A DNA stretch of 64,000 nt from Phycisphaerae bacterium (GTDB lineage Bacteria > Planctomycetota > Phycisphaerae > UBA1845). Below, piece by piece: positions 1-64,000 of this stretch. Location: positions 1-64,000 of the forward strand of contig JANQQK010000008.1 in the NCBI GenBank assembly GCA_028289375.1. Reading direction: 5' to 3'. Every line of letters begins with the position of its first letter. Position 1 is the first letter of the stretch. Below the pieces are notes generated by a model. The model searched no databases and was not told the origin of the DNA. It saw nothing but the letters and a program-made list of their open reading frames with translations. The position numbers and the translations under genes were made by a program.

Positions 1-87
1 CTGCTGATTCGTCACGAGCGGCACGTCGAAATGTACCAAGCCTTTATCCACGTCGCCTGCCTCATGATCACGCTCAACAAGTTATGA
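1..87 (+). mobile_element. C-terminal end of an IS4/IS5-type DDE transposase (edge-truncated)
   Basis: Frame 1 reads LLIRHERHVEMYQAFIHVACLMITLNKL* (stop 85-87), resembling the C-terminus of IS5-group transposases (R(L/I)xxRxER....(Y/H)xAF). Confidence 0.6.
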
Positions 88-98
88 AACCGCTTCTA

Positions 99-155
99 GA
101 GCCTATCCCAAAATCCCTTTGAGCAGGATGATGGTGCATCCGAGGTGCAGGAAGC
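99..155 (-). mobile_element. Remnant of a second IS transposase C-terminus in opposite orientation, with possible terminal sequence GAGCCTATCCCAAAA
   Basis: Reverse strand of ~107-155 reads FLHLGCTIILLKGILG*, similar to the FIHVACLMITLNKL end of the + strand copy; GAGCCTATCCC at 100-110 looks like an IS end. Confidence 0.5.
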
Positions 156-990
156 TTTGGAACAGGCGCGTTGGACAAACTTGGCAACGGACTTGAGGTT
201 GATTGAGCGCGAAGTGGCGAAGTGCCAAGCTGCGTTACTGATCATTGATCCAATCACCGCATACTTGGGTTGTGTTGACGATCATAGGAACGCCAACATC
301 CGTTCAGTCCTCGGCCCGCTGTCAGCGCTCGCGGAGCGGCAGAATTTGGCGATCCTTGCGGTCTCTCATTTCCGCAAAAGCCAAGCGGCCAACGCTGCGC
401 AACAAGTGGTAGGATCAATTGGCTACACGGCTGCGGCTCGCATGGTGTGGGCGATTGGCATGGATCCAACTGACGACACAGGATGCAGGCGAATCATGGT
501 GCCGGCCAAGAATAACATCATTGAGACGCCGACAGGCCTGGCATTCACGATGGAGAACAGTTCAGTCCGGTGGTCGAATGTGACTGTCACTACCACAGCT
601 GACCAAATGGTGGCAGCGGCCGCCGATGCGGGGACAGTGGGACATTCAGCACTTGAAGATGCAAAGGAGTTTTTGCGGGTCGAATTGGCCCACGGCCCTC
701 GGCCTGTCAAGGAACTCGTAGCGGCAGCCGTCGATGCGCAGATCTCAGAAAGGACATAGAATCGAGCAAAATCTGCCATGGCAGTGAAATCTCGAAAGGT
801 GACGGATCACCATGGAAGTCGCTCGGTTTGGCAACTGCCGACCGAGACTTCTCAAGATGGCCAAGAGTGCCAAAATTCCCAGATCGGAAGTCTTGGCCAC
901 CTTGGCCAACATTGCGGCCCTCCGCAACATCACAACGGAATCGCGGGTACCTTGACCGATCCGCGACATGACGAATGGGCAAAGCAGTGA
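145..990 (+). pseudogene. RepA-like / AAA_25 RecA-fold ATPase, 5'-truncated and interrupted by an in-frame TAG
   Basis: 145-759 encodes NLATDLR..LLIIDPITAYLG...HFRKSQAANAAQQVVGSIGYTAAARMVW; the same frame continues after TAG (757-759) as NRAKSAMAVKSRKVTDHHGSRSVWQLP to 990, the expected C-terminal tail of this family. Confidence 0.75.
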
Positions 991-1030
991 AGGCTGGCAG
1001 ATGTATCACAAACACGATATCCTAGGCCCC

Positions 1031-1243
1031 ATGGCTGACATTGCAGAGCAACCAAAAAAGGCAATCCTGTCGAGTGGCATGAGCTTGTACGAGATCGCGA
1101 AGCAGGCAGACCTGCCGTATGCTACGGTTCATGGATTCGCCGGCGGGTACCGCAGCCTGAAAATTGAGTCCGCCGCGGCGATCTGCCGCGTCCTTGGGCT
1201 GTCGCTCGCAAGCCGATCCCAGCGTAATAAGAAAACGAGGTGA
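1031..1243 (+). CDS. Small HTH (XRE-like / excisionase-type) DNA-binding protein
   Basis: MSLYEIAKQADLPYATVHGFAGGYRSLKIESAAAICRVLGLSL; directly upstream of the integrase. Confidence 0.7.
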   Translation: MADIAEQPKKAILSSGMSLYEIAKQADLPYATVHGFAGGYRSLKIESAAAICRVLGLSLASRSQRNKKTR

Positions 1244-1246
1244 CCG

Positions 1247-2917
1247 ATGGCACGCGTATTCAAACACTCCTATACCATGAAGCTTCCAGACGGTACCCGC
1301 GAATCCCGTAAGACGAAGAAGTGGTACGTGGAATGGACAGACGCACAGGGTGTCGTTCGTCGAAAAGCGGGGTTCACGGACAAGCGGGCCACGGAGGCAC
1401 TCGCCCAAGAAATGCAAAAGCAGGTCGATCGCGAAAAGGCTGGCATTGTGGATCGGGACAGCTTGGATCTCTCTGAGAGTATGAGCGCCCCGATCAATGC
1501 TCACATTGACGCCTACGTGGTTCATCTCGAATCGCACGCGTCACCACGCCACGTCTCGGAGACTTCGCGTAGACTGCGGGTCGTGATCGAGGCATGTGGA
1601 TTTCGTAGGCTCAATGACATCAAGTCCGAGCCGCTGAGTCGTTGGTGCGCTTGCAGGCACAATGAAGGCCTCTCCCCCCGAACGTGCAACACGTACTTGT
1701 CGAGCATTCGTGCATTCGTTCGGTGGTGCCTCGCGGATAGGCGCATTTTGCGGGATCCGCTTGTGACCATCAGGAAGTTCGACGAATCAGCCAACACGCG
1801 ACGAAACCGCAGAGCGTTGACGGCAGACGAGCTGTCACGACTATTCAAGGCAGCGGCTGAGCGACCATTGCGTGAGGCAATGCTAATCCGGCGGGGCCCT
1901 CGAAAGGGGCAACTCGTTGCGAAACTCAATCCCGACCGAGCACAGGAGCTCCACCGGCTCGGCCAAGAGCGTCGACTCATCTATCTCACGCTCGTCCTAA
2001 CGGTTCTCCGGAAGGGTGAGCTGGAACAAATCACGTGGGGAGACTTCGAGATCGATGGCAAGCAACACTGGTTGACGGTCCGAGCAAACGTCTCCAAGAA
2101 CCGCAAAGAGGAGCCGCTGCCCATTCGTGCTGATTTGGCGAAGGAGCTGCGAAATTGGAGATCGGGATGCGACAACGCGCGTGACAGTGATCGGGTCTTC
2201 ACGGTTCCGAAAGGCCTCGTACGCATCCTGGATCAAGACCTTGTGGCTGCCGGAATAGCGAAACTCGTCGTCGGTGACGACGGCGTTCAATACATCGACA
2301 AAACCGATGACAGAGGACGCACAATCGATGTGCACTGCCTACGTCACACAACAGCAACGCTCTTGATGGAAGGAGGCGCCTCGCCGCGTATCGTTCAGAG
2401 ATTAATGAGGCATTCTGACATCCGGCTAACCATGGATCGTTACACCGATGTGCACTTACTCGATACCTCCGGTGCACTTGAGGTCTTGCCGCATTTCGCA
2501 GAACGAGAGACATCAGCAGAGCCGGCACGTGCGACCGGAACGTACGATGACCCCGCCGCGCTTGGCGGATTACTTGGCGGAAAAGGGCGCACAACGGTGC
2601 ATTTTGGTGCAACTGCATTCAATTCGACGGAAGATGAGGGCGAAGTGAGTGGCGAAGATAAGTCAGCTTCTGAGCAAGACTTAGCAACGCCATGCAACGC
2701 TGTGCAAGAAAGCGGGCGACGCGACTCGAACGCGCAACATTCAGCTTGGAAGGCTGATGCTCTACCATTGAGCTACGCCCGCGAAACTCGCACGCTAGTC
2801 TACCGTCGACGCAAAGGCCCGCAAGCATCCGACATTGACCGACTGGCCAGCATGACACGCGGCCATCGACCAATTCCAGCCCTCGGCACCATCAGGCGCA
2901 GTCCAGACCGCCCATAA
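1247..2917 (+). CDS. Tyrosine recombinase / integrase with C-terminal read-through of an antisense tRNA
   Basis: Catalytic pattern R(KGEL)...HCLRHTTATLL...MRHSDIRLTMDRYTDV; residues SGRRDSNAQHSAWKADALPLSYAR are the antisense translation of tRNA-Gly. Confidence 0.9.
   Translation: MARVFKHSYTMKLPDGTRESRKTKKWYVEWTDAQGVVRRKAGFTDKRATEALAQEMQKQVDREKAGIVDRDSLDLSESMSAPINAHIDAYVVHLESHASPRHVSETSRRLRVVIEACGFRRLNDIKSEPLSRWCACRHNEGLSPRTCNTYLSSIRAFVRWCLADRRILRDPLVTIRKFDESANTRRNRRALTADELSRLFKAAAERPLREAMLIRRGPRKGQLVAKLNPDRAQELHRLGQERRLIYLTLVLTVLRKGELEQITWGDFEIDGKQHWLTVRANVSKNRKEEPLPIRADLAKELRNWRSGCDNARDSDRVFTVPKGLVRILDQDLVAAGIAKLVVGDDGVQYIDKTDDRGRTIDVHCLRHTTATLLMEGGASPRIVQRLMRHSDIRLTMDRYTDVHLLDTSGALEVLPHFAERETSAEPARATGTYDDPAALGGLLGGKGRTTVHFGATAFNSTEDEGEVSGEDKSASEQDLATPCNAVQESGRRDSNAQHSAWKADALPLSYARETRTLVYRRRKGPQASDIDRLASMTRGHRPIPALGTIRRSPDRP
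2711..2782 (-). tRNA. tRNA-Gly (anticodon TCC)
   Basis: Reverse strand GCGGGCG-TA-GCTC-AATGGTA-GAGC-A-TCAGC-CTTCCAA-GCTGA-ATGTT-GCGCG-TTCGAGT-CGCGT-CGCCCGC-T folds as a full cloverleaf. Confidence 0.95.
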
Positions 2918-3140
2918 TCCGGCCCCTCCTCAAGCCGAATCTGCAAACCGCAAGCCACACCATGCCTGAGAATCGCTCCGATTGTAGGATTTCGTCGGTG
3001 CCGGAATCGTCAGATCACTCCAGCGCGTTAATAATGAGGACGGATGAACTCACCGCGAACTTCGGTCAGCCAAGGGCGTCGATTGGTGGCAGGCCAACGC
3101 CACGGCGAGAGCGTCCCAAGACTCGGAATCGAGGGTTATC

Positions 3141-4193
3141 ATGAAGAGCGAATTTGGCATCGCCGTCCTGCTGGGCGTCGCACTCATCACCATCGTCGTG
3201 AGAGGAGGTGCGGGCATGGGCCCGCTGAAGTCAAACACCACCAACGACAAGAAGTCTCCCGCCTATTCCGCCAGCGGGTTCAAGATTGAACGCCTCGCCC
3301 AGGAACGCATCAACGAGCTGGCCAAGGACCTTACCGACGAGGAACGCCGCATCCTCCTCAACGAAGGCACCGAACGTGCCGGATGCGGACTCCTGCTCGA
3401 CAACAAGAAAGACGGCACATACACCTGTCGCCTCTGCGGTCTGCCACTGTTCGGCTCCAACAGCAAGTTCAACTCAGGCACCGGTTGGCCCAGCTTCTTC
3501 CAGCCCATCGACAAGGATCACGTTCACTATGAGAAAGACGTAAGCCACGGCATGGTCCGCGTCGAGATCGAGTGCATGCGCTGCCGTTCGCATCTTGGCC
3601 ACGTGTTCGAAGACGGCCCCAAACCAACCGGCCTGCGATACTGTCTCAACTCAGCATCATTGACGTTCTTCGAGAAAGGAGCACCGATGCCACCCGAATC
3701 CACCCCGCTCAAGACCGAGACCGCCTACTTCGCCGGCGGTTGTTTTTGGGGCGTCGAAGACCGTTTCCAGCAAGTGCCCGGGGTCATCGACGCCGTTTCG
3801 GGCTACCAGGGCGGCAACACGCAAGACCCGTCCTATCGCGAAGTGTGCAGCGGCTCGACCGGACACGCCGAGTCTGTACGCGTCAAATACGACCCATCAG
3901 CCGTCACCTACCGTGACCTGCTCGAACGATTCTTCCAGTTCCACGATCCGACGCAGTTGAATCGCCAGGGACCCGACGTTGGCACACAATACCGCTCCGC
4001 GATATTCGCAGCCGACGCCGACCAGTTGAAACAAGCCAAGGCATTTGTCGAAGAAGCCAAAAAATCGGATCGCTACAGCGGACGACGCGTCGTGACCGAA
4101 GTCAAGATGGCCGACCCGTTCTTCGAAGCCGAGGAATACCATCAGGACTACCACGCCAAGCACGGCGGATCCTGTGCCATTCCCGGCAACTAA
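3141..4193 (+). CDS. msrAB: Bifunctional peptide methionine sulfoxide reductase MsrB-MsrA with N-terminal membrane/signal segment
   Basis: MsrB: CRLCGLPLFGSNSKFNSGTGWPSFFQP..RYCLNSASL; MsrA: YFAGGCFWGVEDRFQQVPGVIDAVSGYQGG; N-terminal MKSEFGIAVLLGVALITIVV. Confidence 0.95.
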   Translation: MKSEFGIAVLLGVALITIVVRGGAGMGPLKSNTTNDKKSPAYSASGFKIERLAQERINELAKDLTDEERRILLNEGTERAGCGLLLDNKKDGTYTCRLCGLPLFGSNSKFNSGTGWPSFFQPIDKDHVHYEKDVSHGMVRVEIECMRCRSHLGHVFEDGPKPTGLRYCLNSASLTFFEKGAPMPPESTPLKTETAYFAGGCFWGVEDRFQQVPGVIDAVSGYQGGNTQDPSYREVCSGSTGHAESVRVKYDPSAVTYRDLLERFFQFHDPTQLNRQGPDVGTQYRSAIFAADADQLKQAKAFVEEAKKSDRYSGRRVVTEVKMADPFFEAEEYHQDYHAKHGGSCAIPGN

Positions 4194-4224
4194 CCTCAAC
4201 TGTAAGTCAACCGAGTAACGCCCT

Positions 4225-4262
4225 GATGGCCCGATTGGTGCTCCAATCGGGCCATCTTCTCG
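4225..4262 (+). terminator. Rho-independent-like terminator after msrAB
   Basis: GATGGCCCGATTGG-tgct-CCAATCGGGCCATC (14-bp perfect stem) then TTCTCGTT. Confidence 0.75.
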
Positions 4263-4312
4263 TTGAGAAAACCACCCTGTCGCCGCATGTCCGTATTTTC
4301 GCGTGCCAGCCC

Positions 4313-4356
4313 TTGACACGACTGCTACATCTGTGGTATCTTCTGCTACAGATGTA
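4313..4356 (+). promoter_or_regulatory. Promoter with two BlaI/CopY-type operators
   Basis: TTGACA at 4313-4318; TACATCTGTG (4326-4335) and TACAGATGTA (4347-4356) match the TACAnnTGTA half-operator pattern and sit 21 bp apart. Confidence 0.7.
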
Positions 4357-4374
4357 ACACATGGGCAGGAAGTA

Positions 4375-4755
4375 ATGAAACTCTCCGAAGCAGAATGGAA
4401 AGCCATGAACATCGTCTGGCGGAAAGCGCCCGTCAGCGCGCGCGATGTTCTCGAAGACGTCGAATGCGAAACCGGCTGGTCCTACTCCACCGTCAAGACA
4501 ATCCTGACCCGCCTCTGCGACAAAGGCGTTCTCTCCATGCGCAAAAGGGCCAACACCAGCTACTTTGCCCCCAAACTCAGCGAAAACCAGGCCCGCAAGT
4601 CGGCCATCCGCAACCTGCTCGATAACGCCTTCGACGGTACCTTCGGCTCTCTGCTGCAGCATGTCGCCAAGGAGGAAAAGCTCAGCAACAAGGACCGCGA
4701 CGCCCTGGCAGAGATGCTCCGCGAATTGGACGAACGAAAGCGGAGTGCATCATGA
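4375..4755 (+). CDS. BlaI/MecI/CopY-family transcriptional repressor
   Basis: MKLSEAEWKAMNIVWRKAPVSARDVLEDVECETGWSYSTVKTILTRLCDKGVLSMRKRANTSYFAP. Confidence 0.9.
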   Translation: MKLSEAEWKAMNIVWRKAPVSARDVLEDVECETGWSYSTVKTILTRLCDKGVLSMRKRANTSYFAPKLSENQARKSAIRNLLDNAFDGTFGSLLQHVAKEEKLSNKDRDALAEMLRELDERKRSAS

Positions 4756-5840
4756 CCCTCACCTTGCCCGGCATTTGTGAGGCGTGGTGGGCTTGGATGT
4801 CCGCTGTGTCCGTCCAGATCGTTGTCCTGTTCATCATCGTGTGCGCACTCGACAAGATACTTCGCCGCTGGGCATGGCCTCAGTTGCTCGCCGCCATGTG
4901 GCTCATCTTGATGATGAAACTGCTTGTACCCCCGACACTTGTGTCGCCCGTGAGCGTCGCCCATCTCGCCCCACAAAACGCCCTGCTCTCACAACCAGCC
5001 GCAGCGTCACAAACGAATTCAGTCGTTCCAATCCTATTCGGTATCTGGATTGTCGGCTTCGCAATCCTCAGCATCTGGACGTGCGTTCAGTATCGCCGAA
5101 CCAGACGTCGATGGCTTGGCTCACCGGAAATCGTCACGCCGGCATGGCTGATTCATCGCCTCGACGCACTCAAACGTCAGTCCGGTGTCCGCCGCCGCAT
5201 CCGATTGTCCGTTCGCCTCGGTGCGCCGGGCTCCGCCGTCATCGGGTTTACTCGTCCCGTCATCATCATGCCGGCAGCGTTCGTCGCTCAAAACGAACGC
5301 GACGAAGTTGAGCATGTGTTGCTTCACGAACTCGCCCACATCAAACGACGTGATCCTCTCGCGGGATTCGCCTGCCTCACTCTTCAGTTGATGTACTGGT
5401 TTCACCCGGCGGTCTGGATCGCACGCTCGCGATTGTCCGCCCTCCGCGAAATCTGCTGCGATCGTTTCGTCACGGACACCCTTGGTGAACGTTCGCCACA
5501 CTACCGCGACACACTGCTGGAACTCGCACGTCCCTGGATCACGCGACAACGCACAGGCCAACTCGCCCTCATTCACAATCACAGCCAATTGCTCCATCGA
5601 CTCGAATGGCTGGAGCGATCCTGCTCGACGCGCGTACTCTGGCGTCGTGCCATGACACTGCTGATGAGCCTGACGCTGATGCTCTGCTGCGTCCCACTGT
5701 CTCAACCACATCCGGAACCAGCCGGTTTCGACGTTCCGGACCCCGCGTGGTTTCGTATCGGCGAAGGATGCATGCGTACCCGCATCGCCGTGATGCAGGC
5801 GATCGCCGCTGAGGAACAAGCCGGCGATCCGCTCTTCTGA
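4752..5840 (+). CDS. BlaR1-like M56 family membrane metallopeptidase
   Basis: HELAHIKRRDP zinc motif, N-terminal TM helices; ATGA overlap with the repressor. Confidence 0.85.
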   Translation: MTLTLPGICEAWWAWMSAVSVQIVVLFIIVCALDKILRRWAWPQLLAAMWLILMMKLLVPPTLVSPVSVAHLAPQNALLSQPAAASQTNSVVPILFGIWIVGFAILSIWTCVQYRRTRRRWLGSPEIVTPAWLIHRLDALKRQSGVRRRIRLSVRLGAPGSAVIGFTRPVIIMPAAFVAQNERDEVEHVLLHELAHIKRRDPLAGFACLTLQLMYWFHPAVWIARSRLSALREICCDRFVTDTLGERSPHYRDTLLELARPWITRQRTGQLALIHNHSQLLHRLEWLERSCSTRVLWRRAMTLLMSLTLMLCCVPLSQPHPEPAGFDVPDPAWFRIGEGCMRTRIAVMQAIAAEEQAGDPLF

Positions 5841-5876
5841 CCTATCCAAGTCCGAACCGCTGAAAGGAAGTCACCC

Positions 5877-6260
5877 ATGAGCCAGAACGACCGCCCCACC
5901 GTCGGTGCCATAGCATGGCACGACCTCACCGTCCCGGACGCAACCAACGTTCGCACGTTCTACGAACAGGTCGTCGGGTGGAAGACGGAACCGGTCAGCC
6001 AGGGTGACTACAACGACTACAACGTCAAACAACCCGATTCCGGCGAAACGGTGGCCGGCATCTGCCACGCCCGAGGCGTGAACGCCAACTTACCGCCCCA
6101 GTGGATGATCTACATCATCGTAGAAGACCTCGATGACAGCCTCCGCAAATGCGCGGCACTCGGCGGAAAAATCGTCGACGGCCCCCGGTCTCAGGACGGC
6201 GGAAAACTCTGCATCATTCAGGATCCAGCCGGCGCCGTCGCCGCGTTGTACCAACCATAA
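5877..6260 (+). CDS. VOC (glyoxalase/bleomycin resistance-like) family protein
   Basis: AWHDLTVPDATNVRTFYEQVVGWKTEPV...YIIVEDLDDSLRKCAALGGKIVDGP..CIIQDPAGAVAALYQP. Confidence 0.9.
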   Translation: MSQNDRPTVGAIAWHDLTVPDATNVRTFYEQVVGWKTEPVSQGDYNDYNVKQPDSGETVAGICHARGVNANLPPQWMIYIIVEDLDDSLRKCAALGGKIVDGPRSQDGGKLCIIQDPAGAVAALYQP

Positions 6261-6318
6261 ACCGCAAGATCACGCGTGCACAGCACGCATTCATGACCAC
6301 CAAAAGGAGACAAGACCC

Positions 6319-6933
6319 ATGAAGCGTTCCATGATCATCATGAGCGGCATCCTGCTCGCTGCCACGTTGACCACCGTCACCGTCTCGGACGAAAAAAAGG
6401 GAGAACCAAGCCCCGAAGAGATGGCCAAAATGATGGAAGCCATGCAGAAAGCACGAAAGTTCACCGCTCCGAGCGAGATGCACAACGCGCTCAAGAAGTT
6501 CCTCGGCGAATGGAAGTCCGAAACGCGATTCTACATGGGCGACAAACCAAGCCCGCCCGAAATCGGCGAGGTCTCTAACAAGTGGCTGATTGAAGGCCGT
6601 TTCATCATGAGCGAGGCCAAGGGCATGATGATGGGACAGCCATTCAAAGGCTACACGATGATGGGCTACGACAACTTCAAAATGAGCTACGTCGCTGCCA
6701 GCATGACAACGTGGGACACGGCGCTGCGTATGTCGGAGGGTGACATCGATCCCCGAACAAACGCGTTGATCATGTACGGCACGGTTGACGAGTATCTCAC
6801 CGGCGAACACGACAAGATGTCCAAGCTCGTCTTCCGATTCGACGGCGATGATAAATACACCTGGGAGATCCACGACCTGTCCATCGGCGAGAAGAACACC
6901 AAGGTCATCGAGGTCACACACACGCGAAAATAG
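6319..6933 (+). CDS. DUF1579 family secreted protein
   Basis: Signal peptide MKRSMIIMSGILLAATLTTVTVS; ALKKFLGEWKSETRF...SNKWLIEGRFIMSEAKGMMMGQPFKGYTMMGYDNFK. Confidence 0.85.
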   Translation: MKRSMIIMSGILLAATLTTVTVSDEKKGEPSPEEMAKMMEAMQKARKFTAPSEMHNALKKFLGEWKSETRFYMGDKPSPPEIGEVSNKWLIEGRFIMSEAKGMMMGQPFKGYTMMGYDNFKMSYVAASMTTWDTALRMSEGDIDPRTNALIMYGTVDEYLTGEHDKMSKLVFRFDGDDKYTWEIHDLSIGEKNTKVIEVTHTRK

Positions 6934-6958
6934 CGTCCGGCAGCAAGCGAGGTGCACG

Positions 6959-7420
6959 ATGAATATTCCGACCGTTTCCGTTCAATGTGATGCTCTGCCA
7001 GACCGCGTTTTCCAGGTGGCGTCTGACTTTCACAACGCGGCCGAACGCATATCAGCCATCACCAAATGTGAGGTGCTGACGGAAGGTCCCATCGGCGTAG
7101 GCACGCGTTTTCGGGAAACGCGCGTGATGTTCAAACGTGAGTGCACCGAGGAGATGGAAATCACGGCCTACGATCCGCCCCACAGCTACGTGCTTGGGGC
7201 GGAATCGTGTGGCTGTCGCTACCGAACCGAACTGCGATTCACGCCAAAGAACGGTGGCACCGAAGTCACGTTCGATTTCCAAGCCCAGCCGCTCACGCTC
7301 TTCGCCAAAATCATGAGCATATTGATGAGGCCGATGCTCAAGAAAGCGCTCGAGCAATGCCACAAGGATTTGCTCGATCTCAAAGCCACCGTTGAATCGC
7401 CGGAAACGGCACAGGCGTGA
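6959..7420 (+). CDS. SRPBCC family protein
   Basis: Polyketide-cyclase-like pattern VFQVASDFHNAAERISAITKCEVLTEGPIGVGTRFRETR...YVLGAESCGCRYRTELRF. Confidence 0.75.
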   Translation: MNIPTVSVQCDALPDRVFQVASDFHNAAERISAITKCEVLTEGPIGVGTRFRETRVMFKRECTEEMEITAYDPPHSYVLGAESCGCRYRTELRFTPKNGGTEVTFDFQAQPLTLFAKIMSILMRPMLKKALEQCHKDLLDLKATVESPETAQA

Positions 7421-7519
7421 CGGACCGCAGTCTTTGTGAGGCTGGACCCTCATCGGTCGCATCGCGAGAAAGCGACATCGCCTTCGGGGGATTGTTCGCA
7501 GGCAGCGCGCTCGCAGGTG

Positions 7520-8113
7520 TCAGCCTGACGGTGTATCCTTTTCGCCAAGCAGTCCGGCCTTCAAGTCCTTGGTCGGGGGTTTCTCGCCGACGTACAGCTC
7601 GAAGAACTTCCGTGCGAATTTCTCGCACTTGACGCGTCCCTGGTCCTCGCCATTGAGCGTCACTGTGAGGCCTGCATTCGGGGTATAGGTCGTCACCAGA
7701 CTGCAGCCCTTCTTTACATCGCAAAGCATTGCGTTAAATTCGCTGAGTGCGTCGGCATAATCGCTAAAATCGTCACCGGCATTCGCCTTCATCGCAGCCG
7801 TGTACGCTTTGACGAGTTGCGACTTGGAGAGATTCCTCACGAAACGGAGTTCCAGACGCTTGACCTGGTCGGATTGAACGATTTCCTTGGGAGAAGCAGT
7901 CTTCTGCTCGAGGTACAAAGCAGCGTAGTACAGATCGATCTTGAACAGCCCCCATTCGCACAATCCCACGCCATTGAGGACAACCGGCTTGCCGGCAGCT
8001 TTGCACTCGGGGGCGAATCGGTTTTCGCCGCCCATCGCCACACCGTGAGCGCAAAATATTGCCAATAAAAATGTTAGAGAATATTGCATCGATCGCCGGA
8101 TTCGATTCGTCAT
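7520..8113 (-). CDS. Secreted chalcone-isomerase-fold domain protein
   Basis: NGVGLCEWGLFKIDLYYAALYLEQKTASPKEIVQSDQVKRLELRFVRNLSKSQLVKAYTAAMK; start placement approximate. Confidence 0.75.
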   Translation of the reverse strand: MTNRIRRSMQYSLTFLLAIFCAHGVAMGGENRFAPECKAAGKPVVLNGVGLCEWGLFKIDLYYAALYLEQKTASPKEIVQSDQVKRLELRFVRNLSKSQLVKAYTAAMKANAGDDFSDYADALSEFNAMLCDVKKGCSLVTTYTPNAGLTVTLNGEDQGRVKCEKFARKFFELYVGEKPPTKDLKAGLLGEKDTPSG

Positions 8114-8419
8114 CGTTGGTGCCATCCGTGCATCATTTCCGTTTCCACCGGGCACCCCCACATCTGCCTCCCTGATCTCGCCACGTATTCATACGAAGAT
8201 ACGATTCTCAGTCGAAAGGTTATGCCTTCCGATCAAGCATGTCGAGCCAACCGTGCAACATCGCACGAGCCAGGCACACATGTCGTTTCAGATTTGTGTG
8301 ATTTCGTCTGGTTCACCAAGCCCTGGAATCCACGTTGCGGTCACTGGCGAAGCACTGGGTGGTTCGGAGTTCGCCGCATTGGCGATTGCGGAGTCTGGGC
8401 GCTAGGCTTCTGACGATCG

Positions 8420-8824
8420 ATGAACGATTTGGGCGACGAGGACCGGTTCATGCGGTGGTTTGGAATTTCTTTGGCGATACTCGGTGCAGCGTTCGTGGTG
8501 AGTATTGGCGTGGCGATGGCAGGGGAGCCGTTCTGGGCATCGTTGCGTGCCATCGCGTCGAGCCGATGGGGCATGGTGACGCTCTTTGACCTCGGGATCG
8601 GGCTTGCGTTCGTCGGCACCTGGATTGCGATGATGGAACGACGTGTCTGGCCAACAATCGGTTGGTTGATTTGCTTGCTCTGTGTGGGAAATCTGGCTAC
8701 CGTTGCATATCTTCTGGTGAGGCTTCGCAGGGTGGATGCGGTGACGGCGGTCTTTATCCCATCCTTCCGCAGGGTCGATCCAAACACGAACGATCAACAA
8801 CCGCCCCTGGAGAATCAGGCGTGA
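8420..8824 (+). CDS. Small multi-TM membrane protein
   Basis: ASLRAIASSRWGMVTLFDLGIGLAFVGTWIAMMERRVWPTIGWLICLLCVGNLATVAYLLVRLRR; GTGA overlap with the desaturase. Confidence 0.65.
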   Translation: MNDLGDEDRFMRWFGISLAILGAAFVVSIGVAMAGEPFWASLRAIASSRWGMVTLFDLGIGLAFVGTWIAMMERRVWPTIGWLICLLCVGNLATVAYLLVRLRRVDAVTAVFIPSFRRVDPNTNDQQPPLENQA

Positions 8825-9828
8825 AATCTCTCTGGACAAGCTTCGTCCGTTGGTTTGACACACAACATCAGGTATTTGATGAGGGTTCCGTTGATGGTGA
8901 AGGCAAGCCGGATTGGTTTCGCCTGACACCGCTCATGTTCATGCACCTTCTGGTGCTGCTCGTGTTTGTCGTGGGTTGGAGCCCGGTCGCGGTCATCGTG
9001 GCTGCCCTCCTCTACTTCATTCGCATGTTTGCAATCACCGGTTTTTACCATCGCTACTTTTCGCACCGGACGTTCAAGACATCACGTGCGATGCAGTTCG
9101 TGATGGGCGTGATGGGCAACTCGGCTGCGCAACGCGGTCCGCTGTGGTGGGCGGCGCACCACCGTCACCATCATCGTCACTCCGACACGGATGAAGACAT
9201 CCACTCGCCGATCGCGCACGGATTCTATGTGAGCCACATCGGCTGGCTGACGACGCGCGAGGCGTTTCCAACGAACTTCGAGTCGGTACCGGATCTGGTG
9301 AAGTATCCTGAACTGCGCTTCATCGATCGTTACGATATTCTCGTCCCGGTCCTGCTTGGCATCTCCATGTACGGACTCGGGGCTGCCCTGGAAGCGTGGG
9401 CCCCGCAACTTGGCACAACCGGCTGGCAGATGTTTGTCTGGGGCTTCATCGTGTCGACGGTCGTGCTGTTGCACGGAACCTGCCTGGTCAATTCGATGGC
9501 CCACCTGATTGGCACGCGACGTTACAAGACAACCGACGAGAGCCGCAACAGTTTCCTGATCGCCTTGGTCACGATGGGCGAGGGCTGGCACAACAACCAC
9601 CACAGGTACCCAGGCGTGACGCGTCAGGGCTTCTTCTGGTGGGAAATCGATATGACGTATTATCTGCTGAAGCTGATGTCCTGGTGCGGACTTATCTGGG
9701 ACATTCACGGTGTTCCCGAAGCAGCCAAAGCGGAGAAGTACACGAAATTGCCCGTTGGTGACGCGGCGACGAAGCCGGCGACGCCCCCATCGACACCCCC
9801 TGCCGCCGGCGGTGCAGTCGGTCAGTAA
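8821..9828 (+). CDS. Membrane fatty acid (acyl-CoA delta-9-type) desaturase
   Basis: Three histidine boxes: HRYFSHR, HHRHHHRH, HNNHHRYP. Confidence 0.92.
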   Translation: MKSLWTSFVRWFDTQHQVFDEGSVDGEGKPDWFRLTPLMFMHLLVLLVFVVGWSPVAVIVAALLYFIRMFAITGFYHRYFSHRTFKTSRAMQFVMGVMGNSAAQRGPLWWAAHHRHHHRHSDTDEDIHSPIAHGFYVSHIGWLTTREAFPTNFESVPDLVKYPELRFIDRYDILVPVLLGISMYGLGAALEAWAPQLGTTGWQMFVWGFIVSTVVLLHGTCLVNSMAHLIGTRRYKTTDESRNSFLIALVTMGEGWHNNHHRYPGVTRQGFFWWEIDMTYYLLKLMSWCGLIWDIHGVPEAAKAEKYTKLPVGDAATKPATPPSTPPAAGGAVGQ

Positions 9829-9848
9829 GATCGGATTCACGAAGATTC

Positions 9849-11093
9849 ATGCGTATTGCGATCATCGGCAGTGGCATAGCGGGGCTTGTGTCGGCGTATG
9901 TGCTCCGTCGTGAGCATGAGATCACGGTGTTCGAGGCAGGCAGCCATGTCGGTGGCCATGCCAATACCATTTCGGTAGATGAAGATGGGCGTGACATCGG
10001 CGTGGATACGGGTTTCGTTGTCTTCAATGAAGCCGCTTATCCGAATTTCGTGAAACTGCTGTCGCAGGTGGGCGTGGCCTCACAGCCGAGCGACATGAGC
10101 TTCAGCGTTCAGTGCGCGTCTACCGGACTTGAATATGCCAGTTCCTCGCTGAGCGCACTGTTCGCCCAGCGACGCAATGTTCTCAATCCTTCGTTCCTGA
10201 GCATGGTGCGCGACATCCGCCGGTTCTTTCGCGAATCGCGCGAAGTCCTGGCGAACGGCCATCACGACGTGACGCTCGGTGATTATCTTGCTGATCGAAA
10301 CTACTCACGGTCATTCATCGAGAACCACATTGTTCCGATGGGATCGGCCATCTGGTCGTCTGGCGGTGCGAAGCTGGAGGAGTTTCCCGCAAGGCAGTTC
10401 GTGCAGTTCTTCGACAACCACGGATTTCTGCAAGTCCGGGATCGCCCGCAATGGCGGACCATTACCGGTGGATCGCGCAGGTATGTTGAGGCTGTAACAG
10501 CGTCGTTTCGTGACCGAATACACCTGAACACGCCCATCCAAAGCGTCACCCGCGGCACGGAGCAAGTGACGGTCCGGACGCTGGCCGGTGAGTCCCATGC
10601 CTTTGATCATGTGGTGATCGCCACGCACAGCGATCAGGCGTTGCGGATGCTGACCGATGCAACGGAGCCCGAGCGAGAAATCCTCGGTGCGATTCCCTAT
10701 GAGGCAAACGATACCGTTCTGCACACCGACACACGACTGATGCCCTCGCGCCGCCGTGCGTGGGCGAGCTGGAACTATTACAAGCCGCGCGATCCGCAGG
10801 ACACGGTGTCGATTACCTACTGCATGAACAACCTCCAGTCGATTTCGTCTCAGAAAACGTATTGCGTTTCACTGAATCGCGCAACGAGCATCGATGATGC
10901 CAGCGTGATCCAGCACATCGACTACGAGCACCCGATCTTCTCGAATGCCGGCTTTGACGCCCAGCGGCGACATGGTGAAATCAGCGGCGTGAATCGGACA
11001 CATTATTGCGGAGCGTATTGGGGTTACGGGTTTCACGAGGATGGCGTGCGCAGTGCGTTGAATGCCTGCAAGTACTTTGGTGTTGCGTTATAG
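9849..11093 (+). CDS. FAD-dependent amine-oxidase-like oxidoreductase of the CFA/DUF1365 cluster
   Basis: N-terminal MRIAIIGSGIAGLVSAYVLRREHEITVFEAGSHVGGHANTI; NHIVPMGSAIWSSGGAKLEEFPARQFVQFFDNHGFL. Confidence 0.92.
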   Translation: MRIAIIGSGIAGLVSAYVLRREHEITVFEAGSHVGGHANTISVDEDGRDIGVDTGFVVFNEAAYPNFVKLLSQVGVASQPSDMSFSVQCASTGLEYASSSLSALFAQRRNVLNPSFLSMVRDIRRFFRESREVLANGHHDVTLGDYLADRNYSRSFIENHIVPMGSAIWSSGGAKLEEFPARQFVQFFDNHGFLQVRDRPQWRTITGGSRRYVEAVTASFRDRIHLNTPIQSVTRGTEQVTVRTLAGESHAFDHVVIATHSDQALRMLTDATEPEREILGAIPYEANDTVLHTDTRLMPSRRRAWASWNYYKPRDPQDTVSITYCMNNLQSISSQKTYCVSLNRATSIDDASVIQHIDYEHPIFSNAGFDAQRRHGEISGVNRTHYCGAYWGYGFHEDGVRSALNACKYFGVAL

Positions 11094-11095
11094 CG

Positions 11096-11872
11096 ATGCA
11101 CAGTTGCCTTTTTGAAGGAGAAGTTCGGCATCGGCGCTATCATCCGTTAACGCATGCATTCACGTATCGCGTGCACATGCTCTATCTCGATCTTGCAGAA
11201 TTGCCCTTCGTGCTGGAAGGGACCCGGCTTTTCTCGGCGGATCAGATGGCGGTCGCCCAGTTTCGACGGAGTGACCATCATGGCTCGACTGAGGTCGACC
11301 TTGACACCGCGATCCGCCAATTGGTGCACGAACGAATCGGGCGGACGATTTGCGGTCCGATTCGTATACTCACGCAGCCGGCTTACTTTGGTTTCTGCTT
11401 CAACCCGGTCTCGTTCTACTACTGCTATGACGAGCGTGACCAGCGGGTTGAGACGATCGTGGCCGAAGTGAGCAATACGCCGTGGAACGAGCAGCATTGC
11501 TATGTGTTGCCCGTTCAAGGCGAAGCGGGTCGGGATGGCCGACTGACGTTCAGTTTTGACAAGGAATTCCACGTATCGCCCTTCCTTGAGATGGGGCATC
11601 GCTACGACTGGCGTTTTTCGGCTCCTTCAAAAACCTTGGCCGTCCATACGGTCAATTACGCAGGACCCGACAAGCTGTTCGATGCGACGCTGGCACTCGA
11701 GCGACAACCGTTGACGGCGGCGACGTTTCGCCGAGCACTGTTGCGTCAACCCGTGATGACGGCACGGATCGTCGCAGCCATTTATTGGCAGGCGTTGCGA
11801 CTGTGGATTAAAGGCGTTCCGTATGTCCCGCATCCCCGCGTGGCGGAGACATCGGGCGGAGAGACAGCATGA
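11096..11872 (+). CDS. DUF1365 family protein
   Basis: LFEGEVRHRRYHPLTHAFTYRVHMLYLDL...CFNPVSFYYCYD...VAEVSNTPWNEQHCYVLP...KEFHVSPFLEM. Confidence 0.95.
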   Translation: MHSCLFEGEVRHRRYHPLTHAFTYRVHMLYLDLAELPFVLEGTRLFSADQMAVAQFRRSDHHGSTEVDLDTAIRQLVHERIGRTICGPIRILTQPAYFGFCFNPVSFYYCYDERDQRVETIVAEVSNTPWNEQHCYVLPVQGEAGRDGRLTFSFDKEFHVSPFLEMGHRYDWRFSAPSKTLAVHTVNYAGPDKLFDATLALERQPLTAATFRRALLRQPVMTARIVAAIYWQALRLWIKGVPYVPHPRVAETSGGETA

Positions 11873-13167
11873 GTGATTCACCAATTGTGGCGGATGTTCG
11901 ATCGCCCGCCGTCGATCGTCCGGACCTTCTCGATGGCTGGTGTCGGGGTATTGTGTTCCGGATGCTGGAGCGTGTGAAGGGTGCACAGATCATCGTGCGC
12001 GAGGGCGATCAGTCGTTTTCCTTCGGATCGGGAGACGCGGATGGCTTGCGGGCAACCGTGCATGTGCGTTCTCCGCGTTTCTATCGGCGGGTGGCGTTGG
12101 GCGGCAATGCCGGTGTCGGCAAAGCGTTTGGTGACGGGTTGTGGACGTGCAGCGATCTGACCACGCTCATTCGAATTTTCGCGCGTCAGCTTGAATTGAT
12201 TGAAGCAGCCAGTTCGGGCTGGTCCCGGGTGACGGCGCCGCTGAATGCCATGTATCACTGGCTGCGGAAGAACACGCGGACTGGCAGTCGAAAGAACATT
12301 TCGGCGCATTACGACGTGGGGAACGACTTCTTCGCACTGGTTCTCGATCCGACCATGAGCTACTCGTGCGCGATGTTCGATGACGATGACAGCACGCTTG
12401 AAGAAGCATCGGTTGCCAAGAACGACTGGATTTGCCGCAAGCTTGACCTGTCGCCGGAACACCATTTGCTCGAAATCGGGACCGGCTGGGGCGGTCTCGC
12501 CGTCCATGCGGCCAAGCATTACGGCTGCCGCGTGACAACGACCACCATTTCGCGTGAGCAACATGACTATGCCCGCGAACGCATTCGCGAAGCTGGGCTT
12601 GACTCTCGCGTCGAGTTGCTGCTTCGCGATTATCGTGAACTGTCGGGTAGTTACGATCGGCTGGTCTCGGTCGAGATGATCGAAGCGGTTGGCCACCATT
12701 ACCTGGATCGGTTTTTCCGCAAGTGCGGATCGCTGCTGTCGCGCGACGGATTGATGCTGCTGCAATCGATCACGATACGTGATCACCGATACGAAACCGC
12801 GCGGCGGCGTGTGGATTTCATCAAGCGCTACATCTTCCCAGGCAGTTGCATTCCGTCGGTAGCTCGGCTTGGTGCCGCCGTTGCCGATGCGACGCAGATG
12901 CAGATCATCGATCTGGAAGACATCACGCCGCACTACGCACGGACGCTGCGCGTCTGGCGTGAGCGGATGCTGGAAAACGCAGACGACATTCGGTCGCTCG
13001 GATACAGCGATGAGTTCCTGCGGATGTGGGAGTACTACTTCGCCTACTGCGAGGCAGGGTTTGCCGAGCGGTACATCGGCGATGTGCACATGCTGCTGTC
13101 GCAACCAGGCTACGTCATGAATCCGAATCAGCCAGTCGCGCGGCGAACCGTCACGGACGTGCGTTGA
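11869..13167 (+). CDS. Cyclopropane-fatty-acyl-phospholipid synthase family SAM-dependent methyltransferase
   Basis: SYSCAMFDDDDSTLEEA, HHLLEIGTGWGGLAVHAA, VSVEMIEAVGHHYLDRFF, LQSITIRDHRYE. Confidence 0.93.
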   Translation: MSDSPIVADVRSPAVDRPDLLDGWCRGIVFRMLERVKGAQIIVREGDQSFSFGSGDADGLRATVHVRSPRFYRRVALGGNAGVGKAFGDGLWTCSDLTTLIRIFARQLELIEAASSGWSRVTAPLNAMYHWLRKNTRTGSRKNISAHYDVGNDFFALVLDPTMSYSCAMFDDDDSTLEEASVAKNDWICRKLDLSPEHHLLEIGTGWGGLAVHAAKHYGCRVTTTTISREQHDYARERIREAGLDSRVELLLRDYRELSGSYDRLVSVEMIEAVGHHYLDRFFRKCGSLLSRDGLMLLQSITIRDHRYETARRRVDFIKRYIFPGSCIPSVARLGAAVADATQMQIIDLEDITPHYARTLRVWRERMLENADDIRSLGYSDEFLRMWEYYFAYCEAGFAERYIGDVHMLLSQPGYVMNPNQPVARRTVTDVR

Positions 13168-13727
13168 TGTCGCGTACGCAGCGGTTGGCAATCAACGTGG
13201 TCGCCGTCAACGCCGGGTGGTTCGCGTGCGTTCTCGGTGCTGCGAATGGACTCGCATGGGCCGGACCGATATTCGTGCTGGCGAATGTCGCACTGCATGT
13301 CTGGGTGGCCGACGACGCGGGCCGTGAATTGCTGCTGTTGATCCTCGTCACGCTGATCGGATCTGCGATTGATTCGGTGCTCACCGTGGCTGGTGTGCTT
13401 GTGTTCGATGCGGGAATGGTGGCGTCGGTGGTGGTGCCACTGTGGATGGTTGCGCTTTGGGCCAACTTCGCCACGACGCTGAGTGTCGCGCTGCGGTTTC
13501 TGCGTGACCGATGGTGGCTGGCCGTTCTGCTTGGCGGGTTTGGCGGGGCGTCGGCCTACTATGGGGGCGCGCAGTTTGGTGCACTGGATCTCGGCGTTCC
13601 CACGACGGGCAGCGTGCTGGCGATCGCCGTTGAGTGGGCGGTTGTTTTGCCCATCGCAGTCTGGATCGCGCAACGGTTGCGACCCGACGCTGCATCCCAC
13701 GAGGAGGTTGGAGGCGATCATGGTTAG
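13167..13727 (+). CDS. DUF2878 family membrane protein
   Basis: NVVAVNAGWFACVLGAANGLAWAGPIFVLANVALHVW...LVTLIGSAIDSVLTVAGVLVF..PLWMVALWANFATTL. Confidence 0.85.
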   Translation: MSRTQRLAINVVAVNAGWFACVLGAANGLAWAGPIFVLANVALHVWVADDAGRELLLLILVTLIGSAIDSVLTVAGVLVFDAGMVASVVVPLWMVALWANFATTLSVALRFLRDRWWLAVLLGGFGGASAYYGGAQFGALDLGVPTTGSVLAIAVEWAVVLPIAVWIAQRLRPDAASHEEVGGDHG

Positions 13728-14523
13728 TACACTGTCACCGATCGCAGCGGTACTGATTGGATGGGCATTCGTCGCGCTGATCATGGGTGCGCTCTGGTTG
13801 CTGCAAATGCGCACCGGTGACGCGGGTATCGTGGATGTGGCCTGGTCGGCGTTTCTGGGACTTCTTGCGATCTTCTACGCCGTGACGGTCAGTGGCCCGA
13901 TGCCACGGGCGGCGCTCGTCGGTGTGTTGGCGGCCATCTGGTCGTTCCGGCTGGCGATCTACCTGCTCAAGGACCGCATCATCGGCAAGGAGGAAGACGG
14001 GCGATATCAGCAGATTCGCGAATCGCAAGGGTCGCGAATTCAGACGTTCTTTTTCTTCTTCTTCCAAGCTCAGGGTTTGCTTGACGTCATACTGTCGCTG
14101 CCGATGCTCGTGGCGATTATCAACCCAAGACCGGAGCTGGGGCCGTTTGACTTTGCCGCCATCGCGATCTGGCTCGTCTCGGTCGTGGGCGAATCCATCG
14201 CCGATCGGCAGTTGGCCCGGTTTCGCGCGAACCCCGACAACAAGGGCAAGGTCTGTCAGTCCGGGCTGTGGCGTTATTCACGGCATCCGAACTACTTCTT
14301 TGAATGGCTGCACTGGTGGACCTATGTGCTCTTCGCGATCGGCGGATCTTACTGGTGGCTGTCGCTGCTGGGTCCTGCGTTGATGCTGTTTTTCATTCTG
14401 AAAGTGACGGGCATACCGCCGACAGAAGCCCGGGCGATTCAGTCGCGCGGTGACGCCTATCGGGCGTATCAACGGACCACAAGTACGTTTGTTCCATGGT
14501 TTCCGAAAAGAGATGAGACATGA
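13720..14523 (+). CDS. DUF1295 (steroid-reductase-like) membrane protein
   Basis: GDAGIVDVAWSAFLGLLAIFYA...FFFFFFQAQGLLDV..NPDNKGKVCQSGLWRYSRHPNYFFEWLHWWTYVLFA. Confidence 0.93.
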   Translation: MVSTLSPIAAVLIGWAFVALIMGALWLLQMRTGDAGIVDVAWSAFLGLLAIFYAVTVSGPMPRAALVGVLAAIWSFRLAIYLLKDRIIGKEEDGRYQQIRESQGSRIQTFFFFFFQAQGLLDVILSLPMLVAIINPRPELGPFDFAAIAIWLVSVVGESIADRQLARFRANPDNKGKVCQSGLWRYSRHPNYFFEWLHWWTYVLFAIGGSYWWLSLLGPALMLFFILKVTGIPPTEARAIQSRGDAYRAYQRTTSTFVPWFPKRDET

Positions 14524-15563
14524 GTACGACGGGTTTTTCATTTGCGTTGGGGTTGGTCGAGCGCGGGTATGTTCCCGACGCGTTGGTCAGCATGGGCATT
14601 CGCAACCTCAACCAGAAGCGACTCAGCTTTGAACGTCTGCAATCGACACTGACCAACCCCTCGCCCATCGAATCGTTCGTCGAGGCGATGCGTCAGGCGC
14701 CCATCGCCTACAGCACGGAGAAAGCCAATGAACAGCACTACGAATTGCCGGCCGACTTCTTCCTCAAGACGCTTGGGCGGCACCTCAAGTACAGTTCATG
14801 CTACTACCCGGAAGGCGTATCCACCCTCGATGACGCCGAAGCCGCCATGTTGCGACTTTCCTGCGAGCGTGCGGGTCTCCAGGACGGGATGGACATTCTC
14901 GAACTCGGGTGCGGCTGGGGTTCGCTCACGTTGTGGATGGCGGAGCATTATCCGAACGCACGCATTTCCGCCGTCTCCAACTCACATTCGCAGCGAGAAT
15001 TCATCGAGCGCACGGCGCGAGACAAAAACCTGACCAACATCCGCATCATCACGGCGGACATGAACGACTTCGATATTGACGGCGCATTCGATCGCGTCAT
15101 GTCGATCGAGATGTTTGAACACATGCGCAACCACGAGGAACTCCTGCGACGTGTCGCCGGCTGGCTGCGTCCGCAAGGCAAGGTGTTCATCCACGTGTTC
15201 TGCCACCGGCGCTTCGCTTATCTCTTTGAAGCCAAGAGCGAGCGCGACTGGATGGGCAAGTACTTCTTCACCGGCGGCATGATGCCATCATTCGACCTCT
15301 TCTCGCATTTCCAGCGCGATCTGAAAATCGAAGAAGAGTGGTACGTCAATGGCGAGCACTACTCCAGGACCGCGGCAGCGTGGCTGGACAACATGGACCG
15401 CCATAAGTCCGAGATCATGCCCATTCTGGAGGATGTTTATGGACAGGATGTGCAGCGCTGGTTTGTCCGGTGGCGACTTTTCTTCCTGGCATGCAAGGAA
15501 CTGTTCGGATATGCCGGCGGCGACGAATGGGGTGTGGGCCACTATCGCTTCATCAAGCAGTAG
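14520..15563 (+). CDS. CFA-synthase-superfamily methyltransferase, coclaurine-N-methyltransferase-like subgroup
   Basis: LKYSSCYYPEGVSTLDDAEAAML, MDILELGCGWGSLTLWMAEHYPNARISAVSNS, VMSIEMFEHMRNHEELLRRVAGWLRPQGKVFIHVFCHR, WMGKYFFTGGMMPS. Confidence 0.92.
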   Translation: MSTTGFSFALGLVERGYVPDALVSMGIRNLNQKRLSFERLQSTLTNPSPIESFVEAMRQAPIAYSTEKANEQHYELPADFFLKTLGRHLKYSSCYYPEGVSTLDDAEAAMLRLSCERAGLQDGMDILELGCGWGSLTLWMAEHYPNARISAVSNSHSQREFIERTARDKNLTNIRIITADMNDFDIDGAFDRVMSIEMFEHMRNHEELLRRVAGWLRPQGKVFIHVFCHRRFAYLFEAKSERDWMGKYFFTGGMMPSFDLFSHFQRDLKIEEEWYVNGEHYSRTAAAWLDNMDRHKSEIMPILEDVYGQDVQRWFVRWRLFFLACKELFGYAGGDEWGVGHYRFIKQ

Positions 15564-15588
15564 CCAACACCACCAGTAACATCGCGAC

Positions 15589-15630
15589 AAAAAAAGGCCA
15601 CCGCATTTCTGCGGCGGCCTTTTTGTTTTT
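15589..15630. terminator. Bidirectional terminator between convergent genes
   Basis: AAAAAGGCCaCCGCa-ttt-ctGCGGcGGCCTTTTT with A-tract and T-tract on the two sides. Confidence 0.85.
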
Positions 15631-15644
15631 TGCTCGCCTTCGGT

Positions 15645-16436
15645 CTACATGCTGCTCTCGTACATCGCGAAGACATCGTCGAGGGCACGACGCATGATCC
15701 ACGCCCGCTCACCGCTATCGTGCGTGCGACTTGCCTTGCTCATGGCCGACACGAGTCGCTCGCGTCCATCGCCAATAAGATCGCCGTCGAACCGCACCAG
15801 GCTCATCGCCGCCATCTCGTAAACGGCCGTGCAGGCATCATGCTGACCCGCGTTGAACAACGGCACACCGCGATCGATCGCCGCCGTGATGATGTCCATC
15901 CCGGAATTGCTCGCCGACGCTTTCTTCGTCGCAGGTGGCAGCAGAACGGTATCGATCACGTGGATGACGCCGTTGGTCGCTTCGACATCGTTGGCGACGA
16001 CCTTGGAATCGTTGATGGTCAGTTGTCCGCCTTCCAGCGTCATGCCGATCGGCTTGCCCAGCAGCGTGTCGGCCCGCTTCGCGGCGATCGCGTCCGCCGC
16101 CAGCACCTTGCCCGCCACGACGTGATACTTGAGGATGTCGACGAGCTGTTGACGATTCTCCGGCTTGAGGAGCGACTCAACGGTCCCCTCCGGCAGCTTC
16201 GCAAATGCGTCATTCGTCGGAGCGAACACCGTGAACGGTCCGTCGCCACTCAACGCCTCCACCAACTCAGCCGTCTTCAACGCCGCAACGAGCGTCGAAA
16301 AATTTTCATTGCCGACGGCGATGTCGACGATGCTGTTGCCCGACTTGTGGTCACCACAGGCCGACGACTCGACCTGCATGGCCAGAATCGCCGCCACGGA
16401 CGTCAACGCCACCGCTCCGCTCAACTTTCGCTTCAT
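15645..16436 (-). CDS. Secreted fasciclin (FAS1) domain protein
   Basis: NFSTLVAALKTAELVEALSGDGPFTVFAPTNDAFAKLPEGTVESLLKPENRQQLVDILKYHVVAGKV...GVIHVIDTVLLPP. Confidence 0.95.
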   Translation of the reverse strand: MKRKLSGAVALTSVAAILAMQVESSACGDHKSGNSIVDIAVGNENFSTLVAALKTAELVEALSGDGPFTVFAPTNDAFAKLPEGTVESLLKPENRQQLVDILKYHVVAGKVLAADAIAAKRADTLLGKPIGMTLEGGQLTINDSKVVANDVEATNGVIHVIDTVLLPPATKKASASNSGMDIITAAIDRGVPLFNAGQHDACTAVYEMAAMSLVRFDGDLIGDGRERLVSAMSKASRTHDSGERAWIMRRALDDVFAMYESSM

Positions 16437-16748
16437 CTTTGTTCTCCAGTCGAATGTGTTCTCGATTTCGCACGTCCTCAGCGTGACGATCAGAAGGCTC
16501 TTCGCATGCACGTTTTGAACGGATTCAAAAAATCGTTCGGGCGACAACGATCGACAAGTCGGGACACCCACGCTGACGCCCACGGCCAACTTCCGATAAC
16601 TGCCAATCTCGATTTTCGATCGCCAGGTGAATCCATCGCCAGACGTCCAGCGAATCACTGGTCAGTCACGCGAGCGCGGGTAGGATCGCGATCAGCGACC
16701 TGAGACGGCGCAGCGTTGACCGGATTGAACGGGTCATGGACAGGCTGA

Positions 16749-17324
16749 ATGGACGTCGATCAACAACCGCTTTTAAACCGCGTTGCCGCCGGAGACGCTG
16801 AGGCGGTCCAGTTGTGCATCGATCGGTTCGGTGCACTGGTCTGGTCGCTCGCGCGTCGACTGCTCGGGAACGCGGCAGAGGCTGAGGACGCCGTGCAGGA
16901 AATCTTCATCGACATCTGGCGAAACGCCTCCCGGTACGATGCGCGTGTCGCATCGGAGAAGACGTTCGTGGCGATGATTGCACGCCGGCGGATCATCGAC
17001 CGCCGCAGACGTCTTGGACGGGCACCGGAGATGGAAACATCGGAACTCGATCGCCTGTCCAAGCCGGATGAGACCGAGTGGCTGTCATCGGTGGAGACGA
17101 CTGACGAGGTCAGCCGTGCCGTTGACGCCATCCGGCAACTCAAGCCCGATCAGCAACAACTGCTGCGATTGGCCATCCACGAAGGCTGGACCCACCAGAA
17201 GATCGCCGACCATCTGCAGATACCACTCGGCACGGTGAAAACGAATGTCCGCCGCGGTCTGATGCGCGTTCGAGAGTTGCTTGCGGCCAACACGGTGCCC
17301 GGGGAGAGGACGGTGACATCATGA
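16749..17324 (+). CDS. ECF-family RNA polymerase sigma factor
   Basis: AEAEDAVQEIFIDIWRNASRYD...LKPDQQQLLRLAIHEGWTHQKIADHLQIPLGTVKTNVRRGLMRVRELL. Confidence 0.93.
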   Translation: MDVDQQPLLNRVAAGDAEAVQLCIDRFGALVWSLARRLLGNAAEAEDAVQEIFIDIWRNASRYDARVASEKTFVAMIARRRIIDRRRRLGRAPEMETSELDRLSKPDETEWLSSVETTDEVSRAVDAIRQLKPDQQQLLRLAIHEGWTHQKIADHLQIPLGTVKTNVRRGLMRVRELLAANTVPGERTVTS

Positions 17325-18124
17325 CCGATGCACGCACGCCCGATCTCGAACGCATCGACGCACTTATGGTCGAGTCGCTGATTGACGGACTGGATGACGT
17401 CGCACAGCGGGAGTTGGACACTATGCTCGCGGATGCACCCGTCGTTGAGCGTGACGGTATGAAGAAGGTGGTCGCGATGATCGATCAGGCGTGGGCATCG
17501 GATGAGTCAGCCGGCGAACTGCCGGCATCTTTGCGGCAGCAATTGTCCGATGATGCGACGCGGTTTTTCGATGCACAGCCGGCGGCGCGATCAATCGATG
17601 CGGATCCACATGCGTCGTTTGGCCCGATCGTCACCCGTTTTGCGCGGGCGGGATGGTATGCCGCTGCGGCCTCCATCGTCATCGCGATACTCGGTTGGTG
17701 GCAGGTATTGGCTCCTCGTGACGGCGCTGAGAGGCTGACCGCACAAACCATGGCATCATTCAGCCGCGATCATGCCGACTCGGTATCGGGTGATTGGACG
17801 AGCAGCATTCCTAAGTATGCGAAAGTGGAAGGCGAGCTCGTCTGGAGCGACGCGGAGCAGACGGGCTACATGCGGTTTGTCGGATTGGCGGCGAACGATC
17901 CTGATCGGGAGCAGTATCAGCTCTGGATTGTCGACCCGGATCGCGACAAGCATCCGATCGACGGTGGCGTGTTCGATGTGCCAACCTCTGGAGAGGTGAT
18001 CGTGCCGATCGATGCGAAGCTGATCGCGAAAGCGCCCAAGGTTTTCGCCATCACAAAGGAGCAGTCCGGCGGCGTCGTCGTCTCTGCAGGTCCGCACATT
18101 CTCGTGGCCAAGATCGAGAGTTAG
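17321..18124 (+). CDS. RskA-like membrane anti-sigma factor
   Basis: Single TM AAASIVIAILGWWQVL; C-terminal GELVWSDAEQTGYMRFVGLAANDPDREQYQLWIVDPDRDKHPIDGGVFDVPTSGEVIVPIDAK; ATGA overlap with sigma gene. Confidence 0.88.
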   Translation: MTDARTPDLERIDALMVESLIDGLDDVAQRELDTMLADAPVVERDGMKKVVAMIDQAWASDESAGELPASLRQQLSDDATRFFDAQPAARSIDADPHASFGPIVTRFARAGWYAAAASIVIAILGWWQVLAPRDGAERLTAQTMASFSRDHADSVSGDWTSSIPKYAKVEGELVWSDAEQTGYMRFVGLAANDPDREQYQLWIVDPDRDKHPIDGGVFDVPTSGEVIVPIDAKLIAKAPKVFAITKEQSGGVVVSAGPHILVAKIES

Positions 18125-21102
18125 TTCAATCCGGTAACACCGGTATCACGCTGCTGCTTCCGGTAAATCATCGAGCCTGCCAGCACCAATATCAGCGTCA
18201 TCACCACGGTCCCCCACTGCGACACCGATGGGATGCCAACCTCGCATTCATCTGGAATACCGTTGTTGTTGTCGTCGAGAGACCACCCAATGGCGATGTC
18301 GCACTGATCCAGCCTGGCCGTGCCGTTGCAATCCTGCTTATCCAATTGTTCGATGTCGCCGATTCCGTCTCCGTCGCAGTCTTCCTGATCCGGATTAGGC
18401 AGCGAGGAATTGTCTGACCCCTCAGGTGCGTCTTGAACATCGTCTCCGTCAGCATCAGGCTGCGCCGAAGCATCCTCGACATCCTGCTTCTTCTCACTCA
18501 GCTTTGCGAGCGCACGAAGGAGACGCGCCACCTCACGCTCATACTCGTCCGGATCCGCCTCGAAATCCGGATCAAGATCGCAGAACCCCGGGATGTCCCC
18601 CCTGGATTTCATCAACTCCTGCAGTTCGCACGCTACGGCAAGCAACTTGCGCGCACGCTTCACCTCTTCGTTCGTGTCGGGCTGGCCATTGGCTTTGAGC
18701 GTCTCAAGATAGGCTTGCGCGAGGAACTTGAGCATTCTGATGATCTTCTTCGCCGTTCTCCACTCTTCGAGCGTCGGCCGCATGTCCTGCTTGGCTTTGT
18801 TGAGGATCTGCATCAGCAACGTCTCAGCCTGCCCAAACCAGTGATCGGTGGCAGTGCGGATCTGCGCCAACGTGGGTGACTCAGCCGTCCATCCAACGAT
18901 TCGATCGGTCGGCGTGTTCTCCAGCGCGTGCTTGATCTGGTACTTGGCTGGATCTGACCCGGGAACCTGCTCGATCTGACCTGTGCGTTCGGTCACGCCC
19001 TCATCCGTGGTCGGGCTTGCGTCATCGACCAATGTGATGGAATACTTGGTTTCCACATTTTGGCCGTTCATTTTTCTTTCGCGTACCATTCCGACGACGG
19101 CATACGTGTGTCCCAAGTCCTTGTTGCTTTCGGCATCGGTGTAGCGGACGTGAATTTCCACATCCTGCCCGCTGCGGACCTGCTTGAACAACTCCTCCGG
19201 ATCGACACGACAAGTGAGCTGATTCTGAGTCTGATTCAGGTCTTCGTCCGGCGAGCCATTGCCCTGCCCTTCCACGCGGAGTTTCAATTGCTTGTCAGCA
19301 ATGAATTTCTTCTTACCGGCAATGTAGTCGTCGTACTGCGTAAAGCCGTCATCGCCGGACTTCATCAGCGTTTTCATCTCCGTGCGACGGGCACGCTCGG
19401 CGGCATTGCCCGTGGGGAGTCCCATCCGATACGTTTCATTCAGCCACGACATGCTGCTGGCCACTGCGGTCGGCATGCACGCCGACTGATGACACGCTTC
19501 GTTCTGATCGATCCATCGGAAATTGTTCCGCTTGGCCGCGGTCACCCGACCCAGCGCACGATCACCTGCCTGGAAGTTTGCATTTGCCGCCGGCCCCGGA
19601 GGACCCTGCTGATTCACGCCAGCGCCTCCCTTTGCGATTTGTTTGTTATCGCAGAGTATCGTGAGCGCGTTCGCAGAACCGGGAATCGGCGTCGTCAGAA
19701 CATAAGGCGTCGCAACCAGTCGATAGGTAATATTCGTCACGTCAGTCCCACGTGGACCAATGTTGAAGAGGCAGCTTGACGCATGAAACGGCTCGTCCTC
19801 GGGAAAGTCGATTGCGAAGAACGGCATGTTCTCAATCGCCAAGACGCCGTCGATCTCGGCGCTGACGTACAAGACCGTGTCGCCGGGATTCGGTAGTGAA
19901 ACAGTGAACAGACCATAGTCCGACTCAGCAACGAGAAGACTGCCATCCGGTTCAAACCAGTCAATCTGATCGACGCCGACAGACTCTTCGCAACCATCGC
20001 CGACGAGATTCCCATCGCCATCCGTCTGATCGGGATTGTACACAGCGGGACAGTTGTCCATGGAATCGGGAACACCGTCGAGATCAAAGTCATTCGGAGT
20101 TTCACACTCATCCGGAATGCCGGACTGATTGTCATCAATGCTGCCACCGGATGCGATGTCACATTCGTCGAGCAAACCGTTTGTGTTGCAGTCTTCGGTC
20201 GGCGTGGACTGGACACGAAGTCTGAATTGACCACGCTCCTGGTCGCCAATGGACGCAACCCGAACAAGATAGTCCTGCCCCGGTGCCAAGTCCGTCAGGC
20301 ACAGGCTTGGAAGCAGCCCGCATTGATCATCGCTGCAGGCAATTGGCGCAATGCCGGCACATGGGTCCGTACCCTTCGCCACTTCGTAGACTGAAAGAAT
20401 CGCATCGACGTCTCCAATGCCGCTTCCGCACAGACTGATCGCCGCGCTGGGCGATGCTGCCTGGAACGCGAACCAAACCGAACCGGTTGGCGGTTCGCTG
20501 CCATCGGAGCAATTGAAAGGCGGAGACGCTGGTTGCTCGTTGGCTGCAACATTGTCGAACACGACTTCGGCATCACTTCCCAGGAACATCGCCTGCTGGC
20601 ATGCATCGTTTTGTGGTGGATTGGCCAGACCAATGTTGAACGCTCCCGGGCCTGTCGCTTGACCGGGACTCACGCCGATCCTCAGCAGATATGACTCGCC
20701 CGCAACGGCGACAAAGTTCGCCACGGATTGCTGACCACAAGCATTATCGTTGCAGGCCTGGATCAGGAGGACGTCACAGGTGCCCGCGTACACGGCGACC
20801 CGTGTATCCAGCGCCGTCTGCCCACACGTTTGCAGCGACACCGGTCCATCCACATCACTGGTCCACTGAAACCAGACATCTGCCTCAAACGCAGACGTTC
20901 CGTTGGATTCACATGCAGCCTCCGTCAGATCGTCCACACCTGTTTGCCCGCCATTGTCAAATACAAACATGCCCACGCCAGCAATCTGGTTCGCGCCAGC
21001 GTCCTCGCATGTCTCACCGCCGATCGGCGGTCCTGCGTGCACAACGGCAGCCAATGTCAGAACAGCTACAGCGACAGAATGAGCGCGTGTGAATCGAATC
21101 AT
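18121..21102 (-). CDS. Secreted multi-domain protein with putative papain-like Cys/His domain, thrombospondin-type-3-like Ca motifs and IPTL-CTERM-like tail
   Basis: Signal peptide; DCNTNGLLDECDIASGGSIDDNQSGIPDEC repeats; QSACMPTAVASSMSWL...GHTYAVVGM; C-terminus VGIPSVSQWGTVVMTLILVLAGSMIYRKQQR. Confidence 0.75.
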   Translation of the reverse strand: MIRFTRAHSVAVAVLTLAAVVHAGPPIGGETCEDAGANQIAGVGMFVFDNGGQTGVDDLTEAACESNGTSAFEADVWFQWTSDVDGPVSLQTCGQTALDTRVAVYAGTCDVLLIQACNDNACGQQSVANFVAVAGESYLLRIGVSPGQATGPGAFNIGLANPPQNDACQQAMFLGSDAEVVFDNVAANEQPASPPFNCSDGSEPPTGSVWFAFQAASPSAAISLCGSGIGDVDAILSVYEVAKGTDPCAGIAPIACSDDQCGLLPSLCLTDLAPGQDYLVRVASIGDQERGQFRLRVQSTPTEDCNTNGLLDECDIASGGSIDDNQSGIPDECETPNDFDLDGVPDSMDNCPAVYNPDQTDGDGNLVGDGCEESVGVDQIDWFEPDGSLLVAESDYGLFTVSLPNPGDTVLYVSAEIDGVLAIENMPFFAIDFPEDEPFHASSCLFNIGPRGTDVTNITYRLVATPYVLTTPIPGSANALTILCDNKQIAKGGAGVNQQGPPGPAANANFQAGDRALGRVTAAKRNNFRWIDQNEACHQSACMPTAVASSMSWLNETYRMGLPTGNAAERARRTEMKTLMKSGDDGFTQYDDYIAGKKKFIADKQLKLRVEGQGNGSPDEDLNQTQNQLTCRVDPEELFKQVRSGQDVEIHVRYTDAESNKDLGHTYAVVGMVRERKMNGQNVETKYSITLVDDASPTTDEGVTERTGQIEQVPGSDPAKYQIKHALENTPTDRIVGWTAESPTLAQIRTATDHWFGQAETLLMQILNKAKQDMRPTLEEWRTAKKIIRMLKFLAQAYLETLKANGQPDTNEEVKRARKLLAVACELQELMKSRGDIPGFCDLDPDFEADPDEYEREVARLLRALAKLSEKKQDVEDASAQPDADGDDVQDAPEGSDNSSLPNPDQEDCDGDGIGDIEQLDKQDCNGTARLDQCDIAIGWSLDDNNNGIPDECEVGIPSVSQWGTVVMTLILVLAGSMIYRKQQRDTGVTGLN

Positions 21103-21271
21103 GATCAGGCTCCGATATTCTCCGGCCGGGAAGACGTGATCGCAGTTTTCGTATCGTAGCACAGAACGAGCGGACAACACTACCCTAAAACAGATCGGCA
21201 CCTCTATGCATCAACTGTACGGAACTGAGTGCCAATCTCTGTCACAAGTGACCGCTCCCGGGGATTGGGAG

Positions 21272-23956
21272 CTATTCGTGGACGTCCGGCGATTGCACGG
21301 CTCCCGCACGGGCCAGCCAGAACCGCTGTCGTTCATTATCACCAGATCGTTCAAAAATTTCGGCGAGGTACCGAGCAGCCTTCTCAGCCTCCCCGTGATC
21401 CACCCCCAATGCCTCTACAAGCCCCTCATGGGCAGCCATCAATAATTCCGCCGCAGGTTCCGTATCATTCAGTTCCACGAGCGCTTTGGCCATACTGATC
21501 TTCATGATGAAGACGTATGGATGATCTTCGGGAAAGACAGCTTTGGCTGTCTGGTGTGCATCACGGAAGTCCTCCAGCGCCGCCGACGCGTCCCCCATCT
21601 CCATGCGCACGCGACCCAACTCATTCAGAATTCCCACGCGTTCGGGATAAGTCTCACCATACTGCGCATCGCTGACCGCGAGCGCCTTTGACACCATGAT
21701 CAGGGCTTCATCGAGCTTGCCCTGTCCCCGCAGTGCACCGGCCAGATTCTGATAGATAACGGATGGGACGGGCTGCCCCTCGCGCCGCAGGTAGCCATCA
21801 AGCGTCTCGCGCAGTTCCTTCTCGGCTTCTGACCACTTGGACTGATAAAGGTGAATCACTGCCAGTTGATTGCGCGCCTGAAGCGTCTCTTCGTGACCTT
21901 CTCCAAAAGTCGTCGCGTATCGATCAACCAACGCGCTCGTCATCTCAGCCGCCACGCCATACAACTCGAGATTGACCAACAAACTGGCCAGGTTGTAAAG
22001 CGCACTCAGCGTCTGGGGATGATTCGGGCCAAAGACATCCGAAGCATCATCAACAACAGCTTCGAACAAAGCACGGGCTTCACCATACCTGCCAAGTCTG
22101 GAAAGCGTCGAGGCGAGGTTTTGCTGCAGCGTGACGACGGCTGCCCGGTCGCCACGTCGTCGACGTATCTCAATCAGCGCTCGGTATGTCGCTTCCGCTT
22201 CGGCAAACATGCCCAGTTCGATTTGCATGATGGCGAAGTGATTTCGCGCGACGAGAATTTCGGCATGCTCTGCACCGAGCGTCGCTTCACCACGGCGAAT
22301 CATCTCCTCCTGCAACTGCATCGCCGCTGCCAACTGTCCTTGGCTCTTAAGGACGTCGGCATGCACCGCCATGGCCGACAGCGTCAACCACGCATCTTCG
22401 CCAAACAGTGCCTTCGCAGCGCTCAGCACCTCAGTTGACAGTTGGTTCGCATCGTCTATTCGATCCTGAGACAGATACACCTGCACCAGACGATGCTTGA
22501 TCTCCAACGCATCTTTCGGCTCAACGCTGCCACCGTCCGCAACAACGGCGATGGCCTTGGACAACTGTCGCTCGGCGCGATCGAATTGGCCGAGATTAAA
22601 ATAGGTCCATCCGATGCAATTCCGCAGCGACGCCTCCACTTCGGGCAGTTCAGCGAATTCCGCATCGATGCGGGTGACGGCATTCTCCAGCGTCTCGCGT
22701 ACGGTGATGTCGCGATCCAACACGGTTGGATCAGACGACGAGAGCATCTTCTCAAGGAATTCATTGACCGCGCGGGCCTTGCTCATCTCGCGTTGAGCAC
22801 GCTCATTTGCTTCCGTCACGGTCACAAGTCGGTCAGCGGCCAATCGCTCCGCCTCGCGCGCATCGCGATAGGCGACCGTCATGAACACGAGAAACACAAT
22901 CGTCAGAACCAGCGCCGACGCCGTGAACGCCACCGTCGCGCGATAGCGCCCAGCCAGTTTGCGCATTTGATACCACGCACTGTCGCGCTTGGCCTGAATC
23001 GGTTCTCGGTTCAGAAACCGACGGATATCGTCCGCCACAGCACCGGCGCTCTGGTAGCGACGCTCCGCCTCCTTGGCGAGACAAGTCATCACGATCGTGT
23101 CAATTTCGTCGTTCAGCCTTGTCACAATCGATGAAGGTCGAATCGGATCCACATGCAGGATGCTGTCGACCACGCGCGACACCGCGGTCGATACGTTGTA
23201 CGGGAAGCGACCCGTCAATAGCTGGACCAGCATCACGCCCAGCGCGTAGACATCGGAACGGACGTCGGCCGGCGCACCGTGATCAGCAACCTGCTCAGGA
23301 CTTGCCCACGGCAGGGAGCCGATGAACTGCCCGGTCATGCTGATGGTTGGCCCGTCGACTTCTGACGTCGCAGCCGCAACACCGAAGTCGAGGATCTTCG
23401 GCTGACCTTGATCATCTACCAGGATGTTGTTGGGCTTAAGATCGCGATGAATGATTCCGCGCTGATGTGCGTACTGGACCGCATCGCAAATCTTCGCAAA
23501 AAGAGTCAGTTGCTCCACCAACTCCGGGGAACGAGTCCGACTGCTCGTTGCCCGCGACGTCTCTACTGACACCCGCGCATGAAGATCCAGCGGCTCACCG
23601 TCGACATGTTCCATCACAAGATACGGGCAACCATCTCCTGTCACGCCGCTGTCGTAAACATGTACGATGTTCGGGTGGCGCAGCCTTGTCACAAGATCCA
23701 CTTCGCGCCGAAATCGGGCATGGGCCGACGACGACGCGTACGCACCGCCCAGCAGAATCTTGATCGCCACGGTTCGCTGCGTACTTCGCTGTCGTGCTGT
23801 GAACACTACGCCCTGTCCACCGCGACCGATCTCCTCGAACTCGTCATATCCGGGTACGTCGGGCGTGCCCATGCGATCACGCCGCTCGTCAACCAGAGCC
23901 CCCACAAGCACATCAGGATCTTCGTACCACTCTGACTGTTGTGACGAATCAACCAT
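21272..23956 (-). CDS. Ser/Thr protein kinase with C-terminal tetratricopeptide repeats
   Basis: GRGGQGVVFTARQRSTQRTVAIKIL, IIHRDLKPNNILVDDQGQPKILDFGVA, WASPEQ; TM helix TVAFTASALVLTIVFLVFMTVAY; multiple TPRs. Confidence 0.95.
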   Translation of the reverse strand: MVDSSQQSEWYEDPDVLVGALVDERRDRMGTPDVPGYDEFEEIGRGGQGVVFTARQRSTQRTVAIKILLGGAYASSSAHARFRREVDLVTRLRHPNIVHVYDSGVTGDGCPYLVMEHVDGEPLDLHARVSVETSRATSSRTRSPELVEQLTLFAKICDAVQYAHQRGIIHRDLKPNNILVDDQGQPKILDFGVAAATSEVDGPTISMTGQFIGSLPWASPEQVADHGAPADVRSDVYALGVMLVQLLTGRFPYNVSTAVSRVVDSILHVDPIRPSSIVTRLNDEIDTIVMTCLAKEAERRYQSAGAVADDIRRFLNREPIQAKRDSAWYQMRKLAGRYRATVAFTASALVLTIVFLVFMTVAYRDAREAERLAADRLVTVTEANERAQREMSKARAVNEFLEKMLSSSDPTVLDRDITVRETLENAVTRIDAEFAELPEVEASLRNCIGWTYFNLGQFDRAERQLSKAIAVVADGGSVEPKDALEIKHRLVQVYLSQDRIDDANQLSTEVLSAAKALFGEDAWLTLSAMAVHADVLKSQGQLAAAMQLQEEMIRRGEATLGAEHAEILVARNHFAIMQIELGMFAEAEATYRALIEIRRRRGDRAAVVTLQQNLASTLSRLGRYGEARALFEAVVDDASDVFGPNHPQTLSALYNLASLLVNLELYGVAAEMTSALVDRYATTFGEGHEETLQARNQLAVIHLYQSKWSEAEKELRETLDGYLRREGQPVPSVIYQNLAGALRGQGKLDEALIMVSKALAVSDAQYGETYPERVGILNELGRVRMEMGDASAALEDFRDAHQTAKAVFPEDHPYVFIMKISMAKALVELNDTEPAAELLMAAHEGLVEALGVDHGEAEKAARYLAEIFERSGDNERQRFWLARAGAVQSPDVHE

Positions 23957-23998
23957 GCACGAACGCCCCGTCAAACCACGCAACTTCGATCGGTGCCG

Positions 23999-24592
23999 TC
24001 AACCTTCCGCGTCGACTTGAGACGCAATCAACGCCGAAAGGCGACGCGTGATCTGCGACTTGGCTTGGTAGACCTGATCTACGCTTACGCCCGCCTGCTC
24101 GGCCACCTGTCCAGCAGATTGCCCCTCAACCGCGTACGCCTGAAACAGATTCAGGTCCTTCGTGCTGAATTCCATCTCGACGAACCGCATCGCCTGGCGC
24201 AAGTGATAACGCCGCCATTCAATTTCCCACGCCTGCTCGACCTCCTGATCGTCCGACGACAGCCGCGTGAACTCTTCAATGTTCTCTACCGGGGTTTGGG
24301 CATGCTTCTGAGAAAACTTATCGATGATCGCCCGGACCGTGATGGTTTTGAGATAGCCGCGGAACTTACCCCGGGCAGGGTCATACGAGAACTGCGGCAT
24401 CGATCGCGTGAGTTTCAGAATCACATCCTGCAGAAGATCATCGCAGTCACTCGGCTGCACACCACGGCGACGGGCGAATCCGCGCATCAGATCGCCGTAG
24501 CGCGCGTAAAACTCCTGCCATGCGTCCGTGTTGTCTGAATCAGCCAACTGCTGGAGCAGGGTCGTGTGGGTTGTGACGTGTGAGACAACCAT
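23999..24592 (-). CDS. RNA polymerase sigma factor (ECF-like)
   Basis: WQEFYARYGDLMRGFARRRGVQPSDCDDLLQDVILKLTRSMPQFSYDPARGKFRGYLKTITVRAIIDKF...GQSAGQVAEQAGVSVDQVYQAKSQITRRL. Confidence 0.85.
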   Translation of the reverse strand: MVVSHVTTHTTLLQQLADSDNTDAWQEFYARYGDLMRGFARRRGVQPSDCDDLLQDVILKLTRSMPQFSYDPARGKFRGYLKTITVRAIIDKFSQKHAQTPVENIEEFTRLSSDDQEVEQAWEIEWRRYHLRQAMRFVEMEFSTKDLNLFQAYAVEGQSAGQVAEQAGVSVDQVYQAKSQITRRLSALIASQVDAEG

Positions 24593-24779
24593 CCGGCGAT
24601 TGTATCCCGCCGCCGGGTACGGATGACAACATTCTGTCCATTTTTCATCAGATCGGTCGGGCACAACGGTATGAACCCATAAGCACGCATGCGGTGCCAA
24701 TGCCGGCAGTGCGATGGCGTGTTCATGCAAGTGCCCCCGGCGTAAGGGACACAGCCAGTGAATCGGCAGGAGCCACAAC

Positions 24780-24971
24780 ATGACCAGATCATCAATGACG
24801 ATCCTGCGGGCGATTCTCGCTGTGACGGTGTTTGGCTGCGTTATCGGACACGCCACACCCATCGCCAATTCGCCGAGCCCCGACGATGACGCGCTTGCTC
24901 GCTCCTTTTGCGATCCGCCGCTCAGACACGCGTTTGTGTCCATGACCGGCCATGAGTCACCACGCCCATAA
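24780..24971 (+). CDS. Small (63 aa) putative secreted protein
   Basis: AGGAG 7 nt before ATG; hydrophobic leader MTRSSMTILRAILAVTVFGCVIGHA; strong terminator downstream. Confidence 0.5.
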   Translation: MTRSSMTILRAILAVTVFGCVIGHATPIANSPSPDDDALARSFCDPPLRHAFVSMTGHESPRP

Positions 24972-25001
24972 CCCATTCATGGTCGTGTGAGGCGGACGAT
25001 C

Positions 25002-25064
25002 CGTCCCGTCGCGAAACGGTTGACAGTGTTCACCCTGTCACCCTTCGTGGCGGGACGCTTTTTG
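25002..25064 (+). terminator. Compound Rho-independent terminator
   Basis: CGTCCCGTCGCGAA / TTCGTGGCGGGACG outer stem (two G-U) with inner TGACAG/CTGTCA, followed by CTTTTT. Confidence 0.7.
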
Positions 25065-25151
25065 CGCTTCAACAGCCGCCTGTTATCCCGCTTCACATGT
25101 CAACATGTACGCAACCCAAGGATGATCCCACGGCCAGCGCGCATAGAAAAA

Positions 25152-25180
25152 GCCCGCTGCAGGACGAACCTGCAGCGGGC
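25152..25180 (-). terminator. Terminator of the giant secreted protein gene
   Basis: GCCCGCTGCAGG-acgaa-CCTGCAGCGGGC perfect 12-bp stem; on the minus strand followed by TTTTTC. Confidence 0.8.
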
Positions 25181-25242
25181 AATTTGGTTTTTGCTACATG
25201 TCAGTCACAAGGACCGACACTGCCCTGATGGGCAAGAACCGC

Positions 25243-28200
25243 TTAGCGGCCTTCCGAAGCCGTCGTCACGAGGACAACAACATCCTTGACCGGGTTCATC
25301 GTGATCGAACCGAACTCGCTGTACAGCGCGACGTACTCTGCCAACGCCGAGACGTTGAACGCACCAACAGCATTGTCCGAAACGCGGAACGTGAACGTGC
25401 CCAGGTAGGCCTGCTTGTCAGCAGCAACATCAACGCTGCCACCCATCGCAGCACCACCCACGCGGCCAAGCTCAGCATCGGTCGCCGGGAAGTTGGTCAG
25501 GCCGTTGAAGACGTAGTCGAAACGCTGCGAGTCGATCTGAACCGTCTCGAGCGACATCTGACCACGACGACCACCGTTCGCAGCGGCACCAAGCTCGAAG
25601 CCGATGAGGCCTTCGACGCCACTGAGATACACATCAACCTCAACGAGACCACCAGCCTGGACGGCACGCTGACGCGGCACCATCACGAACGACGCACCCA
25701 ACGCATTGGCCGAACGACGCGACTGCGGAGCAGCCACGAGATCCTGACCCGTGAACGCCGATGACGTCGCCATCGAGGCAGCAGCCGGACCGCCGCATCC
25801 GGTCGAAGTAGGTGGCGTAGCAGCATCACAGCCCTCACCACTGCCCGGAACCGGACACATGAACGGGTTCGCACCACCGAAGGCGGCGACGATCGCAAGG
25901 ATGTCATCCGTACCAAGCGGCGAGCCACTCGGTCCCTTCGTACCGCCGGCAGCGATCAAGTCGCCGTTCGGGCAGGCACAGTAGTTACCGAAACCAGTGA
26001 CCGCACAGAGGATGTCATCCGTCTGGACGAAACCGGCGAACGAGTCGCAGGTGTTACCCCAACGACGAGCACACGACGTGCAGACGTCATTCTCGCAGTA
26101 GTGGTAGTCGCAAACGTCAAACGACGGCTCGCCTACGCCAGCGATGTAGCAGTCACAGTCACGCGTACATGGTTCGCCATCACCAGGCTCGCAATCATCG
26201 GGAATGCCATTGGCCATTCCGTCGATCTCGTCGAGCGACGTACCGCTGGCGATATCGCACTCGTCCGGGATGGAGTTCCCATTGCAATCGTTGCACTCCG
26301 GCGTCGTACCTTCCGGATCTTCACAATCGGCAATATCGCACTCATCCGGCGTACCGTTGCTGTTGCAATCGGGGCTGGTTTGCATAATCGCGCCGAACGC
26401 GATCGACCACGCACGCAGCGAGCCGTCGTCGATCTCAGCACCATCATGGAGCGTCAGCGTCCACGTGCCGTTGGAATCCTCGCCATCAAAGGCACTGAGG
26501 GCTTCAAACGGCGTGTAGGCAAGACCGCCACTGACCGAAACGGTCTGGCTATCCAGCTCCGCTGAGGCCGAATCACTCAACAAGGCAACCAAATCATCGT
26601 TGCCATTGCCGAACGAGATGCCGTTGTCATTGCACAATGGCAACGTGTCCAGCGGATCATTGCCGATACGCTCAACGAGACGCACGGTGGTACCCGAGTT
26701 CTCGTTGGTCAGGTCAATGACAAGGTCACCGACGAAGGAATGTGCAACGTCGAGGCTGACCACCATGTCGCCCGCGATGCTCGCAGGACCACCAGCGACA
26801 ACCAGCGTGTCGTTGAGGAACTCATCGACACCCATCTGCGTTGCCGCATCACATGACGGAATGGCAGCATCCGGCTCCGGATCACTCGAACCAACAGGTG
26901 CCGGTCCGGTTGCGGAGATGTCCGCGGAATCGTCAACACCGTTGCCGTTGCAATCACAGATCGTACCGCCGAGACCCGTGGCAGCACAGTCGGTGAAGTC
27001 ACCGGCATACGTGCCACCCGCCGTCTCGCAGGCTTCCTGTGTGACATCTGTCTGGCAGGAGATTCCGCCACCAGCAGCGGCGACGGTTGCACCGCAGCAG
27101 GCACCAGTCGGCACCGGACAGAACACGGCGTCATCGCAGGACGTGCTGTCCGTCGAGACGGACAACTCGAACATGCCTTCGTCCGTCGAGCCGAATCCGC
27201 CGACCGCGATGAAGTACTCCTGGCCTGCTTCCGCACACCATGAGAAGGTCGACGCACGATGGACCGTGCCCGTGCCGGTGGAATCACAGGCCGGATCGAA
27301 CGGATCGTTGTCGTCCTGATCATCGTTTCCGCCAACGCAGACGAGATCATCACAGTCACGGCAGAAGACCTGAATCTGAGTATCGAAATCGGTACCCGGG
27401 TTGCAGGTGGTAGCCGTCAACGTGTTGCCATCGCCAGTCACGGAGTACCACAGGCCCTGGTCGAGCAAGCCCGTACCACCGCAGAACGGCGTCGACTCGT
27501 CGATCGCACCCGTGTTGTCACCCATGGCACTGCCACCAACGGCGACCGAAATCGCGTCAGCGCACTCGTCGTTCGGCAACGGACACTCAACGTCTTCGCA
27601 GAACGTGCAATCGCCCTGATAGACGCCGCCCATGCCTTCACATGCGCCTTGCGTCAGACCATCAGCACATGATGCGTCGGTCATGCAGCAGGCACCGGTC
27701 ATCGACGGATCAGGCGACTCGCACTCGTCGAGCGTGCCATTCGAATCGCAATCGGTTCCCGCAGGTGCTCCTGAATTGAACTGAAGCGTCCAGCTATCAA
27801 GCGTACCCAGGATAGCCGCGTCATCATCAAACACCGTCAGCGTCCAATCGCCAGTGATCATCTGGCCATCGAAGTCCGAGAGCATTCCTTCTGGACGGAA
27901 GCCGCCAGTGAATGGCGGCACTCCAGCGGTGATCGCGACACCAGCTTCATCGGAGAGCTGCGTGTCAACGTAGTTGTCACCAGCATCTCCGTTGTCGGTC
28001 GTCAACTCGACCGTGATGTCATCCACACCGTTGTTGTAATTCAGGAACACGTCGATATCAGCAGTGAAACCATGCGTGATGTTCAACACGACATTCACGT
28101 CGGTGATCACAGTGGAGTCACTCAGCGACAACGTATCTGAAACACCAGTGACCGTGTCGCCATCCGGGATGGCCAACGCCGGCGATGACGTTTCAGTCAC

Positions 28201-31200
28201 GACAGCACCACCCTCAATGAGGTCGTCTGCGTCAAACACACCGTTGTTGTTGCAATCGCAAACGTTCGGCGGGCTCATCGCATCGCAGGCCGTACCATCA
28301 CCAAGGTACGTGCCAGTGCATGCACCTTCCGTCGTGTCGGTGCATGTCACGGTATCGCAGCAAGCACCTGTCGGGATCACGCAATCGACCGGCTCGGCAC
28401 ACATCATGCCGTCGTCAGTCAACTCGATCGTGAAGTCACCCGTGGCGGCGAAGTCACTACCGATGGCAACGTAGTACGTTGTCCCCATCGTCGTGCAGAG
28501 TGAAACCTCAGCAGCAGTCACCGGATCCGGTGCGGAGCAGCTGTCGTCGTCGGACGCCGCACACACAAGGTCGACACACGTGCCACAATAAACGTGGATC
28601 GTATCGTCGAACGAGGTGTTTGGATCACAGGCACTCACGGTCATGGTATTGCCCGTACCGGTAAACTCGTACCAGAGCGTATTGCCCGGTGCCGGCTCAC
28701 CGTCACAGGTCTCGGTGATGTCGTCGGTCGCACCGCTGTTGTTGCCCGAAACCGGGGTATCAACAGCAAGGGCGATCGAATCAAGACAATCATCATTCGG
28801 CTGCGGGCAGAGATTCGGATCGCAATTCGTTCCGTCACCCTGATACGCGCCCATCGCCGTCGCACAGTCACCCGAGCTGAGCAAGCTGCACGTGCCATCA
28901 GCGGCACAGCATGCACCGGAATCACATGGATCCGGCATGTCTGAGCAACTCGTGCCAAGACCGAGGAATGTGCCCATCTGGTTGTCCGTGCAATCAGTCG
29001 CGGTCGTGTCATCGCACATACCGCCACCGAGGCAGCAAGCACCAGTCTGGCAATCGATCTCAACGTCAATCACCGGCGGAGCACCAGCCGCCCAGTCACC
29101 AATGTTGATGAAGTACTGCGTACCACCGACTACATCGACGGTGAACGACTCAGGGTCTGAACACGCCACTTCCGTAAGCGCGCCAGCACACGTGTCATCA
29201 TCGCTTGTGTAGACAACTGCCGCAGTATCGCCACCTGTGCGATTGACCGACAGCGAGCAATCATCAGTCGGCTGGAAGCAGTACCACACACCGTTGGCAA
29301 GCGAACCAGCATCAAGATTGCAGCTGATATCCGGATCAGCACCGGCCAACGACAGATCAACGTCGTCGTCCGTGAACGGCAACGAACCCGGAGCAACATC
29401 GATGCAGGAGTCGCAATCATCATTGCAGACGAAATCGTCGCAACTCGTGCAATCACCGTTGTAGACAGCATCTGTAATGCCACTGCATACGGCCATTGAC
29501 GTCACCGTGCAGGTACCCGAAGGCAGACAGCACGCACCACGGTTGCTCGGATCGATCGGCTCACAACTGTCCGGCAGATCGTTCAGGTCACAATCGGTCA
29601 GAAGGGGTGGATTCGGTGCGACGTTGATGAAGTTCAGCGTCCAGCTGTTCAACGTTCCCGGATCTGGCGTGGCGGCGTCATGGATCGTCAGCGTCCAGTC
29701 AGACGCCTTTTCAAGACCCACAAACGCACTCAACGCCTCGAACGGACGGAATGAGTCGCCGCCACTGACATCGCCGGTCTGGTCTTCAAGAGCCTGAGCC
29801 GCCGCGTCATTGAGCGTCACGACCAAGCCGCTGTTGCCGTTTCCGAATTCACCGTTGGTGTTCTCGGTGCACAACGGTCCGCCCGTTTCAGCGGTACCGA
29901 TACGGCTCACAAGACGCACGGTCGTCATTGACGATTCGTGTGTCAGATCGATGACAAGATCGCCCACGAACGTGTGCGAAATGTCGAGGCTGACTTCCAT
30001 GTCGACAATCGCACCAGCTGTGCCGGTAAACGTCTCCGTGAAGTTGTCGAACGTGAACGGAGGCGTCGAACCAACCACACAATCGTCAGCGAGCGCCGCA
30101 GCCGGGCTGTACGTCTCAGACTTGAACGTACCACCAGTCGGCAGCAGGTCATCGCCGTCGAAGATCATGTTGCCATTGCAATCGCAACGATTGTTCGGGG
30201 CCAACTCATCACAAGCCGTTCCATCACCGAGATACGTCCCGCTAAGGGTCGTTTCACAGTGCGTCTGAACAACCTCGCTGCAAGTGAAGTCGCCTTCGCA
30301 GCATGCACCCGTTGCGGTGCAGCTATCCGGCTCGCAAGTCGTACCAATACCAAGGAACGTATCCGTCCCGGTGCAAGCCGACTCTTCGACCTCAACGCAG
30401 CCGCCGGTGATTTCGTTGTCACAACAAGCACCGGTAAGAACCTGCGCCTCGCCGACGCGAATATCGTCGATCGCGATGTCGCTTTCGAATCCAGGACCGG
30501 TCACACCGCGGAAGCGGAGATTCACCGTGTCACCCGTGAACGCTGAAAGCGATACCTGCTCAACAAGCCACGGATCAGAATTGCCCGATTGCTGTGGACC
30601 TGAGATTGTTGTCAACGTGGTCCAACTCAGACAGTTGTCGTCGGACACCTCAAGGAACAGGTCGCCCATGTTGACGCCGAACATGTGGTAGGCAAACGTC
30701 ACCGTCGGGTCCGAGAGACTCGCGAGATCGATGCACGGACTCTGCAGAACGAACGTGTCACCGCCGTCGCATGGCACCGAAGACTCGGTGTAGGCATATT
30801 TGCCGCCACCGCCAGCGTCGTCATCCGGTCCTGTCGCAAAGCTTGATCCGGTCAAGCCCATGTTGATTCCCCAATCGCGCCCCGCAGGATCATCGTCAGT
30901 CGCGTTGACCCACAAGCTCGGCGAAAGATCTGGGCAGGCAGCGCCGCATGTCGTCGCACAATCCGAAACTGCATCGAAGTCTTCCACGAACGGGAAGCTC
31001 GTCACGGTCGTGTTGCAAGGACAAGGCTGCGGGCAGACCGTCGTCATGCAGTCTTCGCCCAATGTGAACCCATTTGCGTTCATCATGCCCGTGCAGGTGG
31101 CTTCGTCGGTGGTTTCAACACACATGCCATCCGTCAGGCAGCAGGCACCGTCATCACACGGATTGTCCGTGCAGTCCGTGCCATCACCCAGGTACACGGC

Positions 31201-33054
31201 ATCCATAATGGCCGCACAGGCACTCGGCGACAGAACGGAACAGGTAGTCCCGTCACAGCACGCGCCCGCAAGCGGCGTACAATCAGGCGGATCCATGCAC
31301 GCCATGCCGTCATCGGTAATCTCAAGCAAGAACGCCCCCTGCGTGGAGAAGTCGCTCGCACCGCCAACCGAGACCAAGTATGTCTCGCCGGAATCTGAGC
31401 AGAATGAGATTTCAGACGCCAGGGTCGGATCACCACAGCTATCATCATCACCATCAACACAAATCGGATCGGAGCACGTGCTGCAGAAAATGTTGACTTC
31501 AGTATCAAAGTCAGTGTCCTGATTGCAGGTGCTCACGGTGATGGTGTTGCCGGTACCGGTAATCTCGTACCAAACCTCAGAACCGTTCGCGCCACCAGCA
31601 CCACAACTCGGATTCAGGTCGGAGTTGGCCCCAACGTTCGAACCCAGCGTCGAGCTTGGGACCGCCACGGAAATCGCATCATCGCACAGGTCGTTGCAGG
31701 CCGACGCTGCACAAGACGTGCAGTCACCCTGATACGTACCGCCCGCCATCGTGCAGTCCGCCGAAGTGCCATCGGAGCAACCACCACCGGTCAGGCAGCA
31801 GGCACCCTGGGTCGTCGGATCAGGCGTTTCGCACTCGTCGAGTGTGCCGTCGCCATCACAGTCGGTGGAAATCGGTGCGGCCGAATTGAAGATCAGTGTC
31901 CAACTGTCGAGCGTACCAGTGTCATCCGTAGCATCATCACCGACGATCAACGTCCAATCACCGGTAATCGCCACACCGTCAAAGTCCGACAAGCTGCCTT
32001 CAGGGATAAACTGACCCGTGTACGGAGCGCCAGCCGCGGTAATGGAAGTGATCAGCGTCGTTGCTTCGTCGTTCAGCACGGTTCCGGTGAAGTTCGTGGC
32101 GCCGAGACCATTGCCGTTATCCGTCGTTAATTCGACGGTGATGTCATCCACTCCGTTGTTGTAATTGAGGAACACCTCAAGGTCACCGACCCACGTATGC
32201 GAGATGTTCAATTCGACGTTGACATCCGTCACAACGGTCGCGTCGACAAGCGACTGTGTATCCGAAATCGGGGACAGTGGCATATTGTCCGGGATCGCGA
32301 GTGCAGGCGACGACGTAAATGTCGTGCCGGAACCCTCAAGCAGATCATCGGGATCGAAAATGCCATTGTCATTGCAGTCACACGCATTGCCCGGAGGACC
32401 AAAGTCAGCACAGGTCGTCCCATCACCGAGGTACGTTCCCATGACCACGCCCGTGCAATCCGCTTCGATCTCATCCGTGCAGGATGCACCGTCACAGCAG
32501 GCGCCCATCATGGGCGGTCCGTTTGGAAGCGTCTCGCCGGCACGCATCTGAGACAGTGCGTGCAATGCGTGGACGTCGGTCAGCGCCGCCGCCGCCTGGT
32601 CCGCAATCTGGCGATGACCGGTCGCCGCAGCACTGTCACCAATCAGGCCGACAAGCTTCACCAAGCTGGCGTCAACGCTGTTGAGCAGGGCGCGACCTTC
32701 TTCACCGCGCGAAAGACCTGCCTTCAGCTGACCGCTCTCGCGCTCAAGCGTGAAGGACAGTTCCCGCAACAGTTCATTGATGTACTGCGAACGCAGGCGA
32801 AGGCTGTCAGACTTGGCGATCTGGGCCAACTTCGCAGCATTCTCCGACTTCTCCATGTCCGGAGACATGGTCTTCTCGGCCGATACCTCGCCCTCGACGG
32901 GTGCGGGAATCTCGGCACTGTTCGGGGCCTTCTCCCCAAGCCTGGTCGTAGCACCAACATCTGCCATCACGCTGCCGGCCATCCAACTGCCGACGGCGAG
33001 ACACGATGTCAGCGCCACCAATGTACGCGTGTTCCACGTTACATGCGGTCGCAT
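25243..33054 (-). CDS. Giant (~2600 aa) mosaic secreted protein: P-domains, GACC Cys-rich modules, MAM-like region, dockerin-like segment and C-terminal cohesin-like domain
   Basis: Signal peptide MRPHVTWNTRTLVALTSCLAVGSWMAGSVMA; four (S/N)I(S/T/A)H..(V/A)(G)D(L/I).(V/I)(F/D)L..GTL(D/N/R)SWT(L)xF P-domain units; many 'GACC...C..(A)C.G.YLGDGT.C' units; DDILAIVAAFGG; C-terminal QAGGLVEVDVYLSGVEGLIGFELG. Confidence 0.85.
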   Translation of the reverse strand: MRPHVTWNTRTLVALTSCLAVGSWMAGSVMADVGATTRLGEKAPNSAEIPAPVEGEVSAEKTMSPDMEKSENAAKLAQIAKSDSLRLRSQYINELLRELSFTLERESGQLKAGLSRGEEGRALLNSVDASLVKLVGLIGDSAAATGHRQIADQAAAALTDVHALHALSQMRAGETLPNGPPMMGACCDGASCTDEIEADCTGVVMGTYLGDGTTCADFGPPGNACDCNDNGIFDPDDLLEGSGTTFTSSPALAIPDNMPLSPISDTQSLVDATVVTDVNVELNISHTWVGDLEVFLNYNNGVDDITVELTTDNGNGLGATNFTGTVLNDEATTLITSITAAGAPYTGQFIPEGSLSDFDGVAITGDWTLIVGDDATDDTGTLDSWTLIFNSAAPISTDCDGDGTLDECETPDPTTQGACCLTGGGCSDGTSADCTMAGGTYQGDCTSCAASACNDLCDDAISVAVPSSTLGSNVGANSDLNPSCGAGGANGSEVWYEITGTGNTITVSTCNQDTDFDTEVNIFCSTCSDPICVDGDDDSCGDPTLASEISFCSDSGETYLVSVGGASDFSTQGAFLLEITDDGMACMDPPDCTPLAGACCDGTTCSVLSPSACAAIMDAVYLGDGTDCTDNPCDDGACCLTDGMCVETTDEATCTGMMNANGFTLGEDCMTTVCPQPCPCNTTVTSFPFVEDFDAVSDCATTCGAACPDLSPSLWVNATDDDPAGRDWGINMGLTGSSFATGPDDDAGGGGKYAYTESSVPCDGGDTFVLQSPCIDLASLSDPTVTFAYHMFGVNMGDLFLEVSDDNCLSWTTLTTISGPQQSGNSDPWLVEQVSLSAFTGDTVNLRFRGVTGPGFESDIAIDDIRVGEAQVLTGACCDNEITGGCVEVEESACTGTDTFLGIGTTCEPDSCTATGACCEGDFTCSEVVQTHCETTLSGTYLGDGTACDELAPNNRCDCNGNMIFDGDDLLPTGGTFKSETYSPAAALADDCVVGSTPPFTFDNFTETFTGTAGAIVDMEVSLDISHTFVGDLVIDLTHESSMTTVRLVSRIGTAETGGPLCTENTNGEFGNGNSGLVVTLNDAAAQALEDQTGDVSGGDSFRPFEALSAFVGLEKASDWTLTIHDAATPDPGTLNSWTLNFINVAPNPPLLTDCDLNDLPDSCEPIDPSNRGACCLPSGTCTVTSMAVCSGITDAVYNGDCTSCDDFVCNDDCDSCIDVAPGSLPFTDDDVDLSLAGADPDISCNLDAGSLANGVWYCFQPTDDCSLSVNRTGGDTAAVVYTSDDDTCAGALTEVACSDPESFTVDVVGGTQYFINIGDWAAGAPPVIDVEIDCQTGACCLGGGMCDDTTATDCTDNQMGTFLGLGTSCSDMPDPCDSGACCAADGTCSLLSSGDCATAMGAYQGDGTNCDPNLCPQPNDDCLDSIALAVDTPVSGNNSGATDDITETCDGEPAPGNTLWYEFTGTGNTMTVSACDPNTSFDDTIHVYCGTCVDLVCAASDDDSCSAPDPVTAAEVSLCTTMGTTYYVAIGSDFAATGDFTIELTDDGMMCAEPVDCVIPTGACCDTVTCTDTTEGACTGTYLGDGTACDAMSPPNVCDCNNNGVFDADDLIEGGAVVTETSSPALAIPDGDTVTGVSDTLSLSDSTVITDVNVVLNITHGFTADIDVFLNYNNGVDDITVELTTDNGDAGDNYVDTQLSDEAGVAITAGVPPFTGGFRPEGMLSDFDGQMITGDWTLTVFDDDAAILGTLDSWTLQFNSGAPAGTDCDSNGTLDECESPDPSMTGACCMTDASCADGLTQGACEGMGGVYQGDCTFCEDVECPLPNDECADAISVAVGGSAMGDNTGAIDESTPFCGGTGLLDQGLWYSVTGDGNTLTATTCNPGTDFDTQIQVFCRDCDDLVCVGGNDDQDDNDPFDPACDSTGTGTVHRASTFSWCAEAGQEYFIAVGGFGSTDEGMFELSVSTDSTSCDDAVFCPVPTGACCGATVAAAGGGISCQTDVTQEACETAGGTYAGDFTDCAATGLGGTICDCNGNGVDDSADISATGPAPVGSSDPEPDAAIPSCDAATQMGVDEFLNDTLVVAGGPASIAGDMVVSLDVAHSFVGDLVIDLTNENSGTTVRLVERIGNDPLDTLPLCNDNGISFGNGNDDLVALLSDSASAELDSQTVSVSGGLAYTPFEALSAFDGEDSNGTWTLTLHDGAEIDDGSLRAWSIAFGAIMQTSPDCNSNGTPDECDIADCEDPEGTTPECNDCNGNSIPDECDIASGTSLDEIDGMANGIPDDCEPGDGEPCTRDCDCYIAGVGEPSFDVCDYHYCENDVCTSCARRWGNTCDSFAGFVQTDDILCAVTGFGNYCACPNGDLIAAGGTKGPSGSPLGTDDILAIVAAFGGANPFMCPVPGSGEGCDAATPPTSTGCGGPAAASMATSSAFTGQDLVAAPQSRRSANALGASFVMVPRQRAVQAGGLVEVDVYLSGVEGLIGFELGAAANGGRRGQMSLETVQIDSQRFDYVFNGLTNFPATDAELGRVGGAAMGGSVDVAADKQAYLGTFTFRVSDNAVGAFNVSALAEYVALYSEFGSITMNPVKDVVVLVTTASEGR

Positions 33055-33662
33055 CCTGTTCCTCCTGGTATTAAACGCACTTCCCAAAATTCCGTTCCTC
33101 ACTGCCTTGCACCCGATCTTGTTCCTTACCCGATCGAGCTGAATTGCAGATCACGAGCATCCACGCAATGACTCGCTATAGAAATTGCACAACACCCCTG
33201 CGACAACGTGGTCACAGCGGCGCATGGTTTCACCCTTGATCAACGACTACTTGGTCAATACCGACTCACCCTCAAGATCCCACGCCTGACTTCGTTCACA
33301 ATTTGCAACACCTGCGATCGCAACCACCCCGAACACGACTCCGGAGCAACCGGACAGGTCTTCATTGATGCAGATTGAACGATTTGCCTTGGATGCTGTC
33401 TCGGCAGGAATCCCCTCCTCGTTACTCGCCTTTAGGGCGACGATACAGATGTGACGTCCTGACAGCCGATGGTGCACCTGCGGCGACATGAACGCCCGCT
33501 AACTGAAGGGCGAGTATATCAGGACGTACCGGCCAATTTCAAGCAACAATCCACCATTACCGAGCTACCCGATTTTCGTAAATCCCGTAAACTTCCTACT
33601 TTAACTCGCCTGCCACGCCAGGCCCTTGCCCATTGGCCCCATCCTGATAAAAACACCATCAA

Positions 33663-33736
33663 GCGCCGGTAGCTCAGTCGGATAGAGCATCGGATTTCTA
33701 ATCCGAAAGTCGTGGGTTCGAGTCCCGCCCGGCGCG
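33663..33736 (+). tRNA. tRNA-Arg (anticodon TCT)
   Basis: GCGCCGG-TA-GCTC-AGTCGGATA-GAGC-A-TCGGA-TTTCTAA-TCCGA-AAGTC-GTGGG-TTCGAGT-CCCGC-CCGGCGC-G full cloverleaf. Confidence 0.96.
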
Positions 33737-33775
33737 GTGAACCGACACTTACGTCCACCAACCAGGAGCCCATCC

Positions 33776-34207
33776 GTGTATCAGAAGCTCGCTTCCGCCG
33801 CCATTTTCACGTTGATTTCGGGATTGAACTGTGCACCGGCCCGCGTGGCTGTCCCGTGCGAGATGCCCGACGTTGACGCATCCCCAAACGTCGCCGGCAT
33901 TTACGATTACTTCGGTGTCAATCCGTTCGCCATCACCGGGACCATCACCTTCGAGCAGGAAGGCGACACCGTCCGCGTCACAGACACCACCTACGACTTC
34001 ACCGACAATCGCAGACTCATGGGCGAAGCCACCATCGACGGCAACACGCTCGCCATCCCGCTCGTCCCGATCAACGGCGAGACCGATTACCGCGCTGACG
34101 TCATCTTCCGTTTCAGTGATGACGGTGACACATTCTGTGTCGAATACAACGATACAAACGGCGACGCCGGCGACCTTGGTGATTTTCAGGGTCGACGGCG
34201 TCGGTAA
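33776..34207 (+). CDS. Small secreted hypothetical protein
   Basis: Signal-like N-terminus MYQKLASAAIFTLISGLNCAPA after GGAG; GTG start. Confidence 0.6.
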   Translation: MYQKLASAAIFTLISGLNCAPARVAVPCEMPDVDASPNVAGIYDYFGVNPFAITGTITFEQEGDTVRVTDTTYDFTDNRRLMGEATIDGNTLAIPLVPINGETDYRADVIFRFSDDGDTFCVEYNDTNGDAGDLGDFQGRRRR

Positions 34208-34234
34208 CGCATATTTCGGTTTGGCGATCAGCCG

Positions 34235-34519
34235 CTACTCTTCGACGGTCACGCCCTTCCAGAATGCGACGTAGCCTTCGAAGTGCTTGGCTTCCGGTTT
34301 GGTGTCGGGATAGCACCACGCCGCGTCCTGATTCACCTCGCCACCCACGCTCAAGCTGAAGTATTTTGCGGTCCCCTTCCACGGACAGACCGACGTCGTC
34401 TCACTGTCCTGAAAGAACTCACGCTTGATGGTGTCCGGCGGGAAGTAGTGGTTCCCATCCACGACTTCGCACGTATTGCTTTCCGCCACCACCTGATCAT
34501 TCCAGACTGCCCTAGCCAT
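34235..34519 (-). CDS. DUF427 family protein
   Basis: MARAVWNDQVVAESNTCEVVDGNHYFPPDTIKREFFQDSETTSVCPWKGTAKYFSLSVGGEVNQDAAWCYPDTKPEAKHFEGYVAFWKGVTVEE. Confidence 0.93.
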   Translation of the reverse strand: MARAVWNDQVVAESNTCEVVDGNHYFPPDTIKREFFQDSETTSVCPWKGTAKYFSLSVGGEVNQDAAWCYPDTKPEAKHFEGYVAFWKGVTVEE

Positions 34520-34564
34520 CACGAATCTCCTGAATTCACACCACTCTTCCAACGTTGTGTGATC

Positions 34565-35275
34565 TTAGGAGACACCAGTCAACTGCGACCGTACCCAATC
34601 CAGCGTGACGCCCTTTTCGGCGAGCAGCTTCGACGCCACAGCGTCCTCATCGCGGAGCATGGCCAGCAAAAGGTGCTCCTGCTTGATTTCGCCATCGCCA
34701 AGCCGGTTGGCGGCATCGGTGGCCAAGATCAGAACGTGCCAGAAATTGGGTGAACGAAATGCCTTGCTCAATTCCTGCTGGTGCAGCCACTCGAACTCGC
34801 CATGCCGCGAGTGGGCCAGATCGTGCGTCGGATCAACGCTCGAATTCAGCAGCCCGAGGGTTTTCTCACGTAACGAATCGATCTCCACACCATGCTCCTT
34901 GAGCACCTTGGCCGGCAAACCATCGTCGAGATTCAACAACCCCAATACCAAATGCTCTGTGCCGATGTAGCGATGACCGAATTTGCGGGCCTCGGCGATC
35001 GCGGCGGCGATGGCAGCCTTCGTTTCGTCCGTCTGGGCACGGCGTCCCATAGACGAGCCGCCGTTACCACCCGCCATCTGCGCGCTGACCTTGTCGCGGA
35101 CCGCAGCCAGATCGACCTTCAGCAGTCGCAATGCCTCGGTGGCGACGCACTCGCCCTCGGCAATCAATCCGAGCATCACGTGCCCGGGGGCGAGGTAGTC
35201 GTGGCCAAGCTTGCTGGCCTCCTGATTCGCGAGCGCCATTGCATGGCGGGCCCGATCTGAGAATCTCTCGAACAT
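34565..35275 (-). CDS. Stand-alone double Clp N-domain protein
   Basis: MFERFSDRARHAMALANQEASKLGHDYLAPGHVMLGLIAEGECVATEALRLLKVD...RKFGHRYIGTEHLVLGLLNLDDGLPAKVL; no AAA+ module in the ORF. Confidence 0.9.
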   Translation of the reverse strand: MFERFSDRARHAMALANQEASKLGHDYLAPGHVMLGLIAEGECVATEALRLLKVDLAAVRDKVSAQMAGGNGGSSMGRRAQTDETKAAIAAAIAEARKFGHRYIGTEHLVLGLLNLDDGLPAKVLKEHGVEIDSLREKTLGLLNSSVDPTHDLAHSRHGEFEWLHQQELSKAFRSPNFWHVLILATDAANRLGDGEIKQEHLLLAMLRDEDAVASKLLAEKGVTLDWVRSQLTGVS

Positions 35276-35383
35276 TGTCGTGTCTCCATGGTGTCTTGCG
35301 GTTCAAATATTTTGCGAATTCTACGACCGCCGCGTAGTCTAGCGAGACGAAGCCGGAACAACAATACAACGGAGTTGAGCACG

Positions 35384-36685
35384 ATGAAGCTGCCCGCCAT
35401 TGCCGCCACCGCGACCCTGCTGACGGTCGCCCTGTGTCCCGCCCCAGCCTGCGACGTCGACCTGCCAGCCGCCGACTCCCCAGCCGCCACGACCAGACCC
35501 GATGGCACGCCCACGCCGCCACCTGTCGTTCTGTCCAAAGAGGCCATGGTCATCCACCGCTCCGCGATCGTCTTCGACGGCCACAACGACCTGCCCATCC
35601 GCATGCGAGGTCGCGGAAAATCCAGTTTTGACCAGATTGACATCGCCAAGCCGCAGCCGGACTTCCACACTGACATCGACCGTCTGAACAAGGGCGGATT
35701 GGGTGCCCAGTTCTGGTCCGCCTACGTCCCCTGCTCAACCATGGCCGAAGGCGGAGCCGCCCGGTACGCCCTCGAACAGATCGACCTGATCAAACGCATG
35801 GTGACTCGTTATCCGGATACGTTCGCGATGGCGTACACGGCCGAGGACGTCATCAAGGCCAGACAACAGGGCAAAATCGCAAGCCTGATCGGAATCGAGG
35901 GTGGCCACGCGATCGAGGACTCCCTCGCCACACTGCGGATGTTCCACGAACTCGGCGTGCGATACATGACGCTGACCCACGCCGACACGCTGTCGTGGTG
36001 CGACTCTGCCACCGATGAGCATCGCCACGGCGGGCTGACCGCGTTTGGTGAGAATGTGATTCTGGAGATGAACCGGCTTGGCATGCTGGTCGACATTTCC
36101 CATGTGTCGGCCGACGCGATGCGCGATGTCCTTCGCGTTTCGAAGGCGCCGGTGATTGCGTCGCACTCGTCGGCGTACACGATTGCCGAGCATCCGCGCA
36201 ACGTGCCCGACGACGTGCTCAAGATCGTCGCCAAGAACCGCGGCGTCGTGATGGTGAACTTCTACTCAGCCTTCGTCGAGCCAACCGCCGCCCAGCGCAG
36301 CAGCAATGTGTTCAACGTCCGCCGCGAACTCAAGGAAAAGCACCCCGACGAACATGCGTACCGCCAGGCTTGGCAGAAATGGAAAAACGACAACCCACTG
36401 CCCCGTGGAACCATCCACACCGTCGTGGATCACATCGAGCACATTATCAAGGTCGCAGGCATCGACCATGTGGGACTTGGTTCGGACTATGACGGTGTGA
36501 ACATTCTGCCCAAACAACTCGAAGACGTGGCCAGTTACCCGTACATCACGCAGGCGTTGCTCGATCGTGGCTACGCCGCCGGCGACATCCGCAAGATCCT
36601 CGGCGGCAACGCCCTCCGCGCCCTTCGCGAAGCTGAGACCGTTGCGATCGAGCTGCGAAAATCAAGCGAGCCAATCCTGAAGTGA
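35384..36685 (+). CDS. Membrane (renal-type) dipeptidase, M19 family, exported
   Basis: IVFDGHNDLPIRMR, GIEGGHAIEDSLATLRMFHELGVRYMTLTHAD, LVDISHVSADAMRDVLRVSKAPVIASHSSA, HVGLGSDYDGV. Confidence 0.95.
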   Translation: MKLPAIAATATLLTVALCPAPACDVDLPAADSPAATTRPDGTPTPPPVVLSKEAMVIHRSAIVFDGHNDLPIRMRGRGKSSFDQIDIAKPQPDFHTDIDRLNKGGLGAQFWSAYVPCSTMAEGGAARYALEQIDLIKRMVTRYPDTFAMAYTAEDVIKARQQGKIASLIGIEGGHAIEDSLATLRMFHELGVRYMTLTHADTLSWCDSATDEHRHGGLTAFGENVILEMNRLGMLVDISHVSADAMRDVLRVSKAPVIASHSSAYTIAEHPRNVPDDVLKIVAKNRGVVMVNFYSAFVEPTAAQRSSNVFNVRRELKEKHPDEHAYRQAWQKWKNDNPLPRGTIHTVVDHIEHIIKVAGIDHVGLGSDYDGVNILPKQLEDVASYPYITQALLDRGYAAGDIRKILGGNALRALREAETVAIELRKSSEPILK

Positions 36686-37129
36686 TCACGGTGCGTCGAG
36701 CGTCGATACAGGGTCGCCAACGCTGATCGCGCCTTCACTGACGACCTCACCATGCACGCCAGCGCGGAGGTTCGGCTTCAACGCATCCTTGAGTCCCTGA
36801 TGAAATTCGTCCATCAGGGCGCACGGTCGCGTCTCTCCCCAGATGCGAAGCTCCACATCACCGACCCGCAGCGTCTGTCCCACCGTGTTGGCCAGGTCGA
36901 TGCCCTCGACGAGCACATTTGCCCGACGCGTCTGCCATGGCAGGTCCGCGTTCAACTCAGCCAGTGTCTCGCCCCACAGCTCGCGCGACAGCAGCGTGAC
37001 GCCGCGTTTGCCGTTCGCACGCACGTCACCGCTCAACCCTCTGCCGACGATCGCCCGGTCCTCCGTGATGTCGACCATCGGCTCGTCCTCGCCCTTCCGC
37101 ACAGCCATCGCGACCACCCTGCCCGCCAT
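36686..37129 (-). CDS. MOSC domain protein
   Basis: DITEDRAIVGRGLSGDVRANGKRGVTLLSRE..RRANVLVEGIDLANTVGQTLRVGDVELRIWGETRPCALMDE. Confidence 0.9.
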   Translation of the reverse strand: MAGRVVAMAVRKGEDEPMVDITEDRAIVGRGLSGDVRANGKRGVTLLSRELWGETLAELNADLPWQTRRANVLVEGIDLANTVGQTLRVGDVELRIWGETRPCALMDEFHQGLKDALKPNLRAGVHGEVVSEGAISVGDPVSTLDAP

Positions 37130-37143
37130 CGTCGTCACCTCCG

Positions 37144-37854
37144 TTAGAACCCGAAGATCAAATCGTATCCAGCCACCATGATGGCCACGTCCGCCAGAAC
37201 GTGACTCACCCACGGCGCGAAGATCGTCCCCTCGCGATGCAGAAGCCACGCCCAAACGCATCCGCCGACGAACACGCCCGCGTTGAACAGTATCCCCAGA
37301 CCGACTGTCGGGAAATAGGCCCAGAGAATCACAATGTGGTGCAGGGTGAATCCGATCGACGAGACGACCACTGCCGCACGCCAGTCCATCAGTCGCCGCA
37401 TCCGACCGAACACGAACCACCGCCAGTAATACTCCTCCAGCCCCGAATTCACGATACAGATGAAGGCGGCCAACAAAAAAAAGTGATTCACCCCACCATA
37501 CGCGCGGACCTTCTCGACCAGGGCGTCCGCGTTGATCGCGTCGGCGACGCCGGCGAAGTAGACCGCCAGCAGCACGGCGGCAATCAAAACACCCCACGAG
37601 AATCCGATGAACACAGACAATCCCCGTGGCCGAGCGACGCGCAATCGTCCTCGCTCAACCCCGACGAACCAGACGACCGGCAGAGCATTGACCACCAGCT
37701 TTGATCCGAAGTAAATCGCACCACGCACGCTATCGCCGACGGGCAGGAACGTGTACAGCAAGGCCGCGACGGCATGACCCACCATGGCGACCGTAAGAAT
37801 CAACCATGCTCCACGGTGTTCGGCGGACGTGTTGGACGCCTCAGCCACCATCAC
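37144..37854 (-). CDS. CPBP family (Abi/CAAX-like) intramembrane metalloprotease
   Basis: SGLEEYYWRWFVFGRM (EExxxR) and FTLHHIVILWAYF. Confidence 0.88.
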   Translation of the reverse strand: MMVAEASNTSAEHRGAWLILTVAMVGHAVAALLYTFLPVGDSVRGAIYFGSKLVVNALPVVWFVGVERGRLRVARPRGLSVFIGFSWGVLIAAVLLAVYFAGVADAINADALVEKVRAYGGVNHFFLLAAFICIVNSGLEEYYWRWFVFGRMRRLMDWRAAVVVSSIGFTLHHIVILWAYFPTVGLGILFNAGVFVGGCVWAWLLHREGTIFAPWVSHVLADVAIMVAGYDLIFGF

Positions 37855-37860
37855 CCCGAA

Positions 37861-39357
37861 TTAGCCCAGCCCGTAAATCGGCGAGAATTTGGCACGCAGG
37901 TAGGAAAGGAACGGTGCATCCGAGAGCGGCTCGCCGGTGACGACTTTGACAAGATCAGCCGCACGGTATCGTTGACCGTGGCGATGGATGTTCGAACGCA
38001 GCCACTCGAGCAGCGTGGCGAAGTCACCGTTGCGGATGCGATCGGTGAGATCTGGGATCGCCTTTTCTGCGGCAGCGTAAAACTGCGACGCGTACAGATT
38101 GCCCAAAGCGTACGTCGGGAAGTAACCGAACGTGCCCATCGACCAGTGGATGTCCTGCAAGCAGCCGACCGTGTCCGTTTCGGGCTGGATGCCGAGTAGC
38201 TCTTCCATCTTGCTGTTCCAGGCGGCAGGGACGTCGTTCACGTCGAGTTTGCCGTCGAGCAATGCCCGCTCCATCTCAAACCGCAGGATGATGTGCAGGT
38301 TGTAGGTGACCTCGTCCGCTTCCACGCGGATCAGCGACGGCTGCACCGAGTTGATCGCACCAACGAAGTCGTCGAGCGGCACTTTAGAGAGCGCATCGGG
38401 GAACATACCCTGCGCATCGCCATAGAAATGCTCCCAAAACGCATGACTTCTGCCGACGATGTTCTCCCACAGTCGGGACTGGGACTCGTGGATGCCAAGC
38501 GACGTCGCGTAGCCCATCGGCGTGAACATATGCTCGGTGCCAAGCCCCTGCTCGTACAAACCATGACCGGTTTCGTGCAGCGTGCCGAAGATCGCCATCG
38601 AGAAGAATTGCTCGTCGTACCGCGTGGTCAGGCGAACGTCGCACGGCGTTGTGCCGGAACAGAAAGGATGCGTCGACACATCAATGCGCCCACTGTCGAA
38701 ACAAAACCCGATCGCCTTGGACAGCATCCTTGAGAACGCGACCTGCTTGTCCTGCGGATAGTGCCGCGTCAGGATTGACTGATCAGGCCGCCTGGGCGCG
38801 TCTTTCAATTCAGCCACGAACGGTCGCAACGCTTCGCGAAGATGCTCAAATGTCGTAGCCACCTCGGCGGTCTTGGCGCCCGGTTCGAATTCGTCCAGCA
38901 ACGCGTCGTACCGCTCGTTTTCGAATCCCACGTAGTCGGCCAACTCGCGCTTCAACTCGATCAGCTCTTTGAGATGCGGCGCGAAATGGGAAAACTTGTT
39001 GTCCCGTCGGGCTTCAACCCACGCACTCTTGGCATGCGTGCTGACACGTGCGATTCGCCCGACCAGATTCGACGGTACTTTGACCGCTCGGTCATAAATT
39101 CGGCGCGTCTCGCGAACGTTCGTCTCGCGGACCGGATCGCCGGCTGCCCCGTTGACCTGATTCAGGAGGTCGCCGATCGCTGCGTCCGCCCGACGGTCGT
39201 GAATCATCCTCGCCAGCAGCGACAACTGCTCTGCCCGGGCGTGCAATCCCTTGGGCGGCATGTAGGTTTCCTGATCCCAATCGAGTATCGCCTCCACCGA
39301 TTCGAGCTGTCCGATTTCACTGATATGCTGCACGAGTTGCTGGTAGGCGTCCGACAT
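37861..39357 (-). CDS. M32 family carboxypeptidase (Taq type)
   Basis: HETGHGLYEQGL zinc motif; SVEAILDWDQETYMPPKGLHARAEQLSLLARMIHDRRADAAIG; ESQSRLWENIVGRSHAFWEHFY. Confidence 0.95.
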   Translation of the reverse strand: MSDAYQQLVQHISEIGQLESVEAILDWDQETYMPPKGLHARAEQLSLLARMIHDRRADAAIGDLLNQVNGAAGDPVRETNVRETRRIYDRAVKVPSNLVGRIARVSTHAKSAWVEARRDNKFSHFAPHLKELIELKRELADYVGFENERYDALLDEFEPGAKTAEVATTFEHLREALRPFVAELKDAPRRPDQSILTRHYPQDKQVAFSRMLSKAIGFCFDSGRIDVSTHPFCSGTTPCDVRLTTRYDEQFFSMAIFGTLHETGHGLYEQGLGTEHMFTPMGYATSLGIHESQSRLWENIVGRSHAFWEHFYGDAQGMFPDALSKVPLDDFVGAINSVQPSLIRVEADEVTYNLHIILRFEMERALLDGKLDVNDVPAAWNSKMEELLGIQPETDTVGCLQDIHWSMGTFGYFPTYALGNLYASQFYAAAEKAIPDLTDRIRNGDFATLLEWLRSNIHRHGQRYRAADLVKVVTGEPLSDAPFLSYLRAKFSPIYGLG

Positions 39358-39584
39358 AGGATCCCTTTCCATATCCGATTTCCGGGGATGACACTTGCAC
39401 CAAGGCACCGTTTCGCAGCGCAGCGGCCGCGACGGAGTGGATAATGTAGCACTTGATCCGGTCAACGTGTACCCCATATGTGTGAAACTGTAGACAATTC
39501 CCTGCGATTCCCGTGCTCACGTCTCTGGACATGCGTTCATCACTTTCTGATGATGTACGCGGATCAACACGGAGCGAATCAGCC

Positions 39585-40913
39585 ATGCACGACCAACGAC
39601 CAATCGCCGACATCGTCAACCTGCTCGACCCGGCGAACAACATCCTCTTCAATCACACGCACGACAACGCACACGAAATCGTCCGCGATGGCGAGCCGGA
39701 TCGAATCAACGCCATCGAGGGGCAGTTTGCCATCGTCGCACAGAACGGACGCACGGTGCGCATGGCTCGGACCATCGGTCGACTTATGCGCTACTTCATC
39801 GCCAAGCGCGTCGACGGCCCACAGTTGGTCGTGGCCGATCGCATCGCGGCGATTCGGGATTGGCTTGAATCGGAAGGACTCGGCGATCAGTTCCACCCAT
39901 CCTACACCCGCATGGTGCCGGCGCACTACCTCGTGGAGCTTGAATTACTTGGCTGCCCTGATCCAAACCCGACCTACCATCGCTACTTCACGCCGCCGCG
40001 CAATACGCTGCCCGCCGACCTCGACGTCATCGGCCGGAAGTACATCGAGGCACTCGACGCCGAGATCGGCAAGTGGCTGAGACAAATGCCGTCCGACGCA
40101 CCCGTCGGCGTGTGCTTCTCCGGCGGAATCGACAGCGGTGCGGTGCTCTTTGTGACCTACGCCGCCATGCTTCGTGCAGGCATGAATCCCTCACGACTCA
40201 AGGCGTTCACGCTCAGCATTGACGGCGGCGGGGATGATCTCGCCCAAGCCCGCCAGATGCTCAAGTCAGCCAAGCTCGACATGTTCCTCGAATCGATCGA
40301 GATTGAACGATCCGATATCGACATCGAACAGACCGTCTGTCTCGTCGAAGATTACAAGCCGTTGGACATCGAAGCCGGCGCGATGACGCTCGCGCTTTGT
40401 CGCGGCATTCGTCAGCGCTACCCGGACTGGAGCCACCTCATCGACGGCGACGGTGGCGACGAGAACCTCAAGGACTACCCCATCGAGGAAAATCCGGAAC
40501 TGACCATCCGCAGCGTCCTCAACAACATGATGCTCTACCAGGAAGGTTGGGGCGTCGACTCCATCAAGCATTCGCTGACCTACTCGGGCGGGCAGAGTCG
40601 CGGTCACGCACGTGTTTACGGTCCCACAACCGAACTCGGCTTCAACGCGTTCAGCCCTTACACGTCGCCATCGGTGATCGCCGTGGCCGAGGCGATTCCC
40701 TACATCGACCTCACCGGCTGGGATCATGAGAAGCTATATCGCTTAAAGGGGGACATTGTGTCACGAGGCGTCAAGGCAGTGACGGGCATGGACATGCCCA
40801 TCTTTGAAAAACGACGATTCCAGCACGGTGTGATGCACCGCGACGCGTTCAACGAGATGTTCCCCGGCGATGAACTGACCTATCGCCGCATGTTCAACGC
40901 GCTCTATGCCTGA
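39585..40913 (+). CDS. Asparagine-synthetase-like (PP-loop) ATP-dependent ligase with degenerate N-terminal domain
   Basis: VGVCFSGGIDSGAVLFVTYAAMLRAG (SGGxDS); LIDGDGGDENLKDYP; starts MHDQRP with no MCG nucleophile Cys. Confidence 0.85.
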   Translation: MHDQRPIADIVNLLDPANNILFNHTHDNAHEIVRDGEPDRINAIEGQFAIVAQNGRTVRMARTIGRLMRYFIAKRVDGPQLVVADRIAAIRDWLESEGLGDQFHPSYTRMVPAHYLVELELLGCPDPNPTYHRYFTPPRNTLPADLDVIGRKYIEALDAEIGKWLRQMPSDAPVGVCFSGGIDSGAVLFVTYAAMLRAGMNPSRLKAFTLSIDGGGDDLAQARQMLKSAKLDMFLESIEIERSDIDIEQTVCLVEDYKPLDIEAGAMTLALCRGIRQRYPDWSHLIDGDGGDENLKDYPIEENPELTIRSVLNNMMLYQEGWGVDSIKHSLTYSGGQSRGHARVYGPTTELGFNAFSPYTSPSVIAVAEAIPYIDLTGWDHEKLYRLKGDIVSRGVKAVTGMDMPIFEKRRFQHGVMHRDAFNEMFPGDELTYRRMFNALYA

Positions 40914-41838
40914 GTTGAGCACGCCCATCACCGACCAGTGGGTTCTCGACCGTCGCGGGCCAAGGAACGACGTCGACCCCGATGTACCCTACGCGTTTCT
41001 CGTCGAAAAGGAGTTCTCCCATCACGGCACATGCGACGACGTGGCCACCCTCTTCCTGACCAACCGAGAGTGTCCATATCGCTGCCTGATGTGTGACCTG
41101 TGGAAGAACACGACCACCGATCGCGTCGCGCCGGGACAGATTCCGCGTCAGATTCGCCATGCCCTCGACCGACTACCCCCCGCACGACACATCAAGTTGT
41201 ACAACAGTGGAAACTACTTCGATCCCAACGCGATCCCAACGGTCGACGATCCGGACATCGCCAACCTCGTCGCCGACTTCGACACCGTCATCGTCGAGAG
41301 TCACCCCAACATGGTGGGCAAACGCTGCCTCGCGTTCAACGACATGACCACGCCCGAGGTCCATGTCGCCATGGGACTCGAAACGGTTCACCCGGAGGTC
41401 CTGCCGCGGCTCAACAAACGCATGACACTCGCCGACTTTGAGCACGCCGTGAAGACGCTGATCGAAAACGGCATGCAGGCCCGCGCGTTCATCCTCCTGC
41501 GTCCACCGTTCCTGTCCGAATCGGAAGGCGTCGAATGGGCGATGAAATCCATCGACTTCGCGTTCGACATCGGCGTCGAGTGTTGCGCCGTCATCCCGAC
41601 ACGCGCCGGCAACGGCGCCACCGAAGCGCTGGCATCACTGGGACATTTCACACCGCCCAATCCCAATTCGTTGGAGCAAGTGCATCGCTACGGCCTCTCG
41701 CGAGAGAACGGACGCGTGTTCGTCGATCTGTGGGATCTGCAACACCTGCAGCGCGGCAGCGACGCAGACCGCGCGATGTACGATCGCATGAACCGGATGA
41801 ACCTCACCCAGCAGATCGCAGGCGCTGACGACGCATGA
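40906..41838 (+). CDS. Radical SAM protein, RaSEA/Elp3-like organisation
   Basis: NRECPYRCLMCDLWKN (CxxxCxxC); IKLYNSGNYFDPNAIP...DTVIVESHPN...HVAMGLETVHPEVLPRLNKRMTLADFEHAV. Confidence 0.9.
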   Translation: MPELSTPITDQWVLDRRGPRNDVDPDVPYAFLVEKEFSHHGTCDDVATLFLTNRECPYRCLMCDLWKNTTTDRVAPGQIPRQIRHALDRLPPARHIKLYNSGNYFDPNAIPTVDDPDIANLVADFDTVIVESHPNMVGKRCLAFNDMTTPEVHVAMGLETVHPEVLPRLNKRMTLADFEHAVKTLIENGMQARAFILLRPPFLSESEGVEWAMKSIDFAFDIGVECCAVIPTRAGNGATEALASLGHFTPPNPNSLEQVHRYGLSRENGRVFVDLWDLQHLQRGSDADRAMYDRMNRMNLTQQIAGADDA

Positions 41839-43331
41839 CAACGAACCGAATCGATTGCGACGTCGCCGTTCTCGGCGCTGGATTCGCCGGCAGCCTCATC
41901 GCCCTGATCGCGCGACGACTCGGCCACTCAGTCGCCCTCCTCGAACGCGACAGCCACCCGCGATTCGCCATCGGCGAATCCTCAACCCCGCTGGCCAACC
42001 TGAAACTCGAAATACTCGCCAAGCGCTACAGCCTCGATGAACTGTTGCCGCTCACCAAATACGGCACATGGAAAGCGAGTCGCCCCGACATCGCCTGCGG
42101 TCTCAAGCGCGGATTCAGCTTCTTCAAACACACGCAGGACCAGCCGTTCACTTCGACCCCGAACCACGACCGCGAACTGCTCGTCGCCGCCAACCCGGAC
42201 GCCCATCACGGCGACACACAATGGTACCGACCCGAGTTCGACACCTTCGTCAATCAACGCGCCCGCGACGCCGGCGTCATCTACCACGACCAATGCACAA
42301 TCGACAACATCAACCATGACGACGCCTGGCACATCGTGGGCCATGACACGACGAAAGACCTTCACGTCACAGCCCGCTACTGCATCGATGCGACCGGATC
42401 AGCCGCGGTTCTCGCTTCACGCCTGCAGACCGCCCCGCCAATCGAACAGATCACCCGATCGCGCACGCTCTTTGGCCACTTCCGCAACGTCGCACGCTGG
42501 TCCGACATTCTCAACGACCTGAACATCTCCACGACCGATCATGTCTTCGACAGCGACGACGCCGCGCTGCATCACCTCATCGACGACGGCTGGATGTGGG
42601 TGCTGCGATTCGACAACGGCATCACCAGCGCCGGATTCTCGCTTTCGCCAGACCGATACCCCGTCGACAACGCCAACCTTCCCCAGGATGAATGGACCAA
42701 CCTTGTCCAGCGATACCCTTCCATCGCCCGCCAATTCGACGACGCGTTACCCGCCGTTCCGATCCGACGCACCGACCGCATCCAACGCCGCCTCGCCACC
42801 GCCGCCGACCGACACTGGCTCGCCCTGCCTCACACCGTTGGCTTTGTCGACCCATGGCTCAGCCCGGGTCTCGCCCACACCCTTTACGGCGTCGAACGCG
42901 CAGCCAGAATCCTCGAATCGCTCGATGACGCCCCACGCCAATCGGAACTCATCCGGGATTATCAGGTCCGAGTCGCCGCCGAGTTCGACCTCATCGATCG
43001 GCTCACCGCGGCCTGCTTCGCCAACCTCAATCGATTCGACATCCTGACCAGCATGTCCATGCCCTACTTCGCCGCCGCCATCACCTGTGAGGAACGCATC
43101 CGCGCCGGCCAGACCGAGCGTGCACGTTCCTTCCTCCTTGCCGACGATTCCGAATTCAGACAAATCGTCGACACATGCTGTAAGTCCACGGAAGATCCGA
43201 CATGCGACGCCGAGCAAGTGGCCAACCTGATCCGCGACGCCATCGACCCCTACAACGAAGCCGACCTCTGCAATCCAGCCCGACGCAACATGTATCCATT
43301 CACCGGCACCATCCAGCCGGTATCGATCTGA
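41835..43331 (+). CDS. FAD-dependent oxidoreductase, flavin-dependent-halogenase-like
   Basis: CDVAVLGAGFAGSLIALIARRLGHSVALLERDSHPRFAIGESSTPLANLKLEILAKRY; ATGSAAVLASRL; DGWMWVLRFDNGITSAGFSL. Confidence 0.82.
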   Translation: MTTNRIDCDVAVLGAGFAGSLIALIARRLGHSVALLERDSHPRFAIGESSTPLANLKLEILAKRYSLDELLPLTKYGTWKASRPDIACGLKRGFSFFKHTQDQPFTSTPNHDRELLVAANPDAHHGDTQWYRPEFDTFVNQRARDAGVIYHDQCTIDNINHDDAWHIVGHDTTKDLHVTARYCIDATGSAAVLASRLQTAPPIEQITRSRTLFGHFRNVARWSDILNDLNISTTDHVFDSDDAALHHLIDDGWMWVLRFDNGITSAGFSLSPDRYPVDNANLPQDEWTNLVQRYPSIARQFDDALPAVPIRRTDRIQRRLATAADRHWLALPHTVGFVDPWLSPGLAHTLYGVERAARILESLDDAPRQSELIRDYQVRVAAEFDLIDRLTAACFANLNRFDILTSMSMPYFAAAITCEERIRAGQTERARSFLLADDSEFRQIVDTCCKSTEDPTCDAEQVANLIRDAIDPYNEADLCNPARRNMYPFTGTIQPVSI

Positions 43332-43370
43332 GGGCGTGCCAACAACCGTGTCATGACTATAATGACCGCC

Positions 43371-44165
43371 ATGAACCATCGTCAGCCGGTCAGTATCCAC
43401 GTCGTCATCGCATTGTCGTTGTCATTCGCCGGCATGTGTGTACACGCCCAAACCGACACCGCCGTCACATCCAAGGCTGAACCATCAAGCCCAACTCCCA
43501 GCGAGCCTGACTCAAAGTCCCAGCAGCAATGTGTCGCCCTGATTGCCAAAGGCCGATTCGACGAAGCCCGCGAACTGGCCAAGTCGTTCGTCGCTCAGCA
43601 TCCGAAGTCCTCGCAGTCTCATCTCCTTCTCGCACTGACCTATCACAAGCAGCGGAAGTACGAGCAGGCAGAACCGCTTCTCGAGAAAGCGATCGCGCTC
43701 GACGAAGATCACAACCCGCCCAAGATGTTCCTGGGCTGGTGTCGCTACTACCTCGGCAAACAGAAAGAAGCCGAGCAGTCGTTTCTCGCCTACCTGCCAA
43801 CCAATCCCGACTACCCCGACATCCACTTCGCCCTCGGTCTGATCGCCTACGAACGCGACGACCTCGAAGAGGCCATGACCCGATTCGACCGCGCCATCAA
43901 ACTCGCCAGCCAACAGCGTCGCGCCACCGATGAAGCCAAGTCCCGCGCCCGCCGCGCCGACATCCTCATCCGCCAGAACAAACTCGAAGAAGCCCGCGAC
44001 GAACTCACCACCGCCATCCGCCTGAATCCGCGTCTATACGGCGCCATGTACAAACTCTCCCGCGTGTTCCACCGCATGGGCGACAAGGAAAGCGCCAAGA
44101 AGGCAAAAGCCATGCATGACACCGTCCGCGAAAAACTCCACCCGACAAAGGGACACCCCGAATGA
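43371..44165 (+). CDS. Exported tetratricopeptide-repeat protein
   Basis: AEPLLEKAIALDEDHNPPKMFLGWCRYYLGKQKEAEQSFLAYLPTNPDYPDIHFALGLIAYERDDLEEAMTRFDRAIKL. Confidence 0.85.
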   Translation: MNHRQPVSIHVVIALSLSFAGMCVHAQTDTAVTSKAEPSSPTPSEPDSKSQQQCVALIAKGRFDEARELAKSFVAQHPKSSQSHLLLALTYHKQRKYEQAEPLLEKAIALDEDHNPPKMFLGWCRYYLGKQKEAEQSFLAYLPTNPDYPDIHFALGLIAYERDDLEEAMTRFDRAIKLASQQRRATDEAKSRARRADILIRQNKLEEARDELTTAIRLNPRLYGAMYKLSRVFHRMGDKESAKKAKAMHDTVREKLHPTKGHPE

Positions 44166-45841
44166 TGCCCAGCTCGCGCACGATCGTCATCGCACTTCTG
44201 GCTGCTGCGGGCACGCTGCACGCCTCCGACATGCGCTTCACCGAAATCGCCACACAAGCCGGCGTCGACTTCACCATGACCTGCGGCGGAACACCTTCGA
44301 AACACATCCTCGAGGTCGACGGCGGCGGTGTTGCCCTCTTCGACTTTGACAACGACGACGACCTCGACCTCTTCTTCGCAAACGGTGCAACGATCGACGA
44401 TCCCGAGAATGGCCCCGGCAGCCGACTTTACGCCAACGACGGCAAGGGGCGATTCACCGACGTCACAAAAAAGCACGGCATCAACGTCAAACGCTGGGCG
44501 ATGGGCGTTGCCGTCGGCGACATCGACAACGACGGCGACGATGACATCTTCATCACCTGCTATGGCCCCAACATCCTGCTCAGAAATGACACATCCAAGG
44601 GCAAAGGTGCATTCGTCGACATCTCAAAACGCGCAGGCGTCGACGACGATCGCTGGGCCACCAGCGCCGCCTTCGGCGACATCGACGGCGACAGCGACCT
44701 CGACCTCTACGTCGTCAACTACCTCGAGTTCGACCACAAGAACCCACCCAGCCGCGAAGGCGTCAACTACAAGGGCGTCCCGGTCATGGCAGGCCCGCAC
44801 GGTCTCAAACCGCAGCAGGACATTCTCTACCGCAACAATGGCGACGGCTCCTTCACCGACATCACCAAACCGTCCGGCTGCCTCGTCGACGAACCCGGCT
44901 ATGGCCTGGTCACGCTCATGCTCGACTTCAACGGCGACAACAAGCAGGACATATTGGTCGGCAACGACTCGACCGAGAACTTTCTGTTTGAAAACAAGGG
45001 CGACGGCACCTTCGAAAACATCGGACAATTCTCCGGCATCGCCTCGAACATGGACGGCAGCAACCAAGCCACCATGGGCATCGGCGTCGGCGACATCAAC
45101 GGCAACGGCCACCCCGACACCATCGTCACCAGTTTCTCAAGCGACACCAACACGATCCACCTCAACCTCGGTGATGGCTTCTTCGAGGACCGCACCGCCC
45201 AGTTTGGCCTTGGTTTGATCACACGACCCTACCTCAACTGGGCCTGCGTCTTCTACGACTTCGACAACGACGCCGACGAAGACTTGTTCATTTCGTCAGG
45301 CCACGTCTACCCGGAAGCAGCAACGGCCAAAATCGACTCCGAATACGAACAGGAACAATTGCTCTTCGAACGCGTCGCGGGAACCCGCTTCAAACGCGTC
45401 TCCAACGCCGGCCCAATCGTGACCGAGAAGCTAAAGGGGCGATCCGCAACGTTCGGCGACATCGACAACGACGGCGATGTCGACATCGTCCTGACCCAGC
45501 TCAACGGACCGGTCAAGATCTACCGCAACGACACATCCAACAGAAACATGCTCGCCGTCGAAACACGGCAACCCGGCGGCAACCACCGCGCCTACGGCGC
45601 CACCGTCGAACTTCATGCCCACGACGCGAGGCAGATTCGCTGGATTCACGGCGGTGGCAGCTATCAGTCCGTCAGCGCCCCGATCGCCTACTTTGGACGC
45701 GGCAGCAGACCGACAAACGACGCCACCCTCAGGATCACCTGGCCAAACGGTGACAAACAGGAAATCAAAAGCGCTCCCAATCAAGGAAGATTGATCATCA
45801 CGCGCGGCCAGGACAACGTCGTGGTTCGCCCGTTCAACTAA
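44162..45841 (+). CDS. Secreted FG-GAP/VCBS-repeat protein with ASPIC/UnbV domain (CRTAC1-like)
   Basis: Repeated (V/A)(A/F)GDI(D/N)(N/G)DGD.D(I/L); C-terminal GGNHRAYGATVELHAHDARQIRWIHGGGSYQSVSAPIAYFGRGSRP..ATLRITWPNGDKQEI. Confidence 0.93.
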   Translation: MMPSSRTIVIALLAAAGTLHASDMRFTEIATQAGVDFTMTCGGTPSKHILEVDGGGVALFDFDNDDDLDLFFANGATIDDPENGPGSRLYANDGKGRFTDVTKKHGINVKRWAMGVAVGDIDNDGDDDIFITCYGPNILLRNDTSKGKGAFVDISKRAGVDDDRWATSAAFGDIDGDSDLDLYVVNYLEFDHKNPPSREGVNYKGVPVMAGPHGLKPQQDILYRNNGDGSFTDITKPSGCLVDEPGYGLVTLMLDFNGDNKQDILVGNDSTENFLFENKGDGTFENIGQFSGIASNMDGSNQATMGIGVGDINGNGHPDTIVTSFSSDTNTIHLNLGDGFFEDRTAQFGLGLITRPYLNWACVFYDFDNDADEDLFISSGHVYPEAATAKIDSEYEQEQLLFERVAGTRFKRVSNAGPIVTEKLKGRSATFGDIDNDGDVDIVLTQLNGPVKIYRNDTSNRNMLAVETRQPGGNHRAYGATVELHAHDARQIRWIHGGGSYQSVSAPIAYFGRGSRPTNDATLRITWPNGDKQEIKSAPNQGRLIITRGQDNVVVRPFN

Positions 45842-45850
45842 GACACACCC

Positions 45851-46381
45851 ATGCCCGCGAAAACCATGCCCAAACTGCTCACGATGCTGTGTTGCATCGC
45901 CACGATAACCGCCGGCTGCTCCACCAGGCCCTCAGTCCGAATCTTCGAGCCCCAGTCGGAGACACTGTCCGCAAACACAACCACATCCGCCCCACGCGTC
46001 GCATTTGCGACGCGCAACGATTCAACCCAGATCGTCATCGACTGCCCCCTTCCAGGATCGCAGCACGGCAAACCATATAGCTCGATCTACATGGTGCTCC
46101 CAACCCTCGATGGCCGATTCGACTTTGCAAACCGAACCATACGCGGTCTCTACGTTCAGCACAGCGGCCCCCGCGCAGGATGGACACGCATCGCCAGCGG
46201 TTTCGTCGAATGGTCTCCGCCCACGCTTGGCCTCGGCTCGCACACCGCCGCGTTCAACATCCGCACGGCAGACACCACCCACGTCACTGGCACCTTCAAA
46301 GCCCTCCGCGACGAGCGCCGCGTCCGCCAGTTCGAACGGCGTCATGCTGACTACATCACCGCGCTCACCGCCGCCCCATAA
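45851..46381 (+). CDS. Putative lipoprotein, hypothetical
   Basis: Lipobox-like LLTMLCCIATITAGCS; starts 10 bp after the ASPIC/UnbV gene. Confidence 0.7.
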   Translation: MPAKTMPKLLTMLCCIATITAGCSTRPSVRIFEPQSETLSANTTTSAPRVAFATRNDSTQIVIDCPLPGSQHGKPYSSIYMVLPTLDGRFDFANRTIRGLYVQHSGPRAGWTRIASGFVEWSPPTLGLGSHTAAFNIRTADTTHVTGTFKALRDERRVRQFERRHADYITALTAAP

Positions 46382-46517
46382 CCCCGTCGACCCCGCGCTC
46401 CGATAGATTCGTGCATCCCGTCCCCATCGAACCGACGCTCATCCGCGGGCAAACCCTCGTTGAAGCCCACCCAACCACGGGTCGATGCTGGTTGCGTCAG
46501 GATGCAAAACCGGAGCG

Positions 46518-47459
46518 ATGATCATGTGCGCCGACATCAACGAACAACTTATCGGAGCCAAGAAACGCCTCGAGCAGCAGCGCTCCGCCAAGCACAAGTC
46601 CGTGCAGATGCAGGACCAACTCAAGCAACAAACCTACAAGATGCAGTACGCAGAACTCGCCATCGAGGAACTGAAGCAGCACATCAACACCTTGGAATCC
46701 CTGACACTCACCAGCCTGTTCAGCACCCTCACCGGTACGAAGAATGAGAAGCTCAAGGAAGCGCAGGACCGCCTGAGAATCGCCGAGCAGGAGTTCGCCG
46801 ACCACGCCCGCACTGTCACCAAACTGCAATCCGAATTCCAGCGGTTCACCACCATCGCCGACAACGCAGACGACGCCGGAACCCAATACGACCAGCTATT
46901 GCAGCAAAAACAGAAAGTACTGCTCGACGGCGATGACGGGCCAGCCGCCGAACTCAAACGCGTCGTCGATCAGTCCGCGAGCCTGAAGGAACAACTCCGC
47001 CTGCTCAACCGCTGCCTCGAAACCGGGCGCGAGTTGCTCAACAGCATCAGCAGCCTCAACAAAGCCGTCGACCGCGCGCGCAACCGAAACATCAATTCCC
47101 GAGGCACTATGGGACTCGGCTCGCTCTACAACCACGCCCAGCAAAAGTCGACCACCCCGGTCGTCACCCGCGCACGCGATGGCATCGAAAAACTCCGCCA
47201 ATGCATCGACCAGCTCGACCTGTCAGCCGGCACGCCCAATGACCTGGAAGTGGCCGAAAAAGCCCCGAACCTCGAACCGCTCGTCGTCGAACTGCACGAC
47301 GGCTGGATTCACTCCGTCGTCGACAGCTACACCGCCACCCACGGCATCGAAGATTGCGTCCGCAGCGTGCTCAACGCCATCGACGACAAACGCGAGGAAG
47401 TCGAAAAGCAGGCCGGCCAGACGGAAAAGCAGCGCCGCCAGATCATCGAAACGGCATAG
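46518..47459 (+). CDS. Coiled-coil hypothetical protein
   Basis: Heptad-rich NEQLIGAKKRLEQQRSAKHKSVQMQDQLKQQTYKMQYAELAIEELKQHINTLESL... Confidence 0.7.
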   Translation: MIMCADINEQLIGAKKRLEQQRSAKHKSVQMQDQLKQQTYKMQYAELAIEELKQHINTLESLTLTSLFSTLTGTKNEKLKEAQDRLRIAEQEFADHARTVTKLQSEFQRFTTIADNADDAGTQYDQLLQQKQKVLLDGDDGPAAELKRVVDQSASLKEQLRLLNRCLETGRELLNSISSLNKAVDRARNRNINSRGTMGLGSLYNHAQQKSTTPVVTRARDGIEKLRQCIDQLDLSAGTPNDLEVAEKAPNLEPLVVELHDGWIHSVVDSYTATHGIEDCVRSVLNAIDDKREEVEKQAGQTEKQRRQIIETA

Positions 47460-47486
47460 AAGCACTCGCCTGAAGACTTCCAACCA

Positions 47487-49166
47487 TCAGACATCCATAT
47501 CCGCCCACTTCCGCGACATCCGCCCGAAGATGAACAACGCAATCGCCGACACAACACCAACCGCAATAAACGGGTACCACACGTTGTGCGGCTGATACTG
47601 GTCCCACAGCAGTTGTGTCGCCTGAACCGCATCCATGCCCATGCGTTCCTGCAGCGCCACGAACGATTCTGAACGACTCACGCCCGCAGCCTCCGCAAGC
47701 GTCTTCATCTCGCCATCCCAGCTCTTGTTCAGATGCTCGGCAATGTACTTCTGCGCAAGAATGGCCTTCTCTCCGAACTTCCCATACGCCCAGCCAGCCA
47801 GGACAGCCCCCACTCCCTGCCCCATCGCGATCGGCAGATTCACATAACCCAGATAGAGTCCCTTCTTGCCCTCCGGTGCGATCAGCGCGAAATACTCATT
47901 CTTCTTCGGACCCGTCAACATTTCGCCAAACGAGAAGAACATCAGGCCCAAAGCAAACAGAAACGCCGACGTCGTCCAACCCGCCACAAACACGCCCATC
48001 GTCGCGCAGATCATGCCACCCAGCATGCACGTCAGCCGCCGCACATTCGCGACCGCATGCCCCACGATCGAAACGAACAACATCACCATGAACGCATTGA
48101 TATTCAGCAAGTGCTCCTGCGAAATCTGCACCCCACGATCCGTCGTCTCCACGAACCGATCACGAATCCACGTCGGGAAGTTGTCCAGAATCGCAACCAC
48201 CCTGCTGCTGTCCACCCAGTCCACGATGAAGTTCGGATGCAGATCCCAGATCTGATACATCATCATCCAGAAGCCGGCGAGAATGACGATGAGCGCAGGC
48301 AAACGAAGCTGCCATTGAAATTGCCCGCCCTCCAGCCACGTCATGAACACCAAGCCGACCGCAAAGACAAGCCAATAACCCCAATGACCATCCACCCACG
48401 GACCCCAGTGACAAACGAGCGCCCCGGCACTCACCAAGGCGCCAACCGCGAACGCCGCGGGACGAATCCGCCCCCCAACGAACCAGTAAGGCCAAATGTT
48501 CGCAATCGTGACGCTGAACACCTTCACGAAACTGTGCGACGTATCCGACCCCGATGAATAATCCTTGTACGTGAACAGCATCAGGTAATTCAGCGATACG
48601 ATCCCCGCACACCCATAAAAGACCCAAGGCCAACTCCACCCCTTCAACGTATGCGCCAAGAACGGACCGATGAACGCCCCGATGTTCACCAACTGATAGA
48701 ACAGCGACCACCCCAGCGACGAATTCTCCTTGTGCAGCGTTTGTGCAATCGTGCCTTGAATGCCCGGCTTGAAGATGGCCGTTCCCGCAGCCAGCGTCAG
48801 TGCACCGATGAAGAATCCGGCGTACGTCGTCTGCGTCGCCATCAGCACGTACCCGATGATCTTGATCGTGATCGACACGAAGATCGTCAGCTTGTACCCA
48901 TACCGATCCGCGTAACCACCGGTGAAGATCGGAAGCAGCGACTGCATCACCGCCCAGCCGGCGTAAATCGATCCCTTCTGTGCCGCCGAGAAGTGCAACC
49001 CACCAGGCTCATCCGCCTGCATGATGTAAATCGGAACCACCACGCGCATCCCGTAGTACGCCAAACGCTCCCACATCTCCATGATGTTGAGCATCCAGAA
49101 CGCGACGGGAAAACTTCCCAATCCCGAGGAATTGGAATTTTGCGGAACGCTCGATGGTTCACTCAT
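47487..49166 (-). CDS. POT/PTR2-family MFS peptide transporter
   Basis: PVAFWMLNIMEMWERLAYYGMRVVVPIYIM...GGYADRYGYKLTIFVSI...FFSFGEMLTGPKKNEYFALIAPEGKKGLYLGYVNLP. Confidence 0.92.
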   Translation of the reverse strand: MSEPSSVPQNSNSSGLGSFPVAFWMLNIMEMWERLAYYGMRVVVPIYIMQADEPGGLHFSAAQKGSIYAGWAVMQSLLPIFTGGYADRYGYKLTIFVSITIKIIGYVLMATQTTYAGFFIGALTLAAGTAIFKPGIQGTIAQTLHKENSSLGWSLFYQLVNIGAFIGPFLAHTLKGWSWPWVFYGCAGIVSLNYLMLFTYKDYSSGSDTSHSFVKVFSVTIANIWPYWFVGGRIRPAAFAVGALVSAGALVCHWGPWVDGHWGYWLVFAVGLVFMTWLEGGQFQWQLRLPALIVILAGFWMMMYQIWDLHPNFIVDWVDSSRVVAILDNFPTWIRDRFVETTDRGVQISQEHLLNINAFMVMLFVSIVGHAVANVRRLTCMLGGMICATMGVFVAGWTTSAFLFALGLMFFSFGEMLTGPKKNEYFALIAPEGKKGLYLGYVNLPIAMGQGVGAVLAGWAYGKFGEKAILAQKYIAEHLNKSWDGEMKTLAEAAGVSRSESFVALQERMGMDAVQATQLLWDQYQPHNVWYPFIAVGVVSAIALFIFGRMSRKWADMDV

Positions 49167-49392
49167 CAGACAGGCTCGTCCTTTCGTGACGATGGCTCGC
49201 GGGTTCAACCAAACGCGCCCCGCCAAACCATCCTCCGATTCGTTCGGATCGTTCATCACGGGACGTCGCGGGCCGAGTCTAGCAACGACCGTTCAGTTTT
49301 CCAAGGCAGCCGAAGATTCGATCGCCCATCCCGAGCGCATCGCTTATCCTCACGGCTGGTAAACGCGCAAACGCAGACAGCGAGCCGACATC

Positions 49393-51756
49393 ATGCCCAA
49401 CATCATCACCCGCTACACGAAATGGCTGCACACGCAATGGCCAGCCGGCACCGTCGAAAAACTCCCCGAAGTGCGCGAAGACGGATCAACCAACGTCCCC
49501 GGCATCTACGTCACCGGCGACCTCACCGGCATCCCACTGCTCAAGTTCTCAGCAGACACCGGCGCCCGCGCCATTCAGACAATCGTGAAAGACAAGGACT
49601 TCCAGAACCTCCGACAGCAATCCCATGACGACACCAAAGACGTCGTCATCATCGGCGGCGGCGTCTCCGGCATGGCCGCCGCCCTCGAAGCCAGCAAGAA
49701 CAACCTCGACTTCGTCCTTCTCGAAGCCAGCGAACCCTTCTCCACCATCGTCAACTTTCCCAAAGCCAAACCCATCTTCACCTACCCGACCGACATGACC
49801 CCCGCCGGCGACCTCCAGTTCACCGCCGAAGTCAAGGAACCCCTCGTCGACGAACTCCGTGAGCAAACTCTCGACAAGGGCATCGAACCGGTCAACGCCC
49901 GCGCCGAAAGCATCAAACGCAAAGGCAAGCTCTTCGAAGTCGTCATCGCAAACGGCGAAAATATCCTCACCCGCCGCGTCATCGTCGCCATAGGCCGATC
50001 GGGCAACTTCCGCAAACTCGGCGTCCCCGGCGAAGACAAGGACAAAGTCTACAACCGACTCCACGACCCCAAGGATTTCTGCGGACAGAATGTCCTCGTC
50101 GTCGGCGGTGGCGACAGCGCCCTCGAATCCGCCATCGCCCTCGCCCAATGCGGATGCAACGTCACCCTCTCCTACCGCAAACCCGAATTCTCACGCCCAA
50201 AACCCGAGAACGTCGAACGCCTACAGGCACTGCAGGCAGACCCGATGGCCGATGTCGAAATCGACGAACCATCTTCCGAACGCGTCACCACCGCTTCGGG
50301 CACCTTCCTCGGCGAACACCGCAAACCCGGTTCCATCACCCTCGCCCTGCCATCCAACGTCAAACAGATCGACGACGACACTGTCACGCTCATCGGCGGC
50401 GACAAAGCCGAACAGACCATCCCCAACAACGCCGTCTTCGCCATGATCGGCCGCGAGCCGCCCCTCGATTTCTTCCGCCGCAGCGGCATCAACATCAGCG
50501 GCGAATGGCGAACCAGCACCAAGCTCTCCTTCGCCGCCTTCATGGCCTTCTGCGTCTTCCTCTACCACTGGAAGAAGGACATCGGCCTGCCAATCAACAA
50601 GTTCTTCGTCAACCGCGGATGGTTCCCCTACAACGTCTCATCATGGTTCGATCGCCTCGGCGAAGCTGCCAGCGACCCAACCACCCTGCTCTACACGCTC
50701 AAGACATCGATGGCCCAGCCCGGCTTCTACTACACCCTCGCCTACTGCGCCTGCGTCGTCATCTTCGGCATCAAACGCATCAAGCGACGCAAGACCCCAT
50801 ACGTCAAGCTACAAACCATCACCCTCATGATCATCCAGTGCCTGCCCCTCTTCATCCTCCCCGAAATCGTCCTGCCCTACGCCGGACGAAATGGCGCCTT
50901 CGCCGAGGGCACGACACTCGCCCCCATCGCCGACCAACTCTTCGAACGCGACGACGACGTTGGCCACGAACGCGCCTACTGGCGCGCATACGGCCTCATC
51001 CTCGCCTGGCCACTCTTCGTCTTCAACGTCTTCACAGATGCACCGATGTGGGGCTGGCTCATCATCAGCCTCATACAAACCTTCATCCTCATACCCACGA
51101 TGATCTACTTCTGGGGCAAAGGTGCGTACTGCGGATGGGTCTGCTCCTGCGGCGCATTGGCCGAAACCCTCGGCGACGCACACCGCCACAAAATGCCCCA
51201 CGGCCCCTTCTACAACCGACTCAACATGGTCGGCCAAGCCGTCCTCGTCTTCGCCGGCATCCTCTTCATCCTCCGCGTCCTCGGCTGGATCATGCCAGGC
51301 TCCGTCTTCCACAACCTCTTCGATCAACTCTTCAGCAAGATCCCGTTCCTCAACTACAAGTGGTCCGTCGACCTGCTGCTCGCCGGCATCCTCGGCGTCG
51401 GCTGCTACTTCTGGTTCTCAGGCCGCGTCTGGTGCCGCTTCGCCTGCCCACTCGCAGCACTCATGCACATCTACGCCCGCTTCTCACGCTTCCGCATCCT
51501 CGCAGATAAGAAAAAGTGCATCTCCTGCAACGTCTGCACCTCCGTCTGCCACCAGGGCATCGACATCATGAGCTTCGCCAACAAGGGACTGCCCATGGAA
51601 GACCCCGAATGCGTCCGATGCAGCGCCTGCGTGCAGTCATGCCCCACCGGCGTCCTCGAATTCGGACAGATCAACCGACAGACCGGACAGGTCATCAGCC
51701 GCGACAGCCTCGTCGCATCACTCGTTCGCGAACGCGAAGGAGCAAACCCATCATGA
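49393..51756 (+). CDS. Fusion of pyridine-nucleotide flavoprotein to NapH/CcoG-like membrane 4Fe-4S electron-transfer module
   Basis: VVIIGGGVSGMAAALEASKNNLDFVLLEA, VLVVGGGDSALESAIALAQCGCNVTLSYR; C-terminal TMs, WCRFACPLAALMHIY, CISCNVCTSVCHQGIDI, CVRCSACVQSCPTGVLEF. Confidence 0.92.
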   Translation: MPNIITRYTKWLHTQWPAGTVEKLPEVREDGSTNVPGIYVTGDLTGIPLLKFSADTGARAIQTIVKDKDFQNLRQQSHDDTKDVVIIGGGVSGMAAALEASKNNLDFVLLEASEPFSTIVNFPKAKPIFTYPTDMTPAGDLQFTAEVKEPLVDELREQTLDKGIEPVNARAESIKRKGKLFEVVIANGENILTRRVIVAIGRSGNFRKLGVPGEDKDKVYNRLHDPKDFCGQNVLVVGGGDSALESAIALAQCGCNVTLSYRKPEFSRPKPENVERLQALQADPMADVEIDEPSSERVTTASGTFLGEHRKPGSITLALPSNVKQIDDDTVTLIGGDKAEQTIPNNAVFAMIGREPPLDFFRRSGINISGEWRTSTKLSFAAFMAFCVFLYHWKKDIGLPINKFFVNRGWFPYNVSSWFDRLGEAASDPTTLLYTLKTSMAQPGFYYTLAYCACVVIFGIKRIKRRKTPYVKLQTITLMIIQCLPLFILPEIVLPYAGRNGAFAEGTTLAPIADQLFERDDDVGHERAYWRAYGLILAWPLFVFNVFTDAPMWGWLIISLIQTFILIPTMIYFWGKGAYCGWVCSCGALAETLGDAHRHKMPHGPFYNRLNMVGQAVLVFAGILFILRVLGWIMPGSVFHNLFDQLFSKIPFLNYKWSVDLLLAGILGVGCYFWFSGRVWCRFACPLAALMHIYARFSRFRILADKKKCISCNVCTSVCHQGIDIMSFANKGLPMEDPECVRCSACVQSCPTGVLEFGQINRQTGQVISRDSLVASLVREREGANPS

Positions 51757-52481
51757 AACCAGCCGCAACGACCACCACAGCCGCCCTGATCATCGGCACA
51801 ACGATCAACACCGCCCACGCCGTCGACCACAGCCAACTCGACGCCATCCTCCGCGCCAACGTCCGCAACGAACGCGTCGACTACGCCAACATCAGAGACA
51901 ACCACAAGTCGACATTGTCCGCATACCTCGACACGCTCGCCAAGGTCGACCCCGCAGACCTCCCCCGCAACGAACAACTCGCCTATTACATCAACCTCTA
52001 CAACGCCACCGTCATCCACACCATCCTCGACCGCTACAATCCCGGCTACTCCGTCTCCGAAGACAACTTCAAAATCTTCGACGAAAAACATTGCCGCACC
52101 GCCACCGCCACCGCCACCTTCAGCCTCAATCACCTCGAAAACAAAATCATCCGCCCCACCTTTAAAGACCCCCGCATCCACGCCGCCCTCAACTGCGCCG
52201 CCGCCTCCTGCCCACCGATTCACAATCGCGCATTCACCAGCGCAACGCTAGACGCCACCCTAACGCACCTCATGCGAGCGTTCGTCAACGACGCGTCGCG
52301 AAACACGATCGACATGAAGTCACGCACGCTCACACTCAGCAAAATCTTCGAATGGTACGCCGTCGATTTCGGCGACAAGAAAGGCCTCGCCAAGTACGTC
52401 AACCAATACACCGACAAGGACGTCAGCAGTTACACCGTCACGTTTCAGGATTATTCCTGGAAACTCAACGACACAATGTAA
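51753..52481 (+). CDS. DUF547 family exported protein (copy 1)
   Basis: LDAILRANVRNERVDYANIRDNHKSTLSAYLDTLAKVDPADLPRNEQLAYYINLYNATVIHTIL...DPRIHAALNCAAASCPPI. Confidence 0.92.
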   Translation: MKPAATTTTAALIIGTTINTAHAVDHSQLDAILRANVRNERVDYANIRDNHKSTLSAYLDTLAKVDPADLPRNEQLAYYINLYNATVIHTILDRYNPGYSVSEDNFKIFDEKHCRTATATATFSLNHLENKIIRPTFKDPRIHAALNCAAASCPPIHNRAFTSATLDATLTHLMRAFVNDASRNTIDMKSRTLTLSKIFEWYAVDFGDKKGLAKYVNQYTDKDVSSYTVTFQDYSWKLNDTM

Positions 52482-52556
52482 CAAACACGTTTTCACTTTC
52501 GTCGCGACGGCAAATCCAATATCATCGTTCTGTCGCAGCCAAAGGAGACGTGGCCC

Positions 52557-53555
52557 ATGCGTATCCCACATCTCATCCGTTCAGCCTGCCTGCTGACAGC
52601 GCTTCCCCTACAGATTGCATTCGCCGATCCCCCGACCGTCGACCACGCTGCGTTCGACAAAATCCTCAAGGAAAACGTCCACGGCGACCGCGTCGACTAC
52701 CTCAACATCCGCGCCAACCACTGGCGCGAGTTCTACGACTACTTCGATCACATCCGCAGCATTGACCCCAGATCCCTCGAACGCGACGAACGCCTCGCCC
52801 TTTACATCAACCTGTACAACGCCAGCATCATCAGAACGGTCATGGAGGAGTATTTCGAGGGATACCATTTCCATACTGACTACAGAATGGTTCCGCGCGC
52901 AAGAGAGATCGAACCGGCTGAATCAGAGCGGCGGATGTACACACAGCCGCGGTTCTACCCGGGCTTCATCACGCAGGACTCCATGTCCACGTTCCCGGAA
53001 TTCCGCACCCTCATCACCCTCGGCGAATTCATCGAACCCCGCGCCCACGCCGCCCTCTGCGACGCCAACCGCACATCACCGAGGCTGCGCAACCACGCAT
53101 ACACCGGCGACAAGATCCACGACCAACTCAACGACGCCATGCGCGACTTCCTCAACGATCCCAAACGCAACCGCATCGACACCCACATAGGCCAAGCCCG
53201 CCTCAACCCCCTCTTCAAGAAGCACAAACGCCAGTTCGGCTCAGACGAGGACTTCCGCTACTTCATCAGCCACTTCTCCGGCATCAATGTTTCCGTCCAC
53301 AACATCACCTACCTGAAAGCAGACGACCGCCTCAACTTCATCCCGCCCCGCGACGGCGAATGGATCACAGCAACCCGTCAGGTCGAATACTTCCAAAAAC
53401 CCGGCGGCACCGCGTCGATCTGGGAAATCCCACGTTTCACTGTGCTGTTCGTCCTCGGCCGCGACGGCAACCTGATCCAGGTCTATAACCCCCGTTCGAA
53501 CGACGCCGTCTGGATCACGGCCGAGCACACCCGACCGACAAAATGGACGCCATAA
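52557..53555 (+). CDS. DUF547 family exported protein (copy 2)
   Basis: FDKILKENVHGDRVDYLNIRANHWREFYDYFDHIRSIDPRSLERDERLALYINLYNASIIRTVM...EPRAHAALCDANRTSPRLRN. Confidence 0.88.
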   Translation: MRIPHLIRSACLLTALPLQIAFADPPTVDHAAFDKILKENVHGDRVDYLNIRANHWREFYDYFDHIRSIDPRSLERDERLALYINLYNASIIRTVMEEYFEGYHFHTDYRMVPRAREIEPAESERRMYTQPRFYPGFITQDSMSTFPEFRTLITLGEFIEPRAHAALCDANRTSPRLRNHAYTGDKIHDQLNDAMRDFLNDPKRNRIDTHIGQARLNPLFKKHKRQFGSDEDFRYFISHFSGINVSVHNITYLKADDRLNFIPPRDGEWITATRQVEYFQKPGGTASIWEIPRFTVLFVLGRDGNLIQVYNPRSNDAVWITAEHTRPTKWTP

Positions 53556-53690
53556 TCCACCCGCCTTGTTGCAGCGCCTGCATTTCATGAACGCAAGCAT
53601 GATGACGTCACCGCAACCACTGCATCAAGTCGCCCACTGCCAGACAATAGCAACTGTCCGGTCCTGACGTGGAAGCATGACGATTCACCA

Positions 53691-55196
53691 TCAACGCAGA
53701 ACATACAAATCCCCCCATCGATCCCACACGTTGTCGCCCGGATCGGTCGCCGGCAAGTCTCGGTCACGCGGCACCAGAACAACGTTTCGCCCGCACGCCG
53801 CGTACCCATCAATCTCGCACCCGTCCGGACGCGCCACCACATCCACCCCCGACTTCCTGTCCGCATGCAGGCGATATGCAATCGCAAAACTCGCCATCGT
53901 GTCCTCGTAAACGATCACGCCATCATCCCCAGCCATGAACGACGCCTCGAGACTCATCCGATCAGCCGACCGCTCCACAAACGCCCATGGCACGAACAGG
54001 TAAACGTAGTCATCGCGATACGGCTTGTTCCGTGCGATACCATCCAACACCCCCATCCGCCTCGTCAGCATCGGCATGACGGCGTAGTACACCGGCGTAA
54101 TGGCCGTCATCAGAAACATCAGCACCAACAATCGCCGACGACGAACGTCCGGCCCCCGCATCAGCAACGCAAACCCAACACCCCCCAATACCGCAATCAG
54201 TACATACGTCGGCAGGAAAAACGTATACTGATCCGCCACGGGATAACGACAGGCAAACCCCGCATGCATCACCATCGCCCCCAGCAGGTACCGATTCGTC
54301 ACCCGGGGCACAATCGACCGTTGCATCACGCCCATGATCGCCGCCGGCAACATTGAGTTCGGAAAACAGAACAGCACGAACCCGACCGACACCACCGCAA
54401 CCCGCGCAGACAATGACACATTCAACACTTCATCGGCATAGCCATTGCCGAACAACGCCGCCGACATCGTTCTCCAAAACGGGTCGCCACGCAGCAAAGC
54501 ATGTATCACATAGCCACCATATAGACCCGCCCCCACAATCCATAGCCCAACCCCCACCGCCACGACCCGAAACAACGCCTCCCGCCGCCAGCCATCCACC
54601 AGCAACACGCTGCCCAATACCGGCAACGACAACAGCGCCTGAACATGATTCGACACCCCCAGTCCGTTCACCAGCATCCCCCACCACAACCACTTGACCG
54701 CGCCCGTTCTGCCATAGAACACCACGCAGAGAATCTCCAACGCCAACAGCGCCGTCGATACCGTGTACACCTCTGCGATCGCCGACATCTGCCAGAACGT
54801 GTGCGCCACCGACAACGTGAACCCGGCATACACACCGGCCTTCCGCGACCCCGTCAACGCACAAACGCACGCAAACACAAGCCCCACCGTCACCGCCCCG
54901 AACACGGAACTCACCAACGCCACCGCATGCGGAGACGGCACCAACCCAAGCGAGTCCGCAATCCGGCAAAGATGAAAATGCAGCGGATGCACCAACGCCA
55001 ACCCGTACGTATTCTCCGGCTCGTTTGTTACCACCCGCAACACGTACGCCCCACGATCCTGCCACTGAATCGCACGGGCAGCCGTCCCCCCATACAACAA
55101 CAACGCAAACGAAAACACGCAGAACAACACCATCCCGTTGCCGGCGCGCAACGGTTCCCTCCCCGCGCTCAGCGCAGGCGCACAGCGTGACACCAT
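53691..55196 (-). CDS. Polytopic membrane protein, DUF2723 / GT39-like
   Basis: ~10 hydrophobic helices; NEPENTYGLALVHPLHFHL; SVAHTFWQMSAIAEVYTVSTALLALEILCV. Confidence 0.75.
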   Translation of the reverse strand: MVSRCAPALSAGREPLRAGNGMVLFCVFSFALLLYGGTAARAIQWQDRGAYVLRVVTNEPENTYGLALVHPLHFHLCRIADSLGLVPSPHAVALVSSVFGAVTVGLVFACVCALTGSRKAGVYAGFTLSVAHTFWQMSAIAEVYTVSTALLALEILCVVFYGRTGAVKWLWWGMLVNGLGVSNHVQALLSLPVLGSVLLVDGWRREALFRVVAVGVGLWIVGAGLYGGYVIHALLRGDPFWRTMSAALFGNGYADEVLNVSLSARVAVVSVGFVLFCFPNSMLPAAIMGVMQRSIVPRVTNRYLLGAMVMHAGFACRYPVADQYTFFLPTYVLIAVLGGVGFALLMRGPDVRRRRLLVLMFLMTAITPVYYAVMPMLTRRMGVLDGIARNKPYRDDYVYLFVPWAFVERSADRMSLEASFMAGDDGVIVYEDTMASFAIAYRLHADRKSGVDVVARPDGCEIDGYAACGRNVVLVPRDRDLPATDPGDNVWDRWGDLYVLR

Positions 55197-55484
55197 CTGT
55201 TCACACTCCCTCTAAATTTTCACTGCGATGGAAATGACGAATCCGACCAGACCCGAAGCCTCCACACGGGTCTGATCGATGCTATTGACAAGTTTGCACG
55301 AATTCGAACGCCGCCAGTCAATTGATCCCGTTAGTGAATTTCGGAACGTTATCGCAGCGGCGCCAATCACCACCCAACACCCCATCTCCCAATATCCTTT
55401 GCATCGAACCGGCGAAGTTGCTAACCTCAGTTCCGCTGAAATCCGCTGTTCCGGCGAGCCGTCGGCCAACAGGAGTGACACGCC

Positions 55485-57311
55485 ATGTCCCACTGGTGCT
55501 TCTCGATGCGACACGCGTTGACGATCATCGTGCTACTTACGATCGCCCCCATCATCACCGCCCACCCCATGGACCTGCCCGCCCCCGACCCGGGTCCACC
55601 CGAAAACCCACTCGGCGAATGCGACATGATGGAAGGTGAACCCATCTGCAACAGCAGCTACATCGACATGTTCAATGGTGGCTGCGACGGCGTTGTCGAA
55701 GCCTTCTCAGATATCGAGTTTGACCAGGTCGTCTGCGGCCGCACCGGCGTCTTCAAGGGACAGGATGCCTTCCGCGATTCCGACTGGTACCGAATCGACA
55801 TCGACCACCCCATGATCATCACCTGGACCGTCGAAGCCCACTTCCCCGTCGACGCCGCCATCATCAAAGGCGACATCCCCTGCGACCTCGGACCTCCCCT
55901 GCTCGGCTCGCGCGAAGCGCGCGGCGTCGGCGAAATCCGACACGCCATCATCTCAGAACCCGTCCAGCCCGGAACCTACTGGCTCTTCCTCGCTCCTTCA
56001 GACGCCAACGACTTCGCCACATGCGGCGCATCCTACAAAGCCATGCTCACCAGCGAAGAATGGGAAGATCCCGTCGAACCAGCTGAGGAAGGATTCGCCA
56101 ACGAGATCGAACTTGTCAGCCATTGGGACGACCAGCCCGAAGATCACCTCACCGCCGATCTCTGGGCCGACGATCGCGGCTATGTCTATCTGGGCAACCG
56201 TCTCGGCGCCTCGGTGGACATCGTCGACGTCAATGACCCGTTGAATCCGCAGTATGTCACCACCTACGTCGTCAACCCGCCCAACGATGACGCCCTCGCC
56301 GTCGACGTCAAAGTCGGCGACGACCTCATGTTCGTCGCGCTCGACCGCGGCGGTTTTGACGGCGTCCAGATCGTCGACGTCCGCGATCCTGCAAACCCCC
56401 AATACCTCACCGGCATCCAGATCGTCGGCTACAACAACGTCCACAACACGTTCTACGACAACGGCTACCTCTACATGGTCAACAGCTTCACCCCGACCAT
56501 GGTCGTCATCGACCTCACCGATTACGACCCCGACAACCCACCCGCCGTCATCACCGAAGCCAAGTGGACCGTAGAAAACATCGGCAACTTCTTCGTTCAC
56601 GACGTCTCCATCATCAATGGCCGCGCATACTGCAGCGCCTGGGATGGCGGCGTCTGGGTCTACGACGTCCGCTTCCCGCAGTTCGAACCCCCCTTCCGCC
56701 TCAACTGGGCCCTCGGAGACAACACCCACGCCGCATGGGCCACCGAAGACGGAAGATGGATCGTCACCGGCGAGGAACGCAACAACGGAGGCCCCATCAA
56801 GCTCTACGAAGTCGAAGACAACAACCACGGCACCCACATCACCCACGTCTTCACCTACGCCATCCCCATCTCAGAATCCGTCAGCACACACAACACCTAC
56901 ATCGTCGGCCGAAGACTCTACGTCTCCTGGTACTCCGCAGGCCTCATGGTCTTCGACATCGTCCCCGAAACGAAGTCGCTCAAACTCGTCGGCCAATACG
57001 ACACCTCCACCGCCCCCTCCACACCGCAGGGTTTCGTCGGCGCATGGGGGGTCTACCCCTTCAATGGCCGCGACAAGGTGTTCGTCAGCGACAAGGAGAC
57101 CCATCTCTGGGCTTTCGACGTCCACATCCCCGCTTCCGGCGATTACGACGGAAACGCCATCGTCAACGCCCCGGACTACGCCGCCTTCCTGACATGCCAA
57201 TCCGCACCGGGACAGGCCTACGTCGAGACCGACTGCGATGTCTTCGACTTCGACACCGACAACGACGTCGACTTCGCAGACTTCGCCAAACTGCAGGATT
57301 TGTTCGAGTGA
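55485..57311 (+). CDS. Secreted LVIVD-repeat protein with C-terminal dockerin-like EF-hand pair
   Basis: VYLGNRLGASVDIVDVNDPLNPQYVTTY / LMFVALDRGGFDGVQIVDVRDPANPQYLTGI; C-terminal SGDYDGNAIVNAPDYAAFLTC...DFDTDNDVDFADFAKLQDLFE. Confidence 0.88.
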   Translation: MSHWCFSMRHALTIIVLLTIAPIITAHPMDLPAPDPGPPENPLGECDMMEGEPICNSSYIDMFNGGCDGVVEAFSDIEFDQVVCGRTGVFKGQDAFRDSDWYRIDIDHPMIITWTVEAHFPVDAAIIKGDIPCDLGPPLLGSREARGVGEIRHAIISEPVQPGTYWLFLAPSDANDFATCGASYKAMLTSEEWEDPVEPAEEGFANEIELVSHWDDQPEDHLTADLWADDRGYVYLGNRLGASVDIVDVNDPLNPQYVTTYVVNPPNDDALAVDVKVGDDLMFVALDRGGFDGVQIVDVRDPANPQYLTGIQIVGYNNVHNTFYDNGYLYMVNSFTPTMVVIDLTDYDPDNPPAVITEAKWTVENIGNFFVHDVSIINGRAYCSAWDGGVWVYDVRFPQFEPPFRLNWALGDNTHAAWATEDGRWIVTGEERNNGGPIKLYEVEDNNHGTHITHVFTYAIPISESVSTHNTYIVGRRLYVSWYSAGLMVFDIVPETKSLKLVGQYDTSTAPSTPQGFVGAWGVYPFNGRDKVFVSDKETHLWAFDVHIPASGDYDGNAIVNAPDYAAFLTCQSAPGQAYVETDCDVFDFDTDNDVDFADFAKLQDLFE

Positions 57312-57370
57312 CAACGGGGCGCGGTTGGCACTGACCGCGTCAAATCCACAGCAGCGATCCCGCCATCTCC

Positions 57371-57400
57371 TGTAGCGCCACCCCTTGTGGGTGGCGGGAA
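57371..57400. repeat. Dispersed palindrome TGTAGCGCCACCCCTTGTGGGTGGCG (copy 1)
   Basis: CCACCC-cttgt-GGGTGG core; further copies near 60454, 60950 and 61142. Confidence 0.7.
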
Positions 57401-57523
57401 GGCGGATCGCGGCTTCCACACACGCGATCGAATTCAGGCACATTCCATCTCCACACGCCCGCTATAAACAACATCCCCCTCTATACTGGCCCCGGACCCG
57501 CCGAAAAGTACAATGAAGACGAC

Positions 57524-58018
57524 ATGACCACCCCGACCCCACCAACAATCCGTCTTTGCCCACGCTGCGACAGCCTCGCTCGACCAGATGCCAAATTCTG
57601 CGCCATGTGCGGCCTGTCACTCACACCGGGCGTCAACAACACCCTTGCCCCCGGAACCATCGCACATCCGCACCCGTCACCGACACCCGAGAACCACGAA
57701 CCAGTCGCCGACGCCACAAATCTCCATTACCGGACCGAATCCGCATGGGGCGGCCAACGCCTCCTCGGGACCGAGAACATCGGCGTGGTCATCCACAACA
57801 CAGGTTATCCCCTTCGCAACGTCATCCTCCGCATCCGGGGGTTCGATGATAAGAAAACCGAAATCTTCAGCGTCGACTCCGAAATGAAACGACTCGAAAC
57901 CGACGAGCCGACAACAACAGAAGTCGCGTCCTACGACATACCATCCGCCCCTGAAGGCATCACGGTATCGCTCGTATCCGCAGACTTCGCACCATTCGAT
58001 GAACCATCCGCCCGGTAG
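57524..58018 (+). CDS. Zinc-ribbon protein with C-terminal beta-rich domain, hypothetical
   Basis: RLCPRCDSLARPDAKFCAMCGLSL double CxxC; NIGVVIHNTGYPLRNVILRIRGFDDKKTEIFSV. Confidence 0.75.
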   Translation: MTTPTPPTIRLCPRCDSLARPDAKFCAMCGLSLTPGVNNTLAPGTIAHPHPSPTPENHEPVADATNLHYRTESAWGGQRLLGTENIGVVIHNTGYPLRNVILRIRGFDDKKTEIFSVDSEMKRLETDEPTTTEVASYDIPSAPEGITVSLVSADFAPFDEPSAR

Positions 58019-58039
58019 CGGAAGAAAGGAGTGCCCGCC

Positions 58040-58987
58040 ATGTCACCCGGTATGATCGCACTGCTCTGCGTCATTGGAGTCTTCTTCCTCATCATCGTCT
58101 TCACAGGCCTCTTCACCGTGAAGCAGCAGACCCGCGCAATCGTCGAAAGACTCGGAAAGTTCAAGCAGATCTGCGGCCCAGGTCTCCACTTCAAGGTGCC
58201 CATCATCGACACCATCTCAGGCCGCGTCACACACCGCGTCCGCGAACTCGAGATCAACGTCGAATCCAAAACCGCAGACGATGTCTTCGTCGACCTCCTC
58301 ATCGCCGTGCAGTTCTACATCGATGAGAACGCAGATGCCGTCAAACTCGCCTTCTACAAACTCTCCAATCCCGAACAGCAGATCAGCTCCTACGTCTTCG
58401 ACACCGTCCGCGCCCTCGTCCCCGAGATGAAGGTGGACAACGTCTTCTCCGAAAAGGACAAGATCGCCCTCGCCGTCAAGGAACGACTTCAGGACATCAT
58501 GGAGGAGTTTGGCTACACCATCCTGCAATCACTGGTCAACGACATCCAACCCGACCAAAAGGTCAAGGAAGCCATGAACCACGTGAACGCCAGCGCCCGC
58601 TTGAAGGAAGCAGCCCGCAACGAAGCAGAAGCCAAGAAAATCCGCACCATCGCCGAAGCGGAAGCAGAAGCACGCGCCAAGGAACTGCAGGGTGTCGGTA
58701 TCGCAAGACAACGTCTCGCCATCGCCAACGGTCTCAAGGAATCCGTCGAAGCCTGCTCAGAAGCGGGCATCAGCCCCGAGGAAGCCACCAAAATGGTCCT
58801 CCTCACCCAACACTACGACACCGTCACCGCCGTCGGAGCCAACAACAAAGCCACCGTCATGATGCTCCCCTACTCTCCCGACGGCATGTCCCAGGTCGGC
58901 GACCAGATCATGCACGCCCTACTCGCAACCCAGGACGCATCCGGCAACGGAACGCAGAAAACACCACCGCGCCAGCAACAGGCCTGA
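58040..58987 (+). CDS. SPFH/Band-7 (stomatin-like) membrane protein
   Basis: LFTVKQQTRAIVERLGKFKQICGPGLHFKVPIIDTISGRVTHRVRELEINVESKTADDVFVDLLIAVQFYI; EAEARAKELQGVGIARQRLAIANGL. Confidence 0.96.
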   Translation: MSPGMIALLCVIGVFFLIIVFTGLFTVKQQTRAIVERLGKFKQICGPGLHFKVPIIDTISGRVTHRVRELEINVESKTADDVFVDLLIAVQFYIDENADAVKLAFYKLSNPEQQISSYVFDTVRALVPEMKVDNVFSEKDKIALAVKERLQDIMEEFGYTILQSLVNDIQPDQKVKEAMNHVNASARLKEAARNEAEAKKIRTIAEAEAEARAKELQGVGIARQRLAIANGLKESVEACSEAGISPEEATKMVLLTQHYDTVTAVGANNKATVMMLPYSPDGMSQVGDQIMHALLATQDASGNGTQKTPPRQQQA

Positions 58988-59010
58988 CCGCGACAAACAG
59001 CCACAAGCAC

Positions 59011-59056
59011 GCGAGGCGTTCGGTTCATCACAAGGACCGAACGCCTCGCGCTCTTT
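59011..59056 (+). terminator. Terminator after SPFH gene
   Basis: GCGAGGCGTTCGGT-tcatcacaagg-ACCGAACGCCTCGC 14-bp perfect stem, then GCTCTTTG. Confidence 0.75.
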
Positions 59057-59150
59057 GTGTGCCGCCAAACTCGTGCACATCGCCCGTCCGATAACGGCAC
59101 CGACCACAATTGGCATCCCCAATCCCAACCGGCTACAATGCGTCGCAGTT

Positions 59151-59193
59151 GTCCAGCGTAGGCCTCAAGGGGTAATGGCCTGTCACGCTGGAC
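59151..59193. other. Imperfect stem-loop upstream of Cys-rich repeat protein gene
   Basis: GTCCAGCGT...ACGCTGGAC outer 9-bp stem, inner GGCC/GGCC. Confidence 0.55.
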
Positions 59194-59235
59194 CACCCAC
59201 AACATGAAATCAACGAACCCGAAAGGCCGCAGCCC

Positions 59236-60345
59236 ATGCGATCAATGACCGTCTACGCCCTGATTCTCGCCTCCGTCTCAATCCCCAGCATCGTCCGCGC
59301 CGACGACCTCGGCTGCCCCGGCGAGTGCATCGACGTGTGCAACGGTGTCTGCACCAACACCCGAACCGATCGCTTCAACTGCGGCGTGTGCGACAACCGG
59401 TGTGACTCCGGTCAGGTTTGTTCGTTGGGATTGTGTGCCACAACCTGCGCCGAAGGACTCGCCAACTGCGGCGGTAACTGCGTCAATCTCAGGTCGGATC
59501 GGTTCAACTGCGGTGGTTGCGGCGTCTCATGTCCCAGTGGAACAGTCTGCTCCCTCAACCTCTGCGCCACAACTTGCGCAGAAGGTCTCGCAAACTGTGG
59601 CGGAAACTGCGTTGATCTCTCCGATGACCGCGAAAACTGCGGCGGATGTGCTGTTGCATGCGATCCCGGTGAAATCTGTGTCGACGGCAACTGCCGCATC
59701 ACATGCACCGAATCCCAAACCACCTGCAACTTCATCGGCGCATTCGAATACTGTGCCAACACCAACACTGACGAACTCAACTGCGGCGCATGCTTCAACA
59801 GTTGCGACCCTGGCGAAACATGCGTCGACGGAAACTGCCGAGTCGTATGCCTCGAAGGTTACACCGCATGCACGACCGACATCACCTTCCAGACCTTCTG
59901 CACCAACACAAACACCGATCGCCTCAATTGTGGCCAATGCGGAAATCCCTGCCCAACAGGACAAACCTGCGTCGGCGGAAACTGCGAACTCATCTGCCCA
60001 CTGCCGCTGACGCGATGCGGCAACCTCTGCGTCAATCTCTTCACAGACGAACAGAATTGCGGCGCATGCAACAACCCATGCCCACAAGGCCACCGCTGCT
60101 CGTTCCAGACATGCGAACTCAACTGCCCCGAAGGCCAAACCGGATGCGACGGAAAATGCGTTTCTACCCAATCCGACGAAGAGCACTGCGGCGCATGCAA
60201 CAACCCATGCCCACCCGGCTACGCCTGCACCAACGGCATCTGCACCACCCGCTTCGACGCCGACCGCGACTGCGACGTCGATCTCGATGACTTCCGAGAG
60301 TTCCAATCAGAATTCACCGGCCCCGACCAACCCTGCCCGAAATAG
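59236..60345 (+). CDS. Secreted protein with seven ~42-48 aa Cys-rich repeats and dockerin-like tail
   Basis: Repeat pattern ...C.(N/D)...(D/T)..NCG.C...C..G..C..(G/N)(L/N)C...C; tail DADRDCDVDLDDFREFQSEFTG. Confidence 0.88.
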   Translation: MRSMTVYALILASVSIPSIVRADDLGCPGECIDVCNGVCTNTRTDRFNCGVCDNRCDSGQVCSLGLCATTCAEGLANCGGNCVNLRSDRFNCGGCGVSCPSGTVCSLNLCATTCAEGLANCGGNCVDLSDDRENCGGCAVACDPGEICVDGNCRITCTESQTTCNFIGAFEYCANTNTDELNCGACFNSCDPGETCVDGNCRVVCLEGYTACTTDITFQTFCTNTNTDRLNCGQCGNPCPTGQTCVGGNCELICPLPLTRCGNLCVNLFTDEQNCGACNNPCPQGHRCSFQTCELNCPEGQTGCDGKCVSTQSDEEHCGACNNPCPPGYACTNGICTTRFDADRDCDVDLDDFREFQSEFTGPDQPCPK

Positions 60346-60451
60346 AACGCATCACAAGGGTGGACCATCGCCTCAGCGGTGGGGGAGTCGAATTGACGAG
60401 CAGGAAGCGCGCGAATAACGCATCCCACACCCAGCCAGACAATCGTCAATC

Positions 60452-60482
60452 TCTGTAGCACCACCGCTCGCAGGTGGCGAGA
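60452..60482. repeat. Dispersed palindrome (diverged copy 2)
   Basis: CTGTAGCACCACCGCTCGCAGGTGGCGAG. Confidence 0.6.
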
Positions 60483-60559
60483 CCAACAGCCGACGTTAAC
60501 ATGAAAGTGAACCACCGGTTCACAAGCGACGTTCCATACGCATTGCGAGGTGTCCGCCA

Positions 60560-60901
60560 ATGACCGAAGAAGACCTCACCAAATTCCGCCAACTCCTCAT
60601 CGAACAGCGCGACGAATACCTCGAAACCCTCAGAGGCTCCACCGAATCCGCCAAGGGCATGGAACTCGACCAGCAGCGCGTCGGCCGCCTCTCACGCATG
60701 GACGCCATCCAGCACCAGTCCATCTCCCAAGCAGCCAACCGCCGCATCAAGAAGGAACTCCAACAGATCGACGCCGCCCTCGACCGCATAATCGACGGCT
60801 CCTACGGCGACTGCCTCGCCTGCCAACTCCCCATCCCCCACCTCCGCCTCGAAGCCATCCCCCACACCCCCCACTGTCTCTCCTGCGCCAGCAACATGTA
60901 G
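60560..60901 (+). CDS. TraR/DksA-type zinc-finger protein
   Basis: RRIKKELQQIDAALDRIIDGSYGDCLACQLPIPHLRLEAIPHTPHCLSCASNM; CxxC...CxxC. Confidence 0.92.
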   Translation: MTEEDLTKFRQLLIEQRDEYLETLRGSTESAKGMELDQQRVGRLSRMDAIQHQSISQAANRRIKKELQQIDAALDRIIDGSYGDCLACQLPIPHLRLEAIPHTPHCLSCASNM

Positions 60902-61320
60902 GTCTGGTCAATCCCGGCGCGCCGGGAGGACCTGACGTCTCCCGCATTCTGTAGCGCCACCCCTCGTGGGTGGCGAGAAGGCAAAACCAAGTCTCGCCGC
61001 CCAACCCGTATGATCAGGCAACAATACGTACAAACTGCAAGACGCAGGGAAGATTGCACCGTGCCGTCTTCAATCACCGGCAGCAACATGTAGACCAGCT
61101 CAAGCCCAGCGCGCCGGGAGAACCTGACGTCTCCCGCATTCTGTAGCGCCACCCCTTGTGGGTGGCGAGCAGGCAAAACCAAGTCTCGCCGCCCAACCCG
61201 TATGATCAGGCAACAATACGTGCAATCTGCAAGACGCAGGGAAGATCGCACCCTGCCGTCTTCAATCACCTGCAGCAACATGTGGACCAGCTTAAGCCCA
61301 GCGCGCCGGGAGAACCTGCC
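60889..61320. repeat. ~192-bp tandem repeat, just over two copies, starting in the 3' end of the TraR/DksA-like gene
   Basis: GCAACATGT(A/G) recurs at 60891, 61083 and 61274; between them both copies share CGCGCCGGGAG(G/A)ACCTGACGTCTCCCGCATTCTGTAGCGCCACCCC(T/C)(T/C)GTGGGTGGCGAG...CAAGTCTCGCCGCCCAACCCGTATGATCAGGCAACAATACGT. Confidence 0.88.
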
Positions 61321-61341
61321 CCCCCTCGCCGAACCCAAGCC

Positions 61342-62046
61342 TCACCCCACAAACCCCGCCCCACACTCCGGACACCCACGCCCCGATCCCCGCAGATCAT
61401 ACCCACACCGCACGCACCGCCCACGCACCCACCGCAGGACCTTCCGCACAGGCCCAACAAGCATCATCAGAAAAATCCAACTCAACGACGCAAACCCCAA
61501 CACCGGATACGAAGTCGCCACACTGAACCCCCGGTATCGCCGCTCGATTCGTCCCGCGACCCCGTCGACCACCACAGACGCCGAACCCAGTTTCGTCGAC
61601 TTCGATCCCCGTACATCAACAAAGCGAACATACCACGCCTTCTTAGCCGGTTTCGCGCCAGGCGGAACCCATTTGCCACGTGGCGCATTCTGGTTCATCA
61701 GCGAAAGTCCACATATCCCTCTCCCCGGCGGAATGGGATTGGCAGGGGGACCAACGATTGGCATTTTCCCACTCGTCCCACCACGTCCACCGATCAACGC
61801 CCCCAGATTTCGCCCATCTCCTTCAACAAATCGCGACCCAGCCGGAAGGCCACCAACAAAGACCCTCACACGTCGATCCGATATCCGCGCCGTGACACGC
61901 AGCGGAAACCGCTCACCCTCAAGCGAAACAACATCATAGATCCGGTACCACGAATGCGTCCGATTCACCCACCAGACCACAAACAGCGACATCGCCACCA
62001 GAATCGAAAGCACTGTCGTCAACCGTCGAAACACCGAATCACCCAT
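61342..62046 (-). CDS. Hypothetical membrane protein with C-terminal zinc ribbon (CxxCGYDLRG..CPECG)
   Basis: N-terminal TM LTTVLSILVAMSLFVVWWV, second TM before RCVRCGYDLRGSGRGCPECGAGF. Confidence 0.8.
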   Translation of the reverse strand: MGDSVFRRLTTVLSILVAMSLFVVWWVNRTHSWYRIYDVVSLEGERFPLRVTARISDRRVRVFVGGLPAGSRFVEGDGRNLGALIGGRGGTSGKMPIVGPPANPIPPGRGICGLSLMNQNAPRGKWVPPGAKPAKKAWYVRFVDVRGSKSTKLGSASVVVDGVAGRIERRYRGFSVATSYPVLGFASLSWIFLMMLVGPVRKVLRWVRGRCVRCGYDLRGSGRGCPECGAGFVG

Positions 62047-62136
62047 TCAATGGCAAACCGACCATCACATCACAACCCATCCTCCCCACTATACCCACTC
62101 ACAATACGCAACGATGTAACTTCCACACAACAAAAA

Positions 62137-62168
62137 AACGCCACAGCTCCCGCAGGAGAACCGTGGCG
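62137..62168 (-). terminator. Terminator for minus-strand small gene
   Basis: On the minus strand CGCCACGG...CTGTGGCG followed by TTTTTTTG. Confidence 0.7.
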
Positions 62169-62242
62169 TATCGGGGGCAATCACACGAATTGCCCATCAA
62201 AGCGACCGAACGACAAATCGTCCAGCCGACGAGCCAATCACA

Positions 62243-62500
62243 TTAATCACACGTCGTCTGAGGCCCCTGGAACTTCCCACCCCGCAAACGACAGATCGTA
62301 TCCAGCGTCACCACGCAGTCACCGTTTGGCAGCGCGCATGCACCCGGCGGCACAATCGGCAACGGGAAGAACCGCGCATCCGACGACTCCTCCACCACCG
62401 GCGCCGCAGGCTCCGCCGCCACCGGCGACATCATCATCGCACCACATACCACAGCCACACCCAGAATCACCAACCACGATCCAACCGTCCGTTTCAGCAT
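62243..62500 (-). CDS. Small secreted Cys-containing protein
   Basis: Signal peptide MLKRTVGSWLVILGVAVVCGAMMMSPVAA; four Cys in the mature part. Confidence 0.65.
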   Translation of the reverse strand: MLKRTVGSWLVILGVAVVCGAMMMSPVAAEPAAPVVEESSDARFFPLPIVPPGACALPNGDCVVTLDTICRLRGGKFQGPQTTCD

Positions 62501-62991
62501 CACGCATCTCCTCTTGGAAAATGACCACTAAAGACCCGCCACATATCTTGGCGTAATCCAATCTTCCAACAGGACACGGAAATTCCAAATTCCGACGATT
62601 TCTTGGATGGACGTTCCGGAAGAGCTGTCGCCACATCATGTACCGCTCACGACACTCCGAATACCGGCCCCGTCGAACCGCCACGATCACATCAGCAGTA
62701 GTCCAGAGAAGATCGACGCCAACATCGACTACAACCGCGACAGCACCTACAGCCACGACCTCGCCTGCACACTCCCCACTGCCTCCAATGCGCATGCGAC
62801 ATTTGACGAATAGAGCAACCTAGTAGCGCCTTATCATGGTGCCACAAGCGCCAACGCGTCCACGCCTCAACACAAATCCAATCCACAATAACCTACATCT
62901 CTTACTGCATCCCCATAACTGGGCCACGAATACATAATACATTATCACAACGCAAACCACTCAAGCCATTCACACAATACCACAAACACGA

Positions 62992-63996
62992 CTACCATAT
63001 CGAAAAGAAACGACCTGCCCTGCCTGACGTAGAGCTCGCACCAAATCGTCGATCAAAGCCAAATGACAGCGCAGAAGCTATCTCATCCGGATTCTCAACG
63101 CCAGCCGCCAGCAATTGGCTCCGGAGCAAAGGCATCTGCGATTCCTCGATACCTCCTTCGTTCAACAGTCTTCCCAACCATTCTCCGAACTGCCGTTCAT
63201 CCGGCAACGCCCGATAAAGCGCGAGTAGCCCGCTACTTAATAAGAATAGCAAGATCCTATTTCGCCAACAAAGGATGTCATAGTCATCGCAACCGATTCC
63301 CACCTCAGCAGTCGTGGCGATACGAAAATCTCTCTCTCCAGTTTGCCTATAACCCCTCTGATCCTGAATCCTCTTCACTAGTTTCTCATCTAAGCATATC
63401 CAGCCACGAATCGCCTCTGTAGTCCAATCAACGTCGAGTCGATGACTTCTCTCGTCCTTAATCACACGCACACTCTGAATCTCTCGCCTTTCGAGGCCAC
63501 GCCAGCTTCGACCAACGAGCCGAGGCATCGGCAAGGGTGGATCCACCACGACTCCCAATGACTGAACCAACCTACCCGCTGGCATATCGATCCCAAGCGC
63601 ACCCGAGATATTCTCGATGCTGTCAATCACTCTTCCGTCTACGGTCCAAACGTGTGCTCTATCCTGCAACTGCATTACAGACTCGCACCTGCTGTTGACA
63701 CCATCCTCGATTACGCACAATCCAAGACTACTGACCGCCCGTTTGAACTCTGTGTGATGCGACAGCTTGCCTTTTTCGAGTCCAGAATGTATGAGAAACT
63801 CACCCTCCCATGCTGCCTCAGAAAGACCGACGCCGTTCGCGCGCATTCTGTTCATTTCGTTTTCTGCGTGACCGAGTATACCGACGTAGATCGTGTGCAT
63901 GCCCCTTGCCAACTCCGGAGACTGCTCTACATCCGACCGAGCGACATTTGTTCGCGGCGTGTCGCTACCCATAAAATTCGCAAGAACCCACGGCAC
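62992..63996 (-). CDS. Hypothetical protein, family not recognised
   Basis: Long ORF (334 aa) with no overlapping better candidate; start may be outside the window. Confidence 0.55.
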   Translation of the reverse strand: MPWVLANFMGSDTPRTNVARSDVEQSPELARGMHTIYVGILGHAENEMNRMRANGVGLSEAAWEGEFLIHSGLEKGKLSHHTEFKRAVSSLGLCVIEDGVNSRCESVMQLQDRAHVWTVDGRVIDSIENISGALGIDMPAGRLVQSLGVVVDPPLPMPRLVGRSWRGLERREIQSVRVIKDERSHRLDVDWTTEAIRGWICLDEKLVKRIQDQRGYRQTGERDFRIATTAEVGIGCDDYDILCWRNRILLFLLSSGLLALYRALPDERQFGEWLGRLLNEGGIEESQMPLLRSQLLAAGVENPDEIASALSFGFDRRFGASSTSGRAGRFFSIW

Positions 63997-64000
63997 GCCC

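Follow-up and report, generated by a model that had tools for sequence, protein, structure and literature searches.

We found that a ligase gene (ASN) and a radical-SAM gene (RSAM) form a conserved pair in several bacterial phyla, and we propose, with a probability that we put at slightly under one half (about 0.48), that this pair forms the core of an undescribed amide-forming pathway in the cytosol, the product of which works together with ASPIC proteins outside the cytoplasm. In the window, the whole 64,000-nucleotide stretch of a Phycisphaerae bacterium genome analysed here, the pair is followed by a flavoenzyme gene (FAD) and by two genes for predicted exported proteins (Table 1). We call the pathway undescribed as far as the open-licence literature and the family libraries show: searches of the literature returned no description of ASN-RSAM and no paper combining radical SAM, asparagine synthetase, halogenase and Planctomycetes. 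Neither source contained the match to a characterised pathway that the sequence-only reading had named as refuting its proposal of a new one.

Table 1. Genes of the operon, with positions in the window.
Gene	Position	Strand	Description
ASN	39585-40913	+	442 aa; asparagine-synthetase-like amide synthetase; PP-loop CFSGGIDS, GDGGDEN, KRRFQHG loop
RSAM	40906-41838	+	radical-SAM enzyme, a relative of archaeosine RaSEA; residues 56-63 CxxxCxxC
FAD	41835-43331	+	flavin enzyme of PltM/tetracycline-7-halogenase type; motifs GESSTPL, DGWMWVLRF
TPR protein	43353-44165	+	exported (predicted); many TPR families matched; 21 bp 3′ of FAD
FG-GAP/ASPIC (CRTAC1-like) protein	44162-45841	+	exported (predicted); PF13517 E 8.5e-43, PF07593 E 6.7e-15

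The reading frames of ASN and RSAM share 8 bp and those of RSAM and FAD share 4 bp (ATGA), all three frames being intact; the overlaps at 40906/40913 and 41835/41838 that the sequence-only reading had described, together with the motifs it had cited in the three proteins, are thus present. An alternative in-frame GTG start at 39513 would extend ASN to 466 aa. Each of the three proteins has a protein-family match in profile searches and, given these matches, the identity among homologues and a gene order that is repeated in other phyla, the arrangement is above chance. A scan for promoters and terminators returned signals no more than in shuffles. The operon's continuation into the TPR and FG-GAP/ASPIC genes, which are joined by a 4-bp overlap, had been overlooked. 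Judged from the sequence by eye rather than with a predictor, both of their products begin with a hydrophobic signal-like segment, and no such segment is present in ASN, RSAM or FAD. Both genes are kept in a locus of the same genus (L021), the FG-GAP/ASPIC gene at 72%.

A scan of GTDB returned 295 RSAM-related stretches, the best 80 of which we examined; phylum labels were taken from record titles, the majority are metagenome-assembled genomes, and the breadth is a lower bound because the scan patterns were derived from the window's own sequence. Among these best 80 of 295 loci, ASN lies within 1.5 kb of RSAM in 75, in Planctomycetota, Bacteroidota, Calditrichota and Marinimicrobia, and the two coding sequences overlap in 61 of 69 loci. 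FAD is found in 18 of the 22 planctomycete loci and in none of the 58 others, so that of the trio expected to be syntenic the ASN-RSAM pair held up and the flavoenzyme proved limited to Planctomycetota. Furthermore, across 60 relatives of the window genome, strong ASN matches and full-length RSAM matches occur in the identical 19 genomes, a 20th RSAM-positive relative having an RSAM fragment only, at a contig edge, and FAD is present in 17 of the 20 RSAM-positive relatives and in none of the rest. In wider samples RSAM was found in 22 of 392 Planctomycetota and in 4 of 151 Flavobacteriaceae. Several genomes of the phylum-wide Planctomycetota sample have RSAM with no adjoining ASN, and one Planctomycetota genus with large genomes has the pair with neither FAD nor ASPIC genes nearby. 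Carriers of the pair include the named isolates Maribacter polysiphoniae, Limnoglobus roseus and Gemmata sp. IIL30. Collectively, these results indicate that ASN-RSAM is the conserved core and that FAD is a planctomycete addition.

The FG-GAP/ASPIC partners are the strongest contextual signal at the pair. In other genomes ASPIC genes are its commonest neighbours, and 38 of the 46 scorable non-planctomycete loci (best 80 of 295) have an ASPIC gene upstream of ASN that ends 400 bp or less away from it. Plain ASPIC (PF07593) counts have a median of 10 in planctomycete relatives with the trio and 2 in those without it, but this count was rejected as a specific partner, with ASPIC present in 116 of the 151 Flavobacteriaceae and RSAM in only 4. 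Because plain ASPIC is unspecific in this family, the partner was narrowed to a TPR-FG-GAP-ASPIC protein of ~1190 aa that stands beside the pair in Bacteroidota operons and Gemmata-type loci. It ends in a ~440-aa C-terminal domain, strongly conserved between phyla, for which sequence searches gave no Pfam or PDB match. The protein with this domain occurs in the identical 4 of 151 Flavobacteriaceae as RSAM (p ~5e-8 if genomes are independent), in 19 of 20 RSAM-positive versus 7 of 40 RSAM-negative planctomycete relatives (Fisher 5e-9) and, in the window's own family, in 17 of 18 RSAM-positive versus 5 of 18 RSAM-negative genomes (Fisher 8e-5), p-values that ignore shared ancestry by treating genomes as independent and are thus optimistic. 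In the window genome the gene is unlinked to the pair and lies on another contig (G000:C71, L103 7218-10625), beside a divergent ASPIC gene. We considered, and set aside, the caprolactamase/hydantoinase-like gene that immediately precedes the C-terminal-domain gene there, since the other planctomycete loci examined do not share it.

ASN matches PF00733 (58.1 bits, cut-off 21) and scores below the cut-off of asparagine synthetase B, TIGR01536 (45.2 versus 267.1); its homologues are 56-77% identical to the window protein. When ASN is aligned with the AsnB of the same genome, the first ~80 AsnB residues, with the MCG start and the Cys2 nucleophile, have no ASN counterpart, and Cys2 is missing from all of 32 ASN homologues. 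The PP-loop is kept in the homologues, with A in place of the first G in most Bacteroidota; GDGGDEN sits where AsnB has SGDGADE, the KRR loop aligns near the KRKK loop of AsnB, and numerous other positions are invariant in the 32 homologues. For the AlphaFold model (pLDDT 88.8) the best Foldseek match is beta-lactam synthetase (1m1z, E 1.7e-12, TM 0.54-0.58), followed by asparagine synthetase, carbapenam synthetase and the hydroxyamidotransferase TsnB9. The SGGxDS PP-loop and the Asn_synthase domain place ASN in the broad AS-like PP-loop ligase superfamily, and we conclude that it is an asparagine-synthetase homologue that lacks the glutaminase half and has a fold nearest to beta-lactam synthetase. 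As this half is lost, ASN probably adenylates a carboxylate and takes an amine that is not derived from glutamine ammonia. A plasmid search for ASN returned none.

In natural-product pathways, AS-like enzymes carry out lactam formation, amidation or nitrilation (PMC13060819). ASN has the AS fold and PP-loop in common with the beta-lactam and carbapenam synthetases, the lactam synthetases being its best structural matches, but its identity over the fold to these and to other AS-like enzymes (lasso cyclases, TsrC, ScdTA, PesC) is 12-17%, and its glutaminase domain is truncated rather than just inactive. Unlike in those systems, NRPS, RiPP precursor and beta-amino-acid genes were not recognised with ASN.

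In RSAM, the cysteines of the CxxxCxxC motif (C56, C60 and C63) are invariant across 45 homologues, which are 52-71% identical to the window protein. The top curated relative is RaSEA, TIGR01210 (E 4.8e-26), at 91.7 bits and below the family cut-off of 212; judging by these scores, RSAM is a relative of archaeosine RaSEA that falls outside the family itself. The model (pLDDT 95) matches PFL activase, lipoyl synthase and Elp3 in Foldseek at TM ~0.5. Most homologues outside the window clade carry a C-terminal CxxC...C that is missing from the window RSAM, so this cysteine site is not essential throughout. Pfam and NCBIfam-type profile searches gave no SPASM family match for RSAM, and viral contigs held no close relatives of it. 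RaSEA forms a complex with ArcS and works on preQ0 to which ArcS has already attached lysine (PMC11298593). This system too teams a radical-SAM enzyme of RSAM's sequence family with a partner that joins an amine to the substrate, whereas RSAM is bacterial, falls under the family cut-off and is partnered by an asparagine-synthetase homologue instead of ArcS; the parallel may serve as a lead only.

The flavoenzyme FAD resembles PltM (phmmer 9.2e-39) and tetracycline 7-halogenase (3.8e-37) over 364-420 residues. Its K91 aligns with a lysine in both, which we take to be their catalytic lysine, and K91, W253 and W255 are invariant in 14 homologues. FAD thus has the aligned lysine and the WxW in common with these halogenases but departs from their WxWxIP motif (WMWVLR): none of the 14 homologues retains the IP, and most have LR in its place. 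FAD has no flavin reductase alongside. QhpG, GoxB and LodB are among its best curated NCBIfam matches, QhpG with a score of 79.6 that is below the cut-off of 240. By this similarity FAD is a relative of the phenol halogenases; it may act as a halogenase or as a hydroxylase.

The sequence-only reading saw the logic of small-molecule or RiPP tailoring in these genes, with no known biosynthetic marker next to them. No small ORF near the pair is common to more than two loci and profile searches of the window operon found no leader-binding family, which weakens the RiPP part; the precursor search covered the loci beside the pair, and a precursor gene could lie elsewhere in the genome. The small-molecule part stands as a conjecture that we share: the product may be a small molecule or a cofactor. 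As for adjacent markers, that reading was right that a precursor peptide is not found and missed the FG-GAP/ASPIC partners.

In the pathway that we propose, ASN would adenylate a carboxylate with ATP and couple it to an amine, though not to ammonia from glutamine. RSAM would then generate a 5′-deoxyadenosyl radical and act on the ASN product, perhaps by cleavage or rearrangement at the amide nitrogen, in the way that preQ0-lysine is handled by RaSEA. FAD, in Planctomycetota only, would put a halogen or hydroxyl on an electron-rich ring. The product, perhaps serving as a cofactor or shuttle, may be a small compound of the amide or lactam type and would be used outside the cytoplasm by the secreted FG-GAP/ASPIC proteins, chiefly the TPR-FG-GAP-ASPIC protein with the C-terminal domain. 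Substrates, step order, product and this use by ASPIC proteins are what we infer from the observed families and folds, the loss of the glutaminase half, the conserved operon and the co-occurrence of the C-terminal-domain protein.

Further hints come from the Bacteroidota operons. In Maribacter luteus the following genes stand in order on one strand: ASPIC, HZS-alpha-like, HZS-beta-gamma-like, a Reg_prop propeller, Rid/chorismatase-like, a substrate-binding protein, a second binding protein, the C-terminal-domain protein, ASPIC-554, ASN and RSAM. This large operon is syntenic in 3 Flavobacteriaceae genomes. Other Bacteroidota operons have a DAHP synthase adjoining the binding proteins and some have a chorismatase/Rid-like protein; the DAHP synthase, substrate-binding and chorismatase/Rid-like genes hint at an aromatic small molecule.

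We counted in favour of the pathway the adjacency and overlap of the pair, its C-terminal-domain partner, the ASN fold, the FAD lysine and the lack of a conserved small ORF. Counted against it were the Planctomycetota genomes with the pair but neither ASPIC nor FAD nearby, the plentiful ASPIC genes of Flavobacteriaceae without the pair, the 7 planctomycete relatives with the C-terminal-domain protein and not the pair, the separate contig of that gene in the window genome, and the fact that no transporter, thiolation domain or flavin reductase was identified. We nevertheless favour a small-molecule or cofactor pathway over the alternatives below, because it brings together a cytosolic ligase, a radical enzyme, a planctomycete flavoenzyme, exported partners and no precursor peptide.

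The best placed of these alternatives, which we still consider unlikely, is a maturation system in which ASN and RSAM (with FAD) modify the secreted ASPIC/C-terminal-domain protein before export, or build a protein-derived cofactor on it, on the model of QhpD/QhpG and LodB/GoxB of quinone-cofactor enzymes. It would suit the near-obligate co-occurrence with one particular secreted protein, the conservation of its C-terminal domain across phyla, the failure to find a precursor peptide and the presence of QhpG, GoxB and LodB in the best curated matches of FAD. However, FAD is much nearer to the small-molecule halogenases PltM and tetracycline halogenase and far under the QhpG cut-off, RSAM has no SPASM match and in the window clade misses the extra C-terminal cysteines, the DAHP synthase and substrate-binding proteins are left unexplained, and the domain occurs without the enzymes in 7 relatives.

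Rather improbable, too, is a role unlinked to the secreted proteins, with the pair serving housekeeping or catabolism and the ASPIC association reflecting the shared lifestyle of surface-living degraders and no biochemical link. The genus of large Planctomycetota genomes in which the pair stands alone, the wide variation of ASPIC copy number without the pair and the unlinked C-terminal-domain gene of the window genome speak for it; the closeness of an ASPIC gene to ASN in most non-planctomycete loci and the synteny of the large operon in Flavobacteriaceae speak against it. Finally, it is very improbable that RSAM works on RNA or a nucleoside in a bacterial version of the archaeosine modification, with ASN standing in for ArcS as the source of an amine-bearing intermediate: although RaSEA is the best curated relative of RSAM and partners a lysine-transferring enzyme (PMC11298593), RSAM lies far under the TIGR01210 cut-off and is present in few Planctomycetota and Flavobacteriaceae, ArcS, TGT and queuosine genes were not recognised among the neighbours examined, and the co-occurrence is with exported proteins.

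Returning to the ASN-RSAM pathway, one version of it, to which we give a low probability, somewhat below that of maturation, is that the pair (with FAD) makes a new redox or catalytic cofactor and that the FG-GAP/ASPIC proteins would be its extracytoplasmic user enzymes, by analogy with PQQ and the beta-propeller dehydrogenases. Planctomycetota and Bacteroidota are rich in FG-GAP/ASPIC (CRTAC1-like) proteins, and we found no open-licence paper giving the bacterial ones a biochemical function; this version, if true, would provide one for part of the large CRTAC1-like family. With the pair linked to one ASPIC subclass in more than one phylum, named isolates included, it can be tested which metabolite or modification depends on it.

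The hydrazine-synthase-like genes of the large operon were also considered as its core. This fits Flavobacteriaceae, where strong HzsBC-like matches are found in the identical 4 of 151 genomes as RSAM, but was rejected in planctomycetes, in which HzsBC-like proteins occur in 9 of 20 RSAM-positive versus 11 of 40 RSAM-negative relatives (p 0.25); the window genome has no HZS-beta-gamma-like protein at E 1e-20. As they do not track RSAM in planctomycetes, we regard the HZS-like proteins as an optional module. Clusters of HZS-like, CRTAC1-family and two substrate-binding proteins have been published as clades I-III of unknown function (PMC12758564), in a paper whose main text mentions neither "radical SAM" nor "asparagine". 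These same genes (HZS-alpha-like, HZS-beta-gamma-like, ASPIC and binding-protein) form one run with ASN-RSAM in Flavobacteriaceae, which makes the hydrazine-synthase-like proteins found outside anammox bacteria part of a larger operon that also encodes amide-forming and radical enzymes.

Directly 3′ of the ASPIC gene, which encodes an exported FG-GAP/ASPIC protein, lie two genes on the same strand whose products have no Pfam match. Both proteins are kept in the same-genus locus L021, and the operon may extend to these two genes. In the window genome, a caprolactamase/hydantoinase-like gene that is not common to the other planctomycete loci read precedes the gene of the C-terminal-domain protein by 6 bp.

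Coordinates of further features
Feature	Location	Strand
No Pfam match	45851-46381	+
No Pfam match	46485-47459	+
Caprolactamase/hydantoinase-like, 1262 aa	L103:3423-7211	
Hydrazine-synthase alpha-like and beta-gamma-like	L110:4031-7498	
MAM domain and proprotein-convertase P-domains, 2619 aa	25243-33102	-
Clp_N domain, stand-alone, three matched stretches	34565-35275	-
Pyridine-nucleotide-disulphide oxidoreductase half and Fer4_5/4Fe-4S dicluster half, 787 aa	49393-51756	
DUF547, first of two adjoining	51786-52478	
DUF547, second	52557-53552	

In a non-anammox Maribacter, the run with the asparagine-synthetase-like and radical-SAM genes also contains the hydrazine-synthase-like genes. In the window, the domain matches of the Clp_N protein lack the ATPase part, and the 787-aa protein joins flavin reductase and ferredoxin-like parts in one chain, which is an unusual fusion.

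Follow-up and report, generated by a model that had tools for sequence, protein, structure and literature searches.

The flavoprotein domain encoded at positions 49393 to 51756 (+ strand) of the window—the whole stretch of 64,000 nucleotides from a Phycisphaerae bacterium that was analyzed here—appears to be naturally circularly permuted, a conclusion supported by shuffle-controlled profile comparisons, a sister group of canonical order and two AlphaFold models. In the encoded protein (787 amino acids, ATG start), the permuted domain is followed by a NapH-like membrane module and a 2x[4Fe-4S] ferredoxin. Both halves are of already-known kinds, and it is the permuted arrangement that appears to be new. 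Few folds in biology are as widely used as the TrxR/GR-type FAD/NAD(P) fold, which, to our knowledge, is otherwise always built in one order. Within the open-licence PMC papers, we found no description of a circularly permuted TrxR-type flavoprotein or of its modular use.

The initial annotation had placed the motif that closes the FAD domain at the N-terminus of the protein, with the GxGxxG motif following only afterwards, and this order is borne out by our analysis. The relocated GD motif GIYVTGDLTG (residues 37–46; 49501–49530, + strand, as for all features of this gene), which usually closes the FAD domain at its C-terminal end, has an invariant G42 with Asp or Glu after it, and the Pfam flavoprotein matches start only at residues 82–85. 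A link of only ~45 residues joins it to the GxGxxG FAD motif GGGVSG (residues 88–93; 49654–49671), identified by Pfam and by its invariant G88, G90 and G93. Further along the chain, Pfam and conservation mark the NAD(P) motif GGGDSA (residues 238–243; 50104–50121), and the conserved residues Y261-R-K...R268-x-K270 (50173–50202) form a probable NADP-phosphate site, assigned by analogy with TrxR. The Pfam matches of the whole protein comprised Pyr_redox_3 (residues 85–368), Pyr_redox_2 (82–368), Pyr_redox (233–269), Fer4_5 and several two-cluster ferredoxin models; when the first 86 amino acids were submitted alone, the sole match was the C-terminal end of Pyr_redox_2 (profile positions 258–278 of 291, E 0.053). 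An in-frame TAA at 49360–49362, 11 codons upstream of the ATG, restricts any N-terminal extension to at most 10 codons. Since this stop is present and a divergent MFS gene (47487–49259, excluded from the unit) occupies the upstream DNA, there is no hidden upstream FAD domain, and both a truncation of such a domain and a hidden frameshift were ruled out.

To what extent this order is conserved was examined in a homologue scan with one genome per GTDB species, which returned 139 relatives. The best 80 of these 139 loci were retained and, together with the window protein and two paralogues of ~30% identity encoded near two of the homologues, make up the aligned set (n = 83). Going by their record titles, the 80 loci belong to Planctomycetota, Verrucomicrobia, Latescibacterota, Myxococcales, Gemmatimonadetes, Acidobacteriota, Desulfobacterota, Krumholzibacteriota, Chlorobi, Sumerlaeia and others, and all 80 align from residues 1–9 on, essentially over their full length. 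The permuted order is kept in the 82 homologues, across at least 10 phyla as named by these titles—which are fallible, as illustrated by an ‘Alphaproteobacteria’ record (L010) with match coordinates identical to those of a genome placed in the window's own family. Residues G37, G42, G46, P48, L49, K51, G88, G90 and G93 are invariant in 83/83 proteins, and position 43 is Asp in 81 of the 83 and Glu in the other two. Moreover, the stretch between G353, close to where the NAD domain ends, and W393 of the first transmembrane helix amounts to exactly 41 residues in all 83 proteins, leaving no room for a second GD segment; the earlier statement that the domain ends without one agrees with this constant spacing, and no second C-terminal GD motif occurs among the aligned proteins. 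Aligning homologues, proposed at the outset as a check of the motif order, revealed the permuted order throughout the 83 proteins. These showed no additional FAD domain upstream and no normal C-terminal GD motif, the two observations named beforehand as speaking against a permutation. The two paralogues (L009:929–3280 and L046:1613–3904), each located just upstream of the main homologue and ~30% identical, lack R262/R268, which suggests another nucleotide preference.

The circular permutation itself, proposed in the initial annotation, was assessed against a canonical profile combining three proteins of the YpdA type with three cyclic-nucleotide-type reductases of canonical order. In its native order, the window family scored 404.1 over 261 columns; with columns 20–77 shifted behind column 372, the score rose to 452.7 over 308 columns, and the alignment now extended into the canonical C-terminal region. 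As controls, the moved columns were shuffled 100 times, with a mean score of 403.5 and a maximum of 411.6, and the relocation of 29 other segments of the same protein reached at most 410.3. The N-terminal segment alone, including the GD motif, aligned to positions 278–323 of the canonical profile (E 5.6e-9). An earlier hhalign comparison against TrxB alone had shown a modest gain, from 158.7 to 167.5. The GD segments are also alike by eye: in the canonical L124, SNVPGLFLVGALIGYPLIKQAMNQGHEVIEHI is located behind the NAD domain, and the corresponding segments of the permuted L126, TNVPGIYAAGELAGTPLVKLGLNAGHDLVTRL, and of the window protein, TNVPGIYVTGDLTGIPLLKFSADTGARAIQTI, both stand before GxGxxG. 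With the final strand and helix of the FAD domain relocated to the N-terminus, the NAD(P) domain can run at its end directly into the membrane module.

The check by AlphaFold that had been suggested for the N-terminal strand led to a concordant picture, with strand and helix at the expected chain position in two models. For the window protein, AlphaFold2 with a 75-sequence alignment yielded a mean pLDDT of 89.4 and a pTM of 0.84; according to DSSP, the relocated strand (residues 38–42) and helix (residues 50–66; together 49504–49590) precede the Rossmann strand at residues 82–87, and the flavoprotein part is followed by long helices and a ferredoxin-like end. A separate model of a relative in which the ferredoxin comes first likewise positioned the GD strand and helix before the Rossmann strand (pLDDT 88.7). 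In profile searches with this ferredoxin-first family, PDB chains covered the query from the Rossmann start only and left their own C-terminal segment over, the exceptions being ferredoxin-only and AhpF-linker matches. The best PDB matches of the window model were Bdr/YpdA structures (Foldseek E 1e-17; VIA Z 21.3, rmsd 4.2 over 267), values to be read with the understanding that sequential structure aligners are blind to permutation and that the VIA model range, 79..723, extends beyond residue 372 into the ferredoxin. Judging from the fold, the sequence and the confidence of this cofactor-free model, we infer that the N-terminal strand closes the FAD site.

By sequence as well as by fold, Bdr/YpdA (bacillithiol disulfide reductase; TIGR04018; PDB 7a7b and 7a76) is the nearest solved structure and has the FAD and NAD(P) Rossmann motifs in common with the window protein. 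However, Bdr/YpdA is soluble and follows the canonical order FAD(N)–NAD(P)–FAD(C, GD motif), whereas the window protein is permuted and membrane-fused, and the GPCG cysteine of Bdr/YpdA gives way to GVSG in the window protein, with Ser, Ala or Gly at position 92 in 83/83 proteins. The scores against the curated families fall short of their cut-offs, with 129.8 versus 339.9 bits for TIGR04018 and 84.7 versus 343.45 bits for TIGR01292 (low-Mr thioredoxin reductase), and the protein is far under the curated AhpF cut-off too. The domain had been described as TrxB-like: the GD segment is indeed of the TrxR/YpdA type, but a strictly TrxB-like assignment has to be abandoned, the nearest relatives being Bdr/YpdA and the redox-active CxxC being absent. 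The lack of CxxC is a trait of the TrxR-like ferredoxin/flavodoxin-NADP+ reductases (FNRs), which, like TIGR01292 members, have a similar plan of FAD and NAD(P) domains; unlike all of these, the window protein has its GD motif at the N-terminus and a fused membrane Fe-S module. More generally, the GxGxxG, GGGDSA-type and GD motifs of the TrxR/GR-type two-dinucleotide-binding fold are all present and nearly invariant, in permuted order and with a structural match, and FAD binding and NAD(P)H oxidation, as expected of this fold, are putative functions here.

Three proteins of canonical order, L111, L124 and L155, which combine cyclic-nucleotide-type domains with ferredoxin motifs, form a close canonical sister group in the phylogenetic tree. 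They have a nearly identical NVPG...G...LIK...N.G segment and, as the window protein, Fe-S motifs, but carry this segment behind the NAD(P) domain and are devoid of a NapH module. In their GD motif, Ala replaces Asp. A natural permutation in a flavin-carrying electron-transfer protein has been described in the circularly permuted FMN-bind1 (PMC11334425), which differs from the domain of the window protein in being unrelated, extracytosolic and a carrier of covalent FMN.

In the second half of the protein, the structural model and the hydropathy profile, whose peaks match, predict six transmembrane helices (residues 374–394, 443–465, 469–499, 553–574, 612–633 and 655–672; 50512–51408). Positive charges near the membrane are biased to the side that loops 2 and 4 share with the C-terminal domain, and all cofactors should therefore face the cytoplasm; the models and hydropathy support this predicted fold, with both termini cytoplasmic. 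Conservation at or above 99% (n = 83) singles out 13 cysteines, all in this membrane and ferredoxin half and none in the flavin half. They are distributed over a first membrane-face motif, CGWVCSCG (C580, C584 and C586; 51130–51153; CX3CXC), a second one, CRFACP (C681 and C685; 51433–51450; CX3CP), both invariant in 83/83, and two ferredoxin [4Fe-4S] motifs recognized by Pfam and conservation (C709, C712, C715 and C719, 51517–51549; C740, C743, C746 and C750, 51610–51642). As judged from these motifs, eight of the 13 residues would bind two [4Fe-4S] clusters, with the other five grouped at the membrane face. The original description of a NapH-like membrane domain with two 4Fe-4S motifs is accordingly correct in kind but too narrow, as CX3CXC and CX3CP are conserved in addition. 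Neither a quinone site nor a periplasmic redox center was apparent in the protein.

Membrane helices with two membrane-face Cys motifs are a feature of NapH/MauN (TIGR02163), NosR and PceC (RdhC), and NapH and NosR also have the C-terminal 2x[4Fe-4S] ferredoxin of the window protein. The comparable Cys motifs of NapH and NosR are needed for function, with their chemistry unsettled (PMC5928378). The window protein nonetheless stands apart: the module shared among NapH-type proteins has four transmembrane helices as opposed to the six predicted here, the first NapH motif is CX3CP as opposed to CX3CXCG without Pro (83/83; the second motif is CX3CP), and, unlike in NapH, NosR and PceC, the flavin enters via a permuted TrxR-like domain. 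Its TIGR02163 score (61.6) lies below the cut-off of 213.05 bits. Among the 25 Pfam families listed of the 32 matched, none was a covalent FMN-binding domain of the NosR/PceC type.

On this basis, we consider it fairly likely that the protein is a membrane NAD(P)H dehydrogenase made of one chain, in which a permuted TrxR/YpdA-type flavin domain is coupled to a NapH-like six-helix module. NAD(P)H, more likely NADPH, would reduce the FAD; the electrons would then pass singly to the C-terminal ferredoxin with its two [4Fe-4S] clusters and from there, via the membrane-face Cys center, to the quinone pool or to a partner in the membrane. The preference for NADPH is suggested by the basic residues R262, R268 and K270, in analogy to TrxR, and the acceptor is probably a quinone, in line with the proposal that NapH membrane segments exchange electrons with the quinol pool (PMC5928378). 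Thiol chemistry of the TrxR or Bdr type is unlikely because the flavin half has no conserved cysteine.

The genomic neighborhood brings in a different possibility, namely that the flavin and Fe-S centers serve periplasmic or cell-envelope modification and donate electrons to a DUF547 protein or a glycan-modifying enzyme instead of a quinone. DUF547 is the most recurrent neighbor, lying no more than three genes away in about 16 of 81 loci, and two of the three DUF547 genes found in the window genome adjoin the flavoprotein gene in tandem (51753–53555). The first of them (51753–52481, + strand) is probably co-translated with the flavoprotein, since its start overlaps the stop codon (ATGA); the second, assigned by Pfam, follows at 52557–53555 (+ strand). 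Glycosyltransferases recur as well (GT2 in 9 loci and GT87 in 10), ArsS occurs in two, and none of these recurrent neighbors points to a respiratory chain. In Pseudoalteromonas pPBSW1 (L196, 5203–13823), a window-type homologue lies within a run of glycosyltransferases (GT2 and GT87), a run that also includes types resembling TIGR04282 and TIGR04283 (‘arsenosugar’) below the cut-off. Pseudoalteromonas sp. Bsw20308 has a homologue with the accession WP_007378779.1. We regard such a role in envelope modification as unlikely, given that DUF547 and glycosyltransferase neighbors are missing from most loci, that we know of no redox activity of DUF547—the literature we found on it is almost all plant work—and that a periplasmic redox center is not apparent in the protein.

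The direction of electron flow could also be the reverse, with the membrane module of the same permuted enzyme oxidizing quinol and the flavin domain reducing NAD(P)+ or a cytoplasmic ferredoxin. TrxR-like FNRs operate reversibly between NADPH and ferredoxin, which counts for this direction. NapH, proposed to run opposite to the dehydrogenase suggested here, is described as a quinol dehydrogenase (PMC5928378). Reducing NAD(P)+ with menaquinol or ubiquinol is, however, uphill without an energy source, and no ion-pump signature was recognized, albeit outside any dedicated search, such that we deem the reverse reaction improbable. A domain-swapped dimer, with the N-terminal GD segment of one subunit filling in the FAD site of the next, is in keeping with the homodimeric nature of TrxR-like reductases and with the C-terminal loop of FNRs that covers the FAD of the adjacent subunit (PMC8564101), but it is unlikely in light of a monomer model that is confident by itself and a short link between the GD motif and GxGxxG that fits closure within the chain.

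Beyond the type found in the window, we observed further permuted NapH-type subfamilies (L089, L126 and L153; L095; L154, L156 and L157) and a second, large architecture in which an N-terminal 2x[4Fe-4S] ferredoxin precedes the permuted domain (L112, L113, L123, L135 and more than 40 others). At an E-value of 1e-20, a ferredoxin-first query had a match in 76/294 genomes drawn from the window's phylum and in 20/57 from a myxobacterial phylum, and some of the weaker matches may be canonical proteins. In other relatives, the permuted domain stands behind a ferredoxin and six CxxCH haem-type motifs (L161:1–2826, with an FHA match) or four such motifs (L152:424–2772, with a cytochrome c3 match), or a ferredoxin and the permuted reductase are continued by a C-terminal membrane part (L182:1363–3660, with a weak DUF4405 match, L186 and L187). 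Additionally, a homologue on plasmid pEMTOL02 of Emticicia oligotrophica (L197, 7644–8966; 34% identity over residues 24–372) is placed between a nearby CcsA gene and two directly following cytochrome c3-family genes. Electron transfer is indicated by these neighbors and by the way in which the relatives join the permuted domain to ferredoxin, CxxCH and membrane parts.

When a maximum-likelihood tree was built from the core domain with the GD segment excluded, one branch parted 49 permuted from 6 canonical proteins (support 97/87). The tree has no trusted root and omits TrxB and the long-branched L095; a first tree including TrxB was unfit for rooting (branch lengths of 4.9 for TrxB and 3.57 for L095) and was rebuilt without both. 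This topology is compatible with a single permutation event. A broader proposal, which we put forward tentatively and at somewhat less than even chances, is that a widespread permuted TrxR-type superfamily of one origin provides an exchangeable module for NAD(P)H input to different membrane, Fe-S or cytochrome parts, the window type being an NAD(P)H:quinone oxidoreductase made of one chain and without kinship to complex I, NDH-2 or Nqr. A permutation conserved across at least 10 phyla would represent a wiring solution, whereby the end of the NAD(P) domain is freed for direct fusion to the membrane, and possibly a new entry point for NAD(P)H electrons into membranes. Public records name a homologue ‘NAD(P)-binding domain-containing protein’, a generic label that would hide an electron-transfer family as abundant as the above matches in the window's phylum suggest. 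Finally, a regular expression for the GD motif also matched by the end of the NAD domain in L121, L126, L154 and L191, probably by chance.
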